Shown piece after piece: positions 1 to 35,782 of a DNA stretch of 35,782 nucleotides. Source of the DNA: Desulfamplus magnetovallimortis. Lineage in GTDB: Bacteria > Desulfobacterota > Desulfobacteria > Desulfobacterales > Desulfobacteraceae. The stretch spans positions 71,372-107,153 of the forward strand of contig NZ_LT828559.1 in assembly GCF_900170035.1 (NCBI RefSeq), in the 5' to 3' direction. The position numbers and the translations under genes were made by a program. The notes under the pieces are model-generated. The model did not search any database. It was not told the origin of the DNA and saw only the letters and a program-made list of their open reading frames with translations. The stretch's first letter is position 1, and every line of letters begins with the position of its first letter.

Positions 1-9
1 GGTGTCGTT

Positions 10-90
10 TTCGAGTTTATATTTGGGGGTAATTGATGACGTAGTCATTCATGCCTGTTTACTCAAAATTGACATTTTATTGCTTTTTTA
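10..90 (+). repeat. Decayed family B repeat joined to a family A end
   Basis: The block TATTTGGGGGTAATTGATGA and the following GCCTGTTTAC match the body and edge of the 65-bp family B repeat seen intact at 17751-17815. It runs directly into CTCAAAATTGACA, the terminal sequence of the family A element. The same B-to-A junction recurs at 35289-35370. No convincing gene lies in bases 1-146. Confidence 0.6.
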
Positions 91-146
91 TCCAGGTTTG
101 GGTTCTGCTCTTTTTACGAGACGAGCAAATATTGGAATAACACTAT

Positions 147-404
147 ATGGTTTCCCTTATTGTAATATTAATATTTCTGTTTATACTTGCCATATTTTAC
201 CCTTTTGCTTTGATTGTTCTATCGTTTGGGGCATTTTTTGTGAAAATAATTGGCAGAAAAGCCGTAGATGAAGAAGTTGAAAAAGTGCGGATTAAACAGA
301 TTGATCTTGCAACAGACCGAATTAAGGAGCATCTTTTTACTGTCTCGGTTGTATTGATTTTTTTTATTATTGCACCCTTTGTTGTATTGTATTTTTGGTT
401 ATAA
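147..404 (+). CDS. Small two-helix membrane protein of unknown function
   Basis: This 85-residue protein is not recognised as a named family. Residues 1-35 form a strongly hydrophobic helix, residues 37-62 are charged and probably a short amphipathic cytoplasmic segment, and residues 63-85 form a second hydrophobic helix ending in a tryptophan-leucine tail. The ATG is preceded by a modest GGAA ribosome site. The gene is convergent with the solute-binding protein gene and the two share a short GC-rich hairpin between their stops. No partner gene is visible upstream inside the window. Coding status is likely from the clean membrane-helix pattern and the start context, but function is unknown. 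Confidence 0.55.
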   Translation: MVSLIVILIFLFILAIFYPFALIVLSFGAFFVKIIGRKAVDEEVEKVRIKQIDLATDRIKEHLFTVSVVLIFFIIAPFVVLYFWL

Positions 405-440
405 GTGGTCATAAAGATTTGCTACCGATTAACCATAGTT

Positions 441-464
441 CCCCTCGCAGGTCTGTGAGAGGGG
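441..464. terminator. Short GC-rich hairpin between convergent genes
   Basis: CCCCTC (441-446) pairs with GAGGGG (459-464) in an otherwise AT-rich gap between two convergent stops. There is no clean T-tract, so it is a weak candidate for a shared terminator. Confidence 0.35.
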
Positions 465-478
465 ATGATGTTATATTC

Positions 479-1288
479 TCACTCCTTTGTCACAGCGGGT
501 TCAAGGGCATATTTTGAAAGAATTTCCTGTATAATATTCTCTTTGTGAAGCTTGAGAAATGTCTTGTTAAAATTGTCAACTATGCTTTTGTCAGTATGCT
601 TCATTGAGAATCCGATATAGTAATTAAGCTCCCTATGCATTCCAGCATATCTGATGTTTTTTATCTTTTGTTTTTCGAGAATGGCAAAACCCACATCCTT
701 ATTGGAATAGACAGCTTCAACCCGACCAAGGGAGAGTTTTCTGAATCCGCTTATATCGTCCGGCCTCATGTCTATGGTGAACTGTTCCATTTCATTATGA
801 ACTTTTTCAAGGGATTTTGATGTATTGGAAGGGCCATAAACGGCAACCCTGTAATCTTTGATATCAGAAGGGGATTTATATTCCATTGTGTTGTCATCCT
901 TGACAAAAAAACCATATTCTGTTTTCAGAACCGCAGGGCTGAAATAGAGATACTTCATACGGGCTTTATTTTTTCCTATCAGAAACAGCCCATTATAAAG
1001 TCCTTCTTCCTCCATGTCATATTGTGCCCGTCGCCAGGGAAGAAGGCTCAATGTACACTCAATACCTGCATCTTCACAAACTTTTCTGATGATTTCCGCT
1101 GCAGGGCCTGCCACATTTGTAATACTGACTTTACCATTGGCATCAGCATTATTCAGATAGCTGAAAGGTGGGAAATCTTGGGTAGCAAGCTTCAATACTG
1201 GCTGAGCCTCGGCATTAACAAGATTAAAAAAAGAACAATAGAGGGAGAGTGTAAACAGCACTAATAATGTATAAACTTTTGATCTCAT
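479..1288 (-). CDS. Periplasmic solute-binding protein, family 3 type
   Basis: The 269-residue product has a signal peptide (residues 1-27, positively charged start, hydrophobic core, ending VNAEA) followed by one type II periplasmic-binding fold. It begins with the usual strand pattern (LKLATQDFPPFSYLN), continues with a region around GLFLIGKNKARMKYLYFSPA, and has the typical SPSDIKDYRVAVYGPSNT linker to the second lobe. These are features of the SBP_bac_3 family that binds amino acids or other small polar solutes. No permease or ATPase gene is adjacent, so the protein is either an orphan receptor or works with a transporter elsewhere. AAGGAG stands a few bases before the ATG. The ligand cannot be predicted. 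Confidence 0.85.
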   Translation of the reverse strand: MRSKVYTLLVLFTLSLYCSFFNLVNAEAQPVLKLATQDFPPFSYLNNADANGKVSITNVAGPAAEIIRKVCEDAGIECTLSLLPWRRAQYDMEEEGLYNGLFLIGKNKARMKYLYFSPAVLKTEYGFFVKDDNTMEYKSPSDIKDYRVAVYGPSNTSKSLEKVHNEMEQFTIDMRPDDISGFRKLSLGRVEAVYSNKDVGFAILEKQKIKNIRYAGMHRELNYYIGFSMKHTDKSIVDNFNKTFLKLHKENIIQEILSKYALEPAVTKE

Positions 1289-1701
1289 TGCAAATTCTCC
1301 TTAAAAATCGGGGACATGTAGATTGTAAAATGGGAATGCTATTTTGTACCCATTTCTAAATAGATAGTTAAATTTGATATTTTTGATCTAAATTATCGAA
1401 GGCGACACCTCTGATTTTGTGAGTCTTGTCAAACTTTCTGAATCAGGATTCCCAAGATTAACAGAATAAGTTAGGATTATCTATTTCCTCTTCAAGTTTA
1501 AACTGTCGGGTGACTTTTCAGGCTTTTCAAAGGTTCAAGGCATTTTCTACCCGACAATCAAACCTTGAAAGAACACTATGAGCTTGTTGATTTAAGGGCG
1601 ATTTCACTCTGATTGGATTTCTCAACAACAACATATTGGAATTTTGATGACTGTTCACACATCATATTGATATAAGTGATGCCTGAAATATGGAAATCGC
1701 G
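1289..1701. other. Gene-free spacer with decayed repeat A and interleaved inverted repeats
   Basis: Bases 1404-1487 are a degraded family A copy (GACACCT...GAATCAGGATTCCCAAGATT). Bases 1505-1570 contain two interleaved complementary pairs: GTCGGGT (1505-1511) with ACCCGAC (1549-1555), and TTCAAGG (1534-1540) with CCTTGAA (1563-1569). No protein-coding gene is supported. Confidence 0.5.
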
Positions 1702-1764
1702 ACTTAACAAACAGACTAATCTATCCTGAACCCTTTTGCGTCCGAGTTCAGCGCCGGGTTAGGC
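1702..1764 (-). other. attC-like recombination site at the 3' end of an AT-rich gene
   Basis: Read on the minus strand, this stretch starts with GCCTAAC (fits RYYYAAC) and ends with GTTAAGT (fits GTTRRRY), 63 bp apart, with an inner complementary pair CTGAAC/GTTCAG. The first box contains the stop codon of the 1759-2862 gene, which is where attC sites sit in integron gene cassettes. Against this, the two internal spacers are unequal (6 and 17 nt), which is not typical. There is no integrase in the window. It may be a decayed or lone cassette site. Confidence 0.3.
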
Positions 1765-2862
1765 CTGTTTTTCATTAGTTTTTAGATTGTCATACATTAA
1801 TTCTGCCAAATTGATTATCTTAAATTCTTCGTATTCATTTCTATAATCAAATATTTCCTGGCAGTAATGACAAACTGTTACCAGCATTTCAGCACCGGTT
1901 TCTACTGCTTCATTAAGTCTTTTATCTGTTATCATTTTTAAGGTATTCTTTTTGAAATGTGTCATTCCGCCACTACCGCAGCATTTGATGCCTGACTTCA
2001 TTTCAGTTAAAGTTATATTTGGAATATTTTTTATTATATTGCGATGACTCAGGTCCAATCCGGTATAGGCTGTTTTACATGGTTCATGCAAGGTTACTTT
2101 TTTCTGAAAATCTGAATTAACAAAATTAACATTATGAATATTTTCAAGACAAAATTGGAAAAACGAAGTAAATTTTAACTGACTATTCCACATTTTATTC
2201 ATTCTGGTGAGACAGGTTGGACACCATAAGATTATTTCATCTGGATTGTAAGTTTTTACAATTTCAGTTAGAGCTTTATATTTTTCTTCAGCTTTTTCAA
2301 ATCTGCCATTGAATAAATAATTATCACCGCAACAAAATTTAATACCCGGAATGAAGGCGACATTATGTGTAATAAGATTTAAAATTTCTTTTACTTTTAA
2401 AAGTAGATCAGGTTTTTTATAGATATTACATCCGGGAAAAAAAACATATTTTTTATCACAGGGTTCAGATTGATTTAATACATCGTTTCTTTCTTTTTCA
2501 GTGAGTTCTTTTTTAATTGAGTCATAATGAGATGAGTAATCATCTGATGAAATATTTATATATGGATCATATCCTTTTTCAAATGATATTGATTTTGCAA
2601 TTTCAATAAAAGAAAGAGGATTGATGTTTTTAGGACAGCAATCAACGCATTTAAAACATTCAATACATGAATTTATTCTTTTTAATGCAATTTCATTTTT
2701 CTCATTATTTTTTACAAAATTAAATAGCTGTTTTTGTATTTCATTTGGTTTGATATTATTAATTTGAGCAATTTCAATGCTTGGGCATATTTTTGCACAT
2801 TCACCGCATCTTATACAATTATCAACAATATTCTTTTTTAATTTTTGTAAAAGTTCACTCAA
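1759..2862 (-). CDS. HdrD/GlpC-like iron-sulfur protein with two CCG domains
   Basis: The 367-residue protein has two N-terminal 4Fe-4S motifs (CIRCGECAKICP and CIECFKCVDCCP, residues about 16-80) and then two cysteine-rich CCG domains. The first has PGC, FCCGD and CPTC; the second has EPC, KCCGSGGM and CHYC. This is the architecture of HdrD, GlpC and related subunits that move electrons to heterodisulfide, quinone-linked or unknown acceptors. It has no membrane segments. The start codon appears to be TTG with an AGAGG ribosome site. The gene is markedly more AT-rich than its neighbours and ends inside an attC-like sequence, which suggests acquisition by transfer. It stands alone, about 11 kb from the Mvh/Hdr cluster, so a role as the missing HdrB-like partner is only a speculation. 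Confidence 0.8.
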   Translation of the reverse strand: MSELLQKLKKNIVDNCIRCGECAKICPSIEIAQINNIKPNEIQKQLFNFVKNNEKNEIALKRINSCIECFKCVDCCPKNINPLSFIEIAKSISFEKGYDPYINISSDDYSSHYDSIKKELTEKERNDVLNQSEPCDKKYVFFPGCNIYKKPDLLLKVKEILNLITHNVAFIPGIKFCCGDNYLFNGRFEKAEEKYKALTEIVKTYNPDEIILWCPTCLTRMNKMWNSQLKFTSFFQFCLENIHNVNFVNSDFQKKVTLHEPCKTAYTGLDLSHRNIIKNIPNITLTEMKSGIKCCGSGGMTHFKKNTLKMITDKRLNEAVETGAEMLVTVCHYCQEIFDYRNEYEEFKIINLAELMYDNLKTNEKQA

Positions 2863-3063
2863 TTTAATTGCCTCTTTTATTTATTACACGACTAACATCC
2901 TTTTTATCCTGATTCAGACAAATTCTGCAACTACAAAAAAGCAATTTGCCCGTGCCCATGAATATTAAACAGAAAAATCGAAAGGATTGACATAAAAAAT
3001 ATATTTTCCTTAAAATAAGGAAAATATTAAGTTGTATTTTTCTTAAATCAGGGGAAATAAATA

Positions 3064-3236
3064 CTCAAAATCGACATCTTATTGCTTTTTCCGAAGTTAT
3101 TGCAGTTGTCTGAACCAGGATAACCAGGATGGATAGGATGCTCAGGATAGATAATCTTGCCTTATCGTGTTAATCTTGGGAATCCTGATTCAGACAGTGT
3201 TGACAAGGCTTACAAGATCATAGGTGTCGATTTTGA
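3064..3236 (+). mobile_element. Family A miniature element, intact copy
   Basis: This 173-bp non-coding element starts CTCAAAATCGACA and ends TGTCGATTTTGA, a 12-bp terminal inverted repeat. A second inverted pair (GTCTGAACCAGGAT and ATCCTGATTCAGAC) lies inside. The 7-mer ATAAATA occurs at both borders (3057-3063 and 3237-3243), consistent with a target duplication. It encodes no transposase, so it is best described as MITE-like. Confidence 0.75.
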
Positions 3237-3333
3237 ATAAATATGAAGCCAATATTGAAAAGGATCATCAGAGATTTCCATTTAAGCACGCTACCGCCAT
3301 TTAAAGAGAGGACACTTCTAAAGCGGGAGATGA

Positions 3334-3717
3334 GCAACAAAAAAATATATCTGTATGTATGATAACGGTTTTGCCTCTGCATTGCAGTACACATTGTCTG
3401 ATGATAAAGGAAAGCTGCTTGAAAATATGGTTTTTACCGCCATTCGGCGAGAAACTGAATCGATCTTCTTTTTGAAGAACGGTTATGAGTGTGATTTTGT
3501 TGTTAATCCGGAAACCGACAAAACGCAATTGATTCAAGTTACAGAAATGCTTCATCAAGGCAATGTACAAAGAGAGCTTCAAGGGCTTGAAAAAGCATCA
3601 AAACAATTTGGGAAATGCCGGCAACTCTTGATCGTCAATGATATAGCGTTGCCGGAAAAGCCTCTGCTGCCTGAATGGGTTGAATTAAAGCCGGCTTGGC
3701 AATGGCTTCTTGAATAG
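3334..3717 (+). pseudogene. C-terminal remnant of a DUF4143-type ATPase
   Basis: The reading frame holds only the C-terminal nuclease-like part of the AAA_14/DUF4143 ATPase family. The segment MYDNGFASALQYTLSDDKG is followed by GKLLENMVFTAIRRE and FFLKNGYECDFVV, matching the usual YLVDNGF...G.LLEN.V...L.R...I.Y.....EVDFV pattern. The in-frame codons before the ATG at 3355 (KKYIC) continue the same motif back to a stop at 3331-3333, and no Walker A domain lies upstream. The N-terminal ATPase half has therefore been lost. A full-length relative is at 23938-25338. A family A element lies just upstream, which may relate to the loss. Confidence 0.7.
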
Positions 3718-3770
3718 AGGTCATTTCTATCCATCGGAATGAGCGTTTTGCTCTCTTAGCCAGGTGCTAC

Positions 3771-5177
3771 TTAAGCAGGTGAATTCGCCATTTTCCATGA
3801 TTGATATTCAGATAATTTCAAACGGTATCGTGCCACGCTTCCTTCGTGAAGATGCGTTAATGCATCTTTCACCATTTGGATGAAAGCTGCGCGATCTTCT
3901 TCACGTATATTCTGATCAACCAGAGATGCGATATTATCGTTGGTGGGAGACTTCCGGTTTCGGACAATGGATTGAATCACCCTGATCAATGGATCACGAT
4001 AACGGATGCGAAGTGGATCCGGTTCTTTCATGGTCTGGGTGATGGAAAGATATCGCTGGCAGGAGCGCTCATATGCCCAAGTATAAAGGTCCACAAGCAG
4101 GTCAACCTGGTTGAGCTCATATACTCCTAATAGTGCTTCCACATAGGTCTTTTCCGGTACATCCATGAAAGAGAGGGGGCACAAGTTGTTCTTGATTAGA
4201 GGTAGATTTGCCCCCAATCGAGAGACCCGCTTGTTTACATCCTCAAACGGCTGAAGGTAAGGGAGCTGAACCATGATAAAAAAAGATTGCTCAAAAGGAT
4301 CTGGTATTGCTTCAGCTTTTTTGAGCAACAGCCGAAAACAATCTTCCAGAACCTGAGGCATGGCAGTGGGATGATAGACAGAGCCGGAAATATCCACTGG
4401 CCGTTTTCGTATCCGCCCGCAGGCAGTTTCGTCATGAAGCAGATTCTCAGACAGCACCGCATGAAGGTTTAAGAATGTGAAAGGATTGAATCCGACCTCA
4501 TCGATCTCGTGAATCAGCATTTCAATGGCGGCTTTGTGATTTAGAATCATTTGGGTTTCAATCACATCTTTGCCTTCGGCGGCCTGGCCGAATTCAATCA
4601 ACTTGATCGTGTCCAAGTGGTTATAGGTATTGCCTTCCAGGCGGGATGATGCCCAGGACAGGTCAATCATCAAACGACTCAAAACGTCTCTTGCATAGGT
4701 ACCTGCTTCAAGTGCAGCCGCTGATGTCCTTCCCATCTCGTGAAACTGTTCCCGTAAAGAAACGGGAAGGTAAAACATCACGCCAGGTTCATAGTCCTCT
4801 AAAAAAGAGCGATGATACCCCATCGGCCTTCTTTTCATCAACGGCTGACGTACAACTTCTTGAATGATTTTGCCGTCAGGGGAAAGCGGAATGTCAGGTT
4901 CGATTAAAATGCCAGGTACACTATTTTCAATGCCGTTTGGGGATTTTGACTTTGACAATTGCTTGAGTTGATAGACCCGAGCTGTGCTATTCCCCTTGAA
5001 TTGTAGATCTCCCTGTTCCACAAGATTTTTCAAACGGCGCTGCAAAGATCGGCGATTGATGTGGGAAAGCAGGGGGGAAAGTCTTTGTTCCAACTTTGAA
5101 ATACCGATCCCTTCAGGATAATCTGAAATCACCTTTAAAATAATCTCGAACTCTTTCAAAAAGATTTTTCGTGGCAT
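3771..5177 (-). CDS. Fic-domain protein with altered catalytic motif
   Basis: The 468-residue protein has an N-terminal winged-helix-like domain (about residues 1-75) and a Fic core. The inhibitory-helix motif is visible as SSRLEGN (177-183), matching S/TxxxEG/N. The catalytic loop, normally HPFxDGNGR, reads QPFEDVNKR (309-317): histidine is replaced by glutamine and glycine by lysine. Fic proteins with intact motifs transfer AMP or related groups to protein hydroxyls. This variant may be inactive in AMP transfer or may use another chemistry. The C-terminus (about 395-465) looks like a second helical DNA-binding-type domain. The start is supported by AAGGGGA before the ATG. It is monocistronic, with no obvious antitoxin partner. 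Confidence 0.85.
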   Translation of the reverse strand: MPRKIFLKEFEIILKVISDYPEGIGISKLEQRLSPLLSHINRRSLQRRLKNLVEQGDLQFKGNSTARVYQLKQLSKSKSPNGIENSVPGILIEPDIPLSPDGKIIQEVVRQPLMKRRPMGYHRSFLEDYEPGVMFYLPVSLREQFHEMGRTSAAALEAGTYARDVLSRLMIDLSWASSRLEGNTYNHLDTIKLIEFGQAAEGKDVIETQMILNHKAAIEMLIHEIDEVGFNPFTFLNLHAVLSENLLHDETACGRIRKRPVDISGSVYHPTAMPQVLEDCFRLLLKKAEAIPDPFEQSFFIMVQLPYLQPFEDVNKRVSRLGANLPLIKNNLCPLSFMDVPEKTYVEALLGVYELNQVDLLVDLYTWAYERSCQRYLSITQTMKEPDPLRIRYRDPLIRVIQSIVRNRKSPTNDNIASLVDQNIREEDRAAFIQMVKDALTHLHEGSVARYRLKLSEYQSWKMANSPA

Positions 5178-5249
5178 AATCTAATTTCCCCTTTGCTGCA
5201 TTGCTTTTGCGTTATACAATAGATAAAATTAATTGAACTAATCAATTTC

Positions 5250-5355
5250 GGCATACTTCATATCATGCAGAAAGTGCTTTACTCTTTTCGAAACAGACTA
5301 CCAGAAAAACCGGCATTATGTTCAGGAAAGTGTCACCTGGTAAATGAAAGATGCC
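5250..5355 (+). mobile_element. Family C repeat upstream of the cupin gene
   Basis: A 106-bp copy with ends GGCATACTTCATATC and GTAAATGAAAGATGCC, related to copies at 7189-7293, 7375-7480 and 22576-22683. The inner part carries the shared AGGAAAGTGT block. The 5178-5531 gap contains no gene. Confidence 0.65.
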
Positions 5356-5531
5356 TCAATTTTCACAAAAAGATTATTCAATTATCTGATTTTAGCATGG
5401 CACTTCTTGGTGTCGTGCGTCAATATTATTTTGTCATCATAACATAGTTGCGTCATACCCAAGAGGATTGTTTGCGTCAAATTGTAATAATGGATATCTA
5501 TTCACTTAAAAAAACAGAAAGGAGAGATGAA

Positions 5532-5870
5532 ATGTTTTACAAGGCAGATGAATCAGGCTACAAAGAGGTTTTGACAGGTATAAAAATAAAAACCCTGACA
5601 TATGGGGAGAAAACCCTTTTTACGGAATTCAGGATGGAGTCAGGAAAAAAACTGCCTGCCCATTCTCACCCTTACGAGCAGACAGGTTATCTTATCAAGG
5701 GAAAAATTCTTCTTACAATAGCAGGAAATAGCTTTGAGGTGGAACCCGGGGACTGCTGGACTATTCCGTCTGGTGCCGATCATGGTGCAGAGATTCTTCA
5801 GGATTCAGTTGCCATTGAGGTTTTTTCTCCTGTAAGAGAGGATTATCTTCAATATTTTACTCAAAGTTGA
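5532..5870 (+). CDS. Small cupin-domain protein
   Basis: The 112-residue protein is a single cupin barrel. The first metal-binding motif is visible as HSHPYEQTGYLIKG and the second as PGDCWTIPSGADHGAE. Such small cupins bind a metal and act in sugar, sensor or stress-related chemistry; the substrate here is unknown. The start was set at 5532 because AAGGAGAG lies just before it; an upstream in-frame ATG at 5448 lacks such a site. The last three residues (TQS) and the TGA stop lie inside the terminal repeat of a family A element inserted at 5860. Removing the element and one ATTTTA copy would restore an ending of FNN followed by TAA. Confidence 0.8.
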   Translation: MFYKADESGYKEVLTGIKIKTLTYGEKTLFTEFRMESGKKLPAHSHPYEQTGYLIKGKILLTIAGNSFEVEPGDCWTIPSGADHGAEILQDSVAIEVFSPVREDYLQYFTQS

Positions 5871-6034
5871 CACCTATGATCTTGTAAGCCTTGTCAACAC
5901 AGTCTGAATCAGGATTCCCAGGATTAACAAAGATAAGGCAGGATTATCTATCCTGAGCATCCTATCCATCCTGGTTATCCTGGTTCAGACAACTGCAATA
6001 ACTTCGGAAAAAGCAATAAGATGTCGATTTTGAG
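5860..6034 (-). mobile_element. Family A miniature element inserted at the cupin 3' end
   Basis: A 175-bp copy in inverted orientation, bounded by CTCAAAGTTGACA and TGTCGATTTTGAG. Perfect 6-bp direct repeats ATTTTA flank it (5854-5859 and 6035-6040). The inner GTCTGAA/TTCAGAC pair is present. It supplies the stop codon of the cupin gene and separates that gene from rsgA. Confidence 0.8.
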
Positions 6035-6077
6035 ATTTTAACAATTAATCAATTTTTATGAGATTCAGGAAAAGAGC

Positions 6078-7145
6078 ATGGAACTGGAAGATTTAGGTTA
6101 TAATGATACTGTTGCTCAGTCAATGGCCGGATACAATTTAGATGGCCTTGAGCCAGGAAGGGTTGTTGCAGAGCACAGGGAAAGATATATAGTAAGGACA
6201 GCAGCAGGTGAGTTTGATGCCGAAATTCTCGGAAATCTTCGTTTTTCGGCAAAAGGTCGTGAAGATTTTCCCGCAGTTGGCGACTGGGTGGCTCTGTCAA
6301 TATATGATTCAGATTTTGCCATAATACACAGGATATTGCCAAGATTTTCACTTCTTTCAAGGCAGGCTGTGGGGCAATTTGGCGAGGTGCAGATAATAGC
6401 TGCAAATGTTGACTGTGCTTTTCTTGTCCAGGCCATTGACAGGGACTTCAGTATCAACAGATTTGAAAGATACCTGACAGTTTGTCACTCATCTTCTGTC
6501 TCTCCTGTAATAGTATTGACAAAGACAGATTTGATAGACCAGAGCAAAAAAACTGAACTGATTGAACTTGTGAAGTCGAGAATCAGTGATGTTCCGGTCA
6601 TTGCAGTGAGTAACAAAACCCTGGATGGATACGAAGACGTGAAAAAGCTTGTCGAAAGGGGAAAGAGTTACTGCATGCTTGGCTCTTCAGGTGTGGGAAA
6701 ATCAACGTTACTGAACAATCTTGCTGGAAAAACAGTGATGAGAACTGATGAAATAAGCAACAGTTCCAACAGAGGCAGGCATGTGACAACACACAGGGAG
6801 CTTATTGTGCTTGAAAGTGGCGGAATAGTTATCGATAATCCAGGAATGAGAGAGTTTGGAATAGCAGACAGCAGCTTTGGGCTGGAAACAGCATTTGACA
6901 ATATTATAAATTTTGCCCAGGAGTGCAAATATAACGATTGTACCCATACAAATGAGAAGGGATGTGCAGTAATTGATGCAGTGGAAAAAGGGAAAATAGA
7001 CAGCGATTCCTACGAAAATTATCTTAAAATGGAAAGGGAAAGGGCGCATTTTGCATCAACGGTGGCCGAGAGGCGAAAGAAGGGAAAGGATCTGGCAAAA
7101 ACAATTAAAAGTTTTAAAAAAAATTCCATGAGGATAGCAACGTAG
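6078..7145 (+). CDS. rsgA: Ribosome small-subunit-dependent GTPase A
   Basis: RsgA is a circularly permuted GTPase that assists late maturation of the 30S ribosomal subunit in the cytoplasm. The 355-residue product shows an N-terminal OB-type segment (about 30-110), then G-motifs in permuted order: TKTD (G4), GSSGVGKST (G1), a T-rich switch region (GRHVTTHRE) and DNPGMRE (G3). The C-terminal zinc site has the expected spacing in CKYNDCTHTNEKGC. Length is normal for the family. The ATG follows an AGGA ribosome site. It is preceded by a family A element and followed by family C and B repeats, so it is probably transcribed alone. Confidence 0.95.
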   Translation: MELEDLGYNDTVAQSMAGYNLDGLEPGRVVAEHRERYIVRTAAGEFDAEILGNLRFSAKGREDFPAVGDWVALSIYDSDFAIIHRILPRFSLLSRQAVGQFGEVQIIAANVDCAFLVQAIDRDFSINRFERYLTVCHSSSVSPVIVLTKTDLIDQSKKTELIELVKSRISDVPVIAVSNKTLDGYEDVKKLVERGKSYCMLGSSGVGKSTLLNNLAGKTVMRTDEISNSSNRGRHVTTHRELIVLESGGIVIDNPGMREFGIADSSFGLETAFDNIINFAQECKYNDCTHTNEKGCAVIDAVEKGKIDSDSYENYLKMERERAHFASTVAERRKKGKDLAKTIKSFKKNSMRIAT

Positions 7146-7188
7146 GAATAGCACCATCCTCAATTTTTGATCAATCATAAGTTTTTTA

Positions 7189-7293
7189 GGCATGCTTCAT
7201 TCACCTCTTTACATTTTCAGAAAGACAACCCCATTTTTAAGGGAGTATCATCTTCAAAATGTAAAGTACTTTCGAGGTCATATGAAGGATGCC
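7189..7293 (+). mobile_element. Family C repeat, copy 2
   Basis: A 105-bp copy with ends GGCATGCTTCATTCACCT and TCATATGAAGGATGCC. Inner arms CTTTACATTTT and AAAATGTAAAG are complementary, so the whole unit can fold into a long hairpin. Confidence 0.65.
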
Positions 7294-7297
7294 GTTT

Positions 7298-7362
7298 TTT
7301 ACCGTGAAAATGACTATCATTTTTATATTTGGGGGTGATTGATACGCAATCATGTCCGTTTA
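7298..7362 (+). repeat. Family B repeat
   Basis: A 65-bp unit starting TTTACCGTGAAAATGACTA and ending CATGTCCGTTTA, containing the TATTTGGGGGTGATTGAT core. It lies between two family C copies. Together these repeats occupy the 7146-7490 gap, which has no gene. Confidence 0.7.
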
Positions 7363-7374
7363 CCGTGAAAATGG

Positions 7375-7480
7375 GGCATCCCTCATATCATAGAGAAAAT
7401 ACTTTACACTTTCCGGAATAGTATCCCCGAAAAACGGGCATTTTGTTCAGGAAAGTGTAAACTGGGAAATGAAAGATGCC
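7375..7480 (+). mobile_element. Family C repeat, copy 3
   Basis: A 106-bp copy bounded by GGCATCCCTCATATC and GGGAAATGAAAGATGCC. The subterminal blocks TTTACACTTTCC and GGAAAGTGTAAA are exact inverse complements. It ends 10 bp from the arylsulfotransferase stop codon. Confidence 0.7.
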
Positions 7481-7490
7481 AGATATATTT

Positions 7491-10400
7491 TTACGGTAAG
7501 GCTTTTATATCATTGAGCTTAAACCAGATATCGCCTTCTTTTCCCAACAACAGAGACATGGTTACAAGGTAGCCATCCAGCCCAAAGGCCAGATTTGGCA
7601 ATGTCACCAGGTATTGCACTCCATCCCATTGCATGAAAGCAGTTTCGCAGGCGGTATAATCTGGGAGATACTCAATTTCAGAAAAGTTGGTCATCAGAAA
7701 CCTGAAATCATCAAAAAGTGGATCCCACGCAAGATCCACATCTATAAATTGGCCGCCACCGATATCAATGATCGGAATTTTAAGTGTAAAATTGGAAAAA
7801 AGCCGTGCAGCACAGCGGGAAAAACCATCCCATGATGCTGCATAGAGGTTCTGCATTCGATAACTGCGATAGATATTCATGTCAGCCTGGAACAGTGATA
7901 TTTTTTCACCAGCACTTCCAACTTCCATTACCTGACCTGTGGGGCTCTTCTCTTCTGTCAACAATCCCGGTGTAAAATTGAATGTGCCGTTTGCAAGTCG
8001 CTGGGCGTTACCCAGAGCCATGGAGTAAACCCCCAGATCGGCATTAAGAGAAAGAGTGGCGCTTTTATCTCCTTCATTAAGCGTGTAAAGTTGTCCTCGG
8101 CTGTTGCATCTATCCGGATCATCGACATTTGTACACCTTGTGTTGCCGTTGTCGAAAATCAGGAGCTGATTTTCGCTTACATATGTGGCACCGTGTTGAT
8201 GGGAGAACCACTTGTCGGAATTGGAATCGGGAGAAGTCCCATCCAGTGATAAATCTCCATTGGCTCCCAGCCTCCAGATCACGCTTCCGGAGCCTGTACC
8301 GCCGGCATAGTCAATCTTGATAACCCAGTCCTGGTTTCTCATGGAATAGATGAGATTATTATCAACCGGAGAGGGTGCAATGTGATTGCCGTGAATCCAG
8401 TCATTGGCTCTGGATGCTTCAAACAGTGGAGGGCACCCGGGAAAGGTGAAACTGTCGCTATGGCGGCACACTTCACCCATAATTGCACTTCGATTCACAT
8501 CCATATGGTCAAAGCTGTTCCATGCCCACTTCACCTGCCAATTCCTGTCTAAGGCAACGATAATGCTTCCCAGAATGACGTCTGAAGCCTCTTGAATGCC
8601 GGCAAGTTCACGCTCCACTGTGAGCTGTACCAAGGTGTTGCCGTCTGGAAAACGAACCGCCTCATGATCAAAGGCTCCGGCACTATCTTGTCCAATTTCT
8701 GCCAACTGTTCGTTAATGCGGTTAATTGTGACCTCTCTTACCACTTGACCTGCAAGATCCACCTCTTGCAGCCGCTGTCCCTGAATTTTGTCATCTGCGG
8801 TGATTAAAAGCAATGTGCCTTCCGGTGTGGGGGAAGTTGCGACAACTGATTCTTCCTTAAATCCTGGATAATACCAGACAGTCGTACCTGCAAGATCGGT
8901 TACCAGAGGCAATGGGTTTGATGGGGATTCGGGAAATCCTGCCATGAATAGATATTTTTCCATTACATATCGGTCTGCGTTATCATCTACTGACATCAAG
9001 GGGGTGATATCCGGAAAAGTTATGCCAACACTATCCGGAGTATATTTAAGGGTAGAATCTGATAAGGGAAGGCGCTCAACCCCTTTCTGTACAACTACTG
9101 GGCGAAGGGCATAAGTTACACCACTTTTGAGGCCCGCAACATAAAGATGGGCAGATCCATCATAAGAGCAGGCTACATATCCTGTGGATTGCCAGTCATT
9201 GGTATCTTCAACATCAATATCGTGATAATCAACTCTCATACGGGCACCTGGTGGGCAGGAGCTACAACTTACAATGGGGACAAGTGGGTGGGAAGATGAG
9301 ATGATAGCAGCCAGATCTTCACTATGAATGGGGGATGTGACCTGAAATGAGACAGAGTGGCTTCCAAGTTCCACCTTGCTCTCCCGGTCCCTGAAGGTGA
9401 CCTCAACGGTATGAATGCCGGTCTGCATGGGAGTCCATACCGCAACTGGAGAGGGGCTGAAATCTTTTAGGATATGCATTGTCTTAAATGTTTCGCCAGA
9501 TATCTCTTTCGATGCCATGGATGCTGTTGTTTTTGATGGCATCTGTCCGTTTTGTGATAATGGTACTTGTATGTTTTTTGACAGCGATGCTGTTTCCGGA
9601 ATAATGCTTACACTAAAGCGGTAGTCCAGTGATAAATTATCCGGATAATATGCTTTCCATCGAATGGGTGTTCCCACCATCTGGCCGGACGGAAGATCCG
9701 GAGCAAGTAACGGAGTTTCCGCAAAGATCGGTTCGGCGAGACGAACGCCTCCATATGGTTTCATGTAGAGAGACCTCATTGATTCCGGCATCTTGTCATT
9801 GACATCTAAAAATCTGGCAAAAGTAGTGGATTGTGATCCGTGGGGAATCAGGAAACGGAGGCCTTCCCTGGAAGGGGCAATCAACGTGGCCTGCTCCATT
9901 GTTCCATGTATGTCGATATAAGCGCTGTCGATCATGGCATCACTTGGAGTATCTGAAAGAAGCAAGAGACGATGGAGAGTTAAAATTACACTGTGAGTGG
10001 GGATGAGATAAGGGGCCGGACGATCTGGATCATGCCAGCCAACAGTATAGACAAGAACCATCTTGTCGTCAGTGGCAACGGCGATACTGGCTCCCACGGC
10101 TGCCCTTTCGTAGGCATGCCCCGATGAATTTACAAAATGTTCTGCATATCCTGGATTATCTCCACGCCAATAGTTTCTTAGAATATATTGACGAAAATCT
10201 ATCCGGCTCTGTTTCATGATGGCTCCGCTTTCAGGATCGCAGGCAAATGTCCATAAACTGCTGTCGCCAAAGGTATGAATATAAAAAAGTCCATCCGATT
10301 CCGTCCGTTGAACCACAGTAGGGGATCCCAATAGCGCACCTATCTCCTCCATCCAGATAAGTGTTCCGTCTTCTGCGGAAAAGTTGTAAAGCCTACCCTG

Positions 10401-11807
10401 GTTGTCCCCTGTTATTATCCATTTTTCATTAAATGAGAGGGTTGGTGAGGAGAGGCTGTTTTCTCCATTGACCATACGACCGTTGTATTGATATCGGTTT
10501 CCTCGCTCTTTTTCATGATTGAGGAGGGTGAGTCGCTTTTTCACAGTCTCAGTGGGGTCGAAGTCAATGCGATAAACAAATGCATCAACAGCGGCTGGAG
10601 TGATATCCGTAGCCAACAGTGTCGGGGTTTGGGAACCGTTGACGTATATTCTGCTGACTGAAGTGCGAAGAGGATCCCTTGCCACCGCAGGAGTATTTAT
10701 AACCATACCGCCACCGCCTACGGTGTTTGCATTGAAGTAGCCGCTGAGCTGACAAGGGTCCATGAAGTAGTCAGCATCGGGATCGTTGGTTTCAGGTACC
10801 ACACCTGTACACCAGATACCAAACGGAGTCAGGGTATCATCGCTGCCTGGAGAAATATCGTAGATCATCGGGTCATCCTCAGCCACGTAGTCTGCTACAT
10901 CGCAAGGAGCGCTATCCGGTGTCCAGTCCAGGGCATCAGCTTCCATTCCACTGTCAAGCCAAGTATGAGCAAAAAGACTGCCGTCGTCAGGGTCGAATAT
11001 ATAAACCCCTCCTTCGGTGGAGATGCCACCAAGGTAGGATTTGCCATTCACCTTTCTTGTAAAAAAGAGCGTTATAAAGGGCTTTGCCCGGGTCTGGGGC
11101 AGGGTGGGATCTGTGGCGTTATACCAGAGGCCATCTGTTTCGTTGTATGTCCGAAGCCCCTGCATGGGGCTTCGCCATTTGTAGCGTAAAGTTCCCTGTT
11201 CATCTGGTGTGGCCGTGACATCGTAACAAAAGAGATAGTGACAATCGCTGATGTAGAGAAGTCCATTTTCATCTAAAAGTGCCATACTGCTCATAGCACA
11301 GGCTCCGGGGCCGGGATCATCGGAAATGGATGGAGAAGCATGCCAGATTTCAGAGCCGTTTGCCATATCAAAGGCATGCAGGTTGGGATAATCTGTTTTG
11401 CCGGTGGTTATGAAGAGCATCTCCCGTCCCTCAAATTCACCAATGGCAGCAACAGTAAGTACCACCGAAGGATGCCCCTCATTCCTGAGGAACCAGGCCA
11501 TTTCGTTAAGTTCTGTCATACTGCTGAAATTGCCGATGGTTTTGTTCATGTGGTCGGAGTTATGCATATCGTGATGCAGGGTCGGCCACAACCCCTTATT
11601 GATTGGGAACTCTTCGTCATTCCATTCATCGCAAAAGCCATTTATGGAAAAAAGCGAGATAATTATTGAACAATAAACTAAAGTGAGTCTAACCATTCGC
11701 CTGGCATGAATGAGCAGATGAGCAAACTCAATCGCTATATTTTTCTTAGACGATTTTTTATGATTATTTCTGGTGGGATATTTTTGCATCAATAGTCGGG
11801 ATTGCAT
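7491..11807 (-). CDS. Large exported arylsulfotransferase-like protein with beta-propeller N-terminus
   Basis: This 1438-residue protein is about twice the length of typical bacterial aryl-sulfate sulfotransferases, which move sulfate between phenolic compounds in the periplasm. A hydrophobic export signal lies at residues 38-57 (MVRLTLVYCSIIISLFSING). Residues about 60-640 form a PQQ-like beta-propeller region with repeated strand motifs such as DMANGSEIWHA and SAEDGTLIWMEE. A middle region (about 690-900) has beta-sandwich character. The C-terminal part from about 950 resembles ASST: DLAGTTVWYYPG, DWIHGNHIAPSP, LIYSMRNQDWVIKID and FSHQHGATY. The catalytic histidine is likely one of these, but I cannot assign it. 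The upstream start was kept because GAGGT precedes it; the start at 11696 is an alternative with a more usual signal peptide. It follows the hydrolase gene by 17 bp. Confidence 0.75.
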   Translation of the reverse strand: MQSRLLMQKYPTRNNHKKSSKKNIAIEFAHLLIHARRMVRLTLVYCSIIISLFSINGFCDEWNDEEFPINKGLWPTLHHDMHNSDHMNKTIGNFSSMTELNEMAWFLRNEGHPSVVLTVAAIGEFEGREMLFITTGKTDYPNLHAFDMANGSEIWHASPSISDDPGPGACAMSSMALLDENGLLYISDCHYLFCYDVTATPDEQGTLRYKWRSPMQGLRTYNETDGLWYNATDPTLPQTRAKPFITLFFTRKVNGKSYLGGISTEGGVYIFDPDDGSLFAHTWLDSGMEADALDWTPDSAPCDVADYVAEDDPMIYDISPGSDDTLTPFGIWCTGVVPETNDPDADYFMDPCQLSGYFNANTVGGGGMVINTPAVARDPLRTSVSRIYVNGSQTPTLLATDITPAAVDAFVYRIDFDPTETVKKRLTLLNHEKERGNRYQYNGRMVNGENSLSSPTLSFNEKWIITGDNQGRLYNFSAEDGTLIWMEEIGALLGSPTVVQRTESDGLFYIHTFGDSSLWTFACDPESGAIMKQSRIDFRQYILRNYWRGDNPGYAEHFVNSSGHAYERAAVGASIAVATDDKMVLVYTVGWHDPDRPAPYLIPTHSVILTLHRLLLLSDTPSDAMIDSAYIDIHGTMEQATLIAPSREGLRFLIPHGSQSTTFARFLDVNDKMPESMRSLYMKPYGGVRLAEPIFAETPLLAPDLPSGQMVGTPIRWKAYYPDNLSLDYRFSVSIIPETASLSKNIQVPLSQNGQMPSKTTASMASKEISGETFKTMHILKDFSPSPVAVWTPMQTGIHTVEVTFRDRESKVELGSHSVSFQVTSPIHSEDLAAIISSSHPLVPIVSCSSCPPGARMRVDYHDIDVEDTNDWQSTGYVACSYDGSAHLYVAGLKSGVTYALRPVVVQKGVERLPLSDSTLKYTPDSVGITFPDITPLMSVDDNADRYVMEKYLFMAGFPESPSNPLPLVTDLAGTTVWYYPGFKEESVVATSPTPEGTLLLITADDKIQGQRLQEVDLAGQVVREVTINRINEQLAEIGQDSAGAFDHEAVRFPDGNTLVQLTVERELAGIQEASDVILGSIIVALDRNWQVKWAWNSFDHMDVNRSAIMGEVCRHSDSFTFPGCPPLFEASRANDWIHGNHIAPSPVDNNLIYSMRNQDWVIKIDYAGGTGSGSVIWRLGANGDLSLDGTSPDSNSDKWFSHQHGATYVSENQLLIFDNGNTRCTNVDDPDRCNSRGQLYTLNEGDKSATLSLNADLGVYSMALGNAQRLANGTFNFTPGLLTEEKSPTGQVMEVGSAGEKISLFQADMNIYRSYRMQNLYAASWDGFSRCAARLFSNFTLKIPIIDIGGGQFIDVDLAWDPLFDDFRFLMTNFSEIEYLPDYTACETAFMQWDGVQYLVTLPNLAFGLDGYLVTMSLLLGKEGDIWFKLNDIKALP

Positions 11808-11824
11808 GGTTACCTCGCCATTTA

Positions 11825-12991
11825 TTAATGTGATTGAAAGAACTCGACAATGAGCTTCGTGACATAACCTGTCGGTTCATTGGGATTGATGGCAATCACT
11901 TCTGCCCAGTGGCCAACAAATTCAGCCAAAACCGGCTCCTGGGATGCCTGGGTGACAGCAGTTTCCCACACTTCATCTGTGTAGTCGGAAAATTCAATTG
12001 CCCTAAGTGCAATTTCCGGTGCAGGGTCAAGTGTTTTTACCGCTTTTACGAAATTTTCAGCCTCAGGCCCAAATCCCGAAATATCGTTGTAGGAGTAGAT
12101 TACCAGAAATGGTGGTTGGTCAGGATTGATGTGGCTTTGTGGAGAAGGGTCAACAAGATCGGCATCGCTCCATCCTCCAAAGGCATCCAGCATCAATTTT
12201 TTGAACACCACTGTGTCGTCAGCACTCAGCCCCAAGGGATTGTCCGGATAGGTGACAAGATCCGGTAGATAATAGGAAGCACTCATGGATATTACCCCTT
12301 TTATGTCGGAGAGATCATATCCCACAGCGTTAAGCCATTTACGGTCGGTGGCCAGAAGCGATACCAGATGTGCTCCGGCTGACTGCCCAAATAAATAAAA
12401 GGTGTCTGGATCACCGTAAGGTGCAATATTCTGTTTGAGCCACTTAAAGGCGCTTGCCACATCCTGAATATGGTCGGGATGGACAGCATTGCCTCCGGTG
12501 TCGTTGGAAATACGATAGTTGACCACAGCCAGTGTAAAGCCATGAATTCCCACCAAAGTCTTCCCAAGGGCTTCGTAGCTATCCTTGTCTCCCTGACGCC
12601 ATGCACCACCTGGGACAAACATGATCACCTTGTTGCTGGTGGGATTATCTGTGTAATAGATATCAAGCTGATGACGTTCAAGTGGGTCGCTTTCAACGGT
12701 TGTTATGGTCTCCCGATATGCAAAAGTATCCTTATAAACAGTTTTCATTTGAAGACCAGGTGTAATATCCCCGAGTTTCCAGTAGATGTTTTCGGGATCT
12801 GCTGGATTGGGAGCGAAGGTCAATTGAATATCAGTTGGATTCCCTTGAATCTCCATATTTTTTATGGTCAGATTCAAATTGCCAGGGTTCAGATCAACGG
12901 CATCGGTATTGTATTGTTCAGCGTAAGAGACAGAAACATAAAAAATGACAATAAACAGAGACAATAAAGTGTTTGATATCTTTTTTTTCAT
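11825..12991 (-). CDS. Exported alpha/beta hydrolase (esterase-like)
   Basis: The 388-residue protein has a signal peptide (MKKKISNTLLSLFIVIFY...SYA) and an alpha/beta-hydrolase fold of the carboxylesterase/BD-FAE type. The oxyanion loop is PGGAWRQGDK, the nucleophile elbow is GQSAGAH (GxSxG), and candidate acid and base residues lie in the C-terminal third. The start at 12991 was chosen because it gives a normal signal peptide and GGAGGG precedes it; the frame stays open to 13081. With the arylsulfotransferase-like gene 17 bp downstream it forms a two-gene unit for periplasmic ester or sulfate-ester chemistry. The substrate is not predictable. An unusual N-terminal 90-residue beta-rich segment precedes the hydrolase domain. 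Confidence 0.8.
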   Translation of the reverse strand: MKKKISNTLLSLFIVIFYVSVSYAEQYNTDAVDLNPGNLNLTIKNMEIQGNPTDIQLTFAPNPADPENIYWKLGDITPGLQMKTVYKDTFAYRETITTVESDPLERHQLDIYYTDNPTSNKVIMFVPGGAWRQGDKDSYEALGKTLVGIHGFTLAVVNYRISNDTGGNAVHPDHIQDVASAFKWLKQNIAPYGDPDTFYLFGQSAGAHLVSLLATDRKWLNAVGYDLSDIKGVISMSASYYLPDLVTYPDNPLGLSADDTVVFKKLMLDAFGGWSDADLVDPSPQSHINPDQPPFLVIYSYNDISGFGPEAENFVKAVKTLDPAPEIALRAIEFSDYTDEVWETAVTQASQEPVLAEFVGHWAEVIAINPNEPTGYVTKLIVEFFQSH

Positions 12992-13147
12992 CGAATTATT
13001 ACCCTCCATTTTGGAAATGCGGTGATTTGTTTTTGAGTATCCCTTTTTGATGGGAGACTCACTACACGTATCTTTTTTCAATAGTTTTCCTGTAAGCTTA
13101 GGCTTTTTAATTCTTCACCAGAAAAAAACTTGTTAGATTCTTATTTT

Positions 13148-13312
13148 CTCAAAATCGACATCTTATTGCTTTTGCATAAGTTATTGCAGTTGTCTGAACC
13201 AGGATAACCAGGATGCTCAGGATAGATAATCCTGCCTTATCATGTTAATCTTGGGAATCCTGATTCAGACACTATTGACAAGGCTCAAGATGTTGTAGGT
13301 GTCGATTTTGAG
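13148..13312 (+). mobile_element. Family A miniature element, third intact copy
   Basis: A 165-bp copy with perfect 13-bp terminal inverted repeats CTCAAAATCGACA and TGTCGATTTTGAG, directly flanked by TATTTT on both sides (13142-13147 and 13313-13318). It lies between the hydrolase gene and the hydrogenase cluster. Confidence 0.8.
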
Positions 13313-13487
13313 TATTTTTGATTTTCGTATTCTTTTGGCAATAGAATCAGAAAATCCCTTTGGCTCTGGCTTGTCTAAGTTAGGACTTTTCATTGTTGTC
13401 TGCAATAATATTTCAAAAAGTATGCCATAAAAATTTCGATTTTGAGAGGATAAAAAAGACATTTTTTTTATGAGCCATTGTTTTTTC

Positions 13488-13518
13488 TTGACAAAGTAGG
13501 ATAGAGTCTTTAAATAAT
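13488..13518 (+). promoter_or_regulatory. Candidate sigma-70 promoter of the hydrogenase cluster
   Basis: TTGACA at 13488-13493 is a perfect -35 box; AATAAT at 13513-13518 (5/6) could be the -10, although the 19-nt spacing is long. It is about 150 bp upstream of the maturation protease start. Confidence 0.4.
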
Positions 13519-13523
13519 TTTTA

Positions 13524-13654
13524 TTTTGCACAAATTGCATAATATTTTTTTGCACAACACACATGGTATTTTGCATATTTGCATGGAGTCCACATTGTAG
13601 TTGGCACAATACCGATGTGTTTTGCAGGCCCCTCTTACTGAACCATTGCATAAC
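13524..13654 (+). promoter_or_regulatory. Array of TTGCAYAA-like boxes upstream of the hydrogenase cluster
   Basis: TTTTGCACAA (13524), ATTGCATAA (13534), TTTTGCACAA (13548), TTTTGCATA (13569), TTTGCATG (13578), TTGGCACAA (13601) and ATTGCATAA (13646) all lie between the candidate promoter and the first gene, in the same orientation. This density suggests a multi-site operator. The binding protein is unknown. Confidence 0.35.
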
Positions 13655-13669
13655 ACAATTGAGAACATA

Positions 13670-14197
13670 ATGTATCAAAAATTTTTTACCCAAAAGCGTC
13701 TTGTATTTGGCTGTGGTAACCCGTTTTTTGGAGATGACGGCTTTGGCCCTGCTGTAATTGAGTATCTTGAACAATTTCACGAAATTCCCGAAGATACTGA
13801 AGTGCTTGATGCCGGCACATCCATAAGGGATATCCTTTTTGACATTCTTCTTTCCGAAGAGAAACCAGAACAGATCATTGTAATTGATGCCGTTGACAGG
13901 GAAGGAATGTCTCCTGGGGAGATATCTGAAATTGATGTTAACGATATCCCCATGAATAAAACATCAGATTTTTCCCTGCATCAGTTTCCCACCACCAACA
14001 TGCTGAAAGAGTTAAGTGATGCCACAGGCATTGATGTGCGGGTCTTTGTGGTGCAGACAGATCAATTGCCAGAGCAGGTGTCGCCTGGCCTGACACAGGC
14101 GGTTCAGGATGCTGTGCCAAGACTTTGCTTTAAACTAATTGAACTCCTGAAAAAGCCTGTTGATGCAGCCTTTGAAAAAGAGGAACAATTTGTTTAA
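13670..14197 (+). CDS. Hydrogenase maturation protease (HycI/HyaD/FrhD family)
   Basis: The 175-residue protein belongs to the M52 family that removes the C-terminal extension of [NiFe] hydrogenase large subunits after nickel insertion. Visible motifs are the N-terminal FGCGNPFFGDDGFG, the central DAVD and the SLHQFPTT histidine segment; the nickel-sensing acidic and histidine residues are therefore present. The start was set at 13670 (MYQKFF) rather than the in-frame ATG at 13601, because the upstream part has no family similarity. It is the first gene of the hydrogenase cluster, 38 bp before hdrA. Its likely substrate is MvhA encoded at 20590-22029, which has the expected removable tail. 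Confidence 0.88.
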   Translation: MYQKFFTQKRLVFGCGNPFFGDDGFGPAVIEYLEQFHEIPEDTEVLDAGTSIRDILFDILLSEEKPEQIIVIDAVDREGMSPGEISEIDVNDIPMNKTSDFSLHQFPTTNMLKELSDATGIDVRVFVVQTDQLPEQVSPGLTQAVQDAVPRLCFKLIELLKKPVDAAFEKEEQFV

Positions 14198-14201
14198 ACG
14201 C

Positions 14202-14231
14202 AACTCCGTAACTGATTCCATTAAAGGAGTT
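14202..14231 (+). promoter_or_regulatory. Hairpin that can mask the hdrA ribosome site
   Basis: AACTCC (14202-14207) is the exact complement of GGAGTT (14226-14231). The second arm contains part of the AAGGAG ribosome site that decides the 14236 start. The stem is only 6 bp, so an effect on translation is a suggestion. Confidence 0.3.
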
Positions 14232-14235
14232 CAAC

Positions 14236-17200
14236 ATGTTAATTTTTAATGTCGGTGCTTTGGCAAACCAATTAGGTGTTCACAGAAACACTGTCACAAA
14301 CTGGATCAAGTCAGGAAAACTTGCTGCCGAAACCACTGCTGCCAAAAAATATGCCATTGAAAAGGATATATTTCGTCGATTTTGCATTGGGGAGCACATC
14401 CCGGATGAGATTGTAGAAAAAATCCTTACTGGTGCCTTTGAAAAACCAACGGCACCCAAACCCCGAAACCTTCACAACATTCCACAGAGAGAACCGATTA
14501 TGAGAAAGAAAAACTTAGGATCCGTCATGGTGGTCGGCGGCGGGATTGCCGGTATTCAGTCCACACTTGACCTTGCGGACTCCGGATATTATGTCTATCT
14601 TATTGAAAAATCCCCGGGCATTGGCGGTGCCATGGCCCAACTGGACAAAACCTTTCCAACAAACGACTGTGCCATGTGAATTATCGCACCCAAACTGGTA
14701 GAGTGCGGTCGGCACTTAAACGTTGAGTTACTTACCCTTTCCGAAGTTCAGTCTGTATCTGGTCAGGCAGGAAGTTTTTCCGTAAAAGTCAAAAAGAAAC
14801 CCCGCTTCATTGACATGGAAAAATGTATTGCCTGTGGCCTTTGTGCTGAAAAATGCCCCAAAAAGGTGGATGATGAGTTCAATATGGGCATCAGCAAGAG
14901 AAAGGCTGTCTATATTAAATATGGTCAGGCTGTTCCCCTTAAATATGCAATTGACCCTGAACAGTGCATCTACCTTACCCGAGGAAAATGCAGAGCATGC
15001 GAAAAATTCTGCCCCACCGGTGCCATCAATTTTGAAGATAAAGAGGAAATTGTCACAATTGATGTTGGCTCTGTGATCCTTGCACCTGGTTTTAAGCCCT
15101 TTGATCCATCTGTCTATGATGTATATGGTTATGGCAAAATAGAGGATGTTGTCACAAGCCTTGATTATGAGCGTCTTTTGTCTGCAAGCGGTCCCAATAT
15201 GGGGCATCTTATCCGCCCGTCTGACCATCAGGAACCCAAAAAAATTGCCTGGCTACAGTGTGTTGGCTCCAGGAACAATAATCGCTGCGACAACACATAC
15301 TGCTCCAGTGTCTGCTGCATGTATGCCATCAAGCAGGCTCTTGTAACAGCAGAGCATTTAAGTGGTGACGATATCTCCCAGACTATCTTTTTTATGGATT
15401 TAAGAAGCCACGGAAAAGATTTTGAAGGTTATTACGAAAATGCCAAAACCAAAGGCGTCAACTTTGTCAGGGCAAGGCCACATACCATTGATCCAGGGCC
15501 TGAAGGTGTTGGTGTATCCATCCGTTTTACCACCGAGACAGGGGAGACCTTTGAAGAGCTTTTTGACATGGCTGTTCTCTCCATCGGCCTTGAGGCTTCC
15601 GGCGACAGCATGGCCCTTGCCGACACTTTTGGCATTGAGCTTGATATGCACCATTTTGCAAAAACCGGCAGTTTTGAGCCGGTGAACAGCAGTCGTACCG
15701 GCGTTTTTGTCACAGGAGCATTTCAGGCTCCCAAGGCGATTCCACGCTCAGTTGCCCAGGCATCTGCAGCAGCTTCTTCGGCTGCAACCCTTCTTGCCGA
15801 CGCAAGGGGCAGTATGACCCGTAACAAAGAGTGGCCGGAACCAAGGGATATCCGTGGCGAAACTCCTGCAATTGGTGTGTTTGTCTGCTCCTGCGGCATC
15901 AATATCTCAAATGTTGTGGATGTGGAAGCTGTTGCAAAATATGCTGCAACCCTTCCCAATGTTGTTCATGTTGAGAATAACCTTTTTACCTGCTCGGCTG
16001 ACACCCAGGAGTTGATAGCAGAAAAGATAAAAGAGCATGGCCTTAACCGTATCGTTATTGCCGCATGTACCCCAAGAACCCATGAACCGCTTTTCCAGGA
16101 GACGTTAAAGGATGCAAAGCTCAATGGATTCATGGTGGAGATGGCAAATATCCGAAACCAGAATGCCTGGGTTCACCAAAGGGAACCTGAAAAAGCAACC
16201 CAAAAGGCAAAGGATCAGGTGCGAATGGCTGTGGCCAAGATCACGTACAGCTCTCCTTTGAACCAGGAAACCCTTAATGTTACTCCAAAGGCACTGGTGG
16301 TTGGCGGCGGAATCGCAGGAATGACAAGCGCACTTGCCATTGCAGATCAGGGATTTGAAACCCTTATCATGGAAAAAAACAATACCCTTGGCGGAAATGC
16401 CCTTGCTTTAAAGATGAGCTTCAGGGGTGAAATTGTGAAACCCATGCTGGATGGTCTTATTGAAAAAGTCTCCACACATCCTAAAATCAGCGTGGCAACA
16501 GAGGCAACCTTAAAATATGTATCTGGATCTGTGGGAAACTTTAAAAGTGAGATAAGCATTAACGGCACTTTAAAGCAGATTCAGTATGGTGTTGCAGTTA
16601 TGGCCATTGGAGGAAGAGAGGGCGTTCCCACTGAATACCATTATGGAGAAGACAGAAGGGTTATGACCCATCTGGAGTTTGATGCACAGGTGATGGAAAG
16701 CATAGTCGCCGAGTCAGAAAAGGCAGCAGCTCCCGATAAAGGTAAAATGGAGAATCCACAGAGTGTTGTATTTATACAGTGTGTGGGATCTCGGGAGCCG
16801 GAACGCCCATATTGCAGCAGGATATGCTGTGTACATTCTGTGAAAACTGCAATCCAGATAAAGGAAAAATCTCCTGAAACCCAGGTTTTTATACTCAATC
16901 GGGATATCCGCACCTATGGTGTGTGGGAAGATTACTACCAAAAAGCCAGGGAGCTTGGGGTAATTTTTATCCGCTATGAAGTGGAGAGAAAACCTGTTGT
17001 TAATCTGGAAGAGAATCATATTGCAGTAAAAGTGACTGATCCAATTCTTCAGTTACCCCTTGATATAGAAGCTGATTATCTTGTGCTTGCATCAGGAGTT
17101 ATTCCAAATCAAAGCCGTGACCTTGTGGAGGTTTTTAAGTGCAGTGCCAGTGCTGAAGGTTTTCTTAATGAAGCCCATCCAAAGCTTCGCCCTGTTGATA

Positions 17201-17670
17201 TGTCGGTTGATGGCCTTTTTGTTGCAGGAATGTGCAACTACCCAAAACCCATTGATGAAGCAATTGAACAGGCAAAAGCTGCTGCCTCCAGGGCTTGCGT
17301 GGTTCTCTCCAAAGAGACCATGAAATTAGATGCCGTTAAGTCATTTGTAACAGACAAATGCGATGGCTGTGCCCTTTGTGTTGATGTTTGTCCCTACAAT
17401 GCCATTTCCCTTGAAACAGTTGACTCTTCCCTTGATCTGGAAAGTGCTTCTTATGCTGAAACAGAAAAATGTAAAGATTCGGTAGTGGCAACAACTTTGA
17501 ATGGCGAATCCCATAATTTGAATGGTTCATTCCATAGGAGAATAGTGACAGACTCTGCCCTTTGTAAAGGATGTGGTATCTGCTTTGCCACCTGTCCCAA
17601 GGAGGGTATCATGGTGCATGGCTTTACCATGAATGAACTAAAGGCACAGGTAACGGCTGCAATTGCATAA
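14236..17670 (+). CDS. hdrA: Selenocysteine-containing HdrA-like flavoprotein with N-terminal helix-turn-helix segment
   Basis: One frame of 1144 residues, read through an in-frame TGA (14677-14679) as Sec148, sitting in [21 protein letters not shown] where related HdrA proteins carry Cys or Sec. Residues 1-55 resemble an excisionase/MerR-type helix-turn-helix ([20 protein letters not shown]). From residue 97: first FAD/NAD motif (GGGIAG 101-106), Sec148, ferredoxin clusters (Cys197/200/203/207 and about 239-256), and the HdrA cysteine motif LQCVGSR. From about 546 a second HdrA-like module begins (IGVFVCSCG) with GGGIAG at 690-695, but it lacks the matching Cys/Sec loop. C-terminal clusters use Cys1042/1045/1048/1052 and Cys1110/1113/1116/1120. 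HdrA proteins bifurcate electrons on FAD in the cytoplasm. AAGGAG supports the start at 14236; an internal ATG at 14500 would give HdrA without the extra segment. Confidence 0.9.
14677..14717 (+). promoter_or_regulatory. Sec TGA and bSECIS-like hairpin of hdrA
   Basis: The TGA at 14677-14679 is followed after 22 nt by a stem AGTGC (14702-14706), loop GGTCG, GCACT (14712-14716), extendable by one G-T pair. The loop begins 27 nt after the TGA and contains GGTC, as in the E. coli fdhF SECIS. Distance and loop fit known bacterial elements. Confidence 0.65.
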
Positions 17671-17712
17671 ACAACTTATAATAGATTAGTTGCTCATAAT
17701 CAAAAGTGTAAA

Positions 17713-17880
17713 CTATAGCTTTCCAGAAAAATATTTTATTTTTTTGTAAACGGGCATGATTGATTACGTATCAATCACCCCCAAATATAAAAATGATAGT
17801 CATTTTCACGGTAAAAAATTAATCCAGATAACAGATAGTTAGACTTTTTCATTATCAATTTAATTATCTGGAATACTATA
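17713..17880 (+). mobile_element. Family D repeat interrupted by a family B copy
   Basis: Outer parts 17713-17750 and 17816-17880 together make a 103-bp D unit, with ends CTATAGCTTTCCAGAAAA and TTATCTGGAATACTATA. Its reverse complement occurs uninterrupted at 25573-25675. It sits in the 266-bp gap between hdrA and mvhD and is followed by a family C-like end (GATATGAAAGATGCC, to 17905). Confidence 0.75.
17751..17815 (-). mobile_element. Family B 65-bp insertion
   Basis: The unit starts CGGGCATGATTGATTACG and ends TTTTCACGGTAAA. GTAAA occurs at both edges (17746-17750 and 17811-17815). The uninterrupted D copy at 25573-25675 shows a single GTAAA at the same position, so this is a precise 65-bp addition (or a precise loss there). 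Confidence 0.8.
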
Positions 17881-17936
17881 CTTTTGAGTTGATATGAAAG
17901 ATGCCCAATTTTTTATTATTTAAGGAAATAAATAGC

Positions 17937-18494
17937 ATGAACGATCAATTTGAACCGATCATTGTAGGATTTCTCTGCAACTGGTGTGCCTATGCAGGTG
18001 GTGATCTTGCCGGTGTTTCCCGACTTCAATATCCCCCAAACATGCGTGCAGTAAGGGTTATGTGCTCAGGCATGGTACATCCCAATCTTGTGGCTGATGC
18101 CTTTCATCAGGGTGCTGACGGTGTTATTGTCATGGGCTGACATCTTGGAGAATGTCATTACCTGGATGGTAATTATAAAGCTGAAGCAAGGTCTCAAGTC
18201 ATAACAATGGTTCTTGAGGAGAGCGGCATTGACCCGGAAAGATATGCCCTTGAGTGGGTCTCATCAGCAGAAGCTCCAAGATTTGCAGAAGTTGTAACCC
18301 GTTTTACAGAACAGATTAGGGCATTGGGTCCACATGCACCGAAACCTTGTCATAATGAATCACCGGAAATGGATTCAGGAGCCATGAAAACATTGCATCA
18401 ATCAACGGAAACACCTGATCAATCAACGGAAACAGCTGATCAATCAACGGAAACACCTGATCAATTACTGGAAACCGCAAAGGAGGCTCTATGA
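17937..18494 (+). CDS. mvhD: Selenocysteine-containing MvhD-like hydrogenase iron-sulfur subunit
   Basis: MvhD carries a [2Fe-2S] cluster and links the Mvh hydrogenase to HdrA. The 185-residue frame runs through a TGA at 18138-18140 (Sec68). Motifs match the family: FLCNWCAYAGGDLAGVSR, RVMCSGMVHP and GADGVIVMGUHLGECHY, where the usual residue at the U position is Cys. The ATG at 17937 follows AAGGAA. After residue about 140 the protein departs from family length and has a proline/threonine/glutamine-rich tail with three repeats of DQSTETP or a close variant. The stop overlaps the start of the next gene (ATGA), and that gene's ribosome site is inside this tail. The 266-bp gap to hdrA contains repeats, so a second promoter may serve this part of the cluster. 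Confidence 0.9.
18138..18173 (+). promoter_or_regulatory. Sec TGA and bSECIS-like hairpin of mvhD
   Basis: ATTACC (18157-18162), loop TGGAT, GGTAAT (18168-18173) form a perfect 6-bp stem. The loop starts 22 nt after the TGA, the same offset and nearly the same loop as in mvhA. Confidence 0.65.
18400..18462 (+). repeat. Three tandem 21-bp repeats within mvhD
   Basis: Units at 18400-18420, 18421-18441 and 18442-18462 differ by only one base (CACCTG or CAGCTG); a degenerate fourth follows. The unit starts AATCAACGGAAACA. The length is a multiple of three, so copy-number change keeps the frame. Confidence 0.9.
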
Positions 18495-19615
18495 AAACCT
18501 TTTTTAACCTTGTGCAGGATGTCCAGAAGGTGGGATTGTGTCATCGTTGCGGTGGTTGCGTTACCTTCTGTACAGCCATCAATTATGGTGCCCTTAAAAT
18601 TGATGATGATGGAAAACCTGTCTATGCTGATATGGAAAAGTGCATTGAATGCGGTCTCTGTTACTCCATTTGCCCTGAAATAGACGACCTTGAAGAGGAG
18701 ACAAAACTCCAGGCAGCCTGGAAACAGCCCATTGGAAAGGTTATTGAAACCACAGTTTTGAGGGCAACAGATCCTGTTGTACGGCAAAAAGCCACAGATG
18801 GCGGGGTTGTGACAGCACTTCTGCTGCATCTATTTGACAGACATCGCATAGATGGCGCAATTGTTACAAAAGCTGTGGGTAAATTCCAGCGTCGTCCATT
18901 TCTTGCCACTACACGTCAGGAGATACTTGATGGAGCCGGCCTCTTTTTTGATACATCACACGGCATGAAGAGTTTCAGTGATGAATATATGACTTTTTCT
19001 TCCATTGAGGAGTTTGACCCCATGGTGAAAAAAAAGCTCAACCGGGTTGCACTTGTGGGAACTCCCTGTCAGATAAAATCTGTAAGAAAGATGCAGGTTA
19101 TGAATCTTGTCCCTTCAGACGCAATTAAGTTCTGTTTTGGCCTTTACTGCACCGGCAATTTTACCTTTGGTGATAAGGAGCGCCAGATGATAGCTCGGGT
19201 TGGGAATTTTTCCTGGGATGATACAGTAAAAATAAATCTGAAAGACAAACTTTACATCACATTAAGTTCAGGTGAGGAGAAATCCATTTCCCTTGAGGAG
19301 CTTGAGAGCATCAAACGGTTTGCCTGCCGATATTGCAGTGACTACACAGCAGAATTTGCAGATATCTCGTTTGGAGGTCTAGGCGCAGCAAAGGGGTGGA
19401 CATCTGTTTTAATCCGTACACCTCTTGGCCGTGCAGTTCTGGCAGATGCCAGAAGCGCCATGGCTCTGGAGCAGTTCAACATGGAAAATGATCCCAACTA
19501 TTCCGGAAAAGCTCTTCAGGAGGCAAGAAGTGCCTCATCTGCAAAACGGACAGCAGCACGTCATTATAGAAGGGAGCTTAACAAACAAAAACCCATGGGC
19601 CTTGCAAGGAGATAA
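18491..19615 (+). CDS. FrhB-like iron-sulfur flavoprotein (F420 hydrogenase beta-subunit family)
   Basis: The 374-residue protein has two N-terminal ferredoxin motifs (CHRCGGCVTFC, residues about 18-28, and CIECGLCYSIC, about 54-64) and the FrhB/FdhB N and C domains. Signature segments are ATDGGVVTALLLHL, GTPCQIKSVRKM, CFGLYCTGNF and CRYCSDYTAEFADISFGGLG. Family members bind FAD and a [4Fe-4S] cluster and exchange electrons with F420, ferredoxin or other partners. F420 use here is not shown. Its place between mvhD and mvhG suggests it is a subunit of the same cytoplasmic complex, perhaps the electron outlet that HdrBC provides in methanogens. Start is fixed by AAAGGAGG and the 4-base ATGA overlap with mvhD. 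Confidence 0.88.
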   Translation: MKTFFNLVQDVQKVGLCHRCGGCVTFCTAINYGALKIDDDGKPVYADMEKCIECGLCYSICPEIDDLEEETKLQAAWKQPIGKVIETTVLRATDPVVRQKATDGGVVTALLLHLFDRHRIDGAIVTKAVGKFQRRPFLATTRQEILDGAGLFFDTSHGMKSFSDEYMTFSSIEEFDPMVKKKLNRVALVGTPCQIKSVRKMQVMNLVPSDAIKFCFGLYCTGNFTFGDKERQMIARVGNFSWDDTVKINLKDKLYITLSSGEEKSISLEELESIKRFACRYCSDYTAEFADISFGGLGAAKGWTSVLIRTPLGRAVLADARSAMALEQFNMENDPNYSGKALQEARSASSAKRTAARHYRRELNKQKPMGLARR

Positions 19616-19622
19616 GATCACA

Positions 19623-20585
19623 ATGAAAGTAAATGTAGCAAGTGAATGGCTCAACTCCTGCTCTGGATGCGAAATCTCCATAATTGATATGGGAGAACGT
19701 TTGCTTGATGTTCTTCAGGTTGCTGATATCGTTCATCTTCCAGCACTTATGGACAGCAAGTACTTTGGGCAGATGGGTGACAAAAGTCATCTGAGCATCC
19801 CAAAAGCAGATGTTGGAATTATTAGCGGCAGTATAAGGAACCAGGAGCATGTGGAAGTGGCCGAAGAGATGCGGAAAAAGTGTAATATTATTATTGCACT
19901 TGGAACCTGTGCCACACATGGGGGGATTCCGTCGCTTTCTAACAGCTATGACAATGAAGAGACCCTGGATCGATATTACAGCACAGAGAGTACTGATGTT
20001 GAGAATAATAAGAACGACACTGGCAAAGGTTATCCGGCAAAGGATATCCCAAAACTTCTTGATGCCTGTTATGCTCTTGATGAAAAGATAAAGGTGGATA
20101 TCTATCTTCCAGGTTGCCCCCCTCATCCTGATCACATATTCCATGCACTGACAGCACTTGTCTCCGGAAAAGAGCTTAAACTTCCGGAAAAGTCGGTTTG
20201 CGACACATGTCCAACAATTCGGAAGGGCAAAGGTGACCTTAAAAAGCTCAGAAGATTTCTGGAAGCACCATTATATGGAGCTGCCGGTGAGTCCCTTGAT
20301 AAAATGCGCTGTCTTCTGGAGCAGGGTTTTCTCTGTATGGGGCCTGTGACCCGCGGAGGTTGTGGCGGAGATGCAAAGGATCCTCGGTGCATTTCAGCAA
20401 GGGTGCCCTGTCGAGGTTGCTACGGTCCTGTTCGTCACGAGGGAAATCAGCGCCTTGATATGCTCAATGCCCTGGTTTCCAACGGCATTGATATAAACTC
20501 CCTGCCTGAAAGTACCTCTCTTCTTCGTTTTTCAGGAGGACATGGTATGCTTCGTCCCAAATTCAAGAAAAAAAAGGAGATTTAA
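19623..20585 (+). CDS. mvhG: Mvh-type hydrogenase small subunit
   Basis: The 320-residue protein is the iron-sulfur small subunit of a group 3 cytoplasmic [NiFe] hydrogenase. The proximal cluster motif NSCSGCEISIIDMGE is at residues about 10-25, followed by GSIRNQEHVE, ALGTCATHGGIP and LPGCPPHPDHI, all typical of the 20-kDa oxidoreductase subunit fold. A C-terminal cysteine-rich region (CDTCPTIRKGK, MGPVTRGGCGGDAKDPRC, PCRGCYGPV) supplies further clusters. There is no Tat signal, which agrees with a cytoplasmic enzyme. AAGGAG precedes the ATG at 19623; the open frame extends upstream into the previous gene but without family similarity. The stop is 4 bases before the mvhA start. Confidence 0.92.
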   Translation: MKVNVASEWLNSCSGCEISIIDMGERLLDVLQVADIVHLPALMDSKYFGQMGDKSHLSIPKADVGIISGSIRNQEHVEVAEEMRKKCNIIIALGTCATHGGIPSLSNSYDNEETLDRYYSTESTDVENNKNDTGKGYPAKDIPKLLDACYALDEKIKVDIYLPGCPPHPDHIFHALTALVSGKELKLPEKSVCDTCPTIRKGKGDLKKLRRFLEAPLYGAAGESLDKMRCLLEQGFLCMGPVTRGGCGGDAKDPRCISARVPCRGCYGPVRHEGNQRLDMLNALVSNGIDINSLPESTSLLRFSGGHGMLRPKFKKKKEI

Positions 20586-20589
20586 ATCC

Positions 20590-22029
20590 ATGGGAAAAAT
20601 GATCAATATACAACCCATTACCCGAATTGAGGGACATGCATCCATCGGCATACAACTGGATGATGACGGCAATGTGGCTGATGCTCGGGTAAATGTTATG
20701 TCCCTGCGGGGATTTGAAAAATTTGTGGAAGGAAAACCTGCCGAAGAGCTTCCAAGAATCGTCAACCGTATCTGCGGAATTTGCCCCTGGATGCACCATC
20801 TGGCATCCAACAAGGCTGTGGATGGATGTTTTGGAGTGGTTCCAACTCCAGCAGGTCACAAACTCCGTGAGCTTATGCAGACCATCTCCCATGCCGAAGA
20901 CAAACTTTTGCACTTTTTCTTTCTGGCAGCCGCAGACTTTGTCATAGGTCCTGACAGTGATTATGCAGTAAGAAATGTGATAGGAATTGTTAAGGCAAAT
21001 CCGGAGCTTGCATCAAAAGTTGTAAAGATGCGTCAGATGGCCAAAATGATTCTTGACAAATTTTCCAAAAAGACAATCCATCCGGTTGCAGGTGTTCCAG
21101 GAGGATTTGCAAAGCCCCTTCTTGAGGAGGAGAGAGTCGATATTCTGGACAAGATGCGTCAGATCCTTGATTTTGCAATGTTTACAATGGATTTTGCAAA
21201 AAAAGAGGTCTTCCCCAAATATCTTGAAACCATACAGTCACTTGGGGTTATCAAGACCGGATTTATAGGAACTGTTGATGATGAGGGGGCTCTTAATCTC
21301 TATGATGGCAAGTTGCGTCTTATGAAACCTGATATGACATATGAGGAGTTTGCCCCTGCAAACTATACAGACTATCTTGCAGAAAAGATAATTGATCACT
21401 CATATGGAAAATTTCCCTATGCAAAATCATGGAACGAAGGTTTTTCCATGGATCTTGAAAACCCCAAGGGAATCTATCGTGCCAACACCCTTGCCAGAAT
21501 AAATGTGGCCGACAAAATGGCAACCCCAAAGGCACAGGCAGAGCTTGAGGAGTTTCGTTCTCTTTTTGGCCGTCCTGCACAGGCCACACTGCTTTACCAT
21601 TATGCCCGCCTGATAGAAGAGGTTTATGCATGTGAACGAGCAATTGAAATCCTGGAAGACCCTGTAATTACAGATCCAGATGTCAGAGCCAAAGTAGAGC
21701 CAAAAGCCGGCAGAGGCGTAGGATGTGTAGAAGCTCCAAGAGGAACCTTGATCCACGACTACAGCACAGATGAAAATGGCCTTATCACCCGGGCAAATCT
21801 TATTGTTGGTACAACCCACAATCTTGGGCCAATCAACATGAGTGTGAATCAGGCTGCCAGATCTTTGATAAAAAACGGAACCTATGATGAGGGAACTCTC
21901 AACAAGATTGAGATGGCGGTACGCGCCTATGACCCCTGAATTTCCTGTGCAACGCATCGCCTGGACGGCGTGCCTGTGGTAAGTGTATCCATAAAGGATA
22001 GTAAAGGACAAACTATCTGGAATAATTAA
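20590..22029 (+). CDS. mvhA: Selenocysteine-containing Mvh-type [NiFeSe] hydrogenase large subunit
   Basis: The large subunit holds the Ni-Fe active site. The first metal-binding motif is RICGICPWMHH (Cys62 and Cys65). The second, normally DPCxxCxxH, reads DPUISCATH with Sec450 encoded by TGA at 21937-21939 and Cys453. Reading through adds 29 residues, ending at TAA 22027-22029. Cleavage after His456 would remove a 23-residue tail (RLDGVPVV...WNN), as expected for a substrate of the maturation protease encoded at 13670. Without readthrough the protein would lack half of its nickel ligands. Total length is 479 residues, normal for MvhA. AAGGAG precedes the ATG. It is the last gene of the cluster and is followed by a strong terminator. 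Confidence 0.93.
21937..21973 (+). promoter_or_regulatory. Sec TGA and bSECIS-like hairpin of mvhA
   Basis: GCA (21954-21956), bulged T (21957), CGCC (21958-21961), loop TGGAC, GGCG (21967-21970) and TGC (21971-21973). The loop starts 22 nt after the TGA. The bulged U below a short GC stem resembles the bulged U of the E. coli element. Confidence 0.7.
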
Positions 22030-22037
22030 AAAAACAG

Positions 22038-22082
22038 TGCATCATATGTTGAAATAAATTCAACTATGATGCATTTTTTTTT
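22038..22082 (+). terminator. Strong rho-independent terminator after mvhA
   Basis: TGCATCATA and GTTGAA (22038-22053, one bulged T) pair with TTCAAC and TATGATGCA (22059-22073) around a 5-nt loop, followed by nine T residues. It ends the hydrogenase cluster 8 bp after the mvhA stop. Confidence 0.9.
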
Positions 22083-22100
22083 GAGTGTACCCTATTTTAA

Positions 22101-22238
22101 CTCAAAGTTGACACCTATGATCTTGTAAGCCTTGTCAACACTGTCTGAATCAGGATTCCCAAGTATAAAAAAGATAGTCATTTTCACGGTAAAGATGGTA
22201 GAAATGCAAACTGATTTTGAGTTGATATGAAAGATGCC
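22101..22238 (+). repeat. Chimeric repeat: pieces of families A, B and C end to end
   Basis: Bases 22101-22163 are the first 63 bases of a family A copy (CTCAAAGTTGACACC...), cut at GATTCCCAAG. They continue as the end of a B copy (AGATAGTCATTTTCACGGTA, to about 22196) and a C end (GTTGATATGAAAGATGCC, to 22238). TTGAGTGTACCC just before (22081-22092) is a family E end. With the operator below, this accounts for the 22030-22327 gap. Confidence 0.6.
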
Positions 22239-22270
22239 AAAAGACCAACAAATTTATTGCATTACAGACT

Positions 22271-22301
22271 ATTACATGCTAATCTACATGTAATATTACA
22301 T
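22271..22301 (+). promoter_or_regulatory. Operator-like palindrome before the 64-residue gene
   Basis: ATGTAATATTACAT (22288-22301) is a perfect 14-bp palindrome. The half-site ATTACATG also occurs at 22271-22278 in inverted relation to CATGTAAT at 22287-22294. Closely related sites occur at 29262-29277 and 29633-29646. Confidence 0.5.
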
Positions 22302-22327
22302 TTGACCATTAACTATGGAGGGATACA

Positions 22328-22522
22328 ATGATTGTCTTTGTTGTGATGAGATTTGATCCTATGCAGTGTGGTGCATGTGGAAACGGGAATCTTGATAAAA
22401 TTTTTGTGCAAAAGGAAGATGCCGAGCTTTATATCAAAAATACCAGGTGCAGAAGAGGGGTAAGCTGGCAGATTGAAGAGCGTTCTGTGGAAGTCCATTA
22501 TGATGAAAGTCTGGTGCAATAG
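22328..22522 (+). CDS. Small cysteine-containing protein of unknown function
   Basis: This 64-residue protein is not recognised. It begins with a hydrophobic strand (MIVFVVMRFDP), has a CxxC-like motif in QCGACGNGN (Cys14 and Cys17), a third cysteine at about 41, and an acidic C-terminus. It could bind a metal or cluster. GGAGGG stands before the ATG, which supports translation. A perfect palindrome 27-40 bp upstream of the start resembles those upstream of the TRAP and molybdoenzyme genes, so it may be controlled with them. The hydrogenase terminator separates it from mvhA. Confidence 0.65.
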   Translation: MIVFVVMRFDPMQCGACGNGNLDKIFVQKEDAELYIKNTRCRRGVSWQIEERSVEVHYDESLVQ

Positions 22523-22575
22523 AATATTTTACTTGAGGATATAAACCTGCATATGTGTTAAATCTAAAAAAGCAG

Positions 22576-22683
22576 GGTATCCTTCATTTCCCAGCTTACA
22601 CTTTCTGGAATAACATACCTTATCTTTCGGGCATCTCCATAAAAAAAAGTGTAAAGTACTTTTGAGGTTATATGAAGGATGCC
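22576..22683 (+). mobile_element. Family C repeat upstream of the stress protein gene
   Basis: A 108-bp copy bounded by GGTATCCTTCATTTC and TTATATGAAGGATGCC, with inner TTACACTTT and AAAGTGTAAA arms. It ends 64 bp before the stress protein start. Confidence 0.65.
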
Positions 22684-22747
22684 AAAAGTAGAACTGTATA
22701 TATATTTGCTGTCCATTAACTGTTTAAATAAAAAGGACGAATTTAAA

Positions 22748-23143
22748 ATGAAGATTCTTGTTTACATTAAAAATTCAGATGGAGACAAGCGGGCAATTTC
22801 CGTGGCTGCTGAACATGCAAAGGCATTTAATGCATCAGTTGATCTTATTTCCGTTATTTCCGAAAACAGTGAAACCCCGATGGGGGCAGTGGAAAAGGCT
22901 GAAACAGCATTAAATAATTATATTGACAATTTTTTTAAACCCGAGGGTATTTCGTGTGTCTCAAAAGTAATTATGACAACCCTTGCCCATGGAGAAGCTG
23001 TGGTTCAATATGCTGATAATCATCATATTGATGAGATTATAATGAGTATCAGAAAACGTTCAAAGGTGGGAAAACTCTTTTTTGGCTCTACAACCCAGTT
23101 TGTTATACTTGAAGCTCCCTGTATGGTTATAACAGTAAAGTGA
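22748..23143 (+). CDS. Universal stress protein (UspA family)
   Basis: The 131-residue product has the single-domain Usp fold: MKILVYIKNSDGDKRAI at the start, a central helix, and the nucleotide-loop region RKRSKVGKLFFGSTTQFVILEAPCMVITVK, which keeps the G(x)GST-type loop and the closing strand seen in ATP-binding members. Usp proteins help cells survive starvation and redox or other stresses in the cytoplasm. The start at 22748 follows AAGGAC; the longer frame from 22679 runs through a family C repeat end and was not used. The gene is single, convergent with prfH. Confidence 0.85.
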   Translation: MKILVYIKNSDGDKRAISVAAEHAKAFNASVDLISVISENSETPMGAVEKAETALNNYIDNFFKPEGISCVSKVIMTTLAHGEAVVQYADNHHIDEIIMSIRKRSKVGKLFFGSTTQFVILEAPCMVITVK

Positions 23144-23256
23144 TGCAGTCGCGTATCAGCGTAACATCGACAAGGTTTTGTCGATATCTGGTGGTTGATA
23201 CGCAATTATGCCCTTTTAGTATGTCTTGTGACGGTAAATGAAAGATATGATATAAA

Positions 23257-23901
23257 TCAGGATTTTTTAAGAGTAAAATCACTCCCTTTATATACACGTA
23301 CAGGATTCCCACGTTCCAGTTCATTATGGTAACTCCAGCGTTCTTTCTGGAGCTTCAGTTTCACGCCTTCCTTATCCTGTTTTATTTTTTCATAAAGTCT
23401 GCTTAATGCTAATTTTCTGTTAAGATGCTGAGATCTCTCCTCCCTGGCAACAGCAACTACTCCTGTTGGTATATGTGTTACCCGAATAGCAGATTCTGTT
23501 TTATTGACATGCTGTCCGCCTGGTCCTGAAGATTTCATAGATTCAACTTTTATTTCACCAGTTTTTATATGGCTCTCCTCGGGAGGATTCAGGGAATTTA
23601 CTCCTGCAAACCAGTTCTTTCTCTTATGGTCTGGACGGAACATACTTTTTCCAATCCATTGTATTGTACCTTCCCAGGTGGAGATAAATGTGTGGATATC
23701 TTCACCTTCTACAGCAACTAAAGCTGACTTAAAAATATCGGGTGCGGTAGATGGAATTGTTTGCAGAATATGTGCTTTATAGCCCTTTGATAATGCTTCA
23801 TTTACTATCTGTTTTACTATTTGAGCGGCAACCCAGCAACACTCATCAGGTCCACGTCCGGATGTTATCTGTAACCAGCAAATCATATCCCACTCCGTCA
23901 T
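23257..23901 (-). CDS. prfH: Peptide chain release factor homologue PrfH
   Basis: The 214-residue protein is a short class I release-factor relative. The GGQ catalytic motif is in SSGPGGQHVNKTESAIRVTH, and the domain is preceded by a short N-terminal region with the PrfH signature LQITSGRGPDECCWVAAQIV instead of the codon-recognition domain of RF1/RF2. PrfH is known as the partner of the RNA ligase RtcB2 in a damage-repair module, where it releases peptides from damaged ribosomes. No rtcB gene adjoins it here: upstream is a DUF4143 ATPase gene and downstream a convergent stress protein gene. GAGAGGA precedes the ATG. Confidence 0.9.
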   Translation of the reverse strand: MTEWDMICWLQITSGRGPDECCWVAAQIVKQIVNEALSKGYKAHILQTIPSTAPDIFKSALVAVEGEDIHTFISTWEGTIQWIGKSMFRPDHKRKNWFAGVNSLNPPEESHIKTGEIKVESMKSSGPGGQHVNKTESAIRVTHIPTGVVAVAREERSQHLNRKLALSRLYEKIKQDKEGVKLKLQKERWSYHNELERGNPVRVYKGSDFTLKKS

Positions 23902-23937
23902 TACTATTCCTCTCCGCTATCAAGCACTGCATAAAAC

Positions 23938-25338
23938 TCATTTTTGTCTTTTCAAATCAATAAGGCGTGGAAGCTCTTCTACCATATAAAGGGGCAGGGA
24001 AAGAAGTGTAAAATCAACCCGCTGATTTCCATCTGCTCCGGCTGTAATATGGCTGATTTCCTGAATGGATGGGGGATTGAGGTCAAAACGAACCGCAAGG
24101 GGAGTGTTTTTATTCAATACAAATTGCTGCAAAGATTTCAACGTCCCGCTTTTGCCGCTTTTCACCTCAACCGGAAATACGCTGTTACCATGTGATATAA
24201 CGTAATCCACCTCGGCATTGGCAGACTTTTTCTCCCTCAGCCAGTAGCATAGAACAGGAGCATCATGTTTCAAGATCAGCAGATGCTGGCCGATAAACTG
24301 TTCTGCAAGCCCTCCCTCATTGACAAGTTCGTGTTCCATAAAACTGTGAAGGGTTCGCCAGTCGTTTCCGCAGATATGATTGGCAATACCGATATCCATA
24401 AAAATCAGCTTGTAGATACTTTCGTTGATTTCAGCAAGAAGCGGCACCCCATTGGCATGGGTGTGATAGACTTTGTGGCAGATTCGTGCATTGGAAAGCA
24501 GATCAATCACATTACGGATCTCCCGTGCCCTTCGCTGCGGGTCAATGTTGCTGTATTTGACCTTTTTTCCCAACATTCGAGGAATGAATCTAAAAACCCT
24601 CTGCATCAAAGGCAGCTCAATCTGTTTGCCATATTTGGCAAAATCATCAAGATAAGTGTCAAGAATGGAGCGGTGAACATCCGTTACATCCAGGGCGGAA
24701 CCGGTGTCAGAATATGCAAGTATGGCCTCTGGCATCCCTCCTGTAAAAAAGTATTCCCTCTGCTTTTTTACCAGCCTGTTATGGACACTTTCCGGAAGTG
24801 ACGTGGCAAAGGCGTCGAAAGATTGATCCATTTGAATCCCCTCGATATATTGAAGCAGATCCGGTGAAATCGCCATAAGAAATTCCTTGAAGGTCATGGG
24901 GAAGATGTGGAGGTACTCGACCCGTCCCACAGGCATGGAAAAGGTGTGGTCAGAAAGGGTAAATTCCAGAAGGGAACCTGCGGCAATGACCGGAATCAGG
25001 GGCTTCTCCTCATAAAAATAGCGTAAAGCCTGCAATGCGTGGGGGGTTGCCTGTATTTCATCTAAAAAGAGAATCGCATCATTTTGCTCTGGATTGGCTC
25101 CGATGACCCCTTCCAGTTCCCGAAGAATGATATCCATATCAAGTGTTTTGAATATATCATTCAGATAGAGATGACGTTCCAGGTTGATCTCGTTGAGTTT
25201 TAGCCCTTGGTTGGAAGCAAACATCCTCACAAGGGTTGATTTTCCGGTTTGACGTGCACCCCTCAATATAAGGGGTTTTTGCCGTTTTTTCTGAAGCCAT
25301 TGTTCAAGGTATCCCTCTTTACAGCGTTTCATCATCAT
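23938..25338 (-). CDS. AAA_14/DUF4143 ATP-binding protein
   Basis: The 466-residue protein has a P-loop ATPase domain (Walker A GARQTGKST, about residues 27-35; Walker B AILFLDEIQ, about 89-97) followed by the DUF4143 C-terminal nuclease-like domain (KANAEVDYVISHGNSVFPVEVKSGKSG). Members are widespread in bacteria and archaea and their role is not settled. The start was placed at 25338 because AAGGGGG precedes a run of three ATG codons there; the frame is open to 25362. It is 36 bp upstream of prfH and may be co-transcribed. A truncated relative lies at 3334-3717. Confidence 0.85.
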   Translation of the reverse strand: MMMKRCKEGYLEQWLQKKRQKPLILRGARQTGKSTLVRMFASNQGLKLNEINLERHLYLNDIFKTLDMDIILRELEGVIGANPEQNDAILFLDEIQATPHALQALRYFYEEKPLIPVIAAGSLLEFTLSDHTFSMPVGRVEYLHIFPMTFKEFLMAISPDLLQYIEGIQMDQSFDAFATSLPESVHNRLVKKQREYFFTGGMPEAILAYSDTGSALDVTDVHRSILDTYLDDFAKYGKQIELPLMQRVFRFIPRMLGKKVKYSNIDPQRRAREIRNVIDLLSNARICHKVYHTHANGVPLLAEINESIYKLIFMDIGIANHICGNDWRTLHSFMEHELVNEGGLAEQFIGQHLLILKHDAPVLCYWLREKKSANAEVDYVISHGNSVFPVEVKSGKSGTLKSLQQFVLNKNTPLAVRFDLNPPSIQEISHITAGADGNQRVDFTLLSLPLYMVEELPRLIDLKRQK

Positions 25339-25445
25339 TAAACACCCCCTTCTTTTGACCATATAGTGGATTTAAAAGTGGTATGTAAAAATATGATTCT
25401 TATATGCTGCTGTCAAGTTGCTTCCTTATTGTCGCCTGCAAAATA

Positions 25446-25497
25446 TAATAAGGGCAGATATCTGTATATAAACAATACATATACTTGCCCTTTATTA
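25446..25497. terminator. Long hairpin between the TRAP operon and the ATPase gene
   Basis: TAATAAGGGCA (25446-25456) pairs with TGCCCTTTATTA (25486-25497) with one bulge, and the inner GTATAT and ATATAC also pair. It is downstream of dctM on the minus strand and upstream of the ATPase gene. It could be a terminator or a regulatory leader. Confidence 0.4.
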
Positions 25498-25505
25498 GAA
25501 AGTCT

Positions 25506-25572
25506 ATATAAAATACTGATATAAAACGACTTTCATGTTTCGTTGTGATGCGTAAGCAAACATGGGGGTTAT
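25506..25572 (+). repeat. Family G repeat, copy 1
   Basis: The stretch TAAAATACTGATATAAAACG followed by ACTTTCATGTTTCGTTGTGATG and CATGGGGGTT occurs in inverted and slightly diverged form at 29677-29735. The two copies bracket the TRAP operon. Confidence 0.6.
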
Positions 25573-25675
25573 TATAGTATTCCAGATAATTAAATTGATA
25601 ATGAAAAAGTCTAACTATCTGTTATCTGGATTAATTTTTTACAAAAAAATAAAATATTTTTCTGGAACGCTATAG
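25573..25675 (-). mobile_element. Family D repeat, uninterrupted copy
   Basis: A 103-bp unit with ends TATAGTATTCCAGATAA and TCTGGAACGCTATAG, nearly identical in reverse complement to the D sequence at 17713-17880 once the 65-bp B insert is removed. Confidence 0.75.
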
Positions 25676-25734
25676 AAAGTCTCTGCAACAGCTCGCCTTT
25701 GTGCCCCTCTTTGAGTGGGGCATGTCAGATTTTT

Positions 25735-27048
25735 TTAATACATAAGGTTTGGTAGAAAAAGTATAATCTTTGGAAAAATCATCATAAGAATAATTCCGAC
25801 AACTGTTGCCATTAAAAATGGAAATATACCCTTGAAAATTGACTCAAGGGATATATCCCCCACAACACTTTGGGAGACACCATAAACAACATAGACATTG
25901 ATTCCCACAGGAGGGGTGATTACACCCATTTCAGTCACAAGAACAATAATAACGCCAAACCAGATTGGATCATATCCAAGGTTGGTTACTATTGGAAAGA
26001 ATATCGGGATGGTCAGCATTATAAGACCCAGGGAATCCATAAAGCATCCGCCGATAAAATAAATTGTGATAATGATGCCTATGATAAATACCGCAGGCAT
26101 ATCAAAACCGCTTACCCATGTTGCAATTTCAAAGGGGATTCTTGTAACAGCAAGAAATTTTCCAAAAACAACAGCACCAGCAATGAGAAAAAGGATCATG
26201 CAGGAAGTCTGCAATGTCTCGTAGAGTGACTTTACAAATGCCTTCCATGTAAGTTGCCTTCTGATAACAGAAACAATAAGTACGCCCAGAACACCAATGG
26301 CAGCCGATTCTGTGGGTGTAAAAAAACCATAGAACAGCCCGCTCATGACAAGTGCAAAGACTATCATTGTATCAGCAAGGCCGGCCAGGGATTTTATTTT
26401 CTGTGCCCAGGTGAATTTTTCTCCCCTTGGTCCCTGACTGGGGTCTATTTTACATGTGATATAGACGCATATAATAAAAAGGAAAGTCATCAAAAAAGCT
26501 GGGAATATGCCGGAAACAAAAAGTGCTCCAATGGATTGTTCTGTCAATATTCCATATATTATTAGGACAACGCTTGGAGGCATGATCATGCCAAGGCCTC
26601 CGCCTGATGCAACAGACCCGGCAGAGAGGGAATCAGCATAACCAAATCGTCGCATCTCGGGCATCCCGACTGTTGCCATTGTAGCGGCTGTTGCAGGGCT
26701 TGAGCCACATACTGCTCCAAAAGCTGTGCATGTGGCAACGGTTGTCATGGCAAGCCCACCCTTTACATTGCCAAGAAAGGTATATGCTGTATTGTAAAGC
26801 TTTCTGCTTATTCCACCGTTGAATGCAAGCTGACCCATCAGTACAAAAAGAGGGATGGTGGTCAGCTCATATGCGGAAAAGGAGTCATAAAAAATTCGTG
26901 GCAGAAGTACAAGCCCTGCTTTCAGAGAGATCAAACTGCTGAATCCGATAAATCCGACCATTGTCATGACGTAGGCAACAGGCATTCTTGTCATAAAAAT
27001 GGCAAGCATGATAACAATACCTGTCACACCAATAAAAGTAGGACTCAT
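25735..27048 (-). CDS. dctM: TRAP transporter large permease
   Basis: The 437-residue protein has about twelve hydrophobic segments and the DctM family pattern, including RMPVAYVMTMVGF near the start, the AASGEAVGG-like stretch here as GAVCGSSPATAATMATVGMPEMRRFGY, and the repeat-related GGCFMDSLGLIMLTIPIFFPI and MGVITPPVGINVYVV in the second half. It forms the sodium-driven channel of a tripartite transporter in the inner membrane. Its start overlaps the dctQ stop by 4 bases, so the two are translationally coupled. Order is dctP, dctQ, dctM on the minus strand. Confidence 0.95.
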   Translation of the reverse strand: MSPTFIGVTGIVIMLAIFMTRMPVAYVMTMVGFIGFSSLISLKAGLVLLPRIFYDSFSAYELTTIPLFVLMGQLAFNGGISRKLYNTAYTFLGNVKGGLAMTTVATCTAFGAVCGSSPATAATMATVGMPEMRRFGYADSLSAGSVASGGGLGMIMPPSVVLIIYGILTEQSIGALFVSGIFPAFLMTFLFIICVYITCKIDPSQGPRGEKFTWAQKIKSLAGLADTMIVFALVMSGLFYGFFTPTESAAIGVLGVLIVSVIRRQLTWKAFVKSLYETLQTSCMILFLIAGAVVFGKFLAVTRIPFEIATWVSGFDMPAVFIIGIIITIYFIGGCFMDSLGLIMLTIPIFFPIVTNLGYDPIWFGVIIVLVTEMGVITPPVGINVYVVYGVSQSVVGDISLESIFKGIFPFLMATVVGIILMMIFPKIILFLPNLMY

Positions 27049-27536
27049 AACTCTTCTTCAACTCCTGTAAAAAACTGGATAATATCCTTTAAAATCATTA
27101 CTGAAAAAACCAGAAAACACACAAACAGAATATATACAAAGTAATACATTGGCAACTGAAGATTCATGGAAAGTTCCCCAGAGTTGGCCATTGTTCCAGC
27201 ATACAAAAACATCCGCCATGTTATGATTACCATAATAATGAAAGAGAAAGTTTGGGTTACAACTTTTATAATTGATTGCGCTCTTTTTGATAGAAGTCTT
27301 ACAAGTATCTCTACACCTATATGGACATCTTTTTTGTGTGAGTATGGCAGTGAAAAGGCAATGGCAAGTATGGCACAAATTGATACAATTTCCTCTGTGC
27401 CAAAGATTGGATGATTGAATGTGGCTCTCAGAAAGACATCCGCACAGGTCATAAGGCACATTCCCATGAGGCAGATGGCAGCAAGCATTTTCATTTTATC
27501 CTGCATTTTGTCCAGGAATATCCACAATGTTTTCAT
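27045..27536 (-). CDS. dctQ: TRAP transporter small permease
   Basis: The 163-residue protein has four hydrophobic helices and the DctQ features: an early GMCLMTCADVFLRATFNHPIFGTEEIV segment, charged FxxHKKDVHIGVEI loop (SHKKDVHIGVEILV), and a short cytoplasmic tail. It bridges the large permease and the periplasmic receptor. AAGG lies before the ATG. The 462-bp gap to dctP holds repeats, which is unusual inside a TRAP operon. Confidence 0.92.
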   Translation of the reverse strand: MKTLWIFLDKMQDKMKMLAAICLMGMCLMTCADVFLRATFNHPIFGTEEIVSICAILAIAFSLPYSHKKDVHIGVEILVRLLSKRAQSIIKVVTQTFSFIIMVIITWRMFLYAGTMANSGELSMNLQLPMYYFVYILFVCFLVFSVMILKDIIQFFTGVEEEL

Positions 27537-27643
27537 AGAAAAACCTTAGATAATTATAAAATTTGCAAAAAATGATAAATTTATTTTTAGTGCCAGTAGA
27601 TTTTACTGTTACGTGGTTGTAATTTTTGCGGTGGTCGTTTTGT

Positions 27644-27673
27644 AGTAGAGACAAGGCATGCCTTGTCTCTACT
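27644..27673. repeat. Perfect 30-bp palindrome between dctP and dctQ
   Basis: The palindrome is centred on GCATGC, with arms AGTAGAGACAAGGC and GCCTTGTCTCTACT. It could act as a transcript hairpin between the receptor and permease genes, or be the end of another mobile repeat. Confidence 0.8.
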
Positions 27674-27744
27674 GTTTATTTAATCGCTTTGATTTTAAAA
27701 TTTGTCAGTCATAAGTTCATACAGCTTTCAAGAAAACTAATTTG

Positions 27745-27967
27745 TTTGAGTGTAACCTTTTTTGAACTCAAGAGTCGTAAGTTCTCAAATCCGTCACCAT
27801 ATATTGTGTTTTTTAATTGCTTGAAAGTACTATATTTAGTGTTCATTGGGAGAACTTATGATTGATGAGTTTTAAATATCCGGCGTAAATTGTTGCTAAG
27901 AAAGCTCACCCCCCAACCCTCTCCATGACCGGAGAGAGGGAGAAGAGTTCAAAAAGGGTACACTCAA
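27745..27967. mobile_element. Family E element inside the TRAP operon
   Basis: A 223-bp stretch bounded by TTGAGTGTAACC...GAACTC (27745-27768) and GAGTTC...GGGTACACTCAA (27945-27967), near-perfect inverse repeats of 23-24 bases. Inside are a second inverted pair (CGTAAGTTCTC and GAGAACTTATG) and a CCCTCTCC/GGAGAGGG hairpin. No coding capacity was seen. A single end of the same type is at 22081-22092. Confidence 0.65.
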
Positions 27968-27998
27968 TATTTTTTATGGTTTCAGTGACTATCCAGAA

Positions 27999-29021
27999 CT
28001 ATTGGAGCTGCTTAATGCTATCCATTATAAACTGTACAATTTCACTGCCTGGCAAGCCTTTCTTATTGAGATCCTCTGCATATTCATCAAGTGAAGGACG
28101 GACGGCATTTTTCCATTTCAGTGACTCCTCCGGGGAAAGTGTGATCACTTCATTCCCCCTGTCAACGATGAAGTTTCTTCCTTCAACATCAATCTGATCC
28201 CATGCTTCACCATGTTTTACTGCCCATTCAGCATTGATTTCAGATATTGTTTTCTGGATTTCAGGTGAAAGAGAGTTCCATTTTGATTTGTTCATTGTAA
28301 CAATCATATTGGTTGTATAGGCTACAGAGTTTTCTGCAATACAATACTTTAAAACTTCACCAAGTTTCCAACCCTTGTTGGCTTCAAGTGGATGGGCACT
28401 GCCGTCAACAACACCTTTTTGAAGACTTTGATATGCATCACCCATGCTCTGGGCCACAGGGGTTCCTCCAAGTGCTTTCACAAGAATCGTACTCATTCCG
28501 GTTGATCTTATTTTAAGACCCTTCATGTCTTCCATATTATGTACAGCTTTTGAAACTGTATTGATGTATCCTGGACCATGTGCATGGAGAAACATGACTT
28601 TGGTATCCTGAACTTCTTTTGGATTGAATTTTTCAAGAACCGCATTTGCAACTTTGGTTGCTACAACGCCACTTGTGTACCCCATTGGAAGATCCACAGC
28701 ACCAAGTACCGGAAATCGTCCCCTTGAATATGCAAGAACAGTCATCCCTATATCTGCCACACCCATTTCAACATTATCATAAATCTGGGGAGCTTTTGAC
28801 AAGGTACCACCAGGATAGTAGTCAATCTTAACAGCACCTCCTGTTCTTTTTTCAACTTCCTTGCACCAAGATTCTGCAAGTTGGGATTGAACGTGAAACG
28901 GCGGGAAAAAATTTGCGTATGTCAGCTTGATTGTTTCAGCTCCTGCTGTTGCAATAAACCCTGCTGCCATGACGGGCACGATAATCAGAGACACAATTGC
29001 ATATAGTTTGTTTATCCGCAT
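27999..29021 (-). CDS. dctP: TRAP transporter periplasmic receptor
   Basis: The 340-residue protein has a signal peptide (residues 1-28, ending TAGAE) and the DctP fold: TIKLTYANFFPPFHVQSQ, then VEKRTGGAVKIDYYPGGTL, then VADIG, and the key carboxylate-binding arginine region MKGLKIRSTG. The ligand is therefore probably an organic acid. GGGGAGGT precedes the ATG. The gene is divergent from the transhydroxylase-like molybdoenzyme with an 804-bp spacer holding shared operator-like sites, so its ligand may be the enzyme's substrate or a precursor, such as an aromatic carboxylate. This link is an inference. Confidence 0.93.
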   Translation of the reverse strand: MRINKLYAIVSLIIVPVMAAGFIATAGAETIKLTYANFFPPFHVQSQLAESWCKEVEKRTGGAVKIDYYPGGTLSKAPQIYDNVEMGVADIGMTVLAYSRGRFPVLGAVDLPMGYTSGVVATKVANAVLEKFNPKEVQDTKVMFLHAHGPGYINTVSKAVHNMEDMKGLKIRSTGMSTILVKALGGTPVAQSMGDAYQSLQKGVVDGSAHPLEANKGWKLGEVLKYCIAENSVAYTTNMIVTMNKSKWNSLSPEIQKTISEINAEWAVKHGEAWDQIDVEGRNFIVDRGNEVITLSPEESLKWKNAVRPSLDEYAEDLNKKGLPGSEIVQFIMDSIKQLQ

Positions 29022-29149
29022 CTGTAAAACCTCCCCTTAAAAAGTATTAAAAATATAAACCTGTGGCATTGTCACTATTGACGATGCCTACACTGTTGTA
29101 GAAGCTGCATTTATGAGCCTTTTGATTTAATGCTTTTTTGTTAAAACAC

Positions 29150-29198
29150 ACCACAATATAAAGCGTTAAATGGAGTTTAAAACTCATTATATTGTGGT
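29150..29198. promoter_or_regulatory. Inverted repeat in the dctP leader region
   Basis: ACCACAATATAA (29150-29161) and TTATATTGTGGT (29187-29198) are exact inverse complements around a 25-nt loop, about 130 bp upstream of the dctP start. It may be an operator or an RNA hairpin. Confidence 0.45.
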
Positions 29199-29261
29199 TG
29201 TGCTTCTCGAAATTGGACTTAATCAACAGAGTCATTTATCCCCTCTTTGCTTAAAAATACA

Positions 29262-29277
29262 ATATTGCATGTAATAT
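29262..29277. promoter_or_regulatory. Operator-like palindrome, dctP side
   Basis: ATATTGCATGTAATAT is a near-perfect palindrome with a CATG centre. It shares TTGCATGTAATAT with the site at 29629-29646. Confidence 0.5.
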
Positions 29278-29408
29278 AGCTTGCTAAAAAACAACCAAGT
29301 GTTATTCCTGTTAATAACATTTTGATCATTATAATTCCAGAGTATTCTGTTCAGGTAGGTGAATTAATGAAGCTAATATGCAAAAACTCGATTAACATAA
29401 TTGTGTAA

Positions 29409-29434
29409 ATAATGGATTTCCCCATCCATATTAT
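29409..29434. repeat. Small hairpin in the divergent spacer
   Basis: ATAATGGAT (29409-29417) pairs with ATCCATATTAT (29424-29434) with one bulge around a 6-nt loop. The rest of 29280-29600 shows no gene or clear signal. Confidence 0.4.
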
Positions 29435-29613
29435 GTCTCACTTTATTTTATGCATTAAATTCTCATATGCCTTTCTACGTAGTCAGAAAGCAGAAAATTG
29501 TCAAGAAAAAAATTTTGAGATCTATCGCTTTGATGAAACGCTCTCTTATATTCTGCAAATGAACGCTCTTATGGAAAAGCTTTAGTTAATAGTGCTATGG
29601 TCAAAAAAATTGG

Positions 29614-29647
29614 TTGACATCTTCTTGATTGCATGTAATATTGCATG
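29614..29647 (+). promoter_or_regulatory. Promoter with overlapping operator before the molybdoenzyme
   Basis: TTGACA (29614-29619), 17-nt spacing and AATATT (29637-29642, 4/6) make a plausible sigma-70 promoter. GCATGTAATATTGCATG (29631-29647) covers the -10 box and matches the palindrome at 22288-22301 in 13 of 14 core positions. Binding there would repress transcription. Confidence 0.5.
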
Positions 29648-29676
29648 AATCAAGATTTGATACTTTTTAACAAACC

Positions 29677-29735
29677 CCCATGATAGCGAAAGTATCACGA
29701 CGATGCATGAAAGTCTTTATATATCAGTATTTTAT
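29677..29735 (-). repeat. Family G repeat, copy 2
   Basis: Inverted, diverged copy of 25506-25572: ACCCCCATGATAGCGAAAGT through CATGAAAGTC and ATATCAGTATTTTA. It lies in the leader of the molybdoenzyme gene. Confidence 0.6.
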
Positions 29736-29825
29736 GAAGGTTTTTTGATAAAAGCAGCAGGCTATAGAAGATAGCCGTTATGTAAGAGAGCAGCCGGAAT
29801 ATCAATCAGAGGAGGCAACCATTTA

Positions 29826-32435
29826 ATGAAAACCATCAAGACAAAAGACAAGACAGTGTTACGATCTCTCGGACTCGGCGGATATTTTGGCGGCGGAGCT
29901 GAGGGAATGGTGGATGTTAAGGATGGAAAAATCGTCCGGGTACGTCCCATGCGTTATGGATGGAAGTATGATAAAAGTGAGGTCAGACAGTGGAAAATGA
30001 CCAGAAATGGCAAAACCATTGAGCCCACATGGAAATCCCTGCCAGGCCCATTTTCTCTTGCCTATAAAAAAAGGGTCTATTCTCCCAACCGCATAAAGTA
30101 TCCTCTGAAACGGCTTGACTGGGATCCCAATGGAGAGAGAAATACCCAGAATCGCGGTAAAAGCAAATTTGTAAGGATCTCCTGGGATGAAGCAGCAAAG
30201 CTTGTTGCTGACGAGATCAAGCGCGTTCATAAGGAGTATGGTCACAATGCTGTGCTTCTTCAGGGTGATGGTCATGGTGAGTGTAAGACCATAAATACAC
30301 CCCACGGCCATGCAGGCGTTCTGCTGGACCATCTTGGCGGTTTTACACTTCAGGTGAGAAATCCCGATAGTTGGGAAGGGTGGTACTGGGGAGCAAAGCA
30401 TGTGTGGGGTCAGGGTGCCCAGGGAATAATGTTCCCTGCTGCCAATATTGTGAAAGACACCACAGAAAATGCCGACATGGTACTATTCTGGGGATGTGAT
30501 CCTGAAACCACTCCATGGGGATTTACAGGTCAATTTGCAAGCCGTCTATGCTACTTCTGGACCGAGGCAAATATAAAACAGATCTATATTTGCCCAGATC
30601 TTAATTATGGAGCGGCAGTCCATGCCGACAAATGGATTCCGGTTCTGCCCAATACAGATGCTGCCCTTCAGTTGGCCATTATCTATATGTGGATCATAGA
30701 GGATACCTATAATAAAGATTATGTTGAAACCCATACCATTGGCTTTGACAAGGTAAAAGATTATGTTATGGGAGAAGAGGATGGGGTTCCCAAGACACCT
30801 GCATGGGCATCAAAAAAATGCGGAGTTCCTGAATGGACAATAAAAGCCCTTGCCCGGGAGTTTGCCGAAAAAACCACCTCAATTGCCCACTATTTTGGCG
30901 GTGGCATGATCAGGGGAGCTTTTGCCCATGAGCCTGCCCGTCTTGAGTGTATTCTTCTTGGAATGCAGGGTCTTGGTGGCCCTGGGGTCCATCAGCATCA
31001 GCTTACCTATTTTGGTATGCCAAGGGCTGAAGGTCTTGGCGGAACATTTTTCTGGAATCCTGAAATTGAAGAGCGGCTTTCCCTTCCTGTATTTTCATCT
31101 GTCACTGCATGGCAGGAGCAGGTTATTCCCAAAACATTGATTCAGCACGCCATTAACCGTGACGGGCCAATTGAGTTCCATGGCACAGGAGCCCAGAATG
31201 CCCTTGTAAAGGATCAGTTCAACAAATATACCTATCCCATTGCAAAAGAGAAGGGCGGGGTGGATATCCATATGATATGGACTGATACTCCATGCCGTAT
31301 CACATGCTGGAACTACGGCAATGAAACAGAGCTTGCACTTCGCAGTCCCAAAATTGAAACCATTGTAGCCCAGCATCCCTGGCTTGAAAATGACTGTCTC
31401 TATGCTGATATAATCCTGCCTGCCAACACTTTTATGGAAGTTGATGATATTCTTACAAATATCCGTCAGGGTACAATGCAGCCAAATATCATGATTGCTG
31501 ACAAGGCCATTGAACCTGTGGGAGAGTCAAAAAGTGACTTTGAGATAGTTGTTGAGATAGGAAAGCAGTTTGACATGGAGCAGACCCTTACAGACGGCCA
31601 GACAATTCCCGATCTTCAGAAAAAAATCTGGGAGTACATGGGTGGCGAAAAACTTGTAACCTGGGAGCAGTTAAAAGAGAAAAAATACTGGGTTTATAAT
31701 ACTGCACCTGACTGGGAAGAGGATTCTCCGGGGCTTAGAAATTTTTATAATGATCCTGAACGATTTCCCCTTGGAACCCCCACAGGAAAACTTGAATTTT
31801 ATTCTGAAAGCCTTGCAAAGGCCTTTCCCGATGATGAAGAGAGACCTCCCATTCCAAAATGGATTGAAAAGAGCTTTAACCATGATGAGCGTCTCTCCAG
31901 CCACAGGGCAAAACTTTTTCCTCTTCTTGTGATGTCAAACCATGGAAGATGGCGTGTCCATGCCCAGTGTGACGATATTACCTGGACAAGGGAAGCCCCG
32001 ACATGCAAGGTTCTTGGCCCTGATGGATACAAATATGAACCAGTGTGGATGCATACATCTGAAGCTGAAAAGCGAGGGATCAAACATGGAGATATCGTCA
32101 AGGTCTTTAATGAGCGGGGAATTGTTCTTGCAGGGGCATATGTAACAGAGCGGATTCGTCCTGGTGTAATCTCGGTTGATCATGGTGCCAGACATGATCC
32201 AATAAAAACCGGTGAAATAGAACGTGGTGGAGCAATAAACACAATAACACCAAGTCCCATTACCTCAAAGAACTGCGTAGGTAATGTTGTCCAGGGATAT
32301 CTTGCAGATGTTCAGAGAGTAACAGGTGAGGAGATGGATCAGTGGAGACGGGATTATCCTGATGCATTTGCACGTGAATATGACCCTGATTCAGGCCTAA
32401 GATTTGATGCCTGGGTGATAGGAGGGAAAAAATAA
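29826..32435 (+). CDS. Molybdopterin enzyme, pyrogallol transhydroxylase-like large subunit
   Basis: The 869-residue protein is a DMSO-reductase-family molybdoenzyme close in length and architecture to the pyrogallol-phloroglucinol transhydroxylase alpha subunit (about 875 residues). As in that enzyme the N-terminus lacks the cysteine motif for a 4Fe-4S cluster and there is no Tat signal, so it is cytoplasmic. The active-site segment NPDSWEGW (179-186) fits the Asp-Ser-Trp of the transhydroxylase, where Ser binds Mo, and His150 in GDGHGEC fits the conserved histidine. Molybdopterin-binding stretches follow (FWGCDPETTPWG, NYGNETELAL, TGAQNA). Known members move hydroxyl groups between phenols without net redox. 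The true substrate is unproven; related enzymes may act on other aromatics. AGAGGAGG precedes the ATG. Confidence 0.85.
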   Translation: MKTIKTKDKTVLRSLGLGGYFGGGAEGMVDVKDGKIVRVRPMRYGWKYDKSEVRQWKMTRNGKTIEPTWKSLPGPFSLAYKKRVYSPNRIKYPLKRLDWDPNGERNTQNRGKSKFVRISWDEAAKLVADEIKRVHKEYGHNAVLLQGDGHGECKTINTPHGHAGVLLDHLGGFTLQVRNPDSWEGWYWGAKHVWGQGAQGIMFPAANIVKDTTENADMVLFWGCDPETTPWGFTGQFASRLCYFWTEANIKQIYICPDLNYGAAVHADKWIPVLPNTDAALQLAIIYMWIIEDTYNKDYVETHTIGFDKVKDYVMGEEDGVPKTPAWASKKCGVPEWTIKALAREFAEKTTSIAHYFGGGMIRGAFAHEPARLECILLGMQGLGGPGVHQHQLTYFGMPRAEGLGGTFFWNPEIEERLSLPVFSSVTAWQEQVIPKTLIQHAINRDGPIEFHGTGAQNALVKDQFNKYTYPIAKEKGGVDIHMIWTDTPCRITCWNYGNETELALRSPKIETIVAQHPWLENDCLYADIILPANTFMEVDDILTNIRQGTMQPNIMIADKAIEPVGESKSDFEIVVEIGKQFDMEQTLTDGQTIPDLQKKIWEYMGGEKLVTWEQLKEKKYWVYNTAPDWEEDSPGLRNFYNDPERFPLGTPTGKLEFYSESLAKAFPDDEERPPIPKWIEKSFNHDERLSSHRAKLFPLLVMSNHGRWRVHAQCDDITWTREAPTCKVLGPDGYKYEPVWMHTSEAEKRGIKHGDIVKVFNERGIVLAGAYVTERIRPGVISVDHGARHDPIKTGEIERGGAINTITPSPITSKNCVGNVVQGYLADVQRVTGEEMDQWRRDYPDAFAREYDPDSGLRFDAWVIGGKK

Positions 32436-33253
32436 TGAAAGCGTTTTTTATAGATCTGTCTGTATGTAATGGCTGCTACTGCTGCCAGATTGCCTGCAAG
32501 GATGAGCATGTTGCAAATGACTGGACTCCTTATGCAAAGCCCCAGCCAGATACAGGGCAGTTCTGGATCGGTTTGACAGAGCTTGTAAGAGGTCAGGTTC
32601 CAAAGGTTAAAGTGACTTATATACCCAAAATGTGTCACCATTGTGATGATGCTCCATGTATTGAGCAGTGTAAGTATGATGCAATCACCAAAAGAGAAGA
32701 TGGCCTTGTTCTCATTAATCCTGATAAGTGTACAGGATGCAAGCTCTGTAAAGATACCTGCCCACATGATGCCATATTCTTCAATGAGGGGCTAAATATT
32801 GCCCAGAAATGCACCGGATGTACTCATCTTTTAGATAATGACGATGAATGGACGGTTCCAAGGTGTGTTGATCAGTGTCCCACAGATGCCTTAAGATTTG
32901 GAGAAGAGGATGATTTCAGGGATTTTATTAAGGATGCAGAGTTTTTAAATCCTGAAGCCGGAACAAAATCAAGGGTCTATTACAAAAATCTGCCAAAGAA
33001 ATTTGTTGCAGGAACAATTTATGACCCTGTTGAAAAAGAGGTTATCATTGGAGCTGCCTGTACTTTGAAAGATAGTGAATCCGGAGAAACCTTTACTGCA
33101 ACAACTGATAATTTCGGTGATTTCTGGTTCAGAAAACTTGCAGATGACCGTACCTTTTCCCTGACCATTGATAAAGATGGTAAACAGAAGGTGATTGACG
33201 GTATTATTACAGACAAGGATTTAAGCCTTGGCGATATTCCCATGACTCTTTAA
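32435..33253 (+). CDS. Transhydroxylase-like iron-sulfur subunit with C-terminal beta domain
   Basis: The 272-residue protein has four cysteine motifs of the DmsB type: CNGCYCCQIAC, CHHCDDAPCIEQC, CTGCKLCKDTC and CTGCTHLL...CVDQC. From about residue 195 it has an extra beta-sandwich domain (GAACTLKDSESGETFTATTD, FGDFWFRKL), like the carboxypeptidase-regulatory or Cna_B type. This combination and length match the transhydroxylase beta subunit (about 274 residues) and support the call for the large subunit. Its ATG overlaps the previous stop by one base (TAATG), so both subunits are made from one transcript. There is no membrane anchor gene, which argues against a respiratory DMSO-reductase-type complex. 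Confidence 0.88.
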   Translation: MKAFFIDLSVCNGCYCCQIACKDEHVANDWTPYAKPQPDTGQFWIGLTELVRGQVPKVKVTYIPKMCHHCDDAPCIEQCKYDAITKREDGLVLINPDKCTGCKLCKDTCPHDAIFFNEGLNIAQKCTGCTHLLDNDDEWTVPRCVDQCPTDALRFGEEDDFRDFIKDAEFLNPEAGTKSRVYYKNLPKKFVAGTIYDPVEKEVIIGAACTLKDSESGETFTATTDNFGDFWFRKLADDRTFSLTIDKDGKQKVIDGIITDKDLSLGDIPMTL

Positions 33254-33342
33254 TCTTCTATATAAAAGTCACCGTAAGTGGCTGTTTTTATAAAGACTTT
33301 CAAGTCTTGGATTATGGCGGTGAACCGCCCTGTTGGTTTATA

Positions 33343-33474
33343 GTAAACGGTCATGGCCGGCATTCAGCCACCCCCAAATATGGAAATTTGTATCTATTTT
33401 CACGGTAAACAGGCATGATTGATTATGTATCAATCACCTCCAAATATAAAAATAATAGTCATTTTTACGGTAAA
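33343..33474 (-). repeat. Two tandem family B repeats
   Basis: Copies at 33343-33409 and 33405-33474 share one GTAAA(C) joint; both contain the CACCCCCAAATAT or CACCTCCAAATAT core and end in ACGGTAAA. The first is more diverged. The 33254-33667 gap has no gene. Confidence 0.7.
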
Positions 33475-33537
33475 AAATGGTTTTGACCTTTTTTGTGAAC
33501 AATTAGTTTTTAAGGATTTTACCTGTTATAGTTTAGG

Positions 33538-33565
33538 AAAGGGCAGACATTTATGTCTGCCCTTT
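33538..33565. terminator. Perfect hairpin before the aminopeptidase gene
   Basis: AAAGGGCAGACAT (33538-33550) and ATGTCTGCCCTTT (33553-33565) are perfect inverse complements, followed by CTTTG. It may stop transcripts from the molybdoenzyme operon. Confidence 0.65.
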
Positions 33566-33667
33566 CTTTGTTGCAATTCTGTCAATTATTCATTAAATCT
33601 GGTACAGAGTGATTAAAAAAAATGCAGCAGGGTAGTGAATGATTAGACGAGATAAAAAGGTGAAAAT

Positions 33668-35269
33668 ATGAAAACTACAAAAGTGATGGTCAGCGAAAAA
33701 AAGATAGAGCAATATGATGGAGATCTTCTGGTCTGTTTTGTTCCGGAAGCAGTGGATGGAGAGCTTGTATGTAATCCCCTGATACAAAAAGAGGTCTCCC
33801 GTGCCCATGAATACGGGGATTTTTCAGGAAAAACAGATAAGACCCTTCTCTTTTATCCTGATATTGGAGAAAGCAAATCTTCCCTGAATGCCAGGCGGGT
33901 ACTTGTGACAGGCATTGGTAAACCTTTTGGGCAGGGTGATGAAAAAGATAAAAAAAGGGGCAGTGCCAGTGTGGATGAAAAAGAGACAGACTTCGGTAAG
34001 CTTTGTGCTATACGTGAGGCATTCAGGCAGGCAGGGGGTACGGTTTCAAAGGTTTGCTCAACTGTGAAGGCTTCAAAAATAATGGTAACGGTTCCTGAAA
34101 TTGCAGGAGATTATTCAGGAGAAGTGGCAGAATCCCTTATAGAAGGAATTCTTCTTGGGGATTACCGTTTCACCAAATATAAAAAAGCAGATGAACAGGA
34201 GCCGGAATATTCTGGTATCAACGAAGTGAGGGTCTTTGCCGGAGAGCATGCTGCAAATGTGCGAAAATCAGTAAAACTTGGAGTTGCTTCCGCCCAGGCT
34301 GCCTGTGATGCAAGGGATATGGCCAACGAGCCAGGAAATGGGTGGAAAGCTCTGGATTTTGCAGCATATGCTGACGCATTGGCAAAAAAATATGACCTTA
34401 AATGTAAAATTATAAATAAAGAGGAGATTAAGAGGCTTGGCATGGGGGGCCTGCTTGCCGTTAATCAGGGCTCTGCCGAAGAGCCCTGCATGGTTATACT
34501 TGAATATCAGCCCAAACGAAAATCCCAGACAATTTTGCTTGTGGGAAAGGGGCTTACCTTTGATTCTGGAGGAATATGTCTCAAGCCGCCTGCAGGAATG
34601 GCTGACATGAAGTATGATATGTGCGGTGGTGCGGCTGTTATTGCAGCCATGCAGGCAGTTGGGCACGAAAAACCTGGGGTGGGCGTGGTTGCCATTATTC
34701 CTGCAACAGATAATCTTTCAGGCAGTGCTGCAATGAAACCTGGTGATATTATACGCCATTACAATGGCATTACTTCGGAAATAATCAATACAGATGCTGA
34801 GGGACGACTTATCCTTGCAGATGCCCTTGCTTATGGTATTGAACAGTACAAACCATCATGTGTGGTTGATATTGCCACATTGACAGGAGCTGTTATAACA
34901 GGTCTTGGTCATCATTATTCAGGGGTACTTGGTAACAGTGATGAGCTTGTGAAGCTTCTTGAAGATGCCGGTCATAGAGCCGGAGAACCCCTTTGGCGAC
35001 TGCCCCTTGGAAAGCCATACAGCAAACAGATAGAGTCAAAGGTGGCTGATATCAAAAACACAGGAGGAAAATCAGCCGGAACCATTACTGCGGCAGCCTA
35101 TCTTCAGCATTTTGTTGGGGATATTCACTGGGCGCATATTGACATTGCCGGAACAGCCTGGGATTTTACGGAAAAAAGTTACATACCCAAGGGGCCATCC
35201 GGAATTGGAGTCAGAACATTTCTGGAACTTATCAGAAACTGGAAAAAAGGAAGTTGTCAATCCAGATAA
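33668..35269 (+). CDS. pepA: Leucyl aminopeptidase, M17 family
   Basis: The 533-residue cytosolic aminopeptidase releases N-terminal residues from peptides using two metal ions. The N-terminal macro-like domain (1-170) is followed by the catalytic domain with VGKGLTFDSGGICLKPPAGMADMKYDMCGGAAV, which holds the metal-binding Lys and Asp residues, then NTDAEGRLILADAL, the M17 signature, and TLTGAVITGLG. Length is slightly above the usual 480-500 residues because of inserts near 90-110 (a lysine-rich DEKDKKRGSASVDEKE segment) and elsewhere. AAAGGTG precedes the ATG. The gene stands alone between repeat-rich spacers. Confidence 0.95.
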   Translation: MKTTKVMVSEKKIEQYDGDLLVCFVPEAVDGELVCNPLIQKEVSRAHEYGDFSGKTDKTLLFYPDIGESKSSLNARRVLVTGIGKPFGQGDEKDKKRGSASVDEKETDFGKLCAIREAFRQAGGTVSKVCSTVKASKIMVTVPEIAGDYSGEVAESLIEGILLGDYRFTKYKKADEQEPEYSGINEVRVFAGEHAANVRKSVKLGVASAQAACDARDMANEPGNGWKALDFAAYADALAKKYDLKCKIINKEEIKRLGMGGLLAVNQGSAEEPCMVILEYQPKRKSQTILLVGKGLTFDSGGICLKPPAGMADMKYDMCGGAAVIAAMQAVGHEKPGVGVVAIIPATDNLSGSAAMKPGDIIRHYNGITSEIINTDAEGRLILADALAYGIEQYKPSCVVDIATLTGAVITGLGHHYSGVLGNSDELVKLLEDAGHRAGEPLWRLPLGKPYSKQIESKVADIKNTGGKSAGTITAAAYLQHFVGDIHWAHIDIAGTAWDFTEKSYIPKGPSGIGVRTFLELIRNWKKGSCQSR

Positions 35270-35288
35270 TAGATTGTGTTCTGTTGAT

Positions 35289-35370
35289 TTTACCGTGAAA
35301 ATGACTGTCATTTTTATATTTGGGGGTGATTGATACGTAATCAATCATGCCTGTTTACTCAAAATCGACA
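35289..35370 (+). repeat. Family B copy followed by a family A end
   Basis: B unit 35289-35357 (TTTACCGTGAAAATGACTG to CCTGTTTAC) passes directly into CTCAAAATCGACA (35358-35370), after which family A sequence stops. The same arrangement is at 10-90. Confidence 0.7.
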
Positions 35371-35420
35371 TATTGATGGTTTTTTTGTCTCTTAGGAATT
35401 GGATCGAATTAACTTACCCA

Positions 35421-35460
35421 AACTTCCCCTCTCAATTTATGGAGAGGGGGCTGGGGCAAT
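35421..35460. repeat. CCCTCTC/GAGAGGG hairpin
   Basis: CCCCTCTC and GAGAGGGG are complementary with a short AT-rich loop, similar to the hairpin inside element E at 27917-27940. It may be a terminator-like or repeat remnant downstream of pepA. Confidence 0.4.
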
Positions 35461-35495
35461 GTTCTTGACTTAAGCCACCTGCCAACGCAAACGAG

Positions 35496-35636
35496 ATGAT
35501 AGTCTTCAATGATTTCAATCTCTGGTGGTGTCCCAAATATGTTGATGAGCTCTTGACAAACCTTGATTCAGCAGGGCTTTCACAAAAAGATATCAACACT
35601 TTTATGACACTACCCAATCTCTCTCTCTTGCCGTAA
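35496..35636 (+). CDS. Possible short remnant ORF
   Basis: A 46-codon frame starts MIVFNDFNLWWCPKYVDELL and ends LPNLSLLP. It has ordinary codon use and a helical, tryptophan-rich look, but no ribosome site and no recognised family. It may be the C-terminal leftover of a lost gene. The rest of 35640-35782 shows nothing clear. Confidence 0.2.
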   Translation: MIVFNDFNLWWCPKYVDELLTNLDSAGLSQKDINTFMTLPNLSLLP

Positions 35637-35782
35637 AACCCGTAAGGCAACAGCATTGAGGGACAAGGTGGGTCGGGAACCAGCTTGAACAATGGAAGGT
35701 TCTGCATTAACTGCATGTTAATATTGGGTTGAACTGAACCAACCTGGCATTCCTCTTTGGTGGAAGTGCGGCCGAGGACTAT

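Follow-up and report, generated by a model that had tools for sequence, protein, structure and literature searches.

A winged helix-turn-helix domain fused to a selenocysteine-type HdrA, and the direct repeats that accompany it, suggest an Hdr/[NiFeSe]-hydrogenase locus that regulates itself

Introduction

A hydrogenase-Hdr gene cluster of Desulfamplus magnetovallimortis, three frames of which each run through a TGA, raises two questions: are these codons read as selenocysteine (Sec), and what kind of protein is the first Hdr subunit when its frame is read through? The window, that is, the whole stretch of 35,782 nucleotides that was analysed, comprises positions 71372-107153 of its contig in a genome of 6.68 Mb. 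An earlier note had recognized hdrA, mvhD and mvhA as Sec genes and had described this trio as known from deltaproteobacteria, which is borne out by the available excerpts of two papers: in Deltaproteobacteria a single operon, hdrA-frhD-frhG-frhA, encodes Sec forms of HdrA, FrhD and FrhA, along with Sec GlpC (2006; PMC1794560), and in Desulfobacterium autotrophicum HRM2 Sec HdrA1 is clustered with Sec MvhA2DG and HysAB (2009; PMC2702500). The Sec families and the operon are also listed in the excerpted text of a 2026 review (PMC13188914). The Sec trio in one cluster is therefore already known, and only the example in the window is new. The new element is a helix-turn-helix (HTH) domain fused to HdrA; this fusion and the repeats associated with it, which the earlier note had not noticed, are less ordinary than the trio itself.

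Results

Composition of the cluster

The three genes recognized earlier were retained, and hycI and a frhB-like gene had to be added, giving the order hycI, hdrA, mvhD, frhB-like, mvhG, mvhA (Table 1). HdrB and HdrC are absent from the cluster, and a scan of the window gave no match to GlpC; because there is no HdrBC in the window, we do not call the complex a heterodisulfide reductase. The MvhA translation contains RICGIC and DPUISC, corresponding to the RxCGxC and C-terminal DP(C/U)xxC motifs of the Mvh/Vhu large subunit. The NCBIfam models for VhuA (458.6 bits, cut-off 800), VhuD (123.8 bits, cut-off 215), VhuG (212.5 bits, cut-off 450) and HdrA2 (NF040770; 955.9 bits, cut-off 1100) all scored below their cut-offs, and HdrA structures in the PDB match the window's HdrA strongly, over two segments. 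The locus probably encodes a cytoplasmic [NiFeSe] hydrogenase/flavin electron-transfer complex of the HdrA-MvhD-FrhB-MvhGA type, in which electrons from H2 would pass via MvhA, MvhG and MvhD to the flavins of HdrA and on to FrhB. Other HdrA-like stretches occur in the same genome, the best with 51% identity.

A TTGACA upstream of hycI may be the -35 element of the hycI-hdrA promoter, an assignment that is weak because the site is absent from the promoter-scan list. A dispersed repeat upstream of mvhD was considered as a regulatory element and rejected: it recurs at 172 places in the genome with at most 3 mismatches and looks like an interspersed intergenic repeat.

Table 1. Features of the hydrogenase-Hdr locus (positions in the window)
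Feature	Position	Strand	Evidence
Possible -35 element (TTGACA) of the hycI-hdrA promoter	13488-13493	+	Sequence; weak
Proposed operator GCACAAATTGCATA, two repeats, period 9	13528-13541	+	Only strict pair in the window; conserved in HTH loci
hycI, hydrogenase maturation protease	13670-14197	+	PF01750, 82.4 bits
HTH-HdrA fusion gene, 1144 codons, one in-frame TGA	14236-17670	+	Open frame, Shine-Dalgarno AAAGGAG; NCBIfam and PDB HdrA matches
Winged HTH domain of HTH-HdrA, 66 aa	14236-14433	+	HTH_17, 27.9 bits for the domain alone; AF2 pLDDT 95
Sec codon of HdrA (NDCAMU)	14677-14679	+	In-frame TGA; TGA or Cys in homologues
SECIS-like hairpin of hdrA	14701-14717	+	Hairpin conserved in Sec genes
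mvhD, one in-frame TGA	17937-18494	+	PF02662, 178 bits
Sec codon of MvhD (VMGUHLGECHY)	18138-18140	+	In-frame TGA; TGA or Cys in homologues
SECIS-like hairpin of mvhD	18157-18173	+	Hairpin conserved in Sec genes
frhB-like iron-sulfur flavoprotein gene	18491-19615	+	PF04432, PF04422
mvhG, hydrogenase small subunit	19623-20585	+	PF01058; start picked by eye
mvhA, [NiFeSe] hydrogenase large subunit	20599-22029	+	PF00374; alternative start 20590
Sec codon of MvhA, nickel ligand position (DPUISCATH)	21937-21939	+	In-frame TGA; TGA in listed orthologues
Core of SECIS-like hairpin of mvhA	21959-21969	+	Hairpin conserved in Sec genes

Selenocysteine codons and their context

Each of the three TGAs was confirmed in frame on the redox or metal-ligand position that had been claimed for it, and simple gene calling does break the genes as had been foreseen: under translation table 11, hdrA falls into two pieces (14236-14679 and 14815-17670), mvhD leaves a 67-residue stub followed by 18207-18494, and mvhA stops at 21939, short of its C-terminal metal ligands. 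The aligned residue is Cys in the solved HdrA (5odc_A) and MvhD (8rvu_F), and TGA and Cys codons exchange at the site across the fetched clusters (TGA/Cys: HdrA 17/6, MvhD 21/8, MvhA 30/1, for matches of at least 44% identity). Matches below this threshold were excluded from both the codon and the hairpin counts, among them two MvhA paralogues with Cys, L104 and L105. Among the matches listed, 28 full-length MvhA orthologues with 62-100% identity, found in 25 other genomes and in the window itself, each contain one TGA, which makes a sequencing error very unlikely. The genes selA, selB, selC and selD were sought in the genome and all are present, ruling out an absence of the Sec machinery; selD carries a TGA of its own, and the tRNA-Sec scores 76.6 bits.

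Using patterns drawn up after inspection of the sequences themselves, we found a SECIS-like hairpin after the TGA in 67 of 68 Sec genes (HdrA 17/17, MvhD 21/21, MvhA 29/30) versus 0 of 15 Cys genes (HdrA 0/6, MvhD 0/8, MvhA 0/1). Single-sequence folds of the three SECIS candidates were no better than those of shuffled sequences (z of -0.65, -1.38 and +0.34), and an Rfam scan of the window returned no match. The Sec reading of all three proteins is supported by the machinery, the Cys homologues and the confinement of the hairpins to Sec genes; HdrA, MvhD and MvhA are very probably built with selenium, and decoding of UGA by SelB at the hairpin just 3' of each codon is strongly supported by the sequence comparisons. 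That the TGAs instead represent sequencing errors or decaying genes, for which the analysis found no evidence, has a practically negligible probability, given that many genomes share the codon at the equivalent position, the maintenance of the frame beyond it, hairpins exclusive to Sec genes and a full Sec machinery. The selenium dependence of the whole complex, as suggested earlier, may hold for the window; some relatives have a Cys HdrA or MvhD beside a Sec MvhA.

A winged HTH domain at the N-terminus of HdrA

The start of hdrA had previously been placed near 14500 and has to be moved upstream. The frame is open from the ATG at 14236, behind the good ribosome-binding site AAAGGAG, and continues for 1144 codons with a single TGA; the protein is therefore an HTH-HdrA fusion. 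Frame and conservation establish that the HdrA chain starts with this domain, which is predicted to be a winged HTH. HTH_17 reached 27.9 bits with the domain alone (cut-off 27) and 21.9 bits, under the cut-off, in the full chain. An AF2 model built from 35 sequences has a pLDDT of 95. Foldseek ranked RacA, BldC and Xis highest among solved folds, at E-values of 0.03-0.15, which are weak (none below 0.001); topology and ranks fit a MerR-like winged HTH of the BldC type, which lacks the dimer and effector domains of MerR. Nine residues are invariant in the 35 sequences across two fusion partners, including V-H-R-N-T and N-W of the recognition helix.

The same architecture recurs in relatives. 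A search of the family found the HTH at 19 places in 17 of 86 genomes; 18 run into HdrA and one is cut by a contig end. A sample of the phylum gave matches in 39 of 395 genomes. Of these matches 30 were fetched (nine of them without result in the motif script, a broken locus in L147 and a response regulator in L154), and the loci read comprised some HTH-HdrA and many HTH-GlpC fusions. A scan of genome contigs gave 36 loci, one of which (L195, Shimia, with no Hdr match) was dropped before the counts; the frame is open from HTH to HdrA in 33 of the 35 Desulfobacterota loci tested, the others being L175, where a free-standing HTH frame precedes hdrA, and L194, which is cut by a contig end. Cultured strains with the fusion include Desulfocicer vacuolatum DSM 3385 and Desulfatibacillum alkenivorans DSM 16219.

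We consider it very improbable that the HTH is translated by itself as a small regulator, and HdrA from an internal ATG at 14500. This ATG is present in the window and is retained in L073, and L175 does have an unfused HTH; against such an arrangement stand the open frames just described and the first five relatives, all with an open fused frame, in four of which no start codon remains at the position of HdrA's own ATG. No description of an HTH-HdrA fusion was found in the literature searched, most subscription papers lying outside it.

Where hycI lies upstream, the HTH is carried by whichever Hdr gene follows it first. Two gene orders were found: hycI, HTH-HdrA, mvhD, (glpC), frhB, mvhG, mvhA, and hycI, HTH-GlpC, hdrA, mvhD, mvhG, mvhA. 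Among 14 clusters with an hdrA that lacks the HTH, frhB occurs only in L075; L076 and L103 have frhB, in genomes in which no HTH was found.

Direct repeats upstream of HTH loci

Tandem copies of GCACAAnnn were noticed in the upstream sequences of HTH loci. The strict pair GCAYAn4GCAYA, with period 9, is present on the forward strand in 27 of 54 upstream regions, as against a mean of 0.1 and a maximum of 2 in 300 shuffles; other periods from 5 to 25 occur in at most 6 regions, a number reached by period 18. The motif was defined on these same HTH loci, and the separate tests are confined to the controls and the hysB sites. L209 (wrong anchor, contig edge) was dropped before the counts, as were L210 and L213, which duplicate L190 and L185; L162 and L194 are included in the totals and lie outside the Sec/Cys split, L162 being a locus whose motif was missed by the pattern and whose gene, the same as in L130, is of the Cys type.

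On both strands of 340 bp, the strict pair was found in 19/24 Sec-type HTH-HdrA loci, 1/13 Cys-type HTH-HdrA loci and 13/14 HTH-GlpC loci, compared with 0/18 clusters without HTH and 27/1696 background tiles; after similar regions had been grouped, the values were 12/17, 1/8, 13/14 and, without HTH, 0/13. Extension of the region to 520 bp, or as far as a divergent hysB, gave the pair in 40 of 54 HTH loci and in 0 of 18 clusters without HTH, which include L088, L089, L092 and L098 (HTH elsewhere in the genome) and L107 (a 60-bp region only). Removal of the four from HTH-bearing genomes left 0/14 (Fisher 3e-7, ignoring kinship; because relatives are not independent, such values overstate the association). 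Divergent hysB promoters, read after the motif had been fixed, have the strict pair at 8/8 HTH loci, roughly 36-66 bp ahead of where hysB is estimated to start, and at 0/3 loci without HTH. Period 9 alone is common to all eight, and no other period is present in more than three. A restriction of the operator to Sec-type fusions, as the 340-bp counts would have it, was rejected: Cys-type loci have the pair at their divergent hysB, and it is also present in the Cys-type HTH-GlpC loci L196, L201, L202 and L208.

The pair in the window, unique on both strands, starts 40 nt after the TTGACA and 142 bp before hycI, and a TTGAC lies 30-59 nt ahead of the pair in 13 further loci. Within one genus, the window and genome G003 have both HTH and repeats, and G007 has neither. 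A longer pattern has two exact sites in the window's own genome, the second near unrelated genes, and 12 sites with one mismatch (2 for the reversed control). In the family, the exact pattern gave 11 sites in 10 of 86 genomes (3 for the reversed control); three of the 11 could be placed at HTH loci (the window, G019 and G032), and L226, the only site read for genes, is near unrelated genes. G057, which is similar to D. autotrophicum and has no HTH, holds one exact-pattern site.

HTH folds can become protein-binding modules. This raises the alternative of an ordinary Sec-rich Hdr/hydrogenase cluster in which the HTH is a relic or docking domain with no function on DNA and the repeats serve another regulator. 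It would accommodate the 14 of 54 HTH loci without the strict pair (L162, L163, L167, L169, L170, L174-L176, L179, L182, L189, L190, L205 and L212) and the hysB repeat of L076, which comes from a genome (G054) where the search for the HTH gave no match. Its weak points are a recognition helix that is invariant over two fusion partners, repeats that track the HTH and not the cluster, and a period of nine, the same as reported for BldC in the available part of PMC5859096. We regard this alternative as unlikely, while giving it appreciable weight.

Discussion

The combination of fusion and repeats suggests an Hdr/[NiFeSe]-hydrogenase complex that depends on Sec and in which the first Hdr subunit also acts as a regulator, both of its own operon and, where adjacent, of hysBA; we consider this reading likely. 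The HTH would bind the 9-bp direct repeats GCAYAnnnn at the operon promoter, in the manner of BldC on its own repeats, and in relatives it would also bind the divergent hysBA promoter, so that hydrogenase transcription would respond to the condition of an enzyme subunit, be it its assembly, the redox state of its flavin or iron-sulfur centres, or the supply of hydrogenase. A role as repressor is the most likely one, since the repeats are close to where transcription presumably begins.

A further layer can be imagined in which the UGA of hdrA is a selenium switch: ribosomes would make the full HTH-HdrA enzyme when selenium is present, and would stop at codon 148 when it is absent, releasing a 147-residue HTH and stub that would act through the repeats to shut the selenium-dependent hydrogenase genes. 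We think this doubtful, and it could only be an addition in Sec-type loci, because Cys-type fusions keep the repeats and the HTH needs no UGA.

Among the closest known systems, the operon described for Syntrophobacter fumaroxidans and Desulfotalea psychrophila contains, according to the excerpts of PMC1794560, the same three Sec families and the small hydrogenase subunit in the same order; the window differs in lacking glpC and in having a frhB-like gene and an HTH on HdrA, a domain that the excerpted text does not mention. In D. autotrophicum HRM2, hdrA1-mvhDGA2 lies beside hysAB (excerpts of PMC2702500) and the cluster (L085) likewise has Sec HdrA, MvhD and MvhA with hycI; it has no HTH, frhB or upstream repeats, whereas the window has no adjacent hysBA. 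The Vhu/Hdr complexes of methanogens (PDB 5odc, 8rvu and 9sfi) have homologous HdrA, MvhD and MvhA, but are archaeal; the closest MvhA chain covers residues 3-424 only, and the HTH is unaligned.

For the proposed regulation there are partial parallels. The enzyme and the DNA-binding fold of PutA are unrelated to HTH-HdrA. PutA is also a redox flavoenzyme that controls its own genes, by repressing its operon (PMC6978683, in the part available); for the window such control is proposed. BldC is a MerR-like winged HTH of similar predicted fold, each protomer of which binds one 9-bp direct repeat, as found at the HTH loci, but it is a free protein of 68 residues, whereas here the HTH forms the N-terminus of an enzyme subunit, and its repeat is AATTnnnnC as compared with GCAYAnnnn here (excerpts of PMC5859096). 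HdrR is described, in the accessible portion of PMC11218639, as a regulator of hdrBCA in Methanosarcina.

Fusions of the Sec type are easily overlooked, because under the standard code the gene appears as a 147-aa 'HTH protein' followed by an HdrA that lacks its N-terminus. Since cultured strains carry the fusion, the proposed regulation is testable. If the HTH binds the repeats, an Hdr/hydrogenase complex would have the transcription factor of its own operon among its electron-transfer subunits, and in relatives the same subunit would also control the periplasmic [NiFeSe] hydrogenase; hydrogen metabolism would then be tied to gene control without a separate sensor.

Repeats and further frames in and around the hydrogenase-Hdr cluster

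An interspersed intergenic repeat with the core GAGTTGATATGAAAGATGCC lies at four positions in the window (see table) and, with up to 3 mismatches allowed, was found at 172 places in the genome, the reversed control giving 0. Elsewhere, it occurs in part of the genus, at lower copy number; beyond that, few genomes in the family have it. Separately, the C-terminal end of MvhD contains DQSTETP-like units encoded by near-perfect tandem repeats (18398-18465). The 64-residue frame 3' of mvhA had no match in a Pfam scan, and the next gene after it encodes a universal stress protein; the GGQ frame may encode a peptide-release-factor homologue, whose motif it resembles.

Intergenic repeats and additional frames in the window
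Feature	Position	Strand	Remark
GAGTTGATATGAAAGATGCC-core repeat	7274-7293		intergenic
GAGTTGATATGAAAGATGCC-core repeat	17886-17905		intergenic
GAGTTGATATGAAAGATGCC-core repeat	22219-22238		intergenic
GAGTTGATATGAAAGATGCC-core repeat	22664-22683		intergenic
Small frame, 64 aa	22328-22522		CGACG motif; 3' of mvhA
Frame with GGQ motif	23257-23901	minus

Sec and winged-helix variants in the genome and its relatives

The same genome contains a second long HdrA-like frame (G000:C6:78254-82564), with a TGA inside its N-terminal match, which is possibly an additional Sec HdrA. Among relatives, the winged helix-turn-helix (HTH) of the fusion is carried by a GlpC/HdrD-like subunit in loci L196-L208 and L214, and in many of these the HTH-fused subunit is itself a Sec protein (LLLPEUGH or LLLPLUGH). 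The L205 cluster (L205:6483-9910) retains mvhGA without hdrA and mvhD, and no direct repeats were found upstream; its HTH-GlpC appears to be broken. In the relative's locus L175, a BldC-sized HTH frame stands alone (L175:5998-6260), with hycI on one side and hdrA on the other, and perhaps represents the pre-fusion state.
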